Part shown: positions 1 to 64,000 of the stretch, in pieces
How positions within the stretch are numbered: the stretch's first letter is position 1
Layout: each line of letters begins with the position of its first letter
Assembly (NCBI GenBank): GCA_015485495.1
Contig: WFTL01000169.1
Span: 1 to 64,000 of the forward strand
Reading direction: 5' to 3'
From: Planctomycetaceae bacterium
GTDB lineage: Bacteria; Planctomycetota; Planctomycetia; Planctomycetales; Planctomycetaceae
DNA: 64,000 nucleotides
Translations under genes and position numbers: made by a program
The notes under the pieces: generated by a model
The model's input: the letters and a program-made list of their open reading frames with translations, nothing else
What the model was told of the DNA's origin: nothing
The model's database searches: none

Positions 1-348
1 CATGGGAGAATTTCCCTGCGGTTCGATCGCCGATCTGCCCGGATTGTTTCAGCAGGCCCGGAAGCATCTGCTGCCGCCGCTGTTCCTGATGTGCGACCGA
101 ATTCAGGACGCACACAATCTGGGGGCGATTCTGAGAAACTGTGATGCGGCGTGATTCCGACCTGCTGACGCATTCCGATGATGACGGCTGTCACAGCCGC
201 CGCATCACAGTTTCTCAGAATCGCACCCAGGTTATGCGCGTCCTGAATACGATCGCACATCAGGAACAGCGGCGGCAGCAGACGCTTCCGGGCCTGCTGA
301 AACAATCCGGGCAGATCGGCGATCGAACCGCAGGGAAATTCTCCCATG
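1..348. repeat. Imperfect inverted repeat: arms about 1-151 and 198-348, spacer about 46 bp
   Basis: Reverse complement of 198-348 matches 1-151 with 7 mismatches by my count. Both arms encode the same SpoU peptide (MGEFPCGSIADLPGLFQQARK(H/R)LLPPLFLMCDRIQDAHNLGAILRNCDAA). Confidence 0.9.
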
Positions 349-611
349 AGAAGCGCCATGCCCTGGTGATGCCGGCTGCCGCACAGGGCCGTGAGCCGTT
401 CTGAGGACACCTGCTCAGGAACGATTCGTTCCGGAAGGCCATCGGGAAAAGCGGCCGACAGTTCCGCGGCCGCCTGGGCCGTGACACACAGACGCCGTAC
501 CGGCCAGATGCCGGCTTCCAGCGTTTCGCAGACGACATGACGTCCGGTCAGCCAGCTTCGCTGGTGACTGGCGGCATGATGTGCGCGGCGTGACCGGCGA
601 CGGGCGGACAT
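1..611 (-). CDS. SpoU/TrmH-family RNA 2'-O-methyltransferase, 3' part disrupted by an inverted repeat and running off the window
   Basis: Minus-strand reading from ATG at 611: MSARRRSRRAHHAASHQRSWLTGRHVVCETLEAGIWPV...LCGSRHHQGMALLMGEFPCG...LFLMCDRIQDAHNLGAILRNCDAAAVTAVIIGMRQQVGITP, with SpoU motifs (DxxQDxxNxGAIxRxxDA). Homology stops near 151, where an inverted copy of the same gene begins. Confidence 0.75.
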   Translation of the reverse strand, partial: MSARRRSRRAHHAASHQRSWLTGRHVVCETLEAGIWPVRRLCVTAQAAAELSAAFPDGLPERIVPEQVSSERLTALCGSRHHQGMALLMGEFPCGSIADLPGLFQQARKRLLPPLFLMCDRIQDAHNLGAILRNCDAAAVTAVIIGMRQQVGITPHHSFSESPPDCVRPEFGRTSGTAAAADASGPAETIRADRRSNRREILP

Positions 612-664
612 GATGATTGGGGAACCCCGATGATTCAGAAAGAAAACGGTGCGAACGCTGGCCT

Positions 665-1453
665 TCACACAGACTGCGTCGACGACGCATCTTCATCCAC
701 AGAACGCAGGCCCCGAACGATGTGATCGAATACGCGGGGAGCCATCGCGTTGAAATACTCCCAGGAATGCCCCCCGGCGGATGTTTCGAAATCCCGTTCA
801 TACAGGATGCCGGAAGAGGACAGTTTCATGCCGAGCCGTGTGCAGCCGTCGAACCAGTCGGTGTCGGACGGATCGCAGCAGAGGAACTGACAGCGCGGCC
901 AGGACAGAGGATGCAGATTCAGAACGATCGTATCCTGGCGGGCTTCTTCCTGCGACGCATACATCTGATCGATCGGAAGTCCCCTTCCGTACAACTGATG
1001 AAAATCGACCGCAGGCGATATCGCGGCCACCACGGGGAATTCCCGGGCATGGCGATACGCCAGCTGCAGGGCCCCCTGCCCCCCCGTGCTGACTCCCAGC
1101 AGTGCGATTCGCGGAGGACCGATGTTCCACTGCCCGGTGATCCACGGCACCAGAACGGTTCGCAGCCACGAAAGCGGCGTGATGTGCGCACTGAAGTCCG
1201 GACAGATTCTGTCGAGCCACCAGCTTCGGCCTCCATGAGGACAGACAGCCACCAGGCCGTGGTCCTGAAGCTGCTGACAGTAGACACGATTGTCTGTCAG
1301 TCCGATCTGAGCATGGCCCTGAAGAAACAGCACAACGCCCGGACGGTCATCTGTCCCGGGGTCGAAGACATCCACCGTCCGACCGTCCACCTGGTGTGTG
1401 GACCAGCCGGAACGGCGGGACTGCGGGAACAGTCGTCGGAGTGTCCGAAGCAT
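665..1453 (-). CDS. Alpha/beta hydrolase (esterase-like)
   Basis: MLRTLRRLFPQSRRSGWSTHQVDGRTVDVFDPGTDDRPGVVLFLQGHAQ...IALLGVSTGGQGALQLAYRH...GGHSWEYFNAMAPRVFDHI; GxSxGG nucleophile elbow and C-terminal GGHSW typical of esterase D-like hydrolases. Confidence 0.75.
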   Translation of the reverse strand: MLRTLRRLFPQSRRSGWSTHQVDGRTVDVFDPGTDDRPGVVLFLQGHAQIGLTDNRVYCQQLQDHGLVAVCPHGGRSWWLDRICPDFSAHITPLSWLRTVLVPWITGQWNIGPPRIALLGVSTGGQGALQLAYRHAREFPVVAAISPAVDFHQLYGRGLPIDQMYASQEEARQDTIVLNLHPLSWPRCQFLCCDPSDTDWFDGCTRLGMKLSSSGILYERDFETSAGGHSWEYFNAMAPRVFDHIVRGLRSVDEDASSTQSV

Positions 1454-1563
1454 GAGAAAATTCCTGCGGTCACGGGGAGAACCGGGAAGTCGGGGCGGCC
1501 GTTTCCGTCGATGTCCGGTGAACGGTGCGTCGGTGCCGTCCGGAAACGATGGCCACCGGTCGT

Positions 1564-3192
1564 TCAGACCGTGACCTCCGGCCGGGCCATCGCCTGGACC
1601 TCTGCCGCCGAATAACAGGTCACGCGGCCGCCATCGGTGAACTGCAGCAGGTCCTCCACCGGCTTTCCGGAAATCTTCGCTGCGGCGAACAGTCCCGTGG
1701 CCAGAGCGCCCAGAACGCCATGAGCCGACGTGGACTGACCGCAATGATACAGTCCGGAGATTTCTGTGCGGATCCGGGGAGCTGCCGGACCGATCTGAGA
1801 CAGCACTTTGGCGTGGCCATACAGATTGCCGCGATGGGCTGCCACATAAAACGCGTTCGTGAGCGGCGATCCCAGCTCGCACAGCTTCAGATGGTCCCGC
1901 AGATTCGGGATCACGATTTCCAGAGTCTCCAGCATGCGGCCGGTCAGGTGCTGTTTGAATGCGTGGTAATCGTCCGGACGCTCGCCGTACTGCGAGTCCT
2001 GCCAGCGGCGGAAGGCATCCCAGGAAACGAACGTGAACGCTTCCAGCGAATGCAGTCCCTGATGCATTTTGGTGGGATCTTTGCGGGTCGTGACCGTGAG
2101 AAACGCTCCGTCGAACGGTCCGTCACCGGTCAGATCGGAATGTTCTGCCTGGCGATAGACTGCCGACACATCGGGATCGGCCAGAATCCAGTAGTTTCCG
2201 GAATCCAGTCCCAGGGCATCCGCATCGATGTCGGCCGCCATAAACAGACTCAGCGCACTGACCGATGGTCGAAGCCGTTCGATCCGCTCTGCCAGGGCAT
2301 CGCTGAGGTGACTGCGGCCGACGAGCTGCAGGTAGGTCGTCCAGGCATCTGCGTTGGACAGGACGGCGGATGCCCGCAGTTCTTCACCCGATTCCAGTCG
2401 GACTCCGACGGCTCGTCGGCTGCCGCCCCGGCCTTCGACCAGAATCTGTGCCACACGCGTTCGTGTCCGGATTTCACCGCCCTGCTTTTTCAGACGGGCG
2501 ATCAGGGCACGCGGTATGGCTCCTCCACCGCCTTTCGGAAACCAGGCTCCCTCCCAGTAATGACTGTCGATGGCAACGTGCTGCAGAAACGGCACTTCTT
2601 CCGGAGACAGCCCGTGATCGCCGGCTCGTGATTCCAGAATCGCCTTCAGCCGCGGATGACGGACGTACCGATCGACAATCTGCGACAGAGGTCTGGTCCC
2701 GCGAAGTACGAAAGACGGCGCTCGGATCAGCAAAGCCAGGTGCCCGACCCGGCTGCGGGCCTGCATGGCAAGTGTGAGGCCTCGATCGACTTTCTTCATG
2801 AGCCGAAAATACCGAACGATGCCTCGGCGTTCTTCCGGAAACCGTTCGATGAGACGCTGCTGAAAGGTTTCGCAGCCGGAGGGAATATCGAACGTTTCAT
2901 CGGGGAAAACGATGTGGTCGTAGCCGTCCGGATTGAGTTCCATGAACTCCAGGTCTCCTCCGACCCCCAGGCCTTCGAAGAAAGAGCGCATCCGACCGCC
3001 TTCCTGAAGCTGCCCGATGTAGTGCACGCCCGGACTGAACCGATGTCCGTCCAGAGCGAACGTATGGCACCAGCCGCCCGGCAGATAGTGCTGTTCCAGC
3101 ACGAGAACCTTTCGTCCGGTGTTCGCCAGAGCCACAGCGCCGCCCAGGCCGCCGACTCCGGAACCGATCACAATGACATCCCATTCAGGCAT
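1564..3192 (-). CDS. FAD-dependent oxidoreductase, phytoene desaturase / carotenoid isomerase / retinol saturase-like
   Basis: MPEWDVIVIGSGVGGLGGAVALANTGRKVLVLEQHYLPGGWCHTFALDGHRFSPGVHYIG: dinucleotide-binding motif plus CrtISO-like N-terminus; C-terminal SGLYHCGQSTSAHGVLGALATGLFAA. Confidence 0.8.
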   Translation of the reverse strand: MPEWDVIVIGSGVGGLGGAVALANTGRKVLVLEQHYLPGGWCHTFALDGHRFSPGVHYIGQLQEGGRMRSFFEGLGVGGDLEFMELNPDGYDHIVFPDETFDIPSGCETFQQRLIERFPEERRGIVRYFRLMKKVDRGLTLAMQARSRVGHLALLIRAPSFVLRGTRPLSQIVDRYVRHPRLKAILESRAGDHGLSPEEVPFLQHVAIDSHYWEGAWFPKGGGGAIPRALIARLKKQGGEIRTRTRVAQILVEGRGGSRRAVGVRLESGEELRASAVLSNADAWTTYLQLVGRSHLSDALAERIERLRPSVSALSLFMAADIDADALGLDSGNYWILADPDVSAVYRQAEHSDLTGDGPFDGAFLTVTTRKDPTKMHQGLHSLEAFTFVSWDAFRRWQDSQYGERPDDYHAFKQHLTGRMLETLEIVIPNLRDHLKLCELGSPLTNAFYVAAHRGNLYGHAKVLSQIGPAAPRIRTEISGLYHCGQSTSAHGVLGALATGLFAAAKISGKPVEDLLQFTDGGRVTCYSAAEVQAMARPEVTV

Positions 3193-3383
3193 CAGTCCGC
3201 TCCGCTTTGGAAACCCGTCAGGAGTTGATTCGGATGCAGCGTCCCGCCGTCCGGGAATGAGGATACGGCGGGAGCATCGGAAAAGGAAACGCATCCGGCC
3301 GGCAGACCGGCATTGCCGGATGAACCACAGCAGACAGCACGGCCGCCTTGACGGGACGCCGGCCAGCCGGTTTTACGACTTCA

Positions 3384-4295
3384 TCAGGTGATGTCCCGAA
3401 GGCGGCGGGCAGCCGTTCGTACAGAATCTCGCTGCGTCGGTGCCAGACCGGAAAGGAACGGAACGATGGGGCCTGTTTCCGCAATTTCCGCCTCCCGCAC
3501 CGCTTCGTGAAGAACACGCACAGGGTGAATGGAGTTGCGAAGCTGTTCCAGCGGTTCGAACTGTCGACGAATCTGTTCGGCGCGGTCGTAATCGCGTTCC
3601 TGAATCGCCCGAAGCATCGCCTGCGACAGGGCCGGGTTGATGCAGACGCAGCCGGACGTGTATCCGACGCAGTGGAATGTCGTCAGGTGGATCAGCGCCG
3701 GCTGTTCTCCGATGCCGCTGCAGATGCGGTCGGGAGAGACCCGGTCCGTCAGTTCGCTGAGAAACCGATCGTCAGCCGGGTCCGGACGCACGATGGCATA
3801 CTTGATGAAGGACACCAGCCCGTCTTCCACCAGTTCGGCTGCACCGGAAACGGTCAGCGACCGATCGTCTTTCAGGTACAGCACCGCCGGGCGTTCGGCG
3901 CGTTCCACGAACCGGCGAAAACCGTTCTGGAAACCGGCCTCCGTGGCCATCGGAGACCGGGGCAGAACCATCACCGTGGGAAAGGATGTGTGCCGCAGAA
4001 TGTCGGCCTGATCCATCATCATCCCCCAGGAAGGACCGACCGAGGGAATGACGGTCGTGTCGGCGCCCACACCTGTTTCCAGCATCTCCAGAAGCTGCTC
4101 ATATTCGCTCAGCCTCACATGATGCAGGACCGCGTTTCCGCCATAAAGAAGCAGGGAAATGCCGGCGCCTTCCAGACGGCGGATGAGGCGTCTGTTCTGT
4201 TCCGGACAGACTGTCAGATCCGATCGTCGGGCCAGCGGCGGCACCGCGACGACGGATCGCCGGAAATGTTCACTGGTGACAGGCTGGATATTCAT
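3384..4295 (-). CDS. Dihydrodipicolinate synthase (DHDPS/NAL)-family protein
   Basis: MNIQPVTSEHFRRSVVAVPPLARRSDLTVCPEQNRRLIRRLEGAGISLLLYGGNAVLHHVRLSEYEQLLEML...PAVLYLKDDRS...LVSFIKYAIVRPDP; DHDPS-like arrangement with candidate Schiff-base Lys. Confidence 0.7.
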   Translation of the reverse strand: MNIQPVTSEHFRRSVVAVPPLARRSDLTVCPEQNRRLIRRLEGAGISLLLYGGNAVLHHVRLSEYEQLLEMLETGVGADTTVIPSVGPSWGMMMDQADILRHTSFPTVMVLPRSPMATEAGFQNGFRRFVERAERPAVLYLKDDRSLTVSGAAELVEDGLVSFIKYAIVRPDPADDRFLSELTDRVSPDRICSGIGEQPALIHLTTFHCVGYTSGCVCINPALSQAMLRAIQERDYDRAEQIRRQFEPLEQLRNSIHPVRVLHEAVREAEIAETGPIVPFLSGLAPTQRDSVRTAARRLRDIT

Positions 4296-4366
4296 GAAGC
4301 TGCCTGGCGGGGACAACCCGGACACCGGACGCACAGCGGATGCGGGAGGAGGGATGCTGCATCTGC

Positions 4367-6745
4367 CTACAGGGGCTGCGATTCCACCGCGGAATCCCCC
4401 GGCTTTTCGCCGCTGACGGACAGCTCTCCCGTGAAAGCCCCGACTTCCACGGTCTTCGGAGCGAATCGCGCCAGCAGCGGTGGCAGGAAAATCAGGTCCG
4501 CCAGCAGGGCGGCCGAAATGGTGATGGTTCCCATGGCGGCGAAAATGTAATAGTCGCGGTTGCCGCTGAACATCACCGTGCTGAAGCCGGCCACCAGAAC
4601 CAGTGTGGTCATGATGAGTGCCGTGCCGACTCCGGTGAACGCCCGCCGAATGGCCTGATCGATGTTCGGAGTGACTTCCAGTTCTTCCTGGTACCGTGTG
4701 AGGAAATGAATGGAATCGTCCACAGCGATTCCCAGACATACGGTGAAGCAGCAGACCATGACGACTTCCAGATTGTATCCGGACACCACCAGCCACGCGC
4801 CCGCCAGTGCCAGAGGAAACGTATTGGGAACGACCGAAATCAGACCGATCCGCACGGAACGGAACACGAATGCCAGCACGCCGAAGATGATGACGGAAGC
4901 AGTTCCCAGACTGGCGGCCAGGTCGACCACAATCTGATAGAGATTCCGCCACCGCCAGGCGGCGCTGCCTTCCAGTTCGAATGAAAACGCCGGAAACTGC
5001 TGTTCCAGATCTGCCAGTCCGGCCTCCACGCGTTCGAAAACCGGACCAAAGCGGGCGATGCCCAGATCCTGAACTTTGAACCGCACGATCGTCCGGTTGT
5101 CATCGGGGTCGAAAAACGTGTTCTTGATCGGCGGGGGAAGCAGCTCAATCATCGAAAACCGTTCTTCAGGCGGACCTTCTCCCGGCTGCGCGTCGATGAG
5201 GTTTCTGATGGAGAGCGGATGGTGCAGCAGTTTTTCCTGCCGGAGCAGATCATCGACGGCCATGGTGATGCGCAGGATCTGCGGGTCATCGTCGGGAATC
5301 CGGTCGGACCAGCGAATCACGACGTGACTCGTTTCGAGTCCTCCCAGGACGTCATCCAGATGATCCAGAGCGATGGCAGCTTCGGAATCTGCCGGAAGGT
5401 TATCGCCCCGTCTCTGATCCGGCTCCAGCGAAGTCACACTCAGGACGACCAGGGCCACGGTCAGGACGATACCGGTAATGCTCAGCGGCCGGCGATACCG
5501 CAGGACCACATCGATCAGACCGCTGACCCGTCCCAGATTGCGATCGATGAGGCTGTTTTCCAGCCCCACATGAATGTTGCGGCCCAGCCGTGTGGAACAC
5601 AGCAGCGGGATGATGGTGACCACGGCAACGAAACTCATCACGACACCCATGACAGCGCAGCGGCCGAATTCCTGGACAAATTCGTGGTCCGCCAGAGTCA
5701 GGGAGCCGAAGCCCACCGCTGTGGTGAACGATGTGAGGAAACAGGCCAGTCCCACCTGCTGCAGCCCTTTGCGGGCCGCGTCGCGCACCGACAGCCCCGC
5801 AGCCCGCAGCTTGCGTGTCTGAACCATCAGATGGACGCCGTCGGTGATGCCCACCAGAGCCACCAGCACCGGCAGAATCACATCGATCAGACCGTTGTTT
5901 TCGCTGTGGGGCACATACTGGATCATGCCGATCGTCCAGGCGACACCGACGATGGGTGCTGCAGAGACGATGAGTACGGACTGGAGACCTCGAAACAGAA
6001 CGACGGCCATCACCGCCACCATTCCAAACCCGATGCTCAGAAAAAACGTTCGATTGGCTTCATGCATGCCGATCGCGGCAATGAAGGCCGGGGCGCTGCC
6101 CGTGACCTGCACCCGCATGTCGAGATCGGGATATTCTTCCAGAACCTCCAGGACCGTGTTCTTCAGACCGACGGTCACGTCGTCGTCGGAAAACACGAAA
6201 TCGTAATCGACTGTCACCAGCATCAGCAGCGTCTGCGCATCGGCGCTGAGAAGCTGTCCGACAACCAGCGGGTTTTCCAGAGCCTTTTCCCGGGCTGCCC
6301 GGAAGCGGCGTTCCGATGCGGAGGAATCCGGCAGAAGCGGTTCGGCCAGACCGAAAATGTTCAGAATCGGGACGCTGTCCATCCACATCACACGCGTGAC
6401 GTAATCCAGCTCTTCCAGATTCGCCACGATGCCGCGCAGAGCCTCCGCGCCTTCCGGAGTAAAAAACGCGTCCGAATCGATGACGATGATGGAATCGGAA
6501 TCGAACAGAGAGCGGCCGGAGCGTCTGCGCTGAGGAGCCCGGGCGATTATTCCGGACTTCTTCTCCCCGGAGGATTCTTCATCGCTGTCCGCCTGAGACG
6601 CTGCATCCTCGAACAGAGACAGTTCCTTCACGTTCGGATGCAGCCAGCCCACAGCCGCTGCGGCCGACAGCAGGACAATGACGCACACAGTCGGCCAGCG
6701 GTGGTCGACAGAAAGAGCAGCAATGGTGTTGAAGAGACGATTCAT
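4367..6745 (-). CDS. RND superfamily transporter, MMPL family
   Basis: 792 aa with two repeats of TM clusters and large periplasmic loops; GITDGVHLMVQTRK and GIAVDDSIHFLTRYQEE motifs. Confidence 0.85.
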   Translation of the reverse strand: MNRLFNTIAALSVDHRWPTVCVIVLLSAAAAVGWLHPNVKELSLFEDAASQADSDEESSGEKKSGIIARAPQRRRSGRSLFDSDSIIVIDSDAFFTPEGAEALRGIVANLEELDYVTRVMWMDSVPILNIFGLAEPLLPDSSASERRFRAAREKALENPLVVGQLLSADAQTLLMLVTVDYDFVFSDDDVTVGLKNTVLEVLEEYPDLDMRVQVTGSAPAFIAAIGMHEANRTFFLSIGFGMVAVMAVVLFRGLQSVLIVSAAPIVGVAWTIGMIQYVPHSENNGLIDVILPVLVALVGITDGVHLMVQTRKLRAAGLSVRDAARKGLQQVGLACFLTSFTTAVGFGSLTLADHEFVQEFGRCAVMGVVMSFVAVVTIIPLLCSTRLGRNIHVGLENSLIDRNLGRVSGLIDVVLRYRRPLSITGIVLTVALVVLSVTSLEPDQRRGDNLPADSEAAIALDHLDDVLGGLETSHVVIRWSDRIPDDDPQILRITMAVDDLLRQEKLLHHPLSIRNLIDAQPGEGPPEERFSMIELLPPPIKNTFFDPDDNRTIVRFKVQDLGIARFGPVFERVEAGLADLEQQFPAFSFELEGSAAWRWRNLYQIVVDLAASLGTASVIIFGVLAFVFRSVRIGLISVVPNTFPLALAGAWLVVSGYNLEVVMVCCFTVCLGIAVDDSIHFLTRYQEELEVTPNIDQAIRRAFTGVGTALIMTTLVLVAGFSTVMFSGNRDYYIFAAMGTITISAALLADLIFLPPLLARFAPKTVEVGAFTGELSVSGEKPGDSAVESQPL

Positions 6746-6999
6746 GATCCCGCTTTTCGGCTGCAGTCAGAGACGGCAGAGTGGACAATTCTGTGACAGA
6801 CTGTGCAGGCAGACACCTGACGGACCGAACGTGGCAGGGCATGACCAGCCCGCACCGAACGGCACAGCCGGTGACATCCCGCTGACGCCAGGTTCCCCGG
6901 GAACGATTCTTACGACAGGACAGTCGCCGGCGACGGGCACCGCCCTGTTTCGGCTGTGCCCGTCCGGCGGATTCCGGTCGACACCGGCGGACGCATTCA

Positions 7000-8997
7000 T
7001 CAGTTGGCCGTCGATTCCGGAAACAGTTCTTCCGCGATCCGGCGGACTTCATCGGCCGAGACATATCCGTCCTGGTTGCGGTCGTACTGATGGAACCGCA
7101 CACGGCGAACAATGATGGGGGCTTCCGACCGGGTCACTCTGCGATCTCCGTTGCGATCCAGAGACGTGAAGAACCGTTCGATATAGCTGTTGATCTGTTC
7201 TTCCCGAGTGGGCCCCTGCGAATCGGATTTCGCAACGCTCGTGTCGCGGAATTCGATGCTGCCCCGGGGCACGGCCACGTCGAAGAAACCGATCGCCATT
7301 TCTTCCCATGACTGATCTCCCCACGTCACCCATTGCGTGGGATCCGGATTGAACGGATTGTCGGCCGAATTGTCGAAGGCCACGGTGAACCGGAGCTGCT
7401 CCACCTCGTCCAGCGGAAGAGGATCTTTGAGCTGGTACACGTGCTGCCAGTTGAAATCGTAGTTCGGGACATGCAGCAGAATGGCGGCATCGTCGCCGTA
7501 GCCGTCCCAGAGAGTGAACGACTTGCCGCGATAGTGCATGTGCGGTGCGATTCCCAGAAGCTGAGAGTTCTTCGGCAGACGGCGTACTTCGCTGTGAACC
7601 AGGAAATTCGGATGTCCAGGCGGGATTTCGAATTCCTGATCCACGCCGGCAATCGTGAACACTTCATGCGTGACCTTCGATGCGTCGGTGAAGATCAGGC
7701 CGAGCTTCGACAGGTCATCCTGCTGTTCCCCGTTGGGCGTGTAGTGCATCTGAAAAACGAATTTGGATCCGGCCGGTACGAAACGGGCGAATCCTTCCGG
7801 CAGCCGAACCGGTCGGGCTCCCGGAACATAGGCGGTCAGCCATCCGATACCGCGGAACTGCGACAGTTCCGGAGGCCGGATGTAAACGATGATATGATGC
7901 ACCACCGCCCGGTTCCCGGGCAGCGTGCGGGCATCGATGATCCATTTGTCCTCTTTGAAGCCGGGATCCACGACGAAGTACTGATACTCGACGGTTCCGT
8001 CAGCCGGCACGGTGAACGGCCGCCGCCGCATTTCGAGAACCATGTCCGGTTCGCGAATCATCTGCCAGCCGGTCACAACCTCCGGGAGTTCCGGAACCTT
8101 CGACAGGTCTCCAGGAGCCAGCCCGCCGGCGATCCAGTCGCGCAGGACCTGACGATCTTCTTCCGGCATGCGGCGTTCGTTCTGAAAATGTCCGTAACGC
8201 GGATCGGCATGCCAGGGAGGCATGCGGCCGTCCTCGATCGTTTCCAGCATCGTTTCGGCCCAGCCGGCCACTTCATCATAGTCGTCCATGGCAAAGGGGC
8301 CGATCTCACCGTCACGGTGGCATTCCACACAGTGACGGTGAAGAACCGGAACGACGTGTTCTGCATAGGTGATGCCGTTGCTGACCGGTTCCGCCTGCTT
8401 TGGAACACGGCCGATCAGACAGCCGGTCGCCTCCGTTTCCGTCACTGTGATCGTGTCACCGGCCAGCCACTGAGAAATCGCGTTGTGAAGATCCCGGCGC
8501 TGCGGCTTTCCGCGATTGATTCCGGGTGCGTACTGATCGTCGATGCGACCGTGATAGATCACGTTGAGAGATTCATCGAGGACGAACACCTCGGGCGTCC
8601 GCTGCGCTCCGAACTGATCCGCCACCCGGTTCTGAGGATCCTTGAGAACCGGGAATGTCACGCTGTAGCTGCGGACGTATTCCCGAATATCGGCGACGGA
8701 ATCCTGCCGGTTGCTGTTGACGCCGATGAAGCGAACCCCCTGATCCTGAAATTCGGCCGCCATTTTCGACAGACGCGGTCCGTACAGTCGGGCCATCGGA
8801 CATTCGGTGCCCAGGAAACAGACGACCGTCAGGCACGGTTCATCCTGAACGGTCACTTCCACGGGATCTCCCTTCGTGTCTGCCAGTCGAAACGCCAGAG
8901 ACTCATCAGCGAACGCCGCTGCCGGATTCACGGCCGGAAGCAGCCCGGCCACTACCATGGCCACGCAGACACGCAGCCGGGACAGGTCCGTCATCAT
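7000..8997 (-). CDS. Secreted multidomain redox protein: redoxin + c-type cytochrome + copper type II monooxygenase-like + EF-hand
   Basis: Thioredoxin-like FLGTECPMARLYGPRLS...; CVECH heme motif (VLHRHCVECHRDGEIGPFAMDDY); HHIIVYIRPP and HMHYRGKSF histidine motifs; C-terminal DRNGDRRVTRSE and DRNQDGYVSADE EF-hands. Confidence 0.75.
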   Translation of the reverse strand: MMTDLSRLRVCVAMVVAGLLPAVNPAAAFADESLAFRLADTKGDPVEVTVQDEPCLTVVCFLGTECPMARLYGPRLSKMAAEFQDQGVRFIGVNSNRQDSVADIREYVRSYSVTFPVLKDPQNRVADQFGAQRTPEVFVLDESLNVIYHGRIDDQYAPGINRGKPQRRDLHNAISQWLAGDTITVTETEATGCLIGRVPKQAEPVSNGITYAEHVVPVLHRHCVECHRDGEIGPFAMDDYDEVAGWAETMLETIEDGRMPPWHADPRYGHFQNERRMPEEDRQVLRDWIAGGLAPGDLSKVPELPEVVTGWQMIREPDMVLEMRRRPFTVPADGTVEYQYFVVDPGFKEDKWIIDARTLPGNRAVVHHIIVYIRPPELSQFRGIGWLTAYVPGARPVRLPEGFARFVPAGSKFVFQMHYTPNGEQQDDLSKLGLIFTDASKVTHEVFTIAGVDQEFEIPPGHPNFLVHSEVRRLPKNSQLLGIAPHMHYRGKSFTLWDGYGDDAAILLHVPNYDFNWQHVYQLKDPLPLDEVEQLRFTVAFDNSADNPFNPDPTQWVTWGDQSWEEMAIGFFDVAVPRGSIEFRDTSVAKSDSQGPTREEQINSYIERFFTSLDRNGDRRVTRSEAPIIVRRVRFHQYDRNQDGYVSADEVRRIAEELFPESTAN

Positions 8998-9685
8998 CGC
9001 CTGATCCTTTGCAAAACCTGGTCAGTGGATTGTCGGCCGAAAACCTGTGCCGACAGCGGCAGCAATGGCCTGCCTTGAAATCATCGAAGACCTCTCTCCC
9101 GCACAGCCTGCACCTGGGTGCCGTCTGTTCAGCGGGAAAGAGTGGAATGCCGGAGCGTCCGACCGAACCGGCAGAAGAAGTCGCTTGTCAGGCAGATCTC
9201 CCCATGAGAGAATACGCATTCGGAACCGGTTTGTTCAACAGGGAACGGAAAATCGCACGTGGTCGGGTTCGGTCGGACGCGTTCCGCCAGACCGGCAGGC
9301 CCCACCTCACGAACAGGGCTTCACGACGGAAGTTCGCGGGACACGACGTTTTCTTCGGTGATTATCTGGAGGTTTTGCCGCCGATTCGGTCCGGTCGGAC
9401 TGCGGTACCTGCCGGATTGATGGACAGGAACAACCGATGGATGTCTGCAAAAGCCTGGATCGCTTTCGGTTTTGGGGATTTCCCGGCAGGCGGGACGGCC
9501 CCCATGGGGACGTTTTTGCAAGCAGGTGATGCCGTCTGGAAAGCAGATGGCGCATCCGGAAAGATGAGGCTTCCGGACAGGGAACAGTGAGGAAACTCGC
9601 AGACGGCGGCCAGGAATCTGTGAACCGGGGGCCGTCAGGCATGCTTCGAATCGAACGGGACTGTCACGACAGCAGGGGGACAATC

Positions 9686-10714
9686 ATGTCGAAAAACCGA
9701 AACGGGGGATTCAGTGAGACAGGACGGCGGGAATTTCTTCAGATGTCCGCCGTTTCGGCGGCAGCGGTCGCCGGGCTGCACGGCGACCGCGTTTCGGCCC
9801 GACTGAATACCGGGGACACGACTTCGGAAGACCTGGTCCGACAGTTGTATGCATCGCTTTCGGAACAGCAGCGTGCAGAAGTCTGCTTCGACTGGGATCA
9901 CACGACTCCGGAACAGGGCCTGTTGAGGACGCATGTGAGCAACAACTGGCACATCACTCCGCACCGCGTCGTCAGCAGTTTTTACACGCCGGACCAGCAG
10001 GAACTGATCGAAGCGCTGTTCTGGAGTCTGTACAACCCGGAGTGGATTCCGAAGATTCGACGCCAGCTGAAAGACGATGCGGGAGGATACGGTCGCGGTC
10101 AGAGTCTGGCTCTGTTCGGAAATCCGGAATCGGGCCCCTTCGAACTGGTCATCACAGGCCGGCATCTGACAATTCGCTGCGATGGCAATTCCACGCCCCA
10201 TGTGGCCTTCGGAGGACCGGTGTTCTACGGCCATGCGGCCGGCGGGTTCCATGAAGCGCCGGATCATCCCGGAAATGTTTTCTGGTCGCAGGCCGTTCGT
10301 GCGAACGAGGTGTACAGCATGCTGGACGGGCGGCAGCGCCGGCAGGCTCTGATCACCAACTCGCCCCCGGAAGAGGATGTCCATTTCCGATCCGGAAACG
10401 GATTCCCGGGGATTCCCGTGAGCGAACTGTCGTCAGATCAGCGAGAAAAGCTGGAGAGCGTCCTGAAGCTGCTCGTGGAACCATTTCGAGCGGCAGAACG
10501 CCAGGAAGCTCTGAACTGCCTGCAGGCTCAGGGCGGTCTGGAACGCTGTGCCCTTTCTTTCTACGAGTCCGATGATGTCGGCAACGACGGAATCTGGGAC
10601 ACATGGCGGCTGGAAGGGCCATCGTTTGTCTGGCATTACCGGGGAGATCCCCATGTGCATGTGTGGGTCAACGTTGCCGACGATCCTTCCGTGAAAATCA
10701 CCACGGCCGGGTGA
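9686..10714 (+). CDS. DUF3500-family protein with Tat-type signal
   Basis: MSKNRNGGFSETGRREFLQMSAVSAAAVAGL (twin-arginine); FYTPDQQELIEALFWSLYNPEW...HLTIRCDGN...FGGPVFYGHAAG is DUF3500-like. Confidence 0.7.
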   Translation: MSKNRNGGFSETGRREFLQMSAVSAAAVAGLHGDRVSARLNTGDTTSEDLVRQLYASLSEQQRAEVCFDWDHTTPEQGLLRTHVSNNWHITPHRVVSSFYTPDQQELIEALFWSLYNPEWIPKIRRQLKDDAGGYGRGQSLALFGNPESGPFELVITGRHLTIRCDGNSTPHVAFGGPVFYGHAAGGFHEAPDHPGNVFWSQAVRANEVYSMLDGRQRRQALITNSPPEEDVHFRSGNGFPGIPVSELSSDQREKLESVLKLLVEPFRAAERQEALNCLQAQGGLERCALSFYESDDVGNDGIWDTWRLEGPSFVWHYRGDPHVHVWVNVADDPSVKITTAG

Positions 10715-10866
10715 GCGATCTGTGTGCATACCCGGAGGTTCCGGACAGTCAGATGATTTCCGGAGCAAAAGACGGATTCTGATCTTGCAGAATCAGGGAC
10801 GGTCAATACTCTTGCCGACCGGTTCACTTTCTCTCAGCCACGTGACCTCCTGGGGTGAACTTCAGC

Positions 10867-11640
10867 ATGGATGTTTTTCTCCGGCGGCAGTCCAGCGGAA
10901 AGTGTGTCGCCCCGGAAGGCACGGGACACCTGCTGCTTTCCGAACCGCTGCGGGCCCAGGGGCCGGCTGAACTGGAAAAGGAAATCGTCCAGCTCCGAAA
11001 ACGCCGCGTGCGGTTTGTCAGCGTGCGGCGGCAGCAGGTGCTGCGTCTGGGGCGGAAACATCTGTGCCACATCCTGTCTTCCACTGGAATTCAGGTGGGA
11101 GCTGTCGGGTACGCGGGCGGATTCACCGGAACCCTGGGGCCCGGCTACGACGCTTCTGTCAAAGACACGCAGCGGGCACTCGAACTGGCTGCGGAACTCG
11201 GCGCCAGATCGCTCGTCATTCTTCCCGGCAGTCGAGGCCGCCACACATGGAATCATTCCAGCCGCACCATCCGGGCCGGACTGGAACGCTGTCTGGACGA
11301 TGCGCTGCGTTATCGCATCGATATGCAGGTCGCCCTGAACACGGTTCTGGGAGGCAGTCGTGATGTGTATCGGCCCCACGACCAGCGTCCTCTGGACTGG
11401 ATCGCCGACATGGGAAGTCACCGCATCCGCGGCCTCATGGTGCTTCGAGGACCGGACTGTCTGGATCAGATGCCTGACTGCTGGCGGCGCAACCTGCTTT
11501 CCGGTGGAATTCTGCGGTTGAGTCGCCGCTGCTGCGAAATCGCGAGCCGATCGAGTATTCTTGCATCGCTTGTCCGTGCGCTCAATCAGCCGCTGCCTGC
11601 CCGGACGGAATCCCGGGAACCGGTCGCCTTCAAAGCCTGA
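10867..11640 (+). CDS. Xylose isomerase-like TIM-barrel protein (sugar phosphate isomerase/epimerase-like)
   Basis: GIQVGAVGYAGGFTGTLGPGYDASVKDTQRALELAAELGARSLVILPGSRGRHTWNHSSRTIRAGLERCLDDALRYRIDMQV: AP-endonuclease-2-like pattern. Confidence 0.6.
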   Translation: MDVFLRRQSSGKCVAPEGTGHLLLSEPLRAQGPAELEKEIVQLRKRRVRFVSVRRQQVLRLGRKHLCHILSSTGIQVGAVGYAGGFTGTLGPGYDASVKDTQRALELAAELGARSLVILPGSRGRHTWNHSSRTIRAGLERCLDDALRYRIDMQVALNTVLGGSRDVYRPHDQRPLDWIADMGSHRIRGLMVLRGPDCLDQMPDCWRRNLLSGGILRLSRRCCEIASRSSILASLVRALNQPLPARTESREPVAFKA

Positions 11641-11889
11641 ACAGCGCCGCTGAAATCTGAACAGCCCCGGGGCCGGCGTGGTTGGGAATCGTCCCGATGT
11701 CAGCGGACCGGCTGTTGTTCAGAATGGCACGAGCGGACCGAATGACGTGACGTCCCCTGCCAGGAGGCGTCCGTGTACTCGCTGCCGTGCGATCCGCTCA
11801 TTTCATCCCCGGAACACTCGACATTCCCCATTGTCTTCCGGAAAATCGGGCATCATTGGAGACGTTTTTCGAAAGCTCGACCGGGCGGC

Positions 11890-14800
11890 ATGTACCAGCG
11901 GCTGAAAATGGCGAAATGGCTGTGTGTTCTGACGGTGTGCCTGGGGACCGGTCATGGTCTGACAGCAGATGCTTCAGAACGCGACGTCGAACAGTTTTTC
12001 GAAACACAGATCCGCCCGCTGCTGGCCACCCGCTGCATGGAGTGCCATGGACCGTCCGAACAGTCCGGCGGACTGCGTGTCGATTCGAAGACCGCTCTGA
12101 TGGCCGGCGGCGATTCCGGCCCGGTCATCATTCCAGGACACCCGGATGACAGCCGTCTGATCCATGCCGTTCGGCGTTCGAACGACCTGGAAATGCCTCC
12201 GGACGCTTCTTTGTCGGAAACGGAAGTCGGGCTGCTGGAACAGTGGGTGCGTCTGGGGGCTCCCTGGCCGGAATCCTCCGCCCTGCTCCAGGACCCGCGT
12301 GCCCAGGCGGCCGAACATCACTGGGCATTTCAGCCGATCCGGTCTGTGATGCCTCCGGATCTCGACGACCCCTGGATTCAGAATCCGATCGATGCATTCA
12401 TTCTGAAGCGGCTGAAGGAACACGGACTTCGGCCGTCTCCGGCGGCAGATCACCGGACTTTGCGTCGCCGTGCCGCGCTGACGCTCACCGGCCTGCTCCC
12501 GGAAGAAACAGACCGGGACTCTTTTGAGTCCGACAGCCGGACCGAATCGCTGAATCGATACGTGGACCGGCTCCTGAGTTCCGTGGCCTATGGAGAACAC
12601 TGGGCGCGGCACTGGATGGATCTGGCACGCTATTCGGATTCCAAAGGCTATGTATACTCACGGGAAGGCCGCATGTGGGTCCACGCGTGGAGATATCGGG
12701 ACTGGCTCATCGAAGCGTTCACATCCGACATGCCGTACGATCGGTTCCTGCTGCTTCAGATGGCGGCAGACCAGGTGCCCGACCGCCGCCAGGAGGATCT
12801 GGCAGCCATGGGATTTCTCACGCTGGGGCGTCGTTTTCTGGGCGTGACACGCGACATCATCGATGATCGGATCGACACGATCACGCGGACCACAATGGGA
12901 CTCACCGTTGCCTGTGCCCGCTGCCACGATCACAAGTACGATCCCATTCCCACGACAGACTACTATGCGCTGTACGGTGTCCTGCAGAGCTGTCGGGAGC
13001 GCCGCGTTCTGCTGCCGCCAAAGACGGCCCCTTCCGAAGAATGGCTCAAAGAGCTGGAAAAACGGCAGACGGCTCTGTCCGACCGTTATCAGAAAGAACG
13101 CCGGACGGCTGCCGACCGCTGCCGGGATATGCTGGACCGCTATCTGCACGTCCAGCTCCACATGGAAACCATTCCCGTACAGGGGTTCGATCAGATTCTT
13201 CTGCCCGACGACGTGATTCCGGAAACAGCACGGCGCTGGGAGACTTTTCTTCGCCGTGCTGAACGGACGGCCAGCCCCGTCTTTCGACACTGGCACGCTC
13301 TGCTGGCTGTTCCGGAAGAGCAGCTGGCAGCCCGGGCGCCTGAGATTCTGCGGCGTCTGGCCGGTGAGGCCCCGGAGGGGGTCAATGAACGTGTTGTCCG
13401 GGCTTTTCGGGATGCTCCCGTCCCCCGCCGGCATTCCGACGTGGTGGATGTGTACGTGGCCCTGCTGGAAGGCATCCGGGACACCTGGCGGTCATCGCAG
13501 CAGTCTTCGGCAGACTCATTTCCATCGGACGCGGCCGCCGAACAGCTTCGAAACGTTTTGTATGGAGATCAGTCGCCGTGCTGCGTTCCTGATGAAGATC
13601 TGGTCCACACGGAAGCCCTGTTCACCACGAAAGTCTGTCGGGAACTGTGGGAACTGCAGAAGGCCGTTGATGAATGGATTCTCGCGTCACCCCACAAACA
13701 GCCGGTGGCACGCATTCTTGAAGATCGCGCTGTCCCGGAAGAGCCTCGGGTGTTCCGGCGGGGCAATCCGAAAACGCCGGGTCCGGAGGTTCCAAGAGCT
13801 TTTCTGACGCTGCTGACACAGGGAACCGTGCAGCCTTTCCAGCACGGAAGCGGCCGGCTGGAACTGGCGCGGCAGGTGATTTCCCGAGACAATCCGCTCA
13901 CGGCCCGTGTGCTGGTCAACCGTGTGTGGGCGTGGCATTTCGGACAGGGACTCGTCAGAACTCCCAGTGATTTCGGCGTCCGCGCCGACATCCCGTCTCA
14001 TCCGGATCTGCTCGACTGGCTGGCCGCCCGGTTCATGGAACATGGGTGGAGTCTGAAGTATCTGCACCGACTCATTCTGTCATCGGCCGCCTGGCAGCAG
14101 CAGTCATCTGCCAAAACGTCTCACGATACGCAGCAGTGGCAGACGGCCGGACAGGTGGATCCGGAAAACCGCCTGCTGTGGCGGATGATGCCCCACCGTC
14201 TGACATTCGAAGAATACCGAGACGCCGTCCTGCTGACATCCGGACAGCTCGATCGAACCGCATACGGACGGCCGGTCGATCTGCTGACCGGCAGCCGGCC
14301 CGCTCGTCGGTCTGTGTATGGTTTCATCGATCGCCGATTCTTTCCGGGTGTTCTGCGCGTGTTCGATGTCGCCAACCCGGATATGCATGTGGCTCAGCGC
14401 CGTCAGACCACGGTTCCTCAGCAGGCACTGTTTTTCATGAATCACCCGTTCGTGCTGCAGTGTGCTCGTGAGCTGTCCGCGACCTCAGCATCGCCTGAAG
14501 GACCACAGACGCAGCCGACGGCTGCAGATGATCGTCAGCGGGTGGTTCGGCTTTTTCAGCAGGTTCTGCAGCGTGAGCCGACGGAAGCGGAAATCCAGGA
14601 GTCCCTGGCTTTCGTGGACACCGCGCGGCGTGCGAAACGTCCTGCAGTCCGTCCCCAGGTGCTCTGCTGGTCCTATCTGTACGGACAGTACGATGAAGCC
14701 GAGCAGCGGGTTGGCCATGCAGTTCCCCTGCCGCACTTCACGGGAAGTGCCTGGCAGGGAGGACACGACTGGCCGGACAGTCGTCTGGGCTGGGTCCGGC

Positions 14801-15246
14801 TGACGGCGCAGGGGGGCCATCCCGGAAACGACCTGAAGCATGCCTGCATTCGGCGCTGGACGGCTCCGGCCGACATGACAGTCGACGTGCGGTCTGCGGT
14901 GCATCATGACGCACAGCCTGGCGACGGCATCCGGGCATTCATCGTTCACAGCACCGGCGGGTGTCTGGCGTCTGCCGCCGTGCATTCACGGCAGGTGGCG
15001 CTGGATGTCAGTCAGGTGGATGTCCGGACCGGCGACACTCTGGACTTCATCGTGGATATCGGAGACGGTCTCGGACATGACCAGTTCCGGTGGCACATCA
15101 CGCTGAGCGACGTCGCTGAGTCGACTTCGGACGAAACGTGGGATTCAGAAAACGATTTCCATGGCCCGGTCGAACAGCCGCTGACACCGTGGGAACAACT
15201 GACTCACGTTCTGCTGTGCAGCAATGAGTTTCAGTTCGTCGACTGA
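11890..15246 (+). CDS. PSCyt1/DUF1549/DUF1553 planctomycete cytochrome-type protein
   Basis: N-terminal LLATRCMECHGPSEQSGGLRVDSK (CxxCH); DUF1549 HWARHWMDLARYSDSKGY and CARCHDHKYDPI; DUF1553 FGVRADIPSHPDLLDWLAARFMEHGWSLKYLHRLIL; terminal LLCSNEFQFVD. Confidence 0.9.
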   Translation: MYQRLKMAKWLCVLTVCLGTGHGLTADASERDVEQFFETQIRPLLATRCMECHGPSEQSGGLRVDSKTALMAGGDSGPVIIPGHPDDSRLIHAVRRSNDLEMPPDASLSETEVGLLEQWVRLGAPWPESSALLQDPRAQAAEHHWAFQPIRSVMPPDLDDPWIQNPIDAFILKRLKEHGLRPSPAADHRTLRRRAALTLTGLLPEETDRDSFESDSRTESLNRYVDRLLSSVAYGEHWARHWMDLARYSDSKGYVYSREGRMWVHAWRYRDWLIEAFTSDMPYDRFLLLQMAADQVPDRRQEDLAAMGFLTLGRRFLGVTRDIIDDRIDTITRTTMGLTVACARCHDHKYDPIPTTDYYALYGVLQSCRERRVLLPPKTAPSEEWLKELEKRQTALSDRYQKERRTAADRCRDMLDRYLHVQLHMETIPVQGFDQILLPDDVIPETARRWETFLRRAERTASPVFRHWHALLAVPEEQLAARAPEILRRLAGEAPEGVNERVVRAFRDAPVPRRHSDVVDVYVALLEGIRDTWRSSQQSSADSFPSDAAAEQLRNVLYGDQSPCCVPDEDLVHTEALFTTKVCRELWELQKAVDEWILASPHKQPVARILEDRAVPEEPRVFRRGNPKTPGPEVPRAFLTLLTQGTVQPFQHGSGRLELARQVISRDNPLTARVLVNRVWAWHFGQGLVRTPSDFGVRADIPSHPDLLDWLAARFMEHGWSLKYLHRLILSSAAWQQQSSAKTSHDTQQWQTAGQVDPENRLLWRMMPHRLTFEEYRDAVLLTSGQLDRTAYGRPVDLLTGSRPARRSVYGFIDRRFFPGVLRVFDVANPDMHVAQRRQTTVPQQALFFMNHPFVLQCARELSATSASPEGPQTQPTAADDRQRVVRLFQQVLQREPTEAEIQESLAFVDTARRAKRPAVRPQVLCWSYLYGQYDEAEQRVGHAVPLPHFTGSAWQGGHDWPDSRLGWVRLTAQGGHPGNDLKHACIRRWTAPADMTVDVRSAVHHDAQPGDGIRAFIVHSTGGCLASAAVHSRQVALDVSQVDVRTGDTLDFIVDIGDGLGHDQFRWHITLSDVAESTSDETWDSENDFHGPVEQPLTPWEQLTHVLLCSNEFQFVD

Positions 15247-15308
15247 CACGGAAAGATTCCGGACGTCTTCGGTTCACCGGTTCGCTCCTTCACCGTGCTG
15301 CCACCTGT

Positions 15309-16076
15309 TCACCAGGCCGATACGGTGCCGTGTTTCGTACAGATGGACGGCTGTTGCACCGTGCGTCGGAATCCGGAAAACCGCGTCTCCTCCGGTGTCG
15401 GCCGGCGAAGAAGCTGTCGATGCGGGCGGGCGGGCGTCCGTTCCCGGAACGACCAGGAATCCAGATAAGCGGTGAATGCCGCAACGCGGCAGCGTCGCAT
15501 CATGTGGATGGGATCCGCCCCGTACCAGGCCGGATCCGACGCGACCAGATCGATTCCGGAAATCTTCTGCAGCCGTTCGTCCAGATCCTGCACCGCAGCC
15601 AGCAGGGCGGACAGACTCAGGCGGCAGGTCGGAAAAAGAAGCGAACGCAGCAGGCGATAGCGGAACGGCGACAGCTTCTGCAGAGATTGCGCCGGAGGGC
15701 GGACCACACTGATGGAACAGCCGGAATGGCGCTGCAGGCGGGCGGCGATGTCGGCAACGGCCAGCGCCACAGCGTGGGGGCTTTGTCCATAGGCCAGGTC
15801 GTTGCCGATGTCAGAAATGAGAGCGGCCTGCGGGGGAGGATCATCGGGGAGACGCTTCCACAGTCCGCAGTCTCGGATGGCGGGAAGGACACGCACACCA
15901 AACCGGCTGGAAGCCAGATACGCCCGCCCCATGCCGTGGGCCGTCAGCACATGCACCGGCTGCGGCAGACGTCGAAAGACGCATCGCATGAGACACGGCC
16001 AGCCCAGGGCCATGTTGCTGGCGCCCAGCAGCACGACGGTCGAACCGGTCCGGGAGGAACTGTGCGCCACAGACAA
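15309..16076 (-). CDS. SGNH/GDSL hydrolase-like protein
   Basis: MSVAHSSSRTGSTVVLLGASNMALGWPCLMR...AALISDIGNDLAYGQSP...DPAWYGADPIHMMRRC: GxSN, GNDL and DxxH-like blocks. Confidence 0.5.
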   Translation of the reverse strand: MSVAHSSSRTGSTVVLLGASNMALGWPCLMRCVFRRLPQPVHVLTAHGMGRAYLASSRFGVRVLPAIRDCGLWKRLPDDPPPQAALISDIGNDLAYGQSPHAVALAVADIAARLQRHSGCSISVVRPPAQSLQKLSPFRYRLLRSLLFPTCRLSLSALLAAVQDLDERLQKISGIDLVASDPAWYGADPIHMMRRCRVAAFTAYLDSWSFRERTPARPHRQLLRRPTPEETRFSGFRRTVQQPSICTKHGTVSAW

Positions 16077-16094
16077 GGTGGAAACCCTGTTCGC

Positions 16095-16805
16095 TCAGGA
16101 AACGAAACCGGCCTCACGCGTCGACCGGCGCGTGCGGCCGGACAACGGCCGCCGGTAGACGTAGGTCGTGTATTCGTAAAGGCCATAGTCGTTCCGCACG
16201 ACGAAGTGGCGGCTGAGCTGCCGGCAGACGAACCAGGCCAATTCGTCCAGCGGCAGATGGAACAGGTCGTCACGCTCCCAGTCCACCTGTTTGCTCATCA
16301 CATTGAACGCGATTCCCTGAGTGCAGCGGGAAAACAGCAGTTCGGTCACCTGCCGGACGAAGCAGAACATGTCCTCAAACGACATCCGGCAGCGGGAGGT
16401 GAAAACCCCATTGATGACCGCATAATCGAATGACGGAAGTTCATCCGGTGTCCGCAGAACATCCAGACAGCGAAAATCGGTCTGTGGAAACTTGCTGTGG
16501 CACTGACGAATGAACCGTTCGGACAGATCAATGCCGCAGTAGTCGATGTGAGAAAGGCGTGTTTCCTGCATGTACTCATACAGATGTCCGGCGCCGCATC
16601 CGAAATCCAGCAGCCGTACCGGATCGGACGCGGGTTCTCGAATCACGTCCAGCATGACCTGATAGCGTGTGCGGGCGTCGTCCAGGTTCGGCCAGCCCAT
16701 GCCCAGCGGCGAATCCCCCAGACGATCGAAGTAGGATTCCGTACAGTCCGTAATCTGCCGGTAGTCGGGAAGAAAAGACACCATGAAAACATCTCCGCAG
16801 GACAC
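16095..16805 (-). CDS. Class I SAM-dependent methyltransferase
   Basis: ASDPVRLLDFGCGAGHLYEYMQETRLSHIDYCGIDLSERFIRQCHSKFPQTDFRCLDVL: SAM-binding motif I (LDFGCGAG). Confidence 0.8.
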   Translation of the reverse strand: MSCGDVFMVSFLPDYRQITDCTESYFDRLGDSPLGMGWPNLDDARTRYQVMLDVIREPASDPVRLLDFGCGAGHLYEYMQETRLSHIDYCGIDLSERFIRQCHSKFPQTDFRCLDVLRTPDELPSFDYAVINGVFTSRCRMSFEDMFCFVRQVTELLFSRCTQGIAFNVMSKQVDWERDDLFHLPLDELAWFVCRQLSRHFVVRNDYGLYEYTTYVYRRPLSGRTRRSTREAGFVS

Positions 16806-16835
16806 TGCCAGGGACGGACCATCTGCGACGGTCTG

Positions 16836-17561
16836 TCAGGACACCACGAAGTAGGATTCATCCGCACTCCACAGGCTGCGGCGCAGAGCCACCGAAGAGA
16901 GCCCCAGAGCATCCCGGACGGCTGTGGTTTCTCCTGGAAACGAAGCATGATTCAGTTCGTCGAACCCGATGACCGAACCCTGGGTGACACGGTCCTTCAG
17001 CAGCCGCAGGCATTCCAGAGTCGGCTGGTACAGATCCATATCGAAATAGGCCAGTGCGACGATCGTTTCCGGGTGTTTTTCGAGATAGCGGGCGAATTCC
17101 ACTTCGGCCCGCCCACTGATGATTTCGAACTTGCGCACTTCGGGCAGAGGCGACTGGGTCTCGCGAAGTTCCATCAGTCGGTTCAGTTCCGAGGCATAGT
17201 CGTCTGTCACGGAATAGGCTCCGGGGACGGCGGCCGGAGCGGTCCCGTCGTTCCTGCTGACGTCCGGGAATCCGGAAAACGTGTCGAATCCCACGATTTT
17301 GCGGCGGTGATGGTAGGGCTCCAGAATCGAGCGGAGCGACTGCATCAAGGCCAGCGTCTGTCCCCACCGGCAGCCGAACTCCACAATGATGCCAGGCACC
17401 TGAAGAATCTGCTGGTACAGGTCTGCGAAGAACAGACAGCGTTTCAGATCCATCGGCAGCATGTACAGGCCGAGGTTTCGGATCAGTTCGTGAGGCGGGA
17501 GGGGGGAATTCAGCAGCGCCTCACAGATGCGGCTGCGTGCCTGAACGATGTCCTCGGGCAT
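16836..17561 (-). CDS. TylF/MycF-like O-methyltransferase
   Basis: IIVEFGCRWGQTLALMQSLRSILEPYHHRRKIVGFDTFSGFPDVS...LAYFDMDLYQPTLECLRLLKDRVTQGSVIGFDELNHASFPGET. Start may lie further upstream. Confidence 0.7.
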   Translation of the reverse strand: MPEDIVQARSRICEALLNSPLPPHELIRNLGLYMLPMDLKRCLFFADLYQQILQVPGIIVEFGCRWGQTLALMQSLRSILEPYHHRRKIVGFDTFSGFPDVSRNDGTAPAAVPGAYSVTDDYASELNRLMELRETQSPLPEVRKFEIISGRAEVEFARYLEKHPETIVALAYFDMDLYQPTLECLRLLKDRVTQGSVIGFDELNHASFPGETTAVRDALGLSSVALRRSLWSADESYFVVS

Positions 17562-17685
17562 TACGGACGGATCGGTCCGCGGGACAGTTCGCGTTTCTTC
17601 GGATGAAGTTCGAATCACCGGAAATCCTTTCCCATGTTCGGCATGGCGAAACGCTGACCATCTGCGCTGGACAGCGGGCCGGCAG

Positions 17686-18513
17686 TCAGGCGGCCTGACG
17701 GGAGTAACCGAACCAGTCGAAAAAGTCGGAGCAGTATTCTTCCACCTGACGTGCTTCATCGGCGGTGAGAACGGTGGTGTAGCGTCCGACGCGTGAATCG
17801 GAGACGGTTTCGCCATAGACATCCGTCGTCCAGGGCCGGAAAACGGGACTGGACGACACGACGTCTGGATCGACCAGTCCTGCGTCCGGGCGGGCATTCG
17901 GGTCCACTTCATCGAAGGAAATGCCCGTGAATCCGGTCACGTGATCGAGAGCCTGCCGGGGATCGCGAACAACGTTTTCATAGTGCACCACGGCCAGACG
18001 ATCGCGAAACCGGGCATCTTCCACTTCGAATGCCGGTCGGTAGAAGGCCACAAAATGCTCACACAGTTCGCGAATATCGCGTCGGGTGAACAGGGATGAC
18101 TGGCCGAGTTCCTTCTGGCGGCGGCCCACTTCGATCATCGATGCGATGACATCCCGCGGGTCGCGCATCATGAGCAGAAACCAGACATCGGGAACCAGAT
18201 CGAACAGGTGGGGCCAGAGCATCGTCAGATGGGGCTCCTTGAGAACGAGATGACGGCACTGGTGACGCAGTGCCGTCTGTTCCAGAAAGGCGGTGACCAC
18301 CCCGGCCTGAAAATCCCGCAGTCCCTGAATCGTTCCGAAATAGGCCTGATGACTGGTGGCGAACCCGGACAAAGCGCTGGCATAACAGGATACCTGCATT
18401 CGCAGAAAGGTCGCTTCGTAGAGATAAGCATTGGCATCCGGATGCTGGCACAGAAGTCTTTGCATCATTGAAGTGCCGCTGCGCTGGCTGCCGCCGATGA
18501 GAATGATGGCCAC
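17686..18513 (-). CDS. Sulfotransferase-family protein
   Basis: GTG start; VAIILIGGSQRSGTSMMQRLLCQHPDANAYLYEATF (PAPS 5'-phosphosulfate-binding loop), LVLKEPHLTMLWPHLFDLVPDVWFLLMMRDPRDVIASMIEVG. Confidence 0.85.
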   Translation of the reverse strand: MAIILIGGSQRSGTSMMQRLLCQHPDANAYLYEATFLRMQVSCYASALSGFATSHQAYFGTIQGLRDFQAGVVTAFLEQTALRHQCRHLVLKEPHLTMLWPHLFDLVPDVWFLLMMRDPRDVIASMIEVGRRQKELGQSSLFTRRDIRELCEHFVAFYRPAFEVEDARFRDRLAVVHYENVVRDPRQALDHVTGFTGISFDEVDPNARPDAGLVDPDVVSSSPVFRPWTTDVYGETVSDSRVGRYTTVLTADEARQVEEYCSDFFDWFGYSRQAA

Positions 18514-18561
18514 AGAGATTGTCCTTCCTGAGGGAGTGGAACGATGCAGCACGCCGGTCGT

Positions 18562-19824
18562 TCAGCCTGCCAGGGGCAGGGACGCCGGGGACACTGCGGG
18601 ATCGTGCGGGTGATGAGATGTCGGCCAGCCGGACCGCAGACGTGCCCCGACATCGGACGCGGCTGTCTGCAGAAAGTGCATCAGTTCGCAGATGCGGTCG
18701 ACGTCCTCTGTTGAAACGGACACGCCGGCAGGAAGCTGCAGCACGCTCTGCAGAATGCGTTCCGTGTGCGGCAGCGGAACCGGCGTGTGACGCTGGTGGT
18801 GACAGTAGGGCGGACTGTGGTGACAGCCTGGCACGAAGTAGCACCGCGCGAAAATTCCTTCAGCCCGCAGCACCAGAAGCAGTTCGTCCCGGGTCAGACC
18901 GAAGGAGTCGGAATCTATCACAGCAGTCAGATACTGCCCGTTGCCGCCGTTGTCCGCATCGGCAGCGACGACCTGAATCCCGGGGCAGCCTTTCAGGCGA
19001 CGGAGGTAGTGCCGGCGAATGCGCCGCTGATGTTCCATCCGATGGGCTGCGGATTCCAGCGAAACCAGCCCGGCGGCGGCCGCCACTTCACTCATCTTGC
19101 CATTGATTCCAGGACCGTCGACCGACGTCAGTCCGGTGATTCCGAAGTTCCGCATCAGCCGCATCTGGTCCGCGAGTTCTGCATTCGGCGTGACGACAGC
19201 GCCCCCTTCGAAACTGTGAACAAATTTCGTGGCGTGAAAACTGAAAACAGAGGCGTCGCCGAATGCGGCCACAGACCGTCCACCAAAGCGGCAGCCGAAG
19301 GCATGGCATGCATCGAACAGCAGCTTCAGTCCGTACTCATCGGCCAGGTTTCGCAGACTGTCCGGACGGCCGGCATTCCCCCACAGATGGACGCCCAGAA
19401 TCGCGGATGTCCGGGGCGTGATGCACAAAGAGACGGATTCGGGATCGAGGGTGTGGGTCCGGGGATCGACATCCGCGAACACGGGTGTCAGGCCGATCCA
19501 GTCCAGAGCGTGGGGCGTGGCGATGAATGTCAGCGACGGAACAATCACCTCACCGGTCAGGCCACAGGCCCGGGCCATGATCTGCAGAGCCATGGTTCCG
19601 CTGCTCACGGCCACGCAGTGGAGTCCGTCGGTGTGTCGACGGATTTCCGTTTCGAATTCGCGGACAACCGGACCGTTGTTCGTCAGCCAGCCGCTTTCGA
19701 GCACCTGGCCGATTCGCTGCAGAATTCGATCGCGGCCGGTCAGATCGGGCTTTCCCACAACCAGCGGCTGCGGATACAGAGGCGATCCTCCGAAAATGGC
19801 GAGTCGTCCGGTGTGAACGGTCAC
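18562..19824 (-). CDS. DegT/DnrJ/EryC1/StrS-family PLP aminotransferase (copy 1)
   Basis: GTG start overlapping the preceding stop; VSSGTMALQIMARACGLTGEVIVPSLTFIATPHALDWIGLTPVFADVDP...FSFHATKFVHSFEGGAVVT with PLP lysine. Confidence 0.88.
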   Translation of the reverse strand: MTVHTGRLAIFGGSPLYPQPLVVGKPDLTGRDRILQRIGQVLESGWLTNNGPVVREFETEIRRHTDGLHCVAVSSGTMALQIMARACGLTGEVIVPSLTFIATPHALDWIGLTPVFADVDPRTHTLDPESVSLCITPRTSAILGVHLWGNAGRPDSLRNLADEYGLKLLFDACHAFGCRFGGRSVAAFGDASVFSFHATKFVHSFEGGAVVTPNAELADQMRLMRNFGITGLTSVDGPGINGKMSEVAAAAGLVSLESAAHRMEHQRRIRRHYLRRLKGCPGIQVVAADADNGGNGQYLTAVIDSDSFGLTRDELLLVLRAEGIFARCYFVPGCHHSPPYCHHQRHTPVPLPHTERILQSVLQLPAGVSVSTEDVDRICELMHFLQTAASDVGARLRSGWPTSHHPHDPAVSPASLPLAG

Positions 19825-20381
19825 TGCAGCACCTCCGGCGGTTCCGCCGTGCTGTGCCGGGGACACCATACCTGAACCGGATGCGGTGTGCAGACGGCAT
19901 AAGGAGCCGTCTGCACCGGCTGCTGCGTACTGCGGAACTGAAAATGTTTCATCTGGTGAGGGCGGTAGACGACTTCCTGCCACCCGACCGGCGGATTCCA
20001 CCGGGATGTCATGCCCGCCCAGAGCAGCGTTCCGGTAAGAAATGCGTGGACGTTGCGTCCATTGGGGAGTGGTCCGAGTCCGGCGCAGGCCTGCAGACGC
20101 CCCGGTTCGTCGACGTCGAATGAAACGGCTGTCAGCCCCACGTAGTCCGCCATGCCAATGCAGTCTTCCGCGGCAATGGCGAACACGTGATCGGATTCGT
20201 GACGCAGAAACACCCGCACCCGCCGGCCCCGCCAGGAAGCAACCGTTTCGGGATCACACAGACCGCGGCAGGCAACAGCCGCCGCATAGCGTCGGTTGAG
20301 CGATTCAATGGACCGGGCCATCGTCAGGCGGCGGGCAGGTCGGTCACAGACGGAACCGGAACGGATGGTGGTCGCGGTCAT
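19821..20381 (-). CDS. Conserved-looking protein of unknown function inside the glycan-modification cassette
   Basis: 186 aa; MTATTIRSGSVCDRPARRLTMARSIESLNRRYAAAVACRGLCDPETVASWRGRRVRVFLRHESDHVFAIAAEDCIGMADYVGLTAVSF. No family recognised; 4-bp overlap with the downstream DegT start. Confidence 0.65.
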   Translation of the reverse strand: MTATTIRSGSVCDRPARRLTMARSIESLNRRYAAAVACRGLCDPETVASWRGRRVRVFLRHESDHVFAIAAEDCIGMADYVGLTAVSFDVDEPGRLQACAGLGPLPNGRNVHAFLTGTLLWAGMTSRWNPPVGWQEVVYRPHQMKHFQFRSTQQPVQTAPYAVCTPHPVQVWCPRHSTAEPPEVLQ

Positions 20382-20383
20382 GA

Positions 20384-22453
20384 TCAGAACTCCCGGTCGG
20401 TGTGAACAGAACACGTTGTTTGTTTCAGAAGCTCCGTGCAGATGTGTTCCAGCGATCGCGTAAAGCGTACGCCGTCACAGACGGTACGCTGCATGGCCGG
20501 CCGAATGGCGTGCCGGAGCGTCTTCAGACGCTCCGGGTCGGCAGCCAGTTCGGTCATCAGCTTCACATATTCGTCCGGTGAGGCGGCCGTCAGTTCCTCC
20601 AGGTCCAGCTCATGCAGAAGCGAAGCCGTCGCGCGCGTCGCGGGAGTGCTGCCGAGAACGGTGGGAATGGGGACCCCCATCCACATCGATTCATAGGCGG
20701 TGGTTCCGCTTCCCCACGGGAAGACGTCCAGCAGAAGATCGATCCGGTCATAAAGACGCAGATGGTCTTCGGGAATGTCTGAACAGAACTCGATCCGGTC
20801 CGCATCCACCCCGACAGCTTCCAGACGGTTCTGCAGTGTCGAGCGGGTGGAATCGTTCGCGAGGACATCGCGAATCACAAGAAGTCGGCTGTCGGGAATC
20901 GATTCCAGAACACGGGCCCACAGTTTCAGGCAGGTGTCCGACAGTTTTTCCAGCCGATGAGTGGATCCCAGAGTGATGTTTCCGTTTCGAAGGGCCGGCG
21001 GATCCGCGATCGGGAGGGCCGAAGGGGCCTCGAAACAGCAGGCACCATGGGGCAGGCAGACGAGCCGTTCGGTGAACAGCGATGCACCACCGTCCGGAAT
21101 GCGGACGGCGTCGCTCAGGAAGGCATCGATCCGCGTCAGACCGGTGGTGCCGGGATATCCCAAAAAGGACATCTGCAGAGGAGCCGGGCGGGCAGCAAAA
21201 ACCGGCAGCCGATTGCCGGCCGTGTGTCCGGCCAGATCGATGAGAACGTCGATCTCATCGCGACGAATGAGGGCGGCCAGTTCGGAATCCGACAGGTGCG
21301 GCGTGACATGCCATCCGGTGCACAGGCCGGCGATTTCCTGGCTGACAGAATCCGGCGTGCAGTTGGCGTAGCAGTAGATATCGAATGAACGGCGGTCGTG
21401 ACTGCGGAGAATCGGCCACACGAAACGCATCGTGGCGTGATTGCGCAGGTCGGGAGACACATAGCCGATTCGGATCCGGTCATGTGTGTAACGCACCGGA
21501 GGCAGAACAGAGATACGCGCCTCGATTTCCCGCCCCCATTCGGCATGCCGTTTGAAAACGTCGTGCGGCGACAAATGAGGAGCCAGACTGGAACAGTACA
21601 GCCGGTTGCTCGAGAAACGACTGCCCGGACCGTCGAGATGACAGGCCAGATCGAACGCCTCCAAAGCCTCTTTCCAGGCATGTCGCATCTGCAGGGCGCG
21701 GCCGAGACCATTGAGTGCCAGGGCAGACTGCGGATCGAGATTCAGCGCCCGCTGGAAGTCGGTGATCGCCTGCATGTGGTCGCCCAGATCCAGGAGCACG
21801 TTGCCCCGGTTGACCCAGATCTGAGGTATGTCGGGACTGATCTTCGCGGCTCGGTCCAGTTCAAGGAGTGCCCGCTCCGGCTGCCGCAGTTCTCTGAGTG
21901 TTCCGCCGAGATTCAGACGCGCCTGGCACGACTGCGGATCCAGTTCCACCGCCGTTTCGAGAGCGGCGGCCGCTTCCTGAAACCGGCTGCATTCGTACAG
22001 AATGGCGCCCAGATTGCAGTGGGCATCGGCACACAAAGGATCATCGTTCAGGATGTCCTGCAGAATGTCGATCGCTTCTTCGTACCGCCCCTGACGGGCC
22101 AGTGCCGTGGCCAGATGCTGCCGGGCCCTTTTGTTTTTTCGTCCGGAAGCCAGAGAGCGACGGGCGGCGGATTCTGCTTCTTCAGGCCGGCCGGCAGACA
22201 GCAGGACCGAGGCGAGATTGGAAAGGTAGTCCGGGTCTTCCGGCTGAAGTTCCAGGGCTTTGAGTATCAGAGTTTCCGCATCGCGGAAGGCGCCCCGCTG
22301 CCACGCAATCAGTCCGGAAAGGTGCCACGCATCAGCGACTGTGGGATCCGTTTTCAGAATCGAGGCATAAACACCGGCGGCTGACGCAAGGTCTCCGGAC
22401 CGGTGGCGGGAGATGGCGGAATGGAGCTGTTGCTGGACTGCGGCCGCGTTCAC
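20384..22453 (-). CDS. TPR-repeat protein with GT41 (O-GlcNAc transferase / SPINDLY-type) catalytic domain
   Basis: GTG start; multiple TPRs (e.g. ADAHCNLGAILYECSRFQEAAAALETAVELDPQ) followed by RIGYVSPDLRNHATMRFVWPILRSHD, DVLIDLAGHTAGNRLPVFAARPAPLQMSFLGYPGTTGL, LGSTHRLEKLSDTCLKLWARVLESIPDSRLL, LLLDVFPWGSGTTAYESMWMGVPIPTVLG. Confidence 0.9.
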   Translation of the reverse strand: MNAAAVQQQLHSAISRHRSGDLASAAGVYASILKTDPTVADAWHLSGLIAWQRGAFRDAETLILKALELQPEDPDYLSNLASVLLSAGRPEEAESAARRSLASGRKNKRARQHLATALARQGRYEEAIDILQDILNDDPLCADAHCNLGAILYECSRFQEAAAALETAVELDPQSCQARLNLGGTLRELRQPERALLELDRAAKISPDIPQIWVNRGNVLLDLGDHMQAITDFQRALNLDPQSALALNGLGRALQMRHAWKEALEAFDLACHLDGPGSRFSSNRLYCSSLAPHLSPHDVFKRHAEWGREIEARISVLPPVRYTHDRIRIGYVSPDLRNHATMRFVWPILRSHDRRSFDIYCYANCTPDSVSQEIAGLCTGWHVTPHLSDSELAALIRRDEIDVLIDLAGHTAGNRLPVFAARPAPLQMSFLGYPGTTGLTRIDAFLSDAVRIPDGGASLFTERLVCLPHGACCFEAPSALPIADPPALRNGNITLGSTHRLEKLSDTCLKLWARVLESIPDSRLLVIRDVLANDSTRSTLQNRLEAVGVDADRIEFCSDIPEDHLRLYDRIDLLLDVFPWGSGTTAYESMWMGVPIPTVLGSTPATRATASLLHELDLEELTAASPDEYVKLMTELAADPERLKTLRHAIRPAMQRTVCDGVRFTRSLEHICTELLKQTTCSVHTDREF

Positions 22454-22828
22454 TGGTCGTCCCTGACAGGCTGCAGGTTCCGGAAAAACCGGCCGCTTCT
22501 GCGTCCGGCGTGGCCTGATGCCTCCCATCCTTCATCGTCGCCGAACGGAAAAGTCGTCCCATGTTTCCTGAAAAGGTGGGGATTTCCCGAAGGAAACGCA
22601 GATCGTGAGTGGCCCTTGAAAACCATTCTGCGGAACTTCGTGCTCGCAGTGGCTGTGCAGGGACAAACAGCAGTCCGCGGACCGCCCCTCGGGCGGCGCC
22701 CGCGCACACAGATGCAGATTCCGCATCTATGCGATCATGAAATCGTTCCGAAGAGTGTCCTTTGTGGAGTGCCTCCGCGGAATGGTCAGACGGGGCCATC
22801 AGGTACCGTCTGTTGAGGACAGGTCGGA

Positions 22829-23890
22829 TCAGATGATGAGCATGGCATCGCCGTAGCTGTAGAAGCGGTACCGTTCTGCGACGGCCACACGGTATGCCTC
22901 CATGATCAGTTCGTAGCCGGCCAGGGCGGCCACGAGGACGATGAGCGTGGAGCCGGGCAGATGGAAGTTGGTCAGAAGTCGATCCGTGATCTGAAAGGAG
23001 AATCCCGGTCGAATGAACAGATCGGTCACGCCGCTGAACGGCTGAAGACATCCATCCCGTGCGGCCGTTTCCAGGGTGCGAACGGTGGTGGTTCCCACAG
23101 CGACGATCTGTGATCCGCTGTCTTTCGTGGCCGTGATGTCGGCTGCCGTCGCCGCATCGACCTGACACCATTCCGCATGCATCACGTGGTCGGACAGCCG
23201 CGCCGCAGTGACCGGTCGAAACGTTCCGACGCCCACATGAAGAGTGACTCGGGACTGCCGGATGTGACGGGCCGAAAGACACTTCAGGAGCTGTTTCGTG
23301 AAGTGCAGGCCGGCCGTCGGTGCGGCGATGGCGCCCGGGCGCGCAGCAAAGATCGTCTGGTAACGCTTCTGATCCTCTTCGTCGGCGACCGCTCGACCGA
23401 TGTACGGCGGCAGAGGCAGAGTACCGAATGTTTCCAGGATCGACACGGCCGGTCCCGGAATGTCCGGTTTCATCAGCCAGCTCCCGTCATCAAGCTGTTC
23501 CTGCAGTGTGAGAATCAGCCGCTCGGAGTTCTCGTGGGGAGGATGAACGGTCAGGGTTTCACCGGGGCGCAGACGTCCACGGGTCTGCCCGGTGACCTGC
23601 CACAGACCGGGTGTCGGCTGATCCAGAAACAGCCCTTCCCAGCGGCCTCCGGTTTCCGTTCGGTAACCGAACAGACGGGCCGGCAGAACGCGCGTATCGT
23701 TGAAAACCAGACGGTCACCGGGCCGCAGAAGATGCGGCAGATCGCGGATGTCGTGATGACGAATGTTTTGCGTTCGACGGTCGACAACCATGAGGCGCGC
23801 CTCGTCCCGCCGGCAGGCCGGACGGGACGCAATCAGTTCGTCGGGCAGATGGTACTGCCAGGCGGCAACATCATCAAAATCGATGGTCAT
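22829..23890 (-). CDS. queA: S-adenosylmethionine:tRNA ribosyltransferase-isomerase
   Basis: YHLPDELIASRPACRRDEARLMVVDRRTQNIRHHDIRDLPHLLRPGDRLVFNDTRVLPARLFG...GAIAAPTAGLHFTKQLL...NFHLPGSTLIVLVAALAGYE: full-length QueA signature. Confidence 0.95.
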   Translation of the reverse strand: MTIDFDDVAAWQYHLPDELIASRPACRRDEARLMVVDRRTQNIRHHDIRDLPHLLRPGDRLVFNDTRVLPARLFGYRTETGGRWEGLFLDQPTPGLWQVTGQTRGRLRPGETLTVHPPHENSERLILTLQEQLDDGSWLMKPDIPGPAVSILETFGTLPLPPYIGRAVADEEDQKRYQTIFAARPGAIAAPTAGLHFTKQLLKCLSARHIRQSRVTLHVGVGTFRPVTAARLSDHVMHAEWCQVDAATAADITATKDSGSQIVAVGTTTVRTLETAARDGCLQPFSGVTDLFIRPGFSFQITDRLLTNFHLPGSTLIVLVAALAGYELIMEAYRVAVAERYRFYSYGDAMLII

Positions 23891-23987
23891 CGTCCGGAAA
23901 TCATGTGCGTCGGCGGTATCACGGGCTGTTGTGCTGTTGTGTTGTACTGGACGCTGTTTCTGAATGCCGGGGGAGGCAGGTGTTCGG

Positions 23988-25691
23988 TCAGTCGCAGCCG
24001 GCCGCCCTCAGGCGGTCCTGAATTTCGTCGACAACGCGACCGGCGGGAATACGCACCTGATCCAGACTGTCACGGTCGCGGAGCGTGACGGTGTCGTCCG
24101 ATGCGGTGTGTCCGTCGACGGTGATGCAGAACGGTGTTCCGATTTCGTCCTGGCGGCGGTAACGCCGCCCGATGGCTCCCTGCTGGTCGTACTGACAGTT
24201 CAGTCCGGCTGCCCTGAGTTCTCCGTAGATGGCGGCGGCTTTTTCGGGCATGCCTTCCTTCTTGATCAGCGGAAACACGGCTGCGGTGATCGGGGCCAGA
24301 CGCGGATGAAGACGCATGACCGTTCGGTGCTGCGGTTTTCCGTGTTCGTCCGGCTGGGTGTCTTCATGATAGGCCTCGCACAGAAAGGCCAGGGTGGCGC
24401 GATCGGCACCGGCCGACGGTTCGATGACGTGCGGAATGAAACGCTCACGGGTCTGATCATCAAAGTAACTCAGGTCTTTCCCGCTTCCGCGATACCGTGG
24501 CTGTCCGTGTTCATCTCGTTCAACTTCCAGATGCCCGTCGGCAGAGCGAACCAGTCTGCCTTCCATATGCGATCTCAGATCGAAGTCTCCGCGATGAGCC
24601 ACCCCTTCCAGTTCGCCGTATTCTCCGTCCTCCAGAAACGGGAAGGCGTATTCGATGTCCGCGGTTCCGACCGAATAATGAGCCAGCTCCGATGCGTCGT
24701 GGTCCCGCAGAATGAGCCGTTCGCTGCTGATGCCGAGATCCTGATACCACTGGTAGCGACGATCCCGCCACCAGGCGTACCAGGCACGCGACTGATCGGG
24801 ATGACAGAAAAACTCGATTTCCATCTGTTCGAATTCGCGGGAACGGAACGTGAAGTTCCGCGGCGTGATTTCGTTGCGAAAGCTTTTTCCGATCTGCGCC
24901 ACACCGAACGGCAGACGAACCCGTGTGCTGTCCGCCACATTGCGAAAATTGACGAAGATCCCCTGAGCCGTTTCCGGGCGCAGGAACGCGGCATCGTCTT
25001 CTGATCCCAGTGCGCCCACGATCGTTTTGAACATGAGGTTGAATTCGCGGGGGGCGGTCAGAGTTCCGGCCCGGGTGGCTCCGGGAGCCACCACCCGGCA
25101 GTAGTCGGATTCCGGGATCTCATCGAGCGTGATGACATCGCTTTTCCAGACAAGCCGGTCCGCGTACTTCTTTTTCAGACCGAATACCCGAAGTGCTTCG
25201 GCCGTCAGGTCGCCCGAAACATCCTCAGCCGTGGACGTCACATAAACCGTTTCGAATTCCGCCTGGTCGCCTGGCCGGACGGCCTGAGCGCCTTCCTGAC
25301 TGAGCTGTCCAGGAACGGTGCCCCCGTCCACGGTCACCTGGCGGCAGCGAACCTGGTCCAGGCGATACCGGGCCCGGGTTTCCCGGCAGTCCACCATCAG
25401 ATCATGGAACAGATCGTAGTGCCCCGAACATTTCCACACCTGCGGGTGCATGATGATGGCGGATTCCAGCCCGACCATCTGAAAGGACGACGGGGCGCCC
25501 CGGGGCACACGGAGTTCGTTGTGGGAACGCACCATATCTGTGTACCACGCATCCCGTACGTTCCGCTTCAGTTCGGTCCCCAGAGGACCGTAATCCCAGA
25601 ATCCGTTCTGTCCGCCGTAGATTTCTGAATTCTGAAAGATGAATCCGCGCCGCCGGCACAGGGCGACAATCTTTTCCATCGAACGGCTCAT
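23988..25691 (-). CDS. glyS: Glycyl-tRNA synthetase, class II single-chain type
   Basis: MSRSMEKIVALCRRRGFIFQNSEIYGGQNGFWDYGPLGTELKRNVRDAWYTDMVR...FLRPETAQGIFVNFRNVADSTRVRLPFGVAQIGKSFRNEITPRNFTFRSREFEQMEIEFF. Confidence 0.95.
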   Translation of the reverse strand: MSRSMEKIVALCRRRGFIFQNSEIYGGQNGFWDYGPLGTELKRNVRDAWYTDMVRSHNELRVPRGAPSSFQMVGLESAIIMHPQVWKCSGHYDLFHDLMVDCRETRARYRLDQVRCRQVTVDGGTVPGQLSQEGAQAVRPGDQAEFETVYVTSTAEDVSGDLTAEALRVFGLKKKYADRLVWKSDVITLDEIPESDYCRVVAPGATRAGTLTAPREFNLMFKTIVGALGSEDDAAFLRPETAQGIFVNFRNVADSTRVRLPFGVAQIGKSFRNEITPRNFTFRSREFEQMEIEFFCHPDQSRAWYAWWRDRRYQWYQDLGISSERLILRDHDASELAHYSVGTADIEYAFPFLEDGEYGELEGVAHRGDFDLRSHMEGRLVRSADGHLEVERDEHGQPRYRGSGKDLSYFDDQTRERFIPHVIEPSAGADRATLAFLCEAYHEDTQPDEHGKPQHRTVMRLHPRLAPITAAVFPLIKKEGMPEKAAAIYGELRAAGLNCQYDQQGAIGRRYRRQDEIGTPFCITVDGHTASDDTVTLRDRDSLDQVRIPAGRVVDEIQDRLRAAGCD

Positions 25692-25860
25692 ACGTGTAAC
25701 CTTCCTGTCTGCCTCGTGAGGCGGTCCGGCCGGAACGGTCGCCAGATTCCGACAGCGGCGACCGGGCCGGGATTGTAGGTGCCCCCCTGGGAATGTCCAA
25801 TGGCCGTGAACCGGTGAACGTCGGTCCACAGAGAGGATCCTGGAGGCAGAAAGACGGCCT

Positions 25861-26997
25861 GTGAAATACGACTGTCTCGTGATCGGAATGGGGGCGATGG
25901 GAGCGGCCACGCTGGATGAGCTGGCTCGCCGGAATGTCCGCGTATGCGGACTGGAACAGTTCGATCGCGGTCACCGACGCGGCAGTTCACATGGCCGCCA
26001 CCGTGTGTTCCGAAAAGCGTACTTCGAACATCCGCACTACGTCCCTTTGCTCTGTGAGGCTGAACGGATCTGGAAACAACTGGAAGCCGAATGCGGGATC
26101 CCTCTGTACGATCGCCGCGGCGTGGTTGTCAGCGGCCCGCCGGATTCCGAACCTGTCACCGGCACGCTGCAGGCGGCGGACGCACACGGCCTGGCCGTGC
26201 ACGTCCTGTCTCCGGCGGCCGCCCGAACCCGCTGGCCGATGCTGATGTTTCCGGATTCCCACCGGGTGGTGGTGGATCCGGACGCCGGCATTCTGGCCGT
26301 GGAAGAATGCGTGAATCAGCTTCTGGTCCGGGCGGAACGCCATGGAGCCCGCCTGTGCTGGAACACACCGGTGGCATCCTGGTCCTTTGAAGGCGATCAG
26401 GCAGTGGTGACAACAGTTTCCGGAGACACGTTCCGGGCTGAACGGGCGGTCATCACCGGCGGGGCCTGGGCGGGGACGTTTCTGGCGGACGAGCTGCCGC
26501 CGCTGACAGTCCGACACAAACTGCAGGTCTGGTACGAAGCGGATGCCGTCTCCCGGAACACTCTGACGGGGCTGCCTGCATTTTTTTTCGAAACAGAACG
26601 GGGCAGTTTCTATGGGATGCCGTCCGGTGCAGGGGAAATCAAGCTGGCCCGGCACAGCGGCGGACCTGTCGTGCAGGACCCCGGCAGCCCGGGAACGGGG
26701 GCAGACGCAGAAGACGGACCGGTCGCCTGCTTTGCCAACCGGTTTCTGAAGGGACTTTCGCCGCGGCCCGTATATCGTGAACCATGTCTGTATACGATGT
26801 CTCCGGACAGCCATTTTCTCATCGATCGGCACAGTCGGTTCGATCATGTGGTTTACGGGGCGGCCTTTTCAGGACACGGATTCAAGTTCGCCGGCGTCAT
26901 CGGACGGATTCTGGCGGATCTGGTTCTGGATGGCCGGACGGACCTGCCGGCCGAATTCCTGTCGGCGGGCCGGTTTCGCGGAAGCGACCCGCCGTGA
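25861..26997 (+). CDS. FAD-dependent N-methyl amino acid oxidase (monomeric sarcosine oxidase / SolA-like)
   Basis: YDCLVIGMGAMGAATLDELARRNVRVCGLEQFDRGHRRGSSHGRHRVFRKAYFEHPHYVPLL; C-terminal DRHSRFDHVVYGAAFSGHGFKFAGVIGRILADL. Confidence 0.88.
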   Translation: MKYDCLVIGMGAMGAATLDELARRNVRVCGLEQFDRGHRRGSSHGRHRVFRKAYFEHPHYVPLLCEAERIWKQLEAECGIPLYDRRGVVVSGPPDSEPVTGTLQAADAHGLAVHVLSPAAARTRWPMLMFPDSHRVVVDPDAGILAVEECVNQLLVRAERHGARLCWNTPVASWSFEGDQAVVTTVSGDTFRAERAVITGGAWAGTFLADELPPLTVRHKLQVWYEADAVSRNTLTGLPAFFFETERGSFYGMPSGAGEIKLARHSGGPVVQDPGSPGTGADAEDGPVACFANRFLKGLSPRPVYREPCLYTMSPDSHFLIDRHSRFDHVVYGAAFSGHGFKFAGVIGRILADLVLDGRTDLPAEFLSAGRFRGSDPP

Positions 26998-27099
26998 GCG
27001 GTTGAACGAGGGAGCGGATCCGCCTACGCTGCAGCTTCCGCGAGGAGGCAGCGGACGCTGCACCGGACACACGGGCACCACTGACACGGCGGCAGGCAC

Positions 27100-27684
27100 A
27101 TGATTCTGAGCGGCAGTGAGATCAAGGCCCAGCTGGGCAGGAATATCCGCATCGATCCGTTCGATGACGAACAGCTCAATCCGAACAGCTACAACCTGAG
27201 ACTGCACGATGAGCTGCTGGTCTATGAAGAAATCGTGCTCGACATGCGCCGTCCCAACCGGTTTCGCCGGCTGACAATTCCCGAAGACGGACTCGTCCTG
27301 CAGCCGAATCAGCTGTATCTGGGACGTACGGTGGAACACACAGAAACGCACAATCTTGTGCCCATGCTGGAAGGCCGATCCTCCATCGGCCGCCTGGGAC
27401 TGTTCGTCCATGTGACAGCCGGTTTCGGCGATGTGGGCTTCTGCGGATACTGGACACTGGAAATGTTTGCCGTGCAGCCGGTGCGCATCTACCCGCGCGT
27501 CCAGGTGGCGCAGATCTTTTATCACACCGTGGAAGGCTGCGTCACGGAATACAGCAGCAGCAAATACCAGAACAACACGGACATTCAGCCGAGTCTGCTG
27601 CATCGTGAACTCGGCATTCGCGACGAACGGCAGATGCGACTGCACTTTGAGGAACTGGCCGCCGTGGCTGAATCGGCCGGGTGA
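27100..27684 (+). CDS. dcd: dCTP deaminase
   Basis: MILSGSEIKAQLGRNIRIDPFDDEQLNPNSYNLRLHDELLVY...LEGRSSIGRLGLFVHVTAGFGDVGFCGYWTLEM. Confidence 0.93.
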   Translation: MILSGSEIKAQLGRNIRIDPFDDEQLNPNSYNLRLHDELLVYEEIVLDMRRPNRFRRLTIPEDGLVLQPNQLYLGRTVEHTETHNLVPMLEGRSSIGRLGLFVHVTAGFGDVGFCGYWTLEMFAVQPVRIYPRVQVAQIFYHTVEGCVTEYSSSKYQNNTDIQPSLLHRELGIRDERQMRLHFEELAAVAESAG

Positions 27685-27802
27685 AGGAATGCATCCGAAG
27701 CAACCCGTGAATTGAAACGGAAAACGGATGTCGTCGGAAGTTCCGGACGACACCCGTCTGGATGGCCTGATTCGGCTGACGGCCGTGTGCTGATGAGGGC
27801 CG

Positions 27803-29089
27803 TCAGGCAGCCGCAGAATCGCCGTTGGGCAGCAGAGGCTTTTCGCCACGGGCCATTTCTTCGGTAATCACGAAGCGGCTCCCGCGTTCCAGTTCGGGCA
27901 GTTCGAACATGATGTCGAACATGACGCCTTCGACAATGCTCCGCAGGCCGCGTGCTCCCGTATCACGTTCCCGGGCCACGCGGGCGATTTCCGCCAGGGC
28001 ACCAGGAGTGAACTCCAGCTCGCAGTCTTCCATTTCGAACAGCTTCTGATACTGCCGCACCAGGGCGTTGCGGGGTTCCGTAAGAATCCGAACAAGAGCC
28101 TCTTCCGACAGCGGCGCCAGACTGCCCAGAACCGGAAGCCGGCCCAGCAGTTCGGGGATGAGCCCGAATTCCATGACATCATCGACCGTCACCTGGGCCA
28201 GCAGTTCTTCGCGTTCGCGATCATCGGCCGCCGAAGCAGACGCATTGCCGAAGCCGATCACTTTGCGCCCCAGGCGGGAAGCGATGATGTCTTCCAGACC
28301 GACAAACGTGCCGCCGCAGATGAACAGGATGTGGGTCGTATCGAGCTGGATATACTGCTGCTCCGGATGCTTGCGGCCGCCCTGAGGAGGCACATTGGCC
28401 ACGGTGCCTTCCAGCATTTTCAGCAGAGCCTGCTGAACGCCTTCCCCGGAAACGTCCCGGGTGATGGATACGTTCTGGCTCGTCTTGCCGATCTTGTCGA
28501 TTTCATCGATGAAGATGATGCCCCGTTGGGCCGCTTCCACATCGAAGTCGGCCGCATGCAGCAGTTTCAGCAGGAGATTCTCCACGTCTTCTCCCACATA
28601 ACCGGCTTCGGTCAGGGTGGTGGCATCGCCGATGGCGAAAGGAACCTGCAGCACACGGGCAAGCGTCCGGGCCAGGAGTGTCTTTCCGCACCCGGTCGGG
28701 CCAATGAGAAGAATGTTGGACTTTTCGATTTCGACGTCGTCGTCGCCGCTTTCCTGAATGTGCATCAGCCGTTTGTAGTGACTATGCACCGCCACGGACA
28801 GCAGTTTCTTGGCCTGGTCCTGACCGATGACATACTCATCCAGTTCCCGAACCAGTTCCCGCGGCGACGGCACGCGGGTGAACAGCTGCCGGTGTGATCC
28901 GCGGCGCCGTTTTTCCTGATCAAGAATCGATGTGCACAGATCGATGCACTCGCCGCAGATGTACACATCGTCCGGACCTTCCACGAGCGGCCCGACCTCA
29001 CGGTAGTTCTTTCGACAGAACGAACAGTTGGCGTTGCGCTTCCCCTGAGCCGACTTTCGGCCGCTTCCAAAATCCTTACCTGATGGCAT
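27803..29089 (-). CDS. clpX: ATP-dependent Clp protease ATP-binding subunit ClpX
   Basis: Zinc-binding NCSFCRKN...[10 protein letters not shown]; Walker [70 protein letters not shown]. Confidence 0.97.
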
Positions 29090-29283
29090 TACGTGTCCTT
29101 TGGAGTGTCAGAGAATCCCCGAACTGCGCGTCCTGACTTCGGAGCAAAGTCTGACGCAGCTGCGGATTCTGTGACCGAATGACAGGTCTCCGAAATCGTC
29201 AGCATCCCTGCCACGGTTGTCGTTTCTGACGACCCCGACCGGCCCGCCTGCCGTCGGAATCGTGTTCATGGATGAGGCGTCCG

Positions 29284-29757
29284 TCAGTCGTCTTCATCCG
29301 CGTTCTTCGCTTCGTCGTCTCCTGCCGGATGCGGAGAAGACTTTTCTGAAGGAGGATGAAGGTCCGTCTGCGTGACAGAATCGACAATAGTGTCCTGATC
29401 GGCAACAACTGCTGAAACGGATGCCGTTGCCCGCCGACCGGCGGAATCGGAACTCTCGTCCGCAGCGAACGGTTCCCCGCCAGCAGGATCGGCGTGCGAC
29501 CGCAGCCGCTCAACAAGTTGACTTTTGATGGATCGGAATTCCTCCGGAGACAGGTCACCCTTGCGACGCAAATCACTGATGGCTGTCAACATCTGCCGGT
29601 CCGTCTCGGCAGGATCCGAATCTTCGGTCACCTGTGATACGAGACGGGCAATCCGCCAGATGAAAACGATCAGTGCAACAAGAACAACTGTGAAGACTGA
29701 CCACGAATCGCTGGGAATCGGCAGCTCAGGCAGTGTCCACGCCGAAAGAGACATCAC
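29284..29757 (-). CDS. Small single-TM membrane protein with SHOCT-like motif
   Basis: Hydrophobic SWSVFTVVLVALIVFIWRIARLV then DLRRKGDLSPEEFRSIKSQLVERL. Confidence 0.55.
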   Translation of the reverse strand: MMSLSAWTLPELPIPSDSWSVFTVVLVALIVFIWRIARLVSQVTEDSDPAETDRQMLTAISDLRRKGDLSPEEFRSIKSQLVERLRSHADPAGGEPFAADESSDSAGRRATASVSAVVADQDTIVDSVTQTDLHPPSEKSSPHPAGDDEAKNADEDD

Positions 29758-30371
29758 AACGGTTCACTTCAGGATCGGCACTATTCAGACGGCCCTCCGC
29801 CCTGCGGGATTCCCCCTCACAGGTTTCCGCCATCGTCTCCAGCCAGTCTAGCAACTGCGGTGCCAGTCATCCAGAACCGGACCCGGCCACGGAAAAACGC
29901 CTGCTGAAGCGTTTGAGTCGGCAGGAACCGGTCCGTTCCGGATGCCTGTGCGGCCGGAGACTGCGAATTCTGCCGGTTCCCGGCATCTTCGGAACCTGCG
30001 TTTTTGCAGCCGGATTGTCATTCTTACACCTCCAGACCCACGCGTTTCAATGAAAAAGAAAGTGGTGCCGACTGACGGCAGGCCGGTCCACGATGTTGCG
30101 GGCGGCAGATGACGCCGGACCGCGTCAGCAGCGGCAGCCCGCAGTCAGAGTGAAGATGCCCGATGGCTGCCGAAAACAGCGGCGGCCAGCGGTGCCCGTT
30201 GACAATGGCCGGGAGTCTGCCGTAGAACGTCGCCGGGCCGGGCGAAACCGAACACCGCAGCAGGATCGACCGCGCATGCGCTGCGAACGCAGCAGGGTGC
30301 GATTCTTCTCCGTGTGGTCACGAGACCGGCTGCGTTTTTCCGCTGAGTGTCCAGATCTGGTGAGACAGCCG

Positions 30372-31604
30372 ATGCCCCGTTCTTCAAAAGCAAAGATTTT
30401 TCCGGATCGTCGTGTGTTCCCATGGCAGTCCGCACACATGCGCGACGAGGGCGTTTCGGGCGGGGGCATCCCGGTCCTCCTGTTGCTGTGCGTTGTCACG
30501 ACATTCGCCGCTCCGGTCATGGTCCGGGCGGCCGACGGTGCTTCCGGTCCTCAGCAGACCCTGCGGCTGCCGCCCGCGGAAGGGAATCCGCGCAACAGCG
30601 AAGGAGACTTCATCACGCTGAAGGACGGACGGGTGATGTTTGCGTATTCCCGGTTTTCCGGAGGTGCCGGCGATCACGATCGGGCAGTAATCGCCGCCCG
30701 GTTTTCTGCCGACGGAGGCTGCACCTGGACAGAAGACGATGTGGAGATTGCGGTCAACCCGTCGGGCTGGAACGCGATGTCCGTTTCTCTGCTGCGTCTT
30801 CAGGACGGTCGGGTCGCTTTGTTTTATCTGCGCAAGAACTCTCTGGCGGACTGTCGTCCGATGATGCAGACGACATCGGATGAAGGACGCACCTGGACCG
30901 AACCGGTCGTCTGTATTCCGGATCCGGCAGCCTATTATGTGATGAACAACGACCGCGTCGTTCAGCTCGACAGCGGCCGCATTGTTCTGCCGGTTGCGCT
31001 GCATGAAAACATCGGGAACGGAAAGCTCGACATGCAGGGACGCGTCATGTGCTGGCTGTCCGATGACGGGGGCCGTTCATGGAAACGCAGCAGATCGATG
31101 CTCACCGCCTTCAGTGAAAACGGAAAACGGCTGATCGCTCAGGAACCCGGGGTGGTGCAGCTGAAGGACGGCCGCGTGATGATGTTCGTTCGTTCCAATG
31201 CCGGCTGCCAGCTCCTTTCCTTTTCGGAAGACGACGGTGACACCTGGTCGACCCTGATTCCGTCTGAGATCATCTCCCCCGTGTCTCCGGCCTCCATCGA
31301 ACGGATTCCGGCAACCGGCGACCTTCTGCTGGTGTGGAACGATCACGATGGAATCCGCGCTGAACTGCGGGGAAAACGAACACCGTTTCGGGCGGCCGTG
31401 TCTTCCGATGACGGCCGCACCTGGAATCATCTGAAGACGATCGCCGACAATCCGCACGGCTGGTACTGTTATACGGCCATCCATTTCGTGGAAGATCACG
31501 TGCTTCTGGGGCACTGCGCCGGAGATCGCCGGGAAAACAACGGTCTGGCGGAAACCTGGGTCACACGCTTTCCTGTCGACTGGCTGTATCAGCAGGAACA
31601 GTGA
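30372..31604 (+). CDS. Secreted sialidase-like (BNR repeat) exo-alpha-sialidase family protein
   Basis: Hydrophobic N-terminal segment; repeated Asp-box-like motifs SADGGCTWTED, SDEGRTWTEP, SDDGGRSWKR, SEDDGDTWST, SSDDGRTWNH. Confidence 0.85.
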   Translation: MPRSSKAKIFPDRRVFPWQSAHMRDEGVSGGGIPVLLLLCVVTTFAAPVMVRAADGASGPQQTLRLPPAEGNPRNSEGDFITLKDGRVMFAYSRFSGGAGDHDRAVIAARFSADGGCTWTEDDVEIAVNPSGWNAMSVSLLRLQDGRVALFYLRKNSLADCRPMMQTTSDEGRTWTEPVVCIPDPAAYYVMNNDRVVQLDSGRIVLPVALHENIGNGKLDMQGRVMCWLSDDGGRSWKRSRSMLTAFSENGKRLIAQEPGVVQLKDGRVMMFVRSNAGCQLLSFSEDDGDTWSTLIPSEIISPVSPASIERIPATGDLLLVWNDHDGIRAELRGKRTPFRAAVSSDDGRTWNHLKTIADNPHGWYCYTAIHFVEDHVLLGHCAGDRRENNGLAETWVTRFPVDWLYQQEQ

Positions 31605-31650
31605 CGGGCCCGGTCCGGATTCCGCAGGACGTTCCCGGAGCCCACGCCGG

Positions 31651-34600
31651 TCATGACCCGGACGGTTCCGCAGCGGCTGTGGATGCTTCTCCGGTCAGCC
31701 ATCCGACCAGATCGGCCAGTTCCTGGGGCTTCAGGAGCTGGTGAAAACTGCCGGGCATCAGTGACAGACGCTGTCCGATGATCTCTTCCACGCTGTCAGC
31801 CGGGACGGTCCGGGCTTTGCCGTTGACGTCGACGATCTGAAGTTCGTCTCCTGGCAGTTCCCGAACAAGGCCGGACAGAGTGCGTCCATCCTCGAAGACG
31901 ACGACCGATGTGCGAAAACTGACGTCCACATTGGCATTGGGGAAGAGAATGTCTTCCAGAGTCCGCTCCGGGCCGCGGGATGCCAGACCGTCGAGCTGAG
32001 GTCCCGCCTGTCCGCCCTGCCCGCCGTGGCGATGGCACGTGCGGCAGTGTCTGTCGAAGATGATCCGCCCGGCATCGGTCCGGACGGATCCGGCGCGGAT
32101 CAGTCCGAGTACCTGTGTGGCCAGATTCGGGGAAACCTGAGGCGCTTCCGGAAGAGACTGCAGAATTTCAGAAACGCGCTGCCGGAAGTTCGGACCATGA
32201 GCTGTGATCTGCTGCTGCAGCCGTTCGTCTCGAAGCAGTGCACCGGAAGGCACGCCTTCATCCATGAGTGTCAGCAGCAGGTCAGCGCCATCCGGACGCT
32301 GTGTCAGATCGGTCGCCAGATGCTGCCGCAGACGGGCACTGAGTGTACTGAAGACGTTTCGCAGCAGCCTGTGCACTGCCTCCGCATCGAAAGCCCGCTC
32401 CCGGCAGGCGGCGACGATGTGTGTTTCTGCGGAACGATCGAGTGCCGCATGACGCAGAAGATCGGCCACCGGGCCGGCCACAGACGGTCCGGCACGCATC
32501 AGCAGAAGAGAAGCGGCTGCCGCCCGGGCCTGTCCATCCAGTTCCCGGGTGGCGACGATCCGCTGCAGGGCGGGCGTATACTCCTGCAGTTTCAACGATT
32601 TGGACGACGACAGATCACTGAGAATCGTGCAGGCGGCCCTGATGCGCCGGGCGGTACGTCCCAGATCACAGGCATCGTGTCGAACAACGGCCGGCCGGAT
32701 GTGACTGAATCCAATCCAGGCATATTCGTCGTTTCGAATGCCATCTTCCACTTCGAGACAGACAGTGCGCCCCTTTTCTTTCACAAGGTCCCAGCGGACA
32801 GGGACTCCGGTCGTACTGCCAGGGGCGAAGGCTGTTCGAAGAACAGCTCCCGTTTCTGAATCCCGCAGGACGATGCGGGTTCGCCGGTCGGGGGTCCGTT
32901 CAGGGTGGCCGGCGAATCCGTTCAGGAAGAATTCGAGAGCGGCAGGTGCCGGAAACGACGAAGACCGCAGGACGCCGGTCCGTTCTTCTCCTCCCGCAAG
33001 GCTCGTCAGAAAGGTCAGAGGATCATCGTGCCCCTGGGCAGGAAAATCCTGAAAGCCCCAGGGTCCGGGCGGTTCATCATTCCATGCATACAGCCCCCAG
33101 TGACCATCGGTCGGTCTGGTTTCCGCCAGAATGTCTGCAGCCAGGCGGTGTCCCCAGAGCAGAAAGGCGTCGGGAGGCGGTGTCTGACGGCGTTTCAGGC
33201 CGGCATGCAGGTTTTCCCACATGGCGACCGCATCATCGATCCGTCCACTGGCGCGGCTCAGCTCGATGGCGGCGGGGATGAGCTGTTCCAGCTGATCGGC
33301 CGGAGCGACCACAGCCGCGTGCCGAATGGTGTCTCGGGCCACCGCCCTGGACAGGGCCTGAGACCGTACTGCTGCCAGAGCCAGCGGCACCACCGATGCG
33401 GTGCGCAGACCGGGAAGCACATCGGCAACGGGGATCCAGTTCACCGACGCGGCTCTCTGGAGCACCTGCGTGGCAACGGGATCCGACCGAAGCTGACCGC
33501 GCAGTGCCAGCCTCAAAGCGTGTTTCAGATGGACATCTTTTTCGGGGACGTCGGCCAGCGTCTCTGTCACAGCATTGAAGAGGTCGATGTGGGGATGCCG
33601 CAGGGCGGCATCCGCGGCCGCCCGCCGCACACGGGCATCCGCATCTTTCAGGCCGGCGCGAATCACGTCCAGAACGGTCGAGTCGGTCTGGGTTTCGGCT
33701 GCGATGCGCATGCTGTGAATGCGTGTTCGCAGGCGGCCTGATCGGCTCGCCTCAGTCAGCTGATCCGGCGACAGGGCATTCAGCCGCGACAGGGCCCAGA
33801 GAATTTCCGGTTCGGCACGCTCGGACGCACCGGGCAGCGCAGCGGCAAGCGGGCCTGCGGCATCCGGGCCAATGCGGTCGGTGATCTGAGTCAAAGCATG
33901 CATGCGCACCGGCTGTGCGGGAGAATCCAGAGCGGCCAGAAGTTCGACGATGCCGGCGCTTTTCAGCCGGGGGACCGGCGGATGGGGTTCCTGAGGAGAT
34001 TCATACGTGATCCGCCAGATGCGGCCGCGATGCCGATCGCGGCCGGGATGATCCAGAGGAACTTCGTAATGACCAATGATGCGGTTGTAAAAGTCGGCCA
34101 CGTACAGGGCTCCGTCCGCACCGCACTGAATGTCGACCGGACGGAACCAGGGGTCTTCCGAGACGAGCAGATCGGGCTGTTTTTCCAGGCGGATGCTGGA
34201 TCCGATGCGGCGAATCGTGTTTCGATGAACCCGGCAGGTCATCACATTGCCGAGAAACAGATCCTCCCGGTATTCCGGAGGGAAGGCGGTTCCCTGGTAC
34301 TGGCAGACTCCGTCGATGGCCGTGGATCCGTGCAGGTGACTCATCACAGGAGGAACGAAGCCCATGCCGTCGTGCGGTCGCCCGAAGCTTTCATACCAGC
34401 CGTCCCGCAGCAGAAGTGTGACCGGCCAGGTATGACAGTCCGATGTGAAGATGTCTCCGAACGGATCGATGGTCATGCCGAACGGATTGACCTGACCATG
34501 AGTGAAATGCTCGATCCGCGATCCGTCCAGGCGAATGCGGTAGGTGTTGCCGCTGTGCATGGTCACCGTGTGACCGTCTTTTCCTGACACGGTGGACTGA

Positions 34601-35163
34601 TTGCTGAATCCATGACAGCAGTACAGCCATCCATCGAACCCCCGGCGAAAGGAATTGTTCATGCCATGGGTGTCGCGTGTCGTGTCGAATGGTCCGTACA
34701 GATGCTCCCGACGATCGGCCCGTCCGTCACCATCCGTGTCGCGAAGAAACAGGATGTCCGGGATGCTGAACACGATGACTCCGTCCTGATAAGGATACAG
34801 TCCGATCGGGATGTTCAGGCCGTCCGCAAAGACCGACACACGGTCGGCTGCTCCGTCTCCGTCGGTGTCTTCAAGGATGCGGACCGAATCGTGTCCGTTT
34901 CCGTTCGGATCCGGCAGAGGGTAGTCCACGGTGCAGGTCAGCCAGAGACGGCCGTCGGCGTCGAAGGCCATGTTCAGGGGCTTCTGGATGTCCGGTTCCG
35001 AAGCAAACAGGCGGGCCTGAAATCCCGGCGGCAGGCGAAATCCGGCCTGTTCCTGGTCAGGCGACAAAGGTTCAGTCGGGCGAATGTGTGAGCGGAACGG
35101 ATCTTCGGCATGAAGCAGCGCGGCTCCGGTGGCTGCCAGGAAGAAAAAGAAGATGGGTTTCAT
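31651..35163 (-). CDS. PVC-type heme-binding CxxCH protein (membrane-bound dehydrogenase beta-propeller, HEAT-like region, C-terminal cytochrome c)
   Basis: RLPPGFQARLFASEPDIQKPLNMAFDADGRLWLTCTVDYPLPDPNGNGHDSVRILEDTDGDGAADRVSVFADGLNIPIGL; C-terminal IFDRHCRTCHRHGGQGGQAGPQLDGLASRGPERTLEDILFPNANVD. Confidence 0.92.
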   Translation of the reverse strand: MKPIFFFFLAATGAALLHAEDPFRSHIRPTEPLSPDQEQAGFRLPPGFQARLFASEPDIQKPLNMAFDADGRLWLTCTVDYPLPDPNGNGHDSVRILEDTDGDGAADRVSVFADGLNIPIGLYPYQDGVIVFSIPDILFLRDTDGDGRADRREHLYGPFDTTRDTHGMNNSFRRGFDGWLYCCHGFSNQSTVSGKDGHTVTMHSGNTYRIRLDGSRIEHFTHGQVNPFGMTIDPFGDIFTSDCHTWPVTLLLRDGWYESFGRPHDGMGFVPPVMSHLHGSTAIDGVCQYQGTAFPPEYREDLFLGNVMTCRVHRNTIRRIGSSIRLEKQPDLLVSEDPWFRPVDIQCGADGALYVADFYNRIIGHYEVPLDHPGRDRHRGRIWRITYESPQEPHPPVPRLKSAGIVELLAALDSPAQPVRMHALTQITDRIGPDAAGPLAAALPGASERAEPEILWALSRLNALSPDQLTEASRSGRLRTRIHSMRIAAETQTDSTVLDVIRAGLKDADARVRRAAADAALRHPHIDLFNAVTETLADVPEKDVHLKHALRLALRGQLRSDPVATQVLQRAASVNWIPVADVLPGLRTASVVPLALAAVRSQALSRAVARDTIRHAAVVAPADQLEQLIPAAIELSRASGRIDDAVAMWENLHAGLKRRQTPPPDAFLLWGHRLAADILAETRPTDGHWGLYAWNDEPPGPWGFQDFPAQGHDDPLTFLTSLAGGEERTGVLRSSSFPAPAALEFFLNGFAGHPERTPDRRTRIVLRDSETGAVLRTAFAPGSTTGVPVRWDLVKEKGRTVCLEVEDGIRNDEYAWIGFSHIRPAVVRHDACDLGRTARRIRAACTILSDLSSSKSLKLQEYTPALQRIVATRELDGQARAAAASLLLMRAGPSVAGPVADLLRHAALDRSAETHIVAACRERAFDAEAVHRLLRNVFSTLSARLRQHLATDLTQRPDGADLLLTLMDEGVPSGALLRDERLQQQITAHGPNFRQRVSEILQSLPEAPQVSPNLATQVLGLIRAGSVRTDAGRIIFDRHCRTCHRHGGQGGQAGPQLDGLASRGPERTLEDILFPNANVDVSFRTSVVVFEDGRTLSGLVRELPGDELQIVDVNGKARTVPADSVEEIIGQRLSLMPGSFHQLLKPQELADLVGWLTGEASTAAAEPSGS

Positions 35164-35295
35164 GATGCAGGCGGCTGCTGGAAAGACTGTTGGGGAGGAA
35201 GGAACCAAAACGACGAAAACGCAGGCGATGCTGAGGATGCCCGGCCGGATTCTGTACTGCATTGTGCGGTGCGTGTGACATGATAGTCTTCCGAC

Positions 35296-35904
35296 ATGTC
35301 GGTGACAGGGAGTGGCGTTCCTGTCCTGGTTCTTATGGCGTTTTTTTTCAGTCTGTCCCGTGAATGCGGACTTCCGAAAGTGGAGACTGTGCGTTTCCGG
35401 CGTCATCCTGTTCTGCTTCCCGATGATGTTCTTCTGAACGAATGCACAGTGCGCCGTGGTCGTCATGGAGGTCCTGGCGGGCAGCATCGCAACAAGGTGG
35501 AAACGGCCGTTGAACTGATCCACCGTCCAACGGGGATTTCCGCCGCCGCCTGTGAGCGGCGCAGTCAGAAGGACAATCTGCATCAGGCGATCCGGCGTCT
35601 GCGCATTTGTCTGGCCATTGGCATTCGGACGGTCGAATCGTCCGACGTCCGGCCGTCGGATCTGTGGACATCGCGCTGCCGCGGTCAGCGAATCATCTGC
35701 AGTGAACGTCATCAGGATTTTCCGGTGCTGCTGGCGGAAAGTCTGGATGCCATCCACGCCAAGGATTACGACGTGAAAAAAGCTGCCGGAGCTCTGGGCT
35801 GTTCCACGACACAGCTTGTTCGATTCGTGGGGCGTGTTCCGGAAGCGCTGGCGGCTGTCAATGATCAGCGGCAGCAGCGAGGTCTGCGAACGCTGAAGGC
35901 ATGA
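35296..35904 (+). CDS. Peptide chain release factor-like protein (GGQ domain only)
   Basis: TVRRGRHGGPGGQHRNKVETAVELIHRPTGISAAACERRSQKDNLHQAIRRLRICLAI: RF-1 domain GGQ; no codon-recognition domain. True start uncertain. Confidence 0.8.
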   Translation: MSVTGSGVPVLVLMAFFFSLSRECGLPKVETVRFRRHPVLLPDDVLLNECTVRRGRHGGPGGQHRNKVETAVELIHRPTGISAAACERRSQKDNLHQAIRRLRICLAIGIRTVESSDVRPSDLWTSRCRGQRIICSERHQDFPVLLAESLDAIHAKDYDVKKAAGALGCSTTQLVRFVGRVPEALAAVNDQRQQRGLRTLKA

Positions 35905-36016
35905 CAGACCGCTCCCTCAGCTTCTGTCGACCAGCAGTTCAGCGGGCCGGCTCTTCCCAGACGGGATGGCGGACCGGACCGCCCCCGACAGTTCCGACCG
36001 GACAGCAAATCAGGTG

Positions 36017-38464
36017 TCAGGTGTCCCGGCGATACTGCGGTGAATCCTGTGCCGACGAACGACGGGTCCGCGGACCACTGATTGAAATGTGACCGATGAG
36101 CCGATCGAGCCGAAGGCGCAGTTCGGCTACCTGGGCATCGTCCAGAACCTGATGGCCGTAGCGGACCGAATTGAAGGCCTGAGCGATGCTTCCGGCGATG
36201 CCGGCCGTTTCCGGATCGGCATCCAGACGAAAAAACAGGGCGGCGGCACGTGCATTTTCCAGGGCGGTCCGTGTCGGAAGAAACCGAAAACCGTTTCGCG
36301 CGCAGGTGCGCTGAAAGGTGTCATAAAACTGCACGACAGCCGTCACGTTTCTCTGTCGGGCACTGGTCAGTATCAGCATTCGTGTCCGCAGACGGAGAAT
36401 CATTTGCCACAGACGGCGGCGCATCAGCACCAGGGCGGCCAGAACAGCCGCGAGCCCCGTCGCCGTCCTCCACGACCGCCGGACTCCGCTGTCTTCGTTT
36501 TTCAGGTAGTCCTGCACGGTGGCCGTGAGTCCCTGACGCTGAACGTTGTTCGACAGGTTCCGAAAAAAGTCGATCACCGGCTGAATGATCTGCCTCTGTC
36601 GGTCCGCACTGACGTTGTTCATTCCCGATTTCCATATGTCCTCCACGGTGTTCTCCAGCCCGGCCAGCATTGAACTGCGCCGGATGGAGGCCACCACGTC
36701 ATCGCGGCGGCCCGGTGTCGGGTCGAGGCGGATCCAGCGGTGACGATCCCGGTATTCCACCCAGGCGTGAGCGTGTTTCTGCTGCACTTCTATCGTCTCG
36801 CCGGATGCCGCGACCTGGGCCCCTCGAAATCCATTGACGATGCGTGCCGGAATGTCGAGCGACTGCAGCATCAGCGCGCATGCAGATGCAAAATACTGAC
36901 AGTGGCCGGTTCGATGATTCAGCAGAAATTCTTCCACCGGATCGTGATCGGTACGGCCCGGAGGCGGATGCAGCGAATACGTGTAGCGTCCGGAATCGCG
37001 CAGCAGCGCGACGATCCGTCCGGCGCATCGTCCCGGAGGAAGGCGAACACCGTTGTGGACACACAACTGTCTGGCAAACGCTGTCAGGTGAGGGAGGCGA
37101 TGGTGGAGGTTCGGACTGATCCCGTACTGACGGGCGTGTCTTTCTGCGCGGTGCCGGCGAATGGCGGAAGCGGATCCGGGAAACAGCCATCGCCGAAGCT
37201 GTTCCGGAAGAAGAAGCCGCGGCTGTTGATGATTTCTGAGCGGAGGACAGAATATCTCGAAGGTGATCGGGGCATGATTGAAGTGATCAGAAGGCGACGT
37301 GCCCCAGTCTTTGCCGGGGGCCAGGTCAAAGATCAGAGACCCCGTCTGACTGCGTCGCAGAAGACGTCCTTCAACACTGCGTAACTGCGCGCCTGTGACA
37401 GGCATGGGGGCAAACGCAAAGCGGCCAACAGGAGGGTACTGAACGACTTCCACGCGGTAACAGTCCGCAATCGATCCTCCTTCGGCGAAATGGCGTTCAT
37501 TGGATTCCAGTGCACGGTATCCGTCGTCGCGTCCTCGTGACCATCGGCCATCGATGTACCAGCCCATCGCGGTGCCTCGCAGCAGCAGTTCATCCATTCC
37601 CATATCTGCCAGGAATCGATCAAGGGGGACTCTGCGACCGTTTCTCTGACGGAAGATCGACAAAGTCACAACGCGTTCATCGCTGAGCAGCAGCGGGCCA
37701 AATTCACCCAGTTCAATTTCGTCCCGAAATCCTGTCCGGCTGACCAGCCCCGGACTCAACAGAACACCTGTCTGCAGGTCGATCGGCGATCCGATGAACA
37801 CCCGTGGAAACACGGCGAAGACCACTCCGGATGTCACCAGGGAAGCCACGCATGTCCCCAGGATCATGAGGCGGAACCTCGGTCCGACCCAGGACGTTCC
37901 GGAATCCGACTGGATACCCGCACGCGTGGCCACTTCCGGCCCCTTTCTTCTCTGCCGCAGAGTTCTCCAGGTATCGTCCGCCTGCACCCGCTGCTGCAGA
38001 CGCTGCAGAGTGAACAAAGACAGTGTCCAGACCGCCAGACAGGAAAAGACAATAAGAGTCAGGCCGACGAACGGAGAGTTCGTCAGCACGCTGGCCAGGG
38101 CCATCTGCAGAACGGAAAGAGCAATCAGCCACCACAGCCGGCGAGTGCTGCGTGTCATGAACAGCACAATCCACATGATGTACGTGATCAGATGAACGAC
38201 GCTCAGAATTCGCGATTCCGTGCCTCCGAAAACGACTTCGATCACGGCAGCGCAGATCGCTGCCACACCCAGAACATTGGCCACCGGCGTCGACAACACG
38301 AAACGTTTCCGTTGTCCGGTCAGCAAAGCGATCCCGGCAGGCAATGGCGTCAGCCCGGTCGGAAAAACGCTTCCTTCAGCCAGTGCCAGTGCCAGGGAGC
38401 TGACAAACACCATCAGCGCGAGGCTTTTGTAAAAGGCCCTGCGAATTCGGTCATCGACTGTCAT
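36017..38464 (-). CDS. TgpA-like transglutaminase membrane protein (DUF3488 + transglutaminase-like + DUF4129)
   Basis: Multiple N-terminal TMs; HDPVEEFLLNHRTGHCQYFASACALMLQSLDIPARIVNGFRG...HAHAWVEYRDRHRWIRLDPTPG (Cys-His-Asp transglutaminase core). Confidence 0.88.
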   Translation of the reverse strand: MTVDDRIRRAFYKSLALMVFVSSLALALAEGSVFPTGLTPLPAGIALLTGQRKRFVLSTPVANVLGVAAICAAVIEVVFGGTESRILSVVHLITYIMWIVLFMTRSTRRLWWLIALSVLQMALASVLTNSPFVGLTLIVFSCLAVWTLSLFTLQRLQQRVQADDTWRTLRQRRKGPEVATRAGIQSDSGTSWVGPRFRLMILGTCVASLVTSGVVFAVFPRVFIGSPIDLQTGVLLSPGLVSRTGFRDEIELGEFGPLLLSDERVVTLSIFRQRNGRRVPLDRFLADMGMDELLLRGTAMGWYIDGRWSRGRDDGYRALESNERHFAEGGSIADCYRVEVVQYPPVGRFAFAPMPVTGAQLRSVEGRLLRRSQTGSLIFDLAPGKDWGTSPSDHFNHAPITFEIFCPPLRNHQQPRLLLPEQLRRWLFPGSASAIRRHRAERHARQYGISPNLHHRLPHLTAFARQLCVHNGVRLPPGRCAGRIVALLRDSGRYTYSLHPPPGRTDHDPVEEFLLNHRTGHCQYFASACALMLQSLDIPARIVNGFRGAQVAASGETIEVQQKHAHAWVEYRDRHRWIRLDPTPGRRDDVVASIRRSSMLAGLENTVEDIWKSGMNNVSADRQRQIIQPVIDFFRNLSNNVQRQGLTATVQDYLKNEDSGVRRSWRTATGLAAVLAALVLMRRRLWQMILRLRTRMLILTSARQRNVTAVVQFYDTFQRTCARNGFRFLPTRTALENARAAALFFRLDADPETAGIAGSIAQAFNSVRYGHQVLDDAQVAELRLRLDRLIGHISISGPRTRRSSAQDSPQYRRDT

Positions 38465-39966
38465 ACGCCGGACTCCGCACGCACGGTGTCGGCACCTGCC
38501 GGTCCCCGCGGCAGGTCAGCAGAACGGATAAACGGCATCAGCGCATCTCGTGTTGCAGGGAGCACGGCAATCCGCCTGCTGAAGTCCGAAGAATCCGGCC
38601 GACGGCCGCTGCAGAATTCCGGAATCTGCAGCCGACAGAACTCCGGACGAGTCGAAACAATGATTCCATGCGCCTGTGTCATGGCACCGCCGTCCGCTGT
38701 GCGGTCCAGCGCTTCTTCCAGAGAAGCGGACGGCGACGGACCACACACTGCCAGAACATCGAGTGCCTCCGCGGCGAATCGAGATGCCCTGGTGTCGGAA
38801 ACGAATCCGGGAACCGCACCGGTCACAGCCAGAGTCGACCGGCCGGCCGCTCCACTGTGAACGCGGCGGACACACAGGGATGCCACGAACGACACCGCCA
38901 GTTCCAGATCTTCCAGACCGACATTCGGAAGCGATTTCAGATCCAGAATCACGAACAGATCAGATTCCCGATTCTGCTGGAACTCCTGAACCATCAGTCG
39001 GCCCCGGCGGGCCGTCGACCGCCAGTGGATCGATCGCGGACTGTCGCCACTGCGGAAGTCGCGGATGCGATGGAAATCATCATCGAACAGGCCGCGGCTC
39101 AGAGACTTCCGTACCGGCGATTCCACCTGGTCGTACAGATCACGCACGTACGTTTCTTTCAGCGTTACCAGGCGCGGCCGCACCAGGACCGCGGCGAAGT
39201 CCGGCAGAATCTGAGCCCGTTCTCCGATTCCCAGAGGAAAACGGGAACTGACCCGCAGCGGACCGAGACGATACCGGCCGCGCTGGTGAAAAACGGCTTC
39301 ATAGACGCCGGTTCGGGATGAACGCGGAGGCAGGCGAGCGAATGTGACGATGCCGGCGCCTGCCGCCGTCTGAGATCGGTTGTCGGCTTCCGTGATGTCG
39401 TCGCGTACATCCAGCATCCAGGAAGACAGCAGCGACTTCGAATTCCGAACGATCAGATGAACCGGCATCGTCTGCCCGGCTGTCACCCGGCCGGCAGTCC
39501 TCCGTTCCACCGACACACCGCGCAGAGCCAGAGAAACCAGCGCTCCGTTGATGATCCAGGGACCGGCCATCAGCCCGAAGACCAGCAGCAGCATATCGGA
39601 ATGGCCCGCCAGTCCACCGACAGCCAGCAGCAGCATGATGGCCAGATAGACCAGTCCTTCCCGAGGAATGACCACGCGGGACCGCATCCCCAGACGGGCC
39701 ATGGTTCGGGAAATCCGCTGGCCGAACAGAATGGTGACCAGCGCCGACACGGCAGCCACACCGCCAACGACGAAAAGCAGAACCTGAGTGATCCCGCGAA
39801 ACTCGGCATACCACCGCGGCAGAATGACGGCTCCCGGAAGACACCCGGCTGCGACCAGAAGCTGAATGATCAGACTGGCGCTGACGGGAACGCGGTGCTG
39901 AGTGGTGTCAGACGGCAATGGGCAGCATCGTTCCTTCAGAGGACGAACAGTCGGCTTTCGATACAT
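38461..39966 (-). CDS. DUF58 domain-containing protein
   Basis: REGLVYLAIMLLLAVGGLAG...DDDFHRIRDFRSGDSPRSIHWRSTARRGRLMVQEFQQNRESDLFVILDL (DUF58 core); 4-bp overlap with the TgpA-like gene. Confidence 0.88.
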   Translation of the reverse strand: MYRKPTVRPLKERCCPLPSDTTQHRVPVSASLIIQLLVAAGCLPGAVILPRWYAEFRGITQVLLFVVGGVAAVSALVTILFGQRISRTMARLGMRSRVVIPREGLVYLAIMLLLAVGGLAGHSDMLLLVFGLMAGPWIINGALVSLALRGVSVERRTAGRVTAGQTMPVHLIVRNSKSLLSSWMLDVRDDITEADNRSQTAAGAGIVTFARLPPRSSRTGVYEAVFHQRGRYRLGPLRVSSRFPLGIGERAQILPDFAAVLVRPRLVTLKETYVRDLYDQVESPVRKSLSRGLFDDDFHRIRDFRSGDSPRSIHWRSTARRGRLMVQEFQQNRESDLFVILDLKSLPNVGLEDLELAVSFVASLCVRRVHSGAAGRSTLAVTGAVPGFVSDTRASRFAAEALDVLAVCGPSPSASLEEALDRTADGGAMTQAHGIIVSTRPEFCRLQIPEFCSGRRPDSSDFSRRIAVLPATRDALMPFIRSADLPRGPAGADTVRAESGV

Positions 39967-40360
39967 GGCCAGTGCCCGCATCGATGCCTCGGTTCTGCAG
40001 CTTGCACATCCATTTTGGTAAACGGCAGGGGCATCGTCCAGACAGCACCATTCGAATGATCCGCCTCTGCCGGAGATGACAGATTCGTGCAGAAAAACTC
40101 GCAGATGCTGCGTGCGGCGTGCTGGTTCAGACGCCATGATGCACCCGTCCGGCTGGTCCCCATGGTTTCTTTCCGGCCATCGAATCAGGAAGGCTCCACC
40201 TTCGCTCGGACCGAACCACGGAATCTCCGTCCCGAGAACATGTCTGGGACGCAGCCGACTGAATACAGGATGGCCGTTTTTTTACGAGCCTGCCGGGTTC
40301 CTGTGAGGCGAACACATGTATCGAAAACCATGTCCATCGGAACGATCCGGCTGCCACAGC

Positions 40361-42268
40361 ATGCGACTGCGCACATGGTTTTCTCTTCTGATCCTGTCTG
40401 CAGCGGCTTTGATATCAGACTTATCGCAGGCTCAGGATTCCCGGGGACGCACCGAAGCGGTTCCTGTGGCTGCTGACCGAAACGATTCGTTCGATGTCAA
40501 ACTGAAGCTCCTTCAGGAGGCCTGGAACCGTGGACACCTGGACCTGGCCCGTTCTCTGACTCACTCTCTGCGCCACACAATCCTTCAGAGGCAGCATGAA
40601 GGAACGAAGCCGAAGGGACATCTGATCGATACGGAACCGCATTCGGTCTCCGACGTTCTGCCGGCGGCCTGGCAGGATTGGGCTGCCGGCTGGAACCTGT
40701 GTACCGTGGTGTCTGTTCAGGAACCCATCGGTGAACGACGGATCCATGAACCTGTGGAAATTACACTGAAGTTTCCGGCGGCGCAGGTTGGCGCTGCATT
40801 CCGGGAAGTTCGGGTGGCGCGTCTGACAGCCCGTGGACCTGTGGAGGTCCCTTCTCAGGTCTTTGGAGAACTGCGGCGGGGGCCCTGGCGATATGCCCGT
40901 GTGCTGTGGATGGCAGACTGTGAACCCCATGAAAACCGGATGTATCTGATTTTCAGCGGAAACAGCGATGCGGAACTGCCGGAGTATCCGTCGGATCTGA
41001 AAACAGAAGGAGAAGGCGTCGGACTGAATGTGACCAATGCCCATTTTCAGGCGGTGCTTTCGCCGCGAACCGGACAGATGGAACGGCTCATTCTGCGTCG
41101 CGAACACGGGCTGGAACTGTTTTCCGGCGGACAGGGACATGGGGAACCGCCGGGAATCGACTGGGCACACGATTACGTGGATGAGTACGGTTTCGAAAAA
41201 CTGCGCGTGTCGCTGTGGGACCGCTGCCCCGACTATGAAATCGTCCGCGGTCCTCTGTGTACGGTGGTTCGTCGCTGGGGTTTTCCGTATTCACCTGTGC
41301 ATCCTGTGGATTCACCGGCCCGGCTGCACGTCGACGTGGAATACCGCTTCTATTCGGGTCTGCCGTGGTTTCTGAAAATCGGCCGGATGACGGCCGTGCA
41401 GGATCTGAACGTGAGCGCCCTGCGCGATGATGAATGGGTCTTCTCCGGACATTCCTTCACGGACACGCTGTGGATGAGTCGCGATGGCCGGCTTCATATC
41501 GGTGACGTTGATCCGGAGCACCGCAGAGATCTCTGGGGAGTGGGCTTTTTTCATCGCGACAGCCGCGACAGTTTCATGGCGATGTTTCTGGAACACCGCG
41601 CCGATGGCATCCCGGAACTCGTTCACGGCGGAGTTCCCACCCTTTCGTATCGCTGGCATGGAAATTTGTGGAGCCGATATCCGCTGCCCCAGGAAAGCCT
41701 CCCGGCCGGGACCGTGCTGCACCAGAAGAATGCGTACGCAGCCATTCCCTTCACGCCGTCCGACGGCCCCGTGGAACTCGAATCGCTTCGTCGCCGCCTC
41801 ATGAACCCGCTGATCGTCAGCCCCGGGCCGGAACATCCTGTCTTTGAGTCGTCTGTCGGAGAGGGTGATGGTTCCGAAACCGTCCGCATGCATCGGCTGG
41901 GCCGGCCAGGGGAAACAGGTGATCAGGCGGAAATCAAACGCCGGATTCGGGAAGCTCTCAGGGACTGTCGTGATGCGCAGCTTTATCGCGCTGATGTCAG
42001 CGTTTTCGATCTGGGGCTCGTGTATGACATTCGTTTTCGCGGCGATGTGGTGACTTTGGTAATGACGATGCCGCATCGGGGCCGCCCGCTGACGGGATAC
42101 TTCGTCGACGGATCCGTATCCGTTCATCCGACCCCGTCGGTTCCGCTGCGCACCCGGCTTCTGCAGATCCCCGGTGTCCGCCAGGTCGACGTCCGCACGA
42201 CATGGAATCCTCCGTGGAATTCGGGACGTCTCACGGACGAAGGCCGGCGGCGTCTGGGACTGGACTGA
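40361..42268 (+). CDS. Predicted secreted ~635-650 aa protein with C-terminal MIP18/DUF59 (Fe-S assembly)-like domain
   Basis: N-terminal MRLRTWFSLLILSAAALISDLSQAQ signal-like; C-terminal IKRRIREALRDCRDAQLYRADVSVFDLGLVYDIRFRGDVVTLVMTMPHRGRPLTGYFVDG...LLQIPGVRQVDVRTTWNPPWNSGRLTDEGRRRLGLD matches the DUF59 pattern. ORF extends to an ATG at 40316. Confidence 0.75.
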   Translation: MRLRTWFSLLILSAAALISDLSQAQDSRGRTEAVPVAADRNDSFDVKLKLLQEAWNRGHLDLARSLTHSLRHTILQRQHEGTKPKGHLIDTEPHSVSDVLPAAWQDWAAGWNLCTVVSVQEPIGERRIHEPVEITLKFPAAQVGAAFREVRVARLTARGPVEVPSQVFGELRRGPWRYARVLWMADCEPHENRMYLIFSGNSDAELPEYPSDLKTEGEGVGLNVTNAHFQAVLSPRTGQMERLILRREHGLELFSGGQGHGEPPGIDWAHDYVDEYGFEKLRVSLWDRCPDYEIVRGPLCTVVRRWGFPYSPVHPVDSPARLHVDVEYRFYSGLPWFLKIGRMTAVQDLNVSALRDDEWVFSGHSFTDTLWMSRDGRLHIGDVDPEHRRDLWGVGFFHRDSRDSFMAMFLEHRADGIPELVHGGVPTLSYRWHGNLWSRYPLPQESLPAGTVLHQKNAYAAIPFTPSDGPVELESLRRRLMNPLIVSPGPEHPVFESSVGEGDGSETVRMHRLGRPGETGDQAEIKRRIREALRDCRDAQLYRADVSVFDLGLVYDIRFRGDVVTLVMTMPHRGRPLTGYFVDGSVSVHPTPSVPLRTRLLQIPGVRQVDVRTTWNPPWNSGRLTDEGRRRLGLD

Positions 42269-42334
42269 CGGTATTCCAGGAAGGGACAATCTGGCCGGCA
42301 TGGACAGAGCGCTGCTTCTGTCACCGGACTCTGA

Positions 42335-43441
42335 TCACAAAAGCGTCAGCGGATTGCCACGAATTTCGAGTGGCAGAGATACGGGGCGACGCAGGCGGTG
42401 TGACTCGAAAACAGCCGCTGTCATTTCCACCACGGCACGTGCGTCTTCGGCCGAACAGCGAGGAGCACGCCCCTGTTCGGCGGCAGCGAACAGGTCGGTC
42501 ATGGCGGCCACATGCCCGGATCGATAGCCGGTATCGCGGCGCGGTTCGGGTTTTCCGATACCGGCGGAACTGATCGGCTCCCAGTGCCGACCACTCCGCC
42601 CGGGAGACCAGCTGCCGTCGCGCAGGATCCAGGCCGGCTGCAGATATCCGGTCGGAATCTCGATGATGCCCCGAGAACCGAAGACCTGGACGGCGAATCG
42701 ACCGGGCGGTGCCCCCGCGTTTCTGCGCGAGGCGAAATCCCCCGTCACCTGGCCAGGAAACTCATAGCGGGCCATCAGATGATCGCCCGCTATGAGGCCG
42801 AGTCCTTCCGGGCCGTTCACAACGTCGCTGCGCGTGACAGGCCGTCCCTGGTGCCGCACGATGGCCGAGCAGGTCGTCGCACGCGCCCCGACCAGACTCT
42901 GCGTCAGCATGAGGATGTGGGAGCCGAGAACCCAGAGGTCTTCGCCGCCTCCCCGATGGTCTTCCTTGCCGCGACCGCGGATTTCGAGGAGTTCTCCGAT
43001 TTCACCTGCCCGGATCAGAGACTGAACTCTGTCCAGAACCGGGGAATACTGCGTCACATGAGCAATGGCCAGCTGCAGATGACGCATCTCCAGTGCACGG
43101 ATGACTTCATCGCATTCTGCCGGTGTCCGGCAGAATGGTTTTTCCATGTACACGTGGCAGCCGGCTTCCGCGGCCGCCAGAATCATGTCGCGATGCTGAT
43201 CGATCCAGCGAGGACAGATGACCACCACATCGGCAGACACCTCGGACAGCATTCTGCGGTAGTCGGACCAGGCCTGAGGAGCGTTCAGACGCTGCTGAGC
43301 CTGCTGACGTCCCCGATCATCAGTATCGGCCACCCCCACGATCCGGACATTCGGCATTCCGGCTGCGGCGACATCCAGTCCATGCCCGTAGTCACCTCGG
43401 CCCGTACTGCCGATCACCGCGACATTCCAGGTCCGTCTCAT
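42335..43441 (-). CDS. Gfo/Idh/MocA-family oxidoreductase
   Basis: MRRTWNVAVIGSTGRGDYGHGLDVAAAGMPNVRIVGVADTDDRGRQQAQQRL...GCHVYMEKPFCRTPAECDEVIRALEMRHLQLAIAHVTQYSP. Confidence 0.88.
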   Translation of the reverse strand: MRRTWNVAVIGSTGRGDYGHGLDVAAAGMPNVRIVGVADTDDRGRQQAQQRLNAPQAWSDYRRMLSEVSADVVVICPRWIDQHRDMILAAAEAGCHVYMEKPFCRTPAECDEVIRALEMRHLQLAIAHVTQYSPVLDRVQSLIRAGEIGELLEIRGRGKEDHRGGGEDLWVLGSHILMLTQSLVGARATTCSAIVRHQGRPVTRSDVVNGPEGLGLIAGDHLMARYEFPGQVTGDFASRRNAGAPPGRFAVQVFGSRGIIEIPTGYLQPAWILRDGSWSPGRSGRHWEPISSAGIGKPEPRRDTGYRSGHVAAMTDLFAAAEQGRAPRCSAEDARAVVEMTAAVFESHRLRRPVSLPLEIRGNPLTLL

Positions 43442-43445
43442 TCGA

Positions 43446-44705
43446 TCAGGAGACCGATGAATCCAGGGTTGTATCCATGATCACCCGATGCATCTCTTCA
43501 ATGGATGTCGTGTGGTCCAGCACACGGCGGCGAGCGGACTCCTTCAGAGACACCATCCCGTCCCGCAAAGATGCCTCACGGATTTCATAGGCCGGAGCAT
43601 CTTTGGTAATGGCTTCCTTGAGACTTCTGCCGACCACCATGGTTTCGAAAATCGCCACGCGGCCGGAATACCCGGTGTGAAAATTCACATCCGCGGGAAC
43701 TCCCCGGACGATTTTCGTCGTCGTGTCGTCGTCGCTGAGTTCCAGCAGTTCCCGGTCATATCCTTCAGGAACGACTTCTTCCCGGGATTTCGGGCAGACC
43801 CGGCGGATCAGTCGCTGAGTGATCACACCGCGGAGACTGTCGGCGATGGCCATGGATGGCAGCCCGAACTGCCTCAGAACATCGATGGCCGAAGCGGTGT
43901 CGTTGGCATGCAGTGTGGACATGACCAGGACGCCCGTCATCGCCGCACGGCTGGCGATTTTCGCCGTTTCCGGGTCGCGGATTTCTCCGATGCACATGAT
44001 GTTGGGATCCTGACGCAGAACACCACGCAGTGCCGTGATGAACGATCGGCCGGCCTTGTTGTCGACTTCCACCTGATTCGTACCGGGAATCCGCCGTTCC
44101 ACCGGATCTTCGATCGTCACGATGCTCCGTTCCGGTGTGTTCAGTTCCTGGAGAAAATTGTAAAGAGTCGTTGTTTTCCCCGCTCCCACCGGTCCCACGA
44201 CGAGAATCAGTCCGTAGGGCGTTTTCAGCAGACGCTGAATCTGCTGCATCTGATCATCGTACAGGCCCAGACTGTCCAGCGAAGAAAAGGACGACGGGTC
44301 GGGCATCATCCGCATCACCAGTCGTTCCCCGTGAATCGTCATGAGGCTGCTCACGCGGATGTCACGATCCACACCGTCCAGCTGAGTCGACGTGACACGG
44401 CCGTCCTGCGGCAGACGTTTTTCCGTGATGTCCATTCCGGCCATCACCTTGATTCGGGTGACGATGTGGTTCGCCTTGTCTGTCGGAACCGGCAGGATGT
44501 CGCGAAGCTGCCCGTCCAGACGAAAGCGGATCCTCATGCCGGCCGGCACGGGATCCAGATGCACGTCGGTCGCACCGCAGGAAAACGCCCGCTGCAGCAG
44601 CATGTCGCCGACCACACCGGGATCGACGACTCCCAGCAGTTCTTCCAGTTCTGCAGAAAGAGCGGCATTGGCGACCTGAGCCGGACGAGGGGGAGGAGGT
44701 GTCAT
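43446..44705 (-). CDS. GspE/PilB-family secretion/pilus ATPase
   Basis: CGATDVHLDPVPAGMRIRFRLDGQL; Walker A LVVGPVGAGKTTTLYNFLQEL; IVTIEDPVERRIPGTNQVEV; GEIRDPETAKIASRAAMTGVLVMSTLHANDTASAIDVLRQFG. Confidence 0.9.
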   Translation of the reverse strand: MTPPPPRPAQVANAALSAELEELLGVVDPGVVGDMLLQRAFSCGATDVHLDPVPAGMRIRFRLDGQLRDILPVPTDKANHIVTRIKVMAGMDITEKRLPQDGRVTSTQLDGVDRDIRVSSLMTIHGERLVMRMMPDPSSFSSLDSLGLYDDQMQQIQRLLKTPYGLILVVGPVGAGKTTTLYNFLQELNTPERSIVTIEDPVERRIPGTNQVEVDNKAGRSFITALRGVLRQDPNIMCIGEIRDPETAKIASRAAMTGVLVMSTLHANDTASAIDVLRQFGLPSMAIADSLRGVITQRLIRRVCPKSREEVVPEGYDRELLELSDDDTTTKIVRGVPADVNFHTGYSGRVAIFETMVVGRSLKEAITKDAPAYEIREASLRDGMVSLKESARRRVLDHTTSIEEMHRVIMDTTLDSSVS

Positions 44706-44847
44706 CGCATGTTTCCTGACAGATCAGTCACGGTAGGGAAGGATGTTTCAAATACGCAGCCGGAGGCCCCGTTTCCCGTCGTCTCTGTTCATCAGATCGA
44801 TTCGAATCAGACTCCGACAGACAGGGCCCATTCCGTCCGGCCGGGCA

Positions 44848-45690
44848 TCAGTCCGGAGGCCCCAGCCGGATTTTCGGAGCATCAGAAGACTTTTCTGAAT
44901 TTGTCGATGAAGGGGTCGCCGGTGAGGAACGTGACGGAGGCGCCTGTTTCGGAGCCGTTTTATCAGGCGCATTGCCGATTGCCGGGGCCGTCCCCGGGGC
45001 AGGAGCCTTCGGCAGCGTCAAAAGTGGATTCGGAGCCGGCTGTTCTTCCTCGGATTCACTCCGGTGGGCACTGATCGTTCCCAGAACGGCCACACTGATG
45101 ATCATCGACAGAATTCCCAGACCGCGACGGATGCCGTCGTCCTTGACCATGGAAAAAATGGACGCGATGCAGGCAAACCCGGCTGCCAGCATGCCGGTTG
45201 TTTCCGCGCCTTTGCGGATGATCGGGTTGTCCACAAACAACACCGGATAAAGCGTTGCTGCGCTGAACAGGGCGATCGGCAGGACCGCCCAGGCCACCAC
45301 CCGTTTCTCCCGGTGTCGAACCTCTTCCTTCGTCGATATCCGGATCTCCGCTCCCGCTTCATCCATGGAATTCACGACGGTCATGAGATTCAGCAGGCCG
45401 GCCGACCGAATGACTTCCCGTACGATGTCCTTATCGGCAGCGACCACCACTTTGCGGTCGTACCATCCATCGGTGGCCTTCCACATGCGCACCAGTGAGG
45501 CCACCAGGCCGCTCTGGATGAGTTCCATTCCGGTGAGATCGATGATCAGGCGGGCTGTTTCTGTGCTTTTGATCTTTTCAACGATCTCAGCAGCTTCCTT
45601 TTCGACGTCTCCCCAGGACATTTCCAGGAGATCCGGAAGAAAGCGGACTACAGAATGCCCCCGTTTTTCTTCGAAAGTGAATCCTGCCAT
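44848..45690 (-). CDS. STAS-domain protein fused to membrane segments and a Pro/Ala-rich tail
   Basis: ETARLIIDLTGMELIQSGLVASLVRMWKATDGWYDRKVVVAADKDIVREVIRSAGLLNLMTVVNS (STAS-like) then VVAWAVLPIALFSAATLYPVLFV and further TMs. Confidence 0.7.
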   Translation of the reverse strand: MAGFTFEEKRGHSVVRFLPDLLEMSWGDVEKEAAEIVEKIKSTETARLIIDLTGMELIQSGLVASLVRMWKATDGWYDRKVVVAADKDIVREVIRSAGLLNLMTVVNSMDEAGAEIRISTKEEVRHREKRVVAWAVLPIALFSAATLYPVLFVDNPIIRKGAETTGMLAAGFACIASIFSMVKDDGIRRGLGILSMIISVAVLGTISAHRSESEEEQPAPNPLLTLPKAPAPGTAPAIGNAPDKTAPKQAPPSRSSPATPSSTNSEKSSDAPKIRLGPPD

Positions 45691-45897
45691 CGACACGGCC
45701 CTGTCTAATCACGTATCTGCTGAAGTGTCAGCGCAGCCGTTTCGGCCGAAGCGGGTGCGCCAGCCCGGCATCCATCGTAAGCGACGATCGGTCAGGACGC
45801 CAATGACTCGACAAATCCAGCGGAGGAAAATTGATCCGGTGACCAGGCGGTGTCCGGGGCTGTTCGCTGACCGCAGAACCGGATGAGTCCATCCGGC

Positions 45898-48174
45898 TCA
45901 CTGCGGTGAAACAAGGCAGCCATCGTGGCGTTTCAGATGTTTCTGCCATCGCTGCACGGCGTCCCTTCGCCGCCGCCGGTCGGCGTCGGGATGATACCCG
46001 AAATCTTCGCCCGTCAGTTCACTGGCCAGCAGAAATGCCATGTGACGGATCTCCACGCGGTCATGATCAAGCTGCTCCACCAGCCAGGCACTTGTTTCCG
46101 GATTCTGCGCCTGAGCCGGAGAAATCCCCTGAAGAAGTCGAACGAAATCATCAAGCACCGTGGCCGGCAGACGGTTTCCAAGGGCCTTGAGGACCGCCTC
46201 ACGTCCCGCTGCCGCCTGCGCGGCCGTTCGGCGCAGCCCCATGATGGCGGCGGTCCGGACACTTTCTTCGGAAGTCCGTGTCAGAACGATGACCAGACGG
46301 TCCGCGTCGCGACACACGGCCAGCAGAGCGGCTGCATAGGTCGCCGTGATGCTGTTGCGGTGATCCGCAAGTTCCACAGCAGCGTCTGTCAGTGACGGAG
46401 CGGTCATCAGTTCGGACGCCAGAATGGCAGCAGCCCGGGCTGTCGCCCGAACAGGAGGGGCATCACCGGTGTGGACCCATTCCGGAATCGCATCGAGCTG
46501 GTCCGGAGGGCTGACCGCGAGATCATCAACCTGGTCGTTTCGAACCGCCCAGTATAAAGACCGGCCGTTCCCCACTGTCAGAGGTTCCTGATCAGGAAGA
46601 TGCACCTGAGCCTGTCCCTGAACAACAAACAGTTCGACCATGACGTCATTGGTCAGCGGCAGAATGTCCCGTTCATCAGCAGACAGCGGCCGACTGCCAT
46701 TTTCGGACGGCTCCGGAGGCACGGCGAACACCGACAGCCCTGCCCGCACCTCCGCCCCTTCCAGAAAACATTCCACGTGCACCTGGCCGGCCATCAGCGT
46801 GAAGGCGGCCGGTTCCCCTTCCGGCAGAGCCTCATCGCGTTTCACAATGCAGCGGCCGTCGTAAAGACGGATTCCAGGAGACACCCCGTCGGAAAACGAC
46901 GCCAGAGAGGGCGGCAGCAGGCTGATCGTGCATCCGGAGCGGAGAGGCGTGATGTGGGCGACATAGGGAAGCGAAATGGCAGCGACGTTCTGAACGAGCG
47001 TGTCATGCCAGTCCGGATTCAACTGGTGCAGCGACGCTCCGCGGATCCACTCCGCTGGTGTCCCGCGCCGAATCAGCAGCATGTCATTGGTCGCTTCCAC
47101 AGCAAATCGAAAACGCCTCGGCCGACGTTCCTGCTCGGTATTCACAACGGAAGAAACGTCTGCTTCCGATTCGGCTTCCGTTGCCGGAGTCGAATCCGGA
47201 TCGGTCGACGGCACCGCCGAATCACTGTGTCCGGTGTCCGCCACGCCGAACGCGGAATCCGCAGGATCGGCTGTGCTGTCATCGGCCATCGCTGTACTGT
47301 CGGGCTGAGAGCCGGCATCGTCCGCAGACTCCGGATCGCCTTCGGACGCTGTTTCGTCAGCTTCTGCGGGACCGCCGTCGATGTTCTCCGAAGGCCGTTC
47401 TTCAGACACCGCAGAGGAGGCGTCGCCATCGGACGTCGGTACTTCTCCGTCGCGGGACGCCTCGGTTTCACGGGCTTCCACGGACACATCATCCGGATCG
47501 GAGTCAGCAATCGGTTCCGGTTTCTTCGCAGCCTTCCCGGCTTCTGTGGTCTGGAGATCCTGAGACGCTGCCTGGGCCATCTCCGGATCGGTCGGCCGTG
47601 ACGACGTCGTCCACAGGTCGCGATCCATGAAGAATACAACGATCCAGGCCACCAGAAGGATCGTGAGAACCAGGGTGGGCGAGCGAGGGGAAAAGGTGCG
47701 CTGAGGAGCCATGGGCTGCCAGATTTCCTGGCTGGGATCGGACGTTTTCGTCGCCGCAAACTGTTCCAGTTCATGGTCCGTGGTTTCTTCAGCCGGTCGG
47801 TCCGGATTGAGTCGGATCAGGCGGGCCCGCTGCCGCTCATCCAGCAGCACCGGATCGCCCAGCAGGCCGATGATTTCATGCGACGCGGCCACTTCGGCCA
47901 GGGAGAAATCCGAAGCAAGCACCTCTTTCTCAACCAGGGCCACCAGCTCGGGAGTGAGCTGGTCATCCAGATATTCGGCAATCAGGTTCGGGTCGATCGC
48001 TTTGGTCTGCCGCCCAGGAACACTCAGACGACGCTGTCGAACGACCGAGCGAATGCGATCGGCCAGTTCCTGAGCAAACGGGCTGGCGGCCAGTTTCTTC
48101 CCGATTTCCCGGGCATTGGCGGGAGGAAGCCGATCGTCCAGATAGGCCAGAAGCGTTCTCAGCGTCAGTCGCAT
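45898..48174 (-). CDS. Large membrane protein: tandem anti-sigma-like N-terminal repeats, one TM, acidic Ser/Asp/Glu/Ala-rich linker, extracytoplasmic region with HEAT-like C-terminus
   Basis: MRLTLRTLLAYLDDRLPPANAREIGKKLAASPFAQELADRI and NLIAEYLDDQLTPELVALVEKEVLASDFSLAEVAA; TM LVLTILLVAWIVVFFM; ~120-residue acidic linker. Confidence 0.7.
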   Translation of the reverse strand: MRLTLRTLLAYLDDRLPPANAREIGKKLAASPFAQELADRIRSVVRQRRLSVPGRQTKAIDPNLIAEYLDDQLTPELVALVEKEVLASDFSLAEVAASHEIIGLLGDPVLLDERQRARLIRLNPDRPAEETTDHELEQFAATKTSDPSQEIWQPMAPQRTFSPRSPTLVLTILLVAWIVVFFMDRDLWTTSSRPTDPEMAQAASQDLQTTEAGKAAKKPEPIADSDPDDVSVEARETEASRDGEVPTSDGDASSAVSEERPSENIDGGPAEADETASEGDPESADDAGSQPDSTAMADDSTADPADSAFGVADTGHSDSAVPSTDPDSTPATEAESEADVSSVVNTEQERRPRRFRFAVEATNDMLLIRRGTPAEWIRGASLHQLNPDWHDTLVQNVAAISLPYVAHITPLRSGCTISLLPPSLASFSDGVSPGIRLYDGRCIVKRDEALPEGEPAAFTLMAGQVHVECFLEGAEVRAGLSVFAVPPEPSENGSRPLSADERDILPLTNDVMVELFVVQGQAQVHLPDQEPLTVGNGRSLYWAVRNDQVDDLAVSPPDQLDAIPEWVHTGDAPPVRATARAAAILASELMTAPSLTDAAVELADHRNSITATYAAALLAVCRDADRLVIVLTRTSEESVRTAAIMGLRRTAAQAAAGREAVLKALGNRLPATVLDDFVRLLQGISPAQAQNPETSAWLVEQLDHDRVEIRHMAFLLASELTGEDFGYHPDADRRRRRDAVQRWQKHLKRHDGCLVSPQ

Positions 48175-48404
48175 GGTATTGAGCACCTTTGCGGGAACCG
48201 TGCAGGATGAAGGCTGTGGAAACGAGTCCCGGCCCCGTTCCCACAGCCCCTGTTTCTTATGTAGTGACATGTCCTTCGGGATTTCGGGCAGCCTTTTTCT
48301 GAAAAAGCCGCATGGAGGCGTCCTTCGCTTTTCCGTCGCAGCTTTTCTATACTTCCCGGCTGATCGGTTTCACCGTCCGAATCATCAGCAGGGAACGCAC
48401 ATTC

Positions 48405-49292
48405 ATGGGAGAACAGCCGCCGGAAGAGGCTCGGCGCGTCGTCGTGCGGTACGGAGCCATGCGGCATCTCGGAGAGTTCTCCGTGCGGCCGCGTGACAGC
48501 GTTCGCCGGGGAGACGACGTGATCGTGCGAAGCGAACGCGGCGTCGAATGGGGAACCGTTCTTGCGGAGTCCACGGAACGAACCCGCGAACTGCTGGGAA
48601 CGTCCGGGCGCCCCGGACGCGTGCTTCGGATCGCATCCGATGAAGACCGGCGTTCCCGCGACCGGGTGGCCGAGCGGGAAAAGGAACTGTTTGCCGATGC
48701 CCAGGACGCCATTGCCGGCCGCCGCCTGCAGATGACGCTGGTGGACGTGGAACAGATCTTCGGCGGCGAACGGATCGTGTTCTACTATCTGGCGGAAAAA
48801 CGCGTCGATTTCCGGGAGCTGGTCCGCGACCTGGCCCGCCGTTTCAGCACCCGAATCGAAATGCGGCAGATCGGCGTCCGTGATGAAGCCCGCCTGCTGG
48901 CCGATTACGGAGACTGCGGGAAACCGGTCTGCTGCAACACGCATCTCACGCAGATGCCGCCGGTGTCCATGAAAATGGCCAAACTGCAGAAGGCGACGCT
49001 GGATCCTTCGCGGATTTCCGGCCGCTGCGGCCGCCTGAAATGCTGCCTGCGTTACGAATACGACACCTACGACGCCCACCGCCGGGAACTGCCGGGCGTG
49101 GGGACGACCGTCGTCACCCGGTACGGACAGGGCCGGGTCCTGTCCCAGGAACTGCTGTCGCGGCAGCTCATTGTCGGCTATGAGGACGGACGCCGCATTC
49201 TGACCGCAGAATCTGAAATCGTCACCGTCGTTTCAAAGGGAAATCGCGGCAGGAAACGCCGGGGAAATCCGTCCGCCGAACAAAATGCGTGA
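48405..49292 (+). CDS. PSP1 / RicT (YaaT)-family protein
   Basis: EWGTVLAE...VDVEQIFGGERIVFYYLAEKRVDFRELVRDLARRFSTRIEMRQIGVRDEARLLADYGDCGKPVCCNTHL...ISGRCGRLKCCLRYEYDTY: RicT cysteine motifs. Confidence 0.92.
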   Translation: MGEQPPEEARRVVVRYGAMRHLGEFSVRPRDSVRRGDDVIVRSERGVEWGTVLAESTERTRELLGTSGRPGRVLRIASDEDRRSRDRVAEREKELFADAQDAIAGRRLQMTLVDVEQIFGGERIVFYYLAEKRVDFRELVRDLARRFSTRIEMRQIGVRDEARLLADYGDCGKPVCCNTHLTQMPPVSMKMAKLQKATLDPSRISGRCGRLKCCLRYEYDTYDAHRRELPGVGTTVVTRYGQGRVLSQELLSRQLIVGYEDGRRILTAESEIVTVVSKGNRGRKRRGNPSAEQNA

Positions 49293-49387
49293 CAGGCCCT
49301 TCAGTCCCCCTCCCCTCCTTTCTATCATTGACACAGCATGGTTTCTCAGTGCGGTTTCGTTCCGATGCCGTCAGGTGAGTCAGATTC

Positions 49388-49789
49388 ATGACACTTCTTC
49401 ACAGACAGCGCCGTCGATCCGGCTACCACCCGAACGCGTACCAGTTCGTTTTCGCGGCCCTGCAGCACGCTCAGGATCAACTCGGCCGCGACCGCACCAG
49501 CATGCAGGCCGGCCACGTGTCCGGCCCGGAACTGCTCGAAGGAGCCAGAGAAATCGCCCTGCAGCACTTCGGTCTGCTGGCGCGCACCGTACTGAACCAC
49601 TGGGGAATCACCTCAACCGAAGACTTCGGACGCATCGTCTTCGAACTCATCGAAACCGGCCGCATGCGGAAGACAGATGACGACCGCATCGAAGACTTCA
49701 TCGACGTCTACGATTTTCGCGAAGTCTTCGATGATGCCTACCAGATCGACACGTCCGCCGCATTCGACGAAAAGCCGGCAGAAGTCTGA
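49388..49789 (+). CDS. Minf_1886-family protein
   Basis: YHPNAYQFVFAALQHAQDQLGR...HVSGPELLEGAREIALQHFGLLARTVLNHWGITSTEDFGRIVFELIETGRMRKTDDDRIEDFIDVYDF. Confidence 0.85.
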   Translation: MTLLHRQRRRSGYHPNAYQFVFAALQHAQDQLGRDRTSMQAGHVSGPELLEGAREIALQHFGLLARTVLNHWGITSTEDFGRIVFELIETGRMRKTDDDRIEDFIDVYDFREVFDDAYQIDTSAAFDEKPAEV

Positions 49790-49858
49790 CCGCGGTGGCG
49801 ACAATCGCGTCATTCCTCAGGAAGTATTCCGTCCGCAGTCCGGTGCCGCTTCGGGGAA

Positions 49859-50857
49859 TCAGCCGGTGCCCCGTCCTGACCGTCGATCGGTCAGCAGCCG
49901 TTCCGCAAGCCGGGCAGCAGCGGTAGTCGGTGCCATCTGACGCTGTTCCACCTCACCAAGAAGCTGTCGGCCCACATCGTCGGCCAGCACGGCCGCCGCC
50001 TGGGCCTGAGCCATCTGATCGAGACGGCTGATGACTTCCAGACGCAGTCGACGACGGCGACGATCCGCCATCTGTCCGGTTGCTTCCAGGTGGCTGCGGT
50101 GTTCCGCAACGGCCTCCCACAGAGCGTCTGCTCCGGTTCCATCCAGAGCCTGCGCCATGACAATGGGAGGCCGGTAGCCGGCCGCATCTTCCTGACCTGT
50201 CACATGACTCAGATCCAGCATGAGTTCCAGATCACGGCGGGCATCGGCAGCTCCGGGGCGATCAGCCTTGTTGACGACGAAAATGTCGGCCACTTCCAGA
50301 AGACCGGCTTTATTCGCCTGAACGGCGTCTCCCCATCCGGGAGTCACCACGACCACCGTCGTGTCGGCGGCTCCGGCTACGTCGACTTCCACCTGACCGA
50401 CGCCCACCGTTTCCACGATCACCGGATCATAACCGACAGCATCGAACACCCGCAGGGCCCCCGGAACCGCCAGAGCCAGACCGCCCGAATGTCCGCGTGT
50501 GGCCATCGATCGGATGAAGGCGGATTCTCCTGCCAGATCGTCCATGCGAATCCGGTCGCCCAGAATGGCACCTCCGGTCAGCGGAGACGACGGATCGACT
50601 GCCAGCACGGCGGGCCTGAATGAACGTTCCGGCAGCAGCCGCATGAGCTGACCGGTCAGCGTCGACTTGCCGGCCCCGGGGGCTCCTGTGATCCCCACGA
50701 TGTGCGCCCGGCCGGAATGCGGATGAGCGAGCTCCGTGATGCGTTCCGCCGCCGGTCCGCCGCGTTCCACCAGGGACAGCAGTCGCCCCAGAGCCCGGCG
50801 GTCGCCTGCCAGAGCCCGGGCGAACACGGTGTCCGCTTCGTGTCCATGCTGAGTCAC
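49859..50857 (-). CDS. meaB: MeaB/ArgK-type G3E GTPase (B12-dependent mutase chaperone)
   Basis: HIVGITGAPGAGKSTLTGQLMRLL...VLAVDPSSPLTGGAILGDRIRMDDLAGESAFIRSMATRGHSGGLALAVPGALRVFDAVGYDPVIVETVGVGQVEVDV. Confidence 0.95.
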   Translation of the reverse strand: MTQHGHEADTVFARALAGDRRALGRLLSLVERGGPAAERITELAHPHSGRAHIVGITGAPGAGKSTLTGQLMRLLPERSFRPAVLAVDPSSPLTGGAILGDRIRMDDLAGESAFIRSMATRGHSGGLALAVPGALRVFDAVGYDPVIVETVGVGQVEVDVAGAADTTVVVVTPGWGDAVQANKAGLLEVADIFVVNKADRPGAADARRDLELMLDLSHVTGQEDAAGYRPPIVMAQALDGTGADALWEAVAEHRSHLEATGQMADRRRRRLRLEVISRLDQMAQAQAAAVLADDVGRQLLGEVEQRQMAPTTAAARLAERLLTDRRSGRGTG

Positions 50858-51270
50858 GATGCGCCGCCGTCCGATTGACGAGCCACGGCCTGCCGCACCG
50901 CCTGAACAACTTCTTCCGCCGAGGCACCCGGCCCCAGCACGGCCGCCACCCCGGCCTCCGTGAGGCGTTCACGATCTTCGTCCGGTATGATGCCGCCGAT
51001 GATCACCGGAATGTTCAGGTCGGCTTCACGCAGAGCCTTCACCATCGCAGGGGCCAGCGTCAGATGACCGGCATTGTGCATGGACAGTCCCACGGCATCG
51101 GCATCTTCTTCCAGGGCTGCCGTCACGATTCCGGCCGTGGTCTGGCGGAGTCCCAGATAAATGACTTCCATTCCGGCATCGCGCAGAATGCGGGCCACCA
51201 CCTTGATGCCGCGGTCGTGGCCGTCCAGTCCGAGTTTCGCGAGAATGATGCGGATTCGATCCTGCATCAC
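50854..51270 (-). CDS. Cobalamin-binding small subunit of acyl-CoA mutase
   Basis: RIILAKLGLDGHDRGIKVVARILRDAGMEVIYLGLRQTTAGIVTAALEEDADAVGLSMHNAGHLTLAPAMVKAL: DxHxxG B12 motif; 4-bp overlaps with both neighbours. Confidence 0.93.
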   Translation of the reverse strand: MMQDRIRIILAKLGLDGHDRGIKVVARILRDAGMEVIYLGLRQTTAGIVTAALEEDADAVGLSMHNAGHLTLAPAMVKALREADLNIPVIIGGIIPDEDRERLTEAGVAAVLGPGASAEEVVQAVRQAVARQSDGGAS

Positions 51271-52928
51271 ACCACCGCTCTTTCCACGTAACGCCCGAAC
51301 ACCTGTTCCATGGCAGTGCCGATTTCTTCCACGGTCGCATATTCCCGCACGGCAGTCAGGATGGCGGGCATCAGATTGGCTGACGGGTCCCGGGCTGTCC
51401 GGGTGACGCCCTCCAGAGCCTCCTGAACGGCCCGGTCATTGCGTTCGCTCTTCACCCGAGCCAGACGTTCCAGCTGATCCCGTTCCGTGTCTTCTTCGAT
51501 CCGCAGCAGGTTGACGTCTGTTTCGTCATTGCCTTCTGTAAAGCGGTTCACTCCCACCACGATCCGCCTTCCGGAATTGACCTCCCGTTCATAACGGTAG
51601 GCTGCGTCGGCGATTTCCCCCACGAAGTACCCGTTTTCGATCCCCTGAAACACGCCTTCCAGAATCGATCCGTCGCCCAGCTCCAGCAGATGGGCAAAGA
51701 CCGCTTCGGCCTGTCGTTCCATTTCATCCGTCATCCATTCCACGAACGGAGCGCCCCCCAGAGGATCGGCCACATTCGTCACGCCCGTTTCATGTGCCAC
51801 GATCTGCTGCGTTCTCAGCGCGATACGCACGGCCTTTTCACTGGGCAGGGCCATGGCTTCGTCATAACTGTCCGTGTGCAGCGACTGCGTGCCGCCCAGC
51901 ACGGCGGCCAGCGCCTGGATGGCCACTCGAGCGATATTGTTTTCGGGCTGCTGAGCCGTCAGAGAGACACCCGCTGTCTGCGTGTGGAAACGGCACATCC
52001 AGGCCTTTTCGTTCGTCGCTCCGTAATGATCTTTCATCCACCGGGCCCAGATGCGCCGGGCAGCCCGCAGCTTTCCGATCTCTTCGAAAAAATCCAGATG
52101 GCTGTTGAAAAAGAAACTCAGCCTCCGGCCGAACGCATTGACATCTTCGCCGGCCGCGATGGCCGCTTCGACATACGCGAAACCGTTGGCCAGTGTGAAG
52201 GCCAGTTCCTGAGCGGCCGTGCTGCCGGCCTCCCGAATGTGATAGCCCGAAATGGAAATGGGATGCCAGCGGGGCATGTGCGCGGTCGTGTAGCGAATCA
52301 TGTCGGTGATGATGCGCATCGACGGCCGTGGCGGATAGATGTACTCCTTCTGAGCCTGGTATTCCTTGAGGATATCGTTCTGAATGGTTCCGGAAAGCTG
52401 TTCCGGAACCACGCCGGTTTTCTCCGCAGCCACAATGTACATGGCCAGCAGAACGGCTGCCGGCCCGTTGATTGTCATGGAAGTGGACACACGCGACAGA
52501 TCGATGTCGCGAAACAGGTCTTCCACGTCGGCCAGCGTATCCACGGCGACTCCGGCCCGCCCCACTTCACCCAGCGACCACGGGCTGTCGGAATCGCGTC
52601 CCATCAGTGTCGGCATGTCGAACGCGGTCGACAGGCCGGTTCCACCGTGCTTCAAAAGCTCCCGAAACCGGCGATTTGTATCCAGAGCCGTCCCGAATCC
52701 GGCAAACATCCGCATGGTCCACAGCCGCGATCGGTACATCGCCGGATGAATTCCCCGCGTGTAGGGAAACTGACCGGGAAACGGCGGATCTCCATAAACG
52801 CCGTCCACAGGAACGCCCGACATCGTTTCAAACGGCACAGCGCGGGTCGGTGTGGCCTGACAGGCCGCTTCCCAGCGGGCACGGGCAGCGGCAGCGGATT
52901 CTGCAGAATCGACGGCAGCGGAAGACAC
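51267..52928 (-). CDS. Acyl-CoA mutase large subunit; residues suggest isobutyryl-CoA mutase type
   Basis: TRGIHPAMYRSRLWTMRMFAGFGTALDTNRRFRELLKHGGTGLSTAFDMPTLMGRDSDSP...GTIQNDILKEYQAQKEYIYPPRPSMRII...SISGYHIREAGSTAAQELAFTLANG. Confidence 0.93.
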   Translation of the reverse strand: MSSAAVDSAESAAAARARWEAACQATPTRAVPFETMSGVPVDGVYGDPPFPGQFPYTRGIHPAMYRSRLWTMRMFAGFGTALDTNRRFRELLKHGGTGLSTAFDMPTLMGRDSDSPWSLGEVGRAGVAVDTLADVEDLFRDIDLSRVSTSMTINGPAAVLLAMYIVAAEKTGVVPEQLSGTIQNDILKEYQAQKEYIYPPRPSMRIITDMIRYTTAHMPRWHPISISGYHIREAGSTAAQELAFTLANGFAYVEAAIAAGEDVNAFGRRLSFFFNSHLDFFEEIGKLRAARRIWARWMKDHYGATNEKAWMCRFHTQTAGVSLTAQQPENNIARVAIQALAAVLGGTQSLHTDSYDEAMALPSEKAVRIALRTQQIVAHETGVTNVADPLGGAPFVEWMTDEMERQAEAVFAHLLELGDGSILEGVFQGIENGYFVGEIADAAYRYEREVNSGRRIVVGVNRFTEGNDETDVNLLRIEEDTERDQLERLARVKSERNDRAVQEALEGVTRTARDPSANLMPAILTAVREYATVEEIGTAMEQVFGRYVERAVV

Positions 52929-53075
52929 AGGCAGCTCCGAACATCGCAGGAAGAGAATCGTTCACACAGCCCCGATCGTATCGGTTCCGGGAATTTTGCA
53001 CGACCCCAGACTTCAGAACCCGACAGGAGGGAGAGGCGGGGAGGCAGCCGAACAGCCGCCCGAACCTTTCCGGTT

Positions 53076-54974
53076 TCACTGTCCGCCCCGCCGCCTGCCT
53101 TCGGTGATGGCTCGTCCATCGGTCGCTGCAGCGGGCACAGGGCCGGTGGCCGCAGGGTGTGCCGGCGAAACCGTCCCGTCCCACGGAAACCGCAGGACCG
53201 GCTGATGGCAATACCGCTTCTGACGGATCGTCAGATCCGCTCCACAGCCCGGTTTCAGCCGCACGGTCACCATCCGTGCTGACATCGGCAGACGCGTTTC
53301 ACCGTATGTGATCTCCCGGCACTCATGTTCCCCGTACGTTCCCATCTGCATGACCAGTTCCCGGTCATGAAGCGGGTCGGTATTGACCACCGTCAGAGAA
53401 ACGGTTTCGTCGGTCAGGCCGGTGACCAGACAGGCCGTATCCGGCGGCAGACCGGGACGCCGGGCCACCGGATCGAACCAGCGCAGCCGCGCATGCAGAG
53501 GGCCGGACGAAGTGCCTGGAGACAGCCCGCCGGTGATCTGCTGAACGAGTCCTTCAACCGACGTGGGCCGATACTGAAGCGGGTCGTCGGCCAGCCGGGT
53601 GTCGGGTGTGGTGGGATCCTCACGCATCTGCTGCACGCGCTGCCGGATGGTTTCCAGAGCCTGCTGCAGTACCTGAGTCGGCCAGGACGGATTGTCCCCG
53701 GCAAGAAAACGGACCCAGGGGTTGTCCGACACTGCCTGGCGGTCGTCCGAACGCATCGACCAGTACCAGATGTTCAGTGCGCCGGATGCATACGGCCGGG
53801 GCTGCCATCCGTACCATCCCTGGTCCCCGTACATCGAAGGATACATCATGCGGCCGTCGATGCGGCGGGCCTGACTGTTGATGATGCCGATCATGTCGCG
53901 CCAGATGTCCACATAGCGAAAATCGCCCGTCAGCAGCAGAGCGTTGCCGAATCCCACCAGCCCCAGATGATGCGTGTTGCGATTCGCCAGACGCCCCGTC
54001 TGGGGCACCCGCACGGTGAATCCCCATCCGTACACGCCTCCATACCATTTCCCGTCCGCCGCACTTCCGATGCGTCCGTCCAGACCGATGTTGGTGGGGA
54101 TGATGCCCCGATTCTGCCTGGTTCGTTCCATCCAGGCATCGACATACTCCAGGAGCCAGTCGCGGTACCGGCGGTCTCCTGAAAGAGCGTACGCATGGAA
54201 GGCCAGTGACGTGGCCCGCAGGTTCTGCGGATGATCGCCGACGATGTCTGTGTAGTCGACGAAATGTTCCAGCATCTGTTCGTAGCTCTGTTCGCCGTGG
54301 TGCAGTCGAAAACGACCGGCCACGTCGATGGGGTCACCGGCCCAGTCCAGTGCCGTGGCTTTTCTCAGCAGCGGCCCGCGGCTGCCGTTGAACAGGCTGC
54401 GGATGATGCGGTGTTCCGGATCGTAATTGGGTTCCGGTGTGCCGTCGGGAAGGTACAGGTCGGCAAACTGAAGAGCCCGACGTCGGTAGTCGGCATCATG
54501 CGGTGTGCACAGTCCCTGCATGTTGAAGGCGGTGAGTCCTTCGCCCAGATGCACCCAGTCGAACTGCACGGGAAACTCCCGGAAGTACATTCCTTCCCGG
54601 GCCAGCGGCACCTGAACGGTGCGTGCCTGAGTGTACTGCTGCAGGTGTCCGGACCAGGCCGTCAGATACCGCTGCAGTATGCGTTCGTCGGCTCCCAGAG
54701 CATACAGAAGTGTCCAGTCGGCGCAGCATTCGATGGCGTCGTCCGGACCGTCATCGCCTCCCCAGCGTTCCACACACTTCAGAAACCCGCGGGAATCGAA
54801 ATACCGTTCATAGAACTCCTCAATGGCATCTCCGTGCGCTTTCAGAACCGCCCGCTGAAGCAGCGCCCATGCCGGCAGGACCATCGGAGAATCGATCACG
54901 ATGTCCGGCGTGCCGGCATCGGCGAACGAACCTCGTACCGTACTGATCAGCAAAGCAGCCGTGACGGCCGTGAC
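53076..54974 (-). CDS. Predicted secreted all-helical-barrel-like protein (possible carbohydrate-active enzyme), unassigned
   Basis: MKRIVTAVTAALLISTVRGSFADAG signal-like; repeated (alpha/alpha) toroid-like segments (RYRDWLLEYVDAWMERTRQNRGIIPTNIGLDGRIGS...KWYGGVYGWGF). Exact start approximate. Confidence 0.5.
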   Translation of the reverse strand, partial: VTAVTAALLISTVRGSFADAGTPDIVIDSPMVLPAWALLQRAVLKAHGDAIEEFYERYFDSRGFLKCVERWGGDDGPDDAIECCADWTLLYALGADERILQRYLTAWSGHLQQYTQARTVQVPLAREGMYFREFPVQFDWVHLGEGLTAFNMQGLCTPHDADYRRRALQFADLYLPDGTPEPNYDPEHRIIRSLFNGSRGPLLRKATALDWAGDPIDVAGRFRLHHGEQSYEQMLEHFVDYTDIVGDHPQNLRATSLAFHAYALSGDRRYRDWLLEYVDAWMERTRQNRGIIPTNIGLDGRIGSAADGKWYGGVYGWGFTVRVPQTGRLANRNTHHLGLVGFGNALLLTGDFRYVDIWRDMIGIINSQARRIDGRMMYPSMYGDQGWYGWQPRPYASGALNIWYWSMRSDDRQAVSDNPWVRFLAGDNPSWPTQVLQQALETIRQRVQQMREDPTTPDTRLADDPLQYRPTSVEGLVQQITGGLSPGTSSGPLHARLRWFDPVARRPGLPPDTACLVTGLTDETVSLTVVNTDPLHDRELVMQMGTYGEHECREITYGETRLPMSARMVTVRLKPGCGADLTIRQKRYCHQPVLRFPWDGTVSPAHPAATGPVPAAATDGRAITEGRRRGGQ

Positions 54975-55045
54975 GATGCGCTTCATCAGTGGTCCCCCTG
55001 TCCGTTCCGCTGTATCTGTTTTGCCGGGAACGGCCGGCCGTTCTT

Positions 55046-55690
55046 TCACGGTTTCCGGCTCCCGCCGATTTCCGGTTCAGCCGGCCCTGGCGGCCGTCCG
55101 TTCAGATGTGTCCGCAGCCGTTGAAGCTGATCCGCCATCGGTTCCTGACGCGTCTGCAGATCTTCCCGAAGGGCCGGTTCCACCCGGATCCATCCAAACC
55201 GCGGACCGGGCTGCTGCATCAGGCCGGTCAGTTCTTCTTGCCATGATGTCCGGCCGTCCAGGGCGGCGACAGCCGGAAATCCGGCCGCCCGGGCCAGTTC
55301 CGCGAAATCGACGTTCAAAGAACTGGCCGCCGTATTCTGGCCGCCCGTGATGTCATAGCAGTTGTTGTCGAGCAGAATCACGGTCAGGCCCCGGGCACCG
55401 GCAGCGACCACTGAGACAAGACACCCCAGATTCATCAGAAGCGAACCGTCTCCGGACAGAGCCAGAACCTGCCGCTGAGGCTGGCTCAGGACGATCCCCA
55501 GAGCCAGGGGGACGCAGCCGCCCATGGTGGACGGATTGAAATGCAGGTCCAGCGGATGACGGGTCAGCAAAGGCCACACGCGGGACGACCCCTGGTTGGT
55601 GACGACCACATCCGTTTCACCCCGCAGGTCCGCCAGAACCTGGAGAACATCTCGCAGAGGAATCGCCGCGGCTGAATCACACACTGCCAT
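55046..55690 (-). CDS. TPP-dependent decarboxylase, PP/beta subunit (sulfopyruvate/phosphonopyruvate decarboxylase-like)
   Basis: STMGGCVPLALGIVLSQPQRQVLALSGDGSLLMNLGCLVSVVAAGARGLTVILLDNNCYDITGGQ: GDG...NN TPP motif. Confidence 0.8.
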   Translation of the reverse strand: MAVCDSAAAIPLRDVLQVLADLRGETDVVVTNQGSSRVWPLLTRHPLDLHFNPSTMGGCVPLALGIVLSQPQRQVLALSGDGSLLMNLGCLVSVVAAGARGLTVILLDNNCYDITGGQNTAASSLNVDFAELARAAGFPAVAALDGRTSWQEELTGLMQQPGPRFGWIRVEPALREDLQTRQEPMADQLQRLRTHLNGRPPGPAEPEIGGSRKP

Positions 55691-55695
55691 CAGAA

Positions 55696-56175
55696 TCACT
55701 CCGCCAGAAGAATGAAACCGGCCCGATGTTCGTTCCGACACTGCGTCAGATGACTTCGCAGCAACGGCCGGTCATCCGGACAAGCAATGAGCCGCCAGTC
55801 GAGCTGCCATGCGTCGAGAATCGGTTCGGCGAACCGGCGGGCCGTGTCGGTCGAATGCGGGGTGAGCCAGTTGCGGGCTCCAATCAGCGCTGCGACAGGC
55901 ATGTTCAGATCGTAAACCACGTTCCGCAGGGCATCGCCGGATTCGTACAGCCCGGTCGTCTGCATCATGACCAGTGGCCGGCGGCCGCCCAGCATGAGTC
56001 CGGCGGCCAGCGGCCAGGCCTCCCCCTCACGACACACCCGCAGCAGCGACAGACCCTTCTCGGATTCCAGAGCCGATTCCCAGCGGCCCATGTCCGTGTC
56101 GGGAATCCAGATCACATCCGTGATTCCCAGTGCTGTCAGTTCTGCCGCAATCTGATCACCGGTGAAAATCTGCAT
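55696..56175 (-). CDS. TPP-dependent decarboxylase, Pyr/alpha subunit
   Basis: MQIFTGDQIAAELTALGITDVIWIPDTDMGRWESAL...LLRVCREGEAWPLAAGLMLGGRRPLVMMQTTGLYESGDALRNVVYDLNMPVAALIGARN. Confidence 0.8.
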   Translation of the reverse strand: MQIFTGDQIAAELTALGITDVIWIPDTDMGRWESALESEKGLSLLRVCREGEAWPLAAGLMLGGRRPLVMMQTTGLYESGDALRNVVYDLNMPVAALIGARNWLTPHSTDTARRFAEPILDAWQLDWRLIACPDDRPLLRSHLTQCRNEHRAGFILLAE

Positions 56176-58422
56176 TCAGACAAGTCCGCTTTTCTTCCGC
56201 AGTGCCCATTCGGCTGTCAGCAGTCCGCTGAACAGCAGAAGGATATACCAGTTATCCCACAGGTTCACGCGCGTCGATCGTTCCATCTGAAGCCCCGGCA
56301 TGCCTCCGACCGCCCAGTTCTCAAGACGTTCCAGAAGCTGCTCCGGAGTCAGACTGTCCCCGCCGCTGTGCCAGGCGAGATTCTTCATCATTTCCGGATC
56401 GGCCGACGGATTGTCCAGTTCCGGATCGCGGGCATTGACCAGAAACCGCGTCATCGTCTGGTGCCGCTGCCCCTGAAACGCCGCTTCCATGCGGACCCAG
56501 TAGTCGCCGGCCAGCTGAGTATCGGTGAACTCGGCCGTGAAATGGTCTCCGTCGCGACTGCCTTCCACCGTCCGGGCCGTGCCGTCGGGCCCCGTGATGG
56601 TCAGCCGAAAGTCCGCATCAGTCACCGGCTGTCCGCTGTCGTCGCGGGCTCCGAATCGCAGCTCCACCGGACGTCCCGAAGTGGTATCCCGCGGCGACGC
56701 TTCCAGCCAGACAGGGCCGTCGGTGTCCTGGTCCTTGCGAGTGATCCACAGGATCACCTGCCGCCAGAACCGTCCGGCGATCTCACGCCCGTTGGCGGCC
56801 TGAACCGCCCAGTGCCAGGTGGTGTCGCCGGCAAAGGCCATCACGCGTGAACGACCGGTGTCCTGAGCCACAAGAAGCGGTGTCCCTTCCGGGGTTTCCG
56901 CCAGAACCTGAGCCAGGGACGCTTCTTTGCGCAGCTGCAGTCTGGTGGCTCCTCCCAGTGGCGGCAGTTCTTCCCAGCGCTGCCGGTTGACTTCAGGAGG
57001 AGCGATCTGCATGACAGAATGCCGCAGTCCCTGAGCCGTTGGCAGCATGCGGACCTCACCGGTCAGCTGTTCCACGGTCGCTTCCACGTCAACGGGAAGC
57101 AGCCTGGAAATGCTGTGCTTCTGATACCCTCCGGCCCCGTAATTGCTGCTGCCGCCGATCATCATCAGTCCGGCGCCAAAACGGCAGCACTGTTCGATCT
57201 TCTTCAGACGATCCGCCCCGAACACCTCGGCTGGAACATCTCCAATCAGATAGGCGTCGACCTGTCCGGGTGTGAACCACGATTCGTCAAAACGATTGCG
57301 GTCCTGGAAGCGTCCTGTGAACAGAGGCTGAAAATCGAGCTGCACCCGATCGCTGACCGTGATGCTGCGAAGGAATTTCACTTCCGGACGGAGCCGATCG
57401 AAATAGACGACACGAATTCCGCCCTGGCGCACGCGAATGATGGTTTCCACACGATTGTTGGTCGGCCGCGCTTCGTCTTCCAGAACATCGACGTGAACGG
57501 CCACCTTCCAGTCGCCCGGTCGCGGCGGCACGAAACTCAGATCCACCAGCTGATCGAAGTTGTCGCTGTCGGCCGTGATGTCCACCTGCGACCGATTGCG
57601 GGAATCCGGAGGAACCGGCTGCATGGTTCCGGAGGCATCCTGCCGTTCTCGCGGAGCTTCCAGAAACACGCGCACCCGAAGCTGCCGACCCGCGGCCCCC
57701 ACGGCCTTCAGGCGCACCGACAAAGGAACTTCATTGCGGACAAACACATCCGGCGGAACATCCAGTTCTGTCACGGCGGCATCCACGCCCGCTGATGCAA
57801 CGCTGCTGCTGCCGAAAACCGTTGTGTAGACAGGAACGTTGTCCCGTCCCAGACGGCGGGCCAGAGGCACCGGGTCCCGGGCATCACGGCCCACAGCCGC
57901 CTGGCGGCCGTCGCCCAGCAGTATGACGACCGCCTGACCGGCACCGCCGATGTCATCCAGCACTCCCTCCAGCGCATTCGCAATCGATGTGACGGCACCA
58001 TCCGGCTGCGGCGGTTCATCCGATGGCACCTGAAGGGTGTCGGAATACACTCGGTAACGAATGTCGACGGCATCCCGCAGCCGCTCCAGAGAACGCTGCG
58101 CCTGGCTGAGCACCTTCTGCTGGTGTTCGAAACGCGACAGTCCGCTCACGGCGTCTCTGGTCCGCATGCTGCGGCTGACATCGGAAAGAACATAGATGAC
58201 CGAATCGCTGCGGTCTTCATGTGTCAGCCGGACAGACGGACGCAGCATGAGCAGCATGAGAAGAGCCGTCACGGCCAGACGCAGACCGGTCAGCAGACGC
58301 CGCCGCCGCTGCGGCAGATGACGAATCTGTCCGCGATATCCGGCCAGCAGCACACTGACCAGCCCCGCACAGCACAGGACGACAGCAGGCCAGGACCAGA
58401 CAGGATCAACACTGATGTTCAT
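56176..58422 (-). CDS. VWA/BatA-like membrane protein with glutamine amidotransferase-like segment
   Basis: N- and C-terminal TM segments; [18 protein letters not shown] (VWA-like); [38 protein letters not shown]. Confidence 0.75.
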
Positions 58423-60179
58423 GCAGCCACACGGCAGAGAAACAGACCGAGAAGACCGGCAGCCCCCGCATAATACAGAAATACGAGCACTGTGCGCCGA
58501 ATGACCAGTCCTTCCTGACCGACCAGGCCGACCACGGCCAGAGCGGCCACCACGTTGTGAACACAGATCGTGTTTCCTGCCGCTCCGCCGACCGCCTGAA
58601 GCGCCACCACCCAGAACGGATCCGTACCGATCTGCTGTCCCACTTCGAACTGAAGCGGGGCCAGCATCATGTTGCTCAGCGTGTTGCTGCCGGCAATGAA
58701 AGCTCCCAGTCCTCCCACAGCCGGTGCGACAGCCGGCCAGGCCGATCCGATCGCTTCGGAAAGTGCCTTCGCCAGCACGACAGGCATCGTGTCCAGCCCC
58801 GCTGCCCCGTCGGCCGAACCGGTGAAGATGCGCACCATGGGCACAGCGAAAATGAGAGCCGTCGATGCCTGAAGTGTGGTGGCCGCTGCCTCCCGGACCG
58901 CCCGCTGAAGCTGCCCCGCCTGCATGCGGTGCAGCACAGCCGTCATCCCGCAGACAGCGAGAAACGCGGCCGCCGGGGAGGCCAGCAGCGCGTGACGGAT
59001 ACTGACGGATGTGCCAAAGAGCCCGGCCAGATGAATGGTGACCGACTCATGACGCAGCCACGCAGCGATCGGAAGCGCAGGCAGCCGGGACAGCAGCAGC
59101 ACGCCCGCCAGAAGCACGTAGGGCACACAGGCCAGAAACAGTCCCGGACGGTTCTTCGGTGGTGAATCGCGGTGCTCCGCCGGTGATTCCTGCAGATCTT
59201 CCGATGCGCCGCCGGATTCTTCAGCAGCCGCGGAACCCGATTCCTGACCGGCCTGCTGTCCACACCCGTCCTGGACCGGAAATGTCCAGGGCCGGCCCGC
59301 CGGAATGCAGATGCCTTTTCGTGCAGCCGTGACGACGATCGCCAGCCCCGCCATGCTGCCCAGCAGAGACGGAAATTCGGGGCCCAGGAAACGCGCGGCC
59401 GCCACATAGGGGATCGTCATGGCCAATCCGGCCAGCAGAGCAAAACGCCAAGCCGCCAGTCCATCACGAATGGATCGCCGCTCCCCGAAAAATCGTGTCA
59501 GCAGACAGACCAGAATCAGCGGAATGAACGTTCCGACCGCACCGTGAATCACGGCCACCCGAAAACCGATGTCGGCCAGCAGTTCGGGAGCCGTGGTCGA
59601 CAGCCCCGCCCGCGCCGCGGCTGCTGCCACGGACGATTCCGGCACCAGACCGTCCTGAAGACCCAGACCGCTCGCAACTCCCAGAAGAATGGGTGTCCCC
59701 AGAGCTCCGAATGACACCGGTGTGCTCTGAATGGTCATGCCGCACAGTACGGCGGCCAGAGGCGGAAATCGCAGTGTGATCAGCAGCGGGACAGCCACAG
59801 CAGCGGGCGTTCCGAAACCGGCAGACCCCTCGATGAACGATCCGAACAGCCAGGCCACAATGATCGCCTGCACCCGCTGGTCTTCTGTGATGCGAGTGAA
59901 ACCGGATCGAATCGTTTCCACTGCTCCACTCTGCTGCAGACAGTTCAGCAGCAGAATCGCTCCGAATATGATCAGCAGCAGCTCGCAGGCAATGCCGACG
60001 CCCTGCAGCCCGAAAGCCGCGATCTGAACCGGATGGAGCTGCCAGGCCTGCCAGGCGACCAGGGCCACCGTCAGCAGGGCCAGCGGCATGGCCCGACTGG
60101 CCGGAACACGCAGCAGCACGATCAGGACGGCAGTCACCAGAAGCGGCAGCGCGGCCAGAAAGGGAAACATGAAAACCAA
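58419..60179 (-). CDS. L-lactate permease (LctP)-family transporter
   Basis: [59 protein letters not shown]-terminal [22 protein letters not shown]...[33 protein letters not shown]. Confidence 0.92.
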
Positions 60180-60260
60180 TGTCCTGACTGAAAGAGAACA
60201 ACGCCGATGGGAGCCGTCCCTGCCCGCACTGTCTGCCTCCGGAAAAAAATCGGCCCGGCG

Positions 60261-61073
60261 TCAGTTGAGATGCCGGATGCGGATGTTCCGGAACTCCGCG
60301 AACATGGGACGTCCGGCGTGAAGCTGAAGAGCCAGCACACCGCTGCGCAGCGCCCGATCCGGTGAATCGGTGAAGTCCACAATGAGACGATTGTTGAGAT
60401 AATGGCGGATGTGGGTGCCTTCCGCACGAATGACCACGTCGTTCCAGTCGTTCAGTCGAAACAGCCGACGAAACTCGTCCGCTGTGATCAGGACCGTCCC
60501 GTCTGTTTCCAGGTGATCATCCACCCAGCACCCTTTCTGACCGACCAGAATGATGCGTTTCCGGTTTCCCGTCAGACCGCCTTCGTCATAAACGAAGCCG
60601 GCCACATTCGGCAGATCCCGTTCATTGCGGATTTCGTGTTGATAACCGCGCACCACCCAGTTGTTGCGGGCCTGTTCCGCGGGGATGCGAACGGATCGGT
60701 ACTGAATCCCCGAATTGTTCGTGTCGCTGCAGCGAAACGACAGCCGCAGTTCGAAATCGTTCGTTTCTCCTCCCTGCCAGATGAGAAACGTGTTGCCCCG
60801 GGCGCGAAGTTCTTCTGTGGTTTCCCCGTGAATCACGCCGTCGCGAACGCTCCACAGCCGCGGATCGCCGTCCCAGCCGCTCAGATCCCGCTCGTTGAAA
60901 ATCGGCGTCATCCGGCCTTCCGGAGGAGCCGTGATCACGACCGATCCGCCCGGATCGGCGGCCACCGCATTCGAAGCCATGATCGGCAGACAGCACAGAA
61001 CCGCCCACATGCCGACCACGCTTCGGATCCACGGCCGATACGTCACAGACAGCAGATGCCAGCAGAACACCAT
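60261..61073 (-). CDS. DUF1080 (3-keto-disaccharide hydrolase) family secreted protein
   Basis: PIFNERDLSGWDGDPRLWSVRDGVIHGETTEELRARGNTFLIWQGGETNDFELRLSFRCSDTNNSGIQYRSVRIP...PMFAEFRNIRIRHLN. Confidence 0.9.
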   Translation of the reverse strand: MVFCWHLLSVTYRPWIRSVVGMWAVLCCLPIMASNAVAADPGGSVVITAPPEGRMTPIFNERDLSGWDGDPRLWSVRDGVIHGETTEELRARGNTFLIWQGGETNDFELRLSFRCSDTNNSGIQYRSVRIPAEQARNNWVVRGYQHEIRNERDLPNVAGFVYDEGGLTGNRKRIILVGQKGCWVDDHLETDGTVLITADEFRRLFRLNDWNDVVIRAEGTHIRHYLNNRLIVDFTDSPDRALRSGVLALQLHAGRPMFAEFRNIRIRHLN

Positions 61074-61549
61074 CTCATCCTTTCTGAAATCTGAAAACAC
61101 GGCCCGACAGCCTGTTCTTCAGAACTCAGGCAGTTCGGATTCCGAAACCGGTTCCACGCAGCGAAGTGAATTCCTTCGGAAAGAAGACTCAGCCCCGCAG
61201 CGCCAACCTGTCAGATCACAGGATGGTAAGCAGCAGCCCTTCGGGAAACCACTGGCCGCCCGGTTTCGAATGTCCAAAAGAACAGCAGCGGCCGTTCCGG
61301 ATTGTTCGAAATCCGACATGTCTGCATTGCATCGAACAGGACGCGGCCCACGGCGGATTTTCCCGGATGCGGTCCCTGGACAGAAGGATGACTGAAGAAT
61401 TCCGGATCCATCCGACAGCAAAAGCGGCCTCTGGAATTCATTCCCCGACAGGCACTGTCTACACTGCCGCCTCTTTCGGAACTGCGGCGGACGGTGGACG
61501 CTGAGATTGCCGTCGGTCGGGCAGCCGATTTTCCGGAACGCTGCGGGCG

Positions 61550-62797
61550 GTGACCGGTCGCAGCGCAATCTCCCCCTTTTTTCACCAGCTCCGCATGACT
61601 GATTCGCTGACTGCCTGTGACATCCGGTGGCCTGCCTGGCCCGTTTTCGATCAGACCGAAGAAACGGCTCTGCTGGACGTTCTCCGGTCGGGAAAATGGT
61701 GGTTCGGAGAACGCGTCCGCCGATTCGAAGCCGAATATGCCGCGTTCCAGGGATCCCGCTACGCGGTCACCTGCACCAACGGCACGACGGCTCTGGAAAT
61801 GGCTCTGCGGGCTCTGGGTGTTGTCGAAGGCGATGAAGTCATCGTCCCCTGCTACAGCTTCATCGCCACCGCCAGTGCGGTGGTGACCGTGGGAGCCGTC
61901 CCGGTGTTCGCGGATATCTGCCCGGACTCCCTGTGCATCGACCCGGACGACGTGGAACGCAAAATCACGGACCGGACGAAGGCCGTGATCCCCGTCCACG
62001 TGGCCGGTCTCATCGCTGACATGGACCGCCTGCAGAAGATTGCCGAAGCACATGATCTGGTTCTGCTGGAAGATGCAGCGCACGCCTGGGGCAGCCAGCT
62101 GGACGGCCGCGGCGCCGGCACGCTCAGCCGGGCCGGAACGTTCAGCTTTCAGGAAACCAAGAACATCACGGCGGGTGAAGGCGGCATTCTCGTCACCGAC
62201 AGCGAAGAACTGGCGGATCTGTGCCGCAGTTTTACGCACTGCGGACGAGCGAAACGTTCGCAGTGGTACGACCACGACTACCTGGGCAGCAATCTGAGAA
62301 TGACAGAATTTCAGGCGGCCATCCTGAGCTGCCAGCTGGCCAGACTGAGCGACCAGATCGCCGTACGGGACGCCAATGCCGCTCGAATCAGCCACATCCT
62401 TTCCGGGCTGGACCTGATTCTTCCTCCGCCTGCTCCGCGAATGACCCGACGCAGCTGGCACATTTATATTTTTCGTCTGGGGCCGGAACGAGAACCGGTG
62501 CGGGATCGCATCGTGGAACGACTGAATCAGGCCGGTGTTCCGGTTCTGGCCGGCTGGTATCGGCCGCTGTACCGCAACGTCGTGTTTCAGCGTGCCCACC
62601 AGGGACCGCCCCACGGCATCCGTTCTCCTCTGGCCGCACGAGGTGTCGATTACCGGACGACCGACTGTCCGGTCTGCGAACAGGTCTGTCGGGATGCCGT
62701 GTGGATTCCGCAGAATGTGCTGCTGGCGGATTCCGGCGATGTGGAACGGGCGGCCCGCATCATTCGCACCGTGATCGAACAGGAAAGCGGCAGATAA
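61550..62797 (+). CDS. DegT/DnrJ/EryC1/StrS-family PLP aminotransferase (copy 2)
   Basis: CTNGTTALEMALRALGVVEGDEVIVPCYSFIATASAVVTVGAVPVFADICPDSLCIDPDDVERKITDRTKAVIPVHVAG...TFSFQETKNITAGEGGILVT. Confidence 0.9.
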   Translation: MTGRSAISPFFHQLRMTDSLTACDIRWPAWPVFDQTEETALLDVLRSGKWWFGERVRRFEAEYAAFQGSRYAVTCTNGTTALEMALRALGVVEGDEVIVPCYSFIATASAVVTVGAVPVFADICPDSLCIDPDDVERKITDRTKAVIPVHVAGLIADMDRLQKIAEAHDLVLLEDAAHAWGSQLDGRGAGTLSRAGTFSFQETKNITAGEGGILVTDSEELADLCRSFTHCGRAKRSQWYDHDYLGSNLRMTEFQAAILSCQLARLSDQIAVRDANAARISHILSGLDLILPPPAPRMTRRSWHIYIFRLGPEREPVRDRIVERLNQAGVPVLAGWYRPLYRNVVFQRAHQGPPHGIRSPLAARGVDYRTTDCPVCEQVCRDAVWIPQNVLLADSGDVERAARIIRTVIEQESGR

Positions 62798-64000
62798 GTG
62801 GCTGTCACAGAAGATTTTTTCGCCGGCGTCATCGAAGGGTTTTACGGCCGCCCGTGGTCTCAGGAGCAGCGCCGAATCCTGCTGCCCCGGATGGCTTCCT
62901 GGGGACTGAATACGTACTTCTACTGCCCCAAGGACGATCTGAAACATCGGGCCATCTGGCGGCAGCCGTACGATGACCAGGAACTGGCGAGACTGGAGGA
63001 ACTCATACGTCTCTGTGAACACCACGGACTGCGATTCATCTATGGACTCAGTCCCGGACTGGACATCGAATTCTCGCGCCCCGAAGAATCTCAGGCCATT
63101 CTGAACCGCCTGAAACAGCTCATGGATGTCGGTGCCCGGCATTTCGCTCTGCTGTTCGACGATCTTCCCGGACGGCTGTCGGAAGCCGACGAGACAGCCT
63201 TCGATTCTCTGGCCCAGGCTCAGTGCGCGGTCACGCAGACTGTGTTCGAATGGCTGCGGGAAAAGATTCCCGACAGCCGGATGCTTTTCTGTCCGACCCC
63301 TTACTGCGATCGCATGGATCGCTGGAACCTGGGGGGAGCCGGATACCTGGACGACATCGGCCGCTTTCTTCCCCAGGGAATCGACTGCCTGTGGACCGGT
63401 CCGGAAATCGTGTCCCACCGAATCGATGCGGAATCGATCCGGGCCCTGACGAAACGGATCGGCCGGGCTCCGGTCATCTGGGACAACCTGCACGCAAACG
63501 ATTACGACCTGCGCCGCGTCTACTGCGGACCGTACAGCGGCCGACCGGCCGACACGATTCGCAGCGTGGCGGGCATCATGGCCAATGCCAACAACGAATT
63601 CGAACTGAACTACGTGCCGTTCCGCACCATGGCCCGGTGTCTGAACAGCCCCGATGACTACGAACCCCGAGCCGCCTTTGTGGAGGCGATCCGCGAATGG
63701 CATACACACTACGGTTCGGTCCGACGGGAACTGTCGGTGGACGACCTGCAGCTTCTGGCCGACTGTTATTATCTGCCGGCGACCGAAGGCGAGGAAGCTG
63801 TGGAACTGAAGGAGCTGGTTCGACAGCTCCTTCAGACGCCTCCGGACACCTGGAAGGACGGCTGGAAACGTTTTCTCGACTGGCACAGGCGAATCGAATG
63901 CCTCTTCGAAACTCTCACGGAACTGCACGACCGGGAGCTGTTCTATGCGTGGAGTCGCCGGGTGTGGGAACTGAGAGAAGAGATGGATCTCATTCGTGAT
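62798..64000 (+). CDS. GH84 beta-N-acetylglucosaminidase (O-GlcNAcase-like), incomplete at window end
   Basis: GTG at 62798 directly abuts the upstream TAA; VAVTEDFFAGVIEGFYGRPWSQEQRRILLPRMASWGLNTYFYCPKDDLKHRAIWR...FIYGLSPGLDIEFSRPEE...HFALLFDDLPG...FCPTPYC...DCLWTGPEIVSHRI...RAPVIWDNLHANDYDLRRVYCGPYSGR. No stop before 64000, so it is absent from the ORF track. Confidence 0.92.
   Translation, partial: MAVTEDFFAGVIEGFYGRPWSQEQRRILLPRMASWGLNTYFYCPKDDLKHRAIWRQPYDDQELARLEELIRLCEHHGLRFIYGLSPGLDIEFSRPEESQAILNRLKQLMDVGARHFALLFDDLPGRLSEADETAFDSLAQAQCAVTQTVFEWLREKIPDSRMLFCPTPYCDRMDRWNLGGAGYLDDIGRFLPQGIDCLWTGPEIVSHRIDAESIRALTKRIGRAPVIWDNLHANDYDLRRVYCGPYSGRPADTIRSVAGIMANANNEFELNYVPFRTMARCLNSPDDYEPRAAFVEAIREWHTHYGSVRRELSVDDLQLLADCYYLPATEGEEAVELKELVRQLLQTPPDTWKDGWKRFLDWHRRIECLFETLTELHDRELFYAWSRRVWELREEMDLIRD

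Follow-up and report, generated by a model that had tools for sequence, protein, structure and literature searches.

A predicted DUF59/MIP18 domain without its reactive cysteine, fused to a conserved beta-rich core in Planctomycetota and Verrucomicrobiota

DUF59 domains are regarded as cytoplasmic Fe-S maturation factors, and they are defined by one reactive Cys. The published SufT/DUF59 motif is DPE-X26-31-T-X2/3-C (PMC9045647), and its Cys is present in each of 761 SufT homologues (PMC4982691). In the literature searched, we found no paper on an exported or Cys-less DUF59 domain. Here, we analyzed an open reading frame (ORF) of a 64,000-nucleotide stretch of DNA from a Planctomycetaceae bacterium (the whole stretch is called the window) together with its homologues. 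Unlike the described DUF59/MIP18/SufT proteins, the members of this fused family join a DUF59-like domain to a beta-rich core of ~470 aa, and one clade is predicted to be exported. This fused architecture is absent from the DUF59 modules S1-S9 that have been catalogued (PMC4982691).

The ORF is open, intact, and exact, with 650 codons plus the stop (Table 1). A GAGG sequence lies ~9 nt 5′ of ATG 40316, and residues are numbered from this ATG throughout. The last 112 residues passed the curated cut-off of PF01883 (E = 1e-5); with TIGR02945, the match (E = 1.2e-10) stayed under the equivalog cut-off. In the PDB, they matched 2cu6 (E = 5e-7, single sequence) and 1uwd (E = 1e-11, family profile). 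In addition, the full protein was modelled with AlphaFold2 (AF2; mean pLDDT 80, pTM 0.84), and Foldseek aligned the modelled C-terminal domain with the Bacillus anthracis DUF59 protein 3lno (TMt 0.82, 2.0 Å). By sequence and predicted fold, the C-terminal domain is a true DUF59/MIP18 domain. Its likeness to DUF59/MIP18/SufT (PF01883, TIGR02945, and PaaD) extends over the C-terminal 110 residues, including the ppW.....t..gr..lG segment. However, the fused-family domain has a 3-residue insertion before DLGLVYD, and it differs at the positions of the published motif (Cys to Arg, Thr to Pro, and DPE to DAQ/DEQ).

Table 1. Position of the ORF and of its predicted parts in the window
Feature	Position	Strand	Basis or remark
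Whole ORF	40316..42268	+	Start at ATG 40316 or in-frame ATG 40361, either possible
Signal-peptide-like sequence MRLRTWFSLLILSAAALISDLSQA	40361..40432	+	Hydropathy and homologue comparison
N-terminal helical hairpin, residues ~59-96, beginning near the conserved [RN][TN]DS..xKxxLL motif	40490..40603	+	AF2 model, alignment
RIFT-barrel-like beta module, residues ~128-214 (EPVE..FP...RExRVAR...EVPxQ)	40697..40957	+	AF2; Foldseek to PL26; weak hhalign
Beta-supersandwich (galactose-mutarotase-like) core, residues ~229-503	41000..41824	+	AF2, Foldseek, invariant columns
Invariant blocks of the supersandwich core: GxGHGE-IDWxHDY, RRWGFP-x4-HP, RDDEWV, WSR	41000..41824	+	Homologue alignment
DUF59/MIP18-like domain, residues 537-650	41924..42265	+	Profile, PDB sequence and fold matches
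CRDAQLY (C551-Y557) in place of the DPE motif	41966..41986	+	Homologue alignment
MPHRGRP (M585-P591), with R590 for the hyper-reactive Cys and P586 for Thr	42068..42088	+	Homologue alignment

Both Planctomycetota and Verrucomicrobiota have full-length homologues (45-61% identity), and the fused family is rare and patchy. For instance, 18 of the 398 genomes of the window's class, the window's own counted, had a strong match. In the phylum sample of a Limisphaerales member, the only strong match among 338 genomes was that member itself, and neither of the two same-genus genomes searched had a homologue. The count of 18 includes genome G847, in which one gene is apparently split over two contigs (L071 and L093), the second piece carrying MPHRGRS. 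In the tree of the core, the window protein fell into a supported clade (clade A, 22 rows, 97/100), and the remaining members are referred to as clade B. The outgroups sit on very long branches, which leaves the root of this tree uncertain. Three loci whose records are titled Akkermansia muciniphila (L042, L043, and L046) grouped with Limisphaerales-like or other Verrucomicrobiota; these titles look like nearest-reference labels rather than true species names. Meanwhile, the 133-aa N-terminal hairpin of locus L092 (G1006, ~1385-1743), which seemed to stand alone, runs straight into the last ~40 residues of DUF59. L092 thus looks like an internal deletion remnant or an assembly error rather than a new architecture.

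The alignment of DLGLVYD through GRP without gaps sets R590 on the Cys of TSPACP and P586 on the Thr, and the canonical planctomycete EMTLTSPACP pairs with VMAMPHRGRP in the same ungapped way. An alternative register, with P586 on the Pro of SPACP, would place R588 at the Cys position. The conclusion that the Cys is missing stands in both registers, because neither has a Cys nearby. In the homologues of both phyla spanning this part of the domain, Arg occupies position 590 in 40/40, P586 and H587 are each conserved in 40/40, and R588 in 38/40. At the position of the DPE motif, there is DAQ in 23 homologues and mainly DEQ in the other 17: D553 is kept in 39/40, the Pro has become Ala, Glu, or Asp, and the Glu has become Gln or Met. 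Thus, only the Asp of the motif survives in the fused family, and the P, E, T, and C are all replaced. As controls, 25/25 canonical DUF59 domains, from relatives and one from the window's own genome (L055, G000:C21:43838-44053), have both DPE and T..CP; locus L017, matched through an unrelated frame, was left out. A second DUF59 domain of the same genome lies in a 378-aa frame (L056, G000:C62:13085-13267). Since the Arg is found in 40/40 homologues, the replacement characterises the family as a whole and did not arise by a local mutation. The original prediction, which read the last ~110 residues as following the DUF59/PaaD/SufT pattern with the usual Cys replaced by Arg (G-R-P), is therefore borne out: the profile and PDB matches and the model agree with the domain, R590 aligns with the Cys, and no close homologue keeps it.

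The signal-like sequence that had been noticed at the N-terminus is real. From the in-frame ATG 40361, MRLRTWFSLLILSAAALISDLSQA reaches a maximum 12-residue hydropathy of 2.57, and cleavage would likely follow SQA. Every clade A member with a readable N-terminus has such a hydrophobic stretch, and three of them (L041-L043) have a twin-arginine motif, KRR[TK]FLG. Export of the window's clade is thus well supported as a sequence-based prediction. In contrast, 16 of the 17 clade B members have no hydrophobic stretch after the nearest ATG, which lies ~ten residues before a conserved TDS motif; in L053, also of clade B, a signal-like stretch is present but without an ATG. Clade B shares the Cys-less domain but mostly lacks a signal, so export does not explain the loss of the Cys family-wide. 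As the replacement occurs in both clades, it goes with the fusion rather than with export. The original prediction had proposed that an Fe-S carrier fold was reused outside the cytoplasm. For the window's clade, a DUF59 fold outside the cytoplasm is supported by the sequence and model matches and the signal-like N-termini. However, nothing supports an Fe-S carrier, since the motif has kept only its Asp, and the pairing of Cys loss with export fails in the sister group.

The N-terminal ~470-500 aa had no Pfam or NCBIfam match, in agreement with the earlier description of this ~500-aa part as unassigned. In the AF2 model, it forms a helical hairpin followed by what we take to be a RIFT-like barrel and a supersandwich, names given by analogy with the structural matches and with the domains of PL26. 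The top Foldseek match was the PL26 exo-rhamnogalacturonan lyase, with the full model (1.5e-9) and with the N-terminal part alone (1.5e-8), and later matches included GH38 mannosidases, beta-galactosidase, and galactose mutarotase. However, the TM-scores to PL26 were modest (0.34-0.49 of the query, rmsd 9-20 Å), and for the N-terminal module alone TMq was only 0.45-0.49 with an rmsd of 10-12 Å. Therefore, the likeness to PL26 places the window protein tentatively in a fold class, without making it a member of the family. As in PL26 (PcRGLX; 5xqo and 5xqg), the modelled N-terminal part may have a RIFT-like barrel and then a supersandwich. However, the window protein has no significant sequence similarity to PL26, and its model lacks the (alpha/alpha)6 toroid that belongs to the domain make-up of PL26; instead, DUF59 follows the supersandwich. 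The predicted supersandwich is also shared with GH38 alpha-mannosidases and galactose mutarotase, but the window protein lacks the GH38 catalytic domain, and its core has no demonstrated mutarotase residues.

A profile link to PL26 was also considered. With hhalign, the match to planctomycete PcRGLX_1st (PF19501) proteins was collinear but weak (p = 0.23), and it reached p = 0.008 at a probability of 5% when distant relatives (outgroups) were added, which is suggestive and non-significant. The link was set aside. A PF19501 search of the window's own genome matched a different protein only, and a 1030-aa frame of the same genome (L102, G000:C112:14412-14573) gave a marginal PL26-like match in the RIFT part.

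The fused family has 84 invariant columns, many of which are polar, charged, or aromatic residues of the core (among them H275, E277, D282, W283, H285, D286, Y287, R319-P324, H329, R370-V375, W452, and R454). So many invariant charged and aromatic residues point to an active site or to a site for a specific ligand. In addition, we found core homologues without DUF59 in five loci (L062 at 962-2368, minus strand, and L088-L091; E 1e-11 to 2e-39). They are open frames of ~470-516 aa with signal- or lipoprotein-like starts, L088 being cut by a contig end, and they would form an unnamed secreted superfamily; L062, the one scanned, had no Pfam family. These relatives keep the IDW/VHW, GP, RWG, and RDDE motifs, but they lack the DUF59 domain, the N-terminal hairpin, and the GHGE and HP insertions. 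Since part of the core motifs is kept, a secreted core probably existed first and gained DUF59 through the fusion.

To explain these results, we propose (probability about 0.5) a carbohydrate-directed protein, exported in the window's clade, whose supersandwich would carry the site of ligand binding or catalysis. DUF59 would then serve as an exapted accessory domain, equipped with a basic PHRGR loop, and not as an Fe-S carrier. The architecture and the family-wide replacement were observed and the fold similarity was computed on predicted models, whereas export is read from the sequence, and the carbohydrate ligand, catalysis, and the role of the basic loop are inferences. The RIFT-like barrel and the mutarotase-like supersandwich would hold a highly conserved ligand or catalytic cleft. 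Meanwhile, the DUF59 domain would have given up Fe-S handling and been recruited to an accessory or capping role. An invariant basic loop, P-H-R-G-R, takes the place of the reactive Cys and most of the pocket, and this loop may contact either the core domain or a glycan substrate that is anionic. With Arg in place of the key Cys in every member, the domain has probably acquired a new function. However, the absence of Pfam or NCBIfam matches, the weak hhalign results, the modest TM-scores to PL26, the missing toroid, and the unconserved neighbours count against a carbohydrate-directed protein, and the signal-less clade B argues against an obligatory extracellular role. A bolder form of the proposal is a new carbohydrate-active enzyme family with a PL26-like ancestor, in which the thiol-less DUF59 domain with its invariant PHRGR loop would have replaced the ancestral (alpha/alpha)6 domain and would supply part of an extracellular active site; we consider this form unlikely.

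The same data were weighed against other explanations. The protein might be a non-catalytic glycan-binding or cell-surface structural protein, with a lectin-like or scaffold core and DUF59 as a spacer or dimerisation domain. This is possible, if somewhat doubtful: no catalytic family was assigned, no degradative operon is conserved, and SufT homodimerises (PMC9045647), but invariant residues at the density seen in the core (H275, E277, D282, H285, D286, R319, R320, H329, R370-E373, and R454) are less usual in a scaffold than in an active site, and the HRGR loop is conserved beyond the needs of a spacer. Another explanation comes from two residues of clade A. C551, two residues before the old DPE Asp, is invariant there (23/23) and is V or I in the other members (17/17), and H604 (23/23) lies in a loop absent from clade B. 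It is therefore conceivable that a thiol or metal site has been relocated, so that C551 would stand in for the lost Cys of the exported clade and form a new metal or redox site with H587, H604, and the nearly invariant D553. The Asp and the Cys of canonical DUF59 occupy one pocket (PMC9045647), and the twin-arginine motifs would fit cofactor-bound folding before export. However, clade B keeps the rest of the domain without either residue, and twin-arginine signals occur in three members only, so we regard such a site as quite unlikely.

It is highly improbable that the domain still serves in Fe-S or SufT-like maturation without the Cys. The DUF59 fold is clear in the model, the family scores to SufT and PaaD models, and the signal-less clade B could act in the cytoplasm; nevertheless, the motif is replaced in all members at four positions, including the Cys that all SufT homologues surveyed have kept (PMC4982691), and the same genome has a canonical copy. 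Finally, a local mutation, frameshift fusion, or assembly artefact in the window genome alone would fit the lack of a copy in the same-genus genomes. However, the same two domains with the same Arg recur in dozens of independent genomes at 45-61% identity, which leaves practically no room for such an event, and local mutation or mis-assembly is ruled out by the Arg in all homologues.

A fused family that keeps the predicted fold, has lost the Cys in every member, and is apparently exported in one clade offers a clean natural test of a Cys-free DUF59 fold. The core is a highly conserved, probably carbohydrate-directed module of Planctomycetota and Verrucomicrobiota, phyla noted for polysaccharide degradation that is unexplored. 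What is new is a Cys-less, fused, and apparently partly exported form of a known fold, with a partner that is probably carbohydrate-active. An automatic label of "iron-sulfur cluster assembly protein" would mislead for this family.

The window gene is solitary and flanked by two minus-strand genes, a DUF58 gene and a Gfo/Idh/MocA oxidoreductase gene. Across the homologue loci, the neighbours showed no conservation and gave no substrate clue. There was no suf-like gene among the immediate window neighbours or the annotated neighbours at related loci, which is a weak test because many DUF59 proteins are unlinked to suf genes. A promoter and terminator scan found nothing. The only neighbour that recurs is a DUF1501 gene, immediately upstream in the same orientation in three Verrucomicrobiota loci (L040 4242-5672, L046 4275-5705, and L047 2076-3836), and the two genes possibly form an operon there; the DUF1501 family was checked in L040 and L047, and the L046 gene belongs to the same cluster. 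In addition, two other minus-strand ORFs of the window, 44848-45696 and 45898-48270, had no Pfam match at 1e-5, and the latter (790 aa) combines one TM-like stretch with a long acidic linker rich in Asp, Glu, and Ser.

Follow-up and report, generated by a model that had tools for sequence, protein, structure and literature searches.

A planctomycete GH84 gene related to animal O-GlcNAcase forms a split OGA-type pair with a GNAT acetyltransferase gene

The window analysed here, the first 64,000 nucleotides of a 92,022-bp contig (WFTL01000169.1) from a Planctomycetaceae bacterium, ends inside an OGA-type gene whose ORF and Pfam match indicate a GH84 TIM barrel followed by a helical stalk (62798..64000 in the window, + strand). 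Reading past position 64000, as had been advised with the original prediction, completes the gene, which encodes 455 amino acids and reaches its stop at contig position 64165; it was missing from the list of closed ORFs because it overruns the end of the window. The ORF, the coordinates and the motifs first quoted for it are all present in the sequence, and its assignment to the GH84 family, as a predicted O-GlcNAcase, is borne out by the retained catalytic residues and by a PF07555 profile score of 258-260 bits, where the cut-off is 25, which excludes a chance match. A profile search of the source genome (4.67 Mb, 98% complete) found this ORF to be its sole GH84.

Translation starts at a GTG codon at 62798. 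Frame reading places an in-frame TAA, the stop codon of the upstream gene, immediately 5' of this codon (62795..62797, + strand), which excludes an earlier start and any signal peptide that it might have supplied. Neither was any secretion signal seen in a family-wide hydropathy scan of OGA-type GH84 relatives. The early proposal of a signal-less enzyme thus holds, and from the lack of any signal the protein is predicted to be cytoplasmic. The upstream gene encodes a DegT/DnrJ/EryC1/StrS sugar aminotransferase (61550..62797, + strand; PF01041, 355 bits; best PDB matches AHBA synthase and 2-deoxy-scyllo-inosose aminotransferases) that abuts the GH84 start with zero bases between, such that the two genes are likely to belong to one transcription unit. 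The next gene downstream, outside the window at contig positions 64310-64969 (+ strand), encodes a 219-amino acid GNAT protein which PDB sequence matches relate to OgpAT; it is separated from GH84 by 144 nucleotides, and two in-frame stops stand between the two genes.

Alignment to human OGA places the catalytic Asp pair of the window GH84 at D121-D122 (63158..63163, + strand; human D174-D175), and this pair is invariant in 22 aligned rows. The human GlcNAc site comprises G67, K98, D174, N280, D285 and N313 (PMC10636738), all of which are kept, the equivalents of the non-catalytic residues being G14, K45, N230, D235 and N263; the counterparts of human Y219 and W278 are likewise kept, and 131 of 280 aligned columns are identical. 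An AlphaFold2 model (mean pLDDT 90.6) retrieved OgOGA (2xsa) as its best Foldseek match with a TM score of 0.90, followed by human OGA at about 0.81-0.87 over barrel and stalk together, and, below both, TtOGA at 0.75-0.78. The C-terminal helical stalk is conserved, as judged from sequence matches to it and from the fit of the model to OgOGA.

Sequence comparison with proteins of known structure places the window GH84 closer to animal OGA (human, 327 bits; Trichoplax, 285 bits) and OgOGA (303 bits) than to TtOGA (197 bits) or the secreted enzymes BtGH84 (135 bits) and NagJ (about 120 bits); the greater likeness to animal OGA than to the secreted enzymes, proposed from the motifs, is thereby confirmed. 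When each GTDB species was represented by a single genome, a scan yielded at least 80 GH84 loci. Among the matches listed, about 54 are related to the window protein with 38-52% identity, almost all of them complete in length; these come mostly from Verrucomicrobiota, with some from Planctomycetota, Acidobacteriota, Alphaproteobacteria and Deinococcota. Maximum-likelihood trees rooted on a distant GH84 group and including two eukaryotic sequences, human and Trichoplax OGA, unite the relatives, OgOGA among them, in one clade with the animal enzymes apart from the root group (support 98 and 100/98). The window GH84 is nested deep in the bacterial part, its sisters being loci L108 and L110 (support 100/99) from genomes of the same class as the Planctomycetia MAG carrying locus L037. 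Forcing it together with animal OGA was rejected by the AU test (p-AU 0.0025), while a topology in which the animal enzymes branch beside all of the bacterial ones, rather than among them, was not rejected (p 0.071). The likeness of the window GH84 to animal OGA therefore reflects membership of one clade rather than a eukaryotic gene. The phylogeny thus upholds the expected grouping with OgOGA and animal OGA apart from distant GH84s, BtGH84 and NagJ lying outside the trees and being compared by score only, while lending no support to the view that the gene is specially eukaryote-like.

The C-terminal HAT-like domain that had been suggested as something to look for is present as the separate downstream gene. 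The best PDB matches of the GNAT protein are OgpAT (3zj0, 151 bits) and SsAT (127 bits), followed by the HAT domain of Trichoplax OGA (88 bits) and human OGA (74 bits). Its residues D136, N174 and G143/G145/G147, invariant in 22 rows, correspond to Asp137, Asn175 and the P-loop glycines of OgpAT, where Asp137, Asn175 and the P-loop bind acetyl-CoA (PMC3814719); in animal OGA, acetyl-CoA binding has been lost (PMC3814719, PMC12494797). With its acetyl-CoA residues kept, this GNAT is a live-looking equivalent of the pseudo-HAT found in animals. In this genome the barrel with its stalk and the HAT-like part are encoded by two genes instead of forming one polypeptide, and the pair is a split OGA of a kind known from Oceanicola granulosus, where a 2013 study of the OgOGA-OgpAT operon already drew the comparison with the way the domains follow one another in human OGA (Rao et al. 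2013, PMC3814719).

This pairing is general in the bacterial OGA-type family, a finding new to this study: among the matches listed, a GNAT gene lies directly downstream of GH84, or is fused to it, in 43 of 49 assessable loci, with a median gap of 7 nucleotides and 1-nucleotide overlaps common among paired loci. The GNAT tree broadly parallels that of GH84, many of its branches being weak. We note separately that in five actinomycetotal and chloroflexotal loci (L059, L061, L063, L073 and L083) an OgpAT-like GNAT gene is found on the opposite strand, at most about 5 kb from a more distant GH84.

Three loci of a planctomycete subclade (support 100/99) encode GH84 and GNAT in one uninterrupted ORF, with the order GH84, stalk, GNAT: L037 (3495-5489), L045 (5983-8025) and, on the reverse strand, L107 (about 1492-3507). 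In a further member of this subclade, L053, the gene is cut at the contig end. The 665-amino acid fusion of L037 aligns with residues 63-332 and 552-916 of human OGA, thus presenting GH84, stalk and pHAT in the human sequence of domains but with the long disordered insert missing, and the acetyl-CoA site is largely intact in the planctomycete single-chain proteins. AlphaFold2 modelled the fusion well over GH84 and stalk but poorly over the GNAT part (pLDDT about 30-65), since just two alignment rows cover the latter. On the GH84 tree, a clade uniting the fused planctomycete GH84s with those of animals was rejected (p-AU 0.003), and with it a common origin of the two sets of fusions; those of planctomycetes have apparently arisen independently of animal OGA, a point we believe to be new, no earlier report of a bacterial GH84-GNAT fusion having been found among open-licence papers. 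A more tentative and rather doubtful extension is that animal OGA itself derives from a bacterial sugar-utilisation pair in which GH84 and a functional GNAT served a single pathway, with at least two independent fusions, one in planctomycetes and one in the ancestor of animal OGA, and with decay of the GNAT to a pseudo-HAT on the animal side only. Were this so, the planctomycete fusions would be bifunctional hydrolase-acetyltransferases revealing the original job of the OGA C-terminal domain, for instance the N-acetylation of glucosaminides to make them cleavable by the substrate-assisted GH84.

The neighbours of the pair are suggestive of sugar metabolism, and of a bacterial version that mostly processes sugars from outside. 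Foremost among them, and likewise a new finding, are sugar importers, for which 33 of 55 clusters among the matches listed carry a gene: a lactose/cellobiose-family PTS EIIC in 24 and an ABC sugar importer in nine, including that of O. granulosus. In the other 22 loci, several of them on short contigs, no transporter was found within reach. The 24 EIIC loci (L008, L010, L013, L014 and L018-L025 among them) have EIIC adjoining the GH84-GNAT pair; no EIIA or EIIB family was found among their conserved neighbours, and this EIIC may accordingly be a stand-alone sugar transporter. Also among the matches listed, SIS sugar-isomerase genes occur in eight of 55 loci and GntR/UTRA regulators in five. 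By-eye inspection of the translation in planctomycete locus L095 shows an OgpAT-type GNAT fused to a SIS-like domain (1974-4145, + strand) right after ABC sugar permeases and GH84, and L096/L104 may be arranged similarly. The source genome itself has a SIS match elsewhere, adjoining a ROK-kinase-like ORF, which on inspection by eye we judged uninformative.

Taken with these contexts, the reading we prefer, at a probability of roughly 0.6, is that the window gene encodes the hydrolase of a cytoplasmic, two-gene OGA-type pair engaged in the cleavage of small intracellular beta-N-acetylglucosaminides rather than in regulatory O-GlcNAc removal. The barrel and stalk would cleave terminal beta-linked GlcNAc by a substrate-assisted mechanism through D121/D122, acting on small intracellular compounds (glycosides brought in from outside, glycopeptides or breakdown products, for example), and the GNAT would acetylate an amino sugar of the same pathway. 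The activity and substrate of the GH84 and the role of the GNAT are in this scheme inferred. A search of the source genome returned no EIIC and no NagA match, and no transporter adjoins its GH84-GNAT pair; the uptake role is therefore borrowed from relatives.

The original prediction had the enzyme acting on O-GlcNAc-modified proteins of its own cell, in which case it would oppose the one GT41 of the genome, a TPR-GT41 of the OGT family identified by Pfam and PDB matches 40 kb from GH84 (20384-22528, - strand). This we hold to be improbable, if the more credible of the alternatives. The GT41 protein does match human OGT (266 bits) and TtOGT (246 bits), but its best PDB match is SPINDLY (297 bits), a plant O-fucosyltransferase which the window protein resembles more than it does OGT. 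GT41 is present in nine of 45 and four of six genomes carrying OGA-type GH84 (two sets) and in 29 of 59 sampled relatives devoid of it, groups which differ in phylum and in MAG completeness, many being incomplete MAGs; on these counts there is no positive association between the two genes beyond background, and GT41 was dropped as an argument for a dedicated partnership. The lack of a signal peptide would suit such a role, as would the presence of the stalk, which in human OGA gives the substrate cleft its shape, and the ability of TtOGA, another signal-less GH84, to strip O-GlcNAc from hTab1 in vitro (PMC4683255). In Thermobaculum terrenum, however, the first bacterium reported with both OGA and OGT parts, neither O-GlcNAc proteins nor in vitro OGT activity were detectable (PMC4683255). 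Given the importer context and the absence of a GT41 association, a role in stripping endogenous proteins of O-GlcNAc is conceivable but less favoured, and an intracellular beta-GlcNAc-glycosidase serving sugar uptake or salvage fits better. Two observations on neighbouring and related GT41 genes may be added: a second DegT aminotransferase gene (18562-20001, - strand) lies near the window GT41, and a planctomycete of the same family (G025) has clusters of several TPR-GT41 genes on each of two contigs (C46 and C18).

Slightly less probable still is an amino-sugar pathway in which an amino sugar produced by the DegT protein is N-acetylated by the GNAT, with an N-acetylamino glycoside of the pathway as the substrate cleaved by GH84. 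Pairs of DegT and GNAT genes are typical of amino-sugar biosynthesis. Consistent with such a pathway, the gene directly adjoins GH84 in the window, recurs upstream of it in planctomycete G811 (L108) and is found near the pair in eight further loci; against it, DegT accompanies the pair in just nine of 55 loci among the matches listed, on either side, and genes of this family are common, as illustrated by the second copy in the window.

That the gene was recently acquired or is a contaminant devoid of stable function is very improbable, for while 59 sampled relatives, among them two congeners, have neither GH84 nor GNAT, the GC content (0.603/0.626) and GC3 (0.71) of the pair match the contig, the catalytic residues are all intact and the GH84 groups with L108 and L110 in a distinct subclade. 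On this native composition, a contaminating or foreign contig was rejected. OGA-type GH84 and GNAT occur together in three of 399 sampled genomes of the phylum (the source genome, G207 and G234), and the simplest reading is patchy inheritance, with the pair probably acquired by transfer.

What the C-terminal pseudo-acetyltransferase of OGA does, and where it came from, are standing questions in the O-GlcNAc field. The finding that bacterial OGA-type GH84s are regularly partnered by a GNAT whose acetyl-CoA residues are intact, sometimes in one chain as in animals and often next to sugar importers, makes a concrete test possible, namely the identification of what this GNAT acetylates. The same finding calls for caution, in that a signal-less bacterial GH84 is not always evidence of bacterial O-GlcNAc signalling.

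Among known systems, the secreted BtGH84 of Bacteroides and NagJ of clostridia share the family and the catalytic Asp pair with the window GH84 but score only about 120-135 bits against it, and the window protein has no signal and falls outside the distant root group. TtOGA of T. terrenum (5diy; PMC4683255) is likewise an intracellular bacterial GH84 from a genome with GT41, yet is more distant in both sequence and fold, and was reported to have no HAT domain (PMC4683255), whereas the window genome has a GNAT gene downstream. Animal OGA (human OGA/MGEA5; Trichoplax) shares the barrel, the stalk, the active-site residues and a homologous C-terminal acetyltransferase-like domain; the bacterial version differs in being split in two genes, in its live-looking GNAT and in having no long disordered insert, and the animal enzymes are not the sister of the window GH84. 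OgOGA/OgpAT of O. granulosus (PMC3814719) has, like the pair studied here, two adjacent separate genes in the same order, with GH84 matching over residues 8-445, the acetyl-CoA residues of the GNAT kept and the GH84s in the same clade. The two GH84s are 37-38% identical and come from different phyla, and while the O. granulosus locus (L055) has GntR and SIS genes together with an ABC importer, the pair studied here is preceded by the DegT aminotransferase instead.
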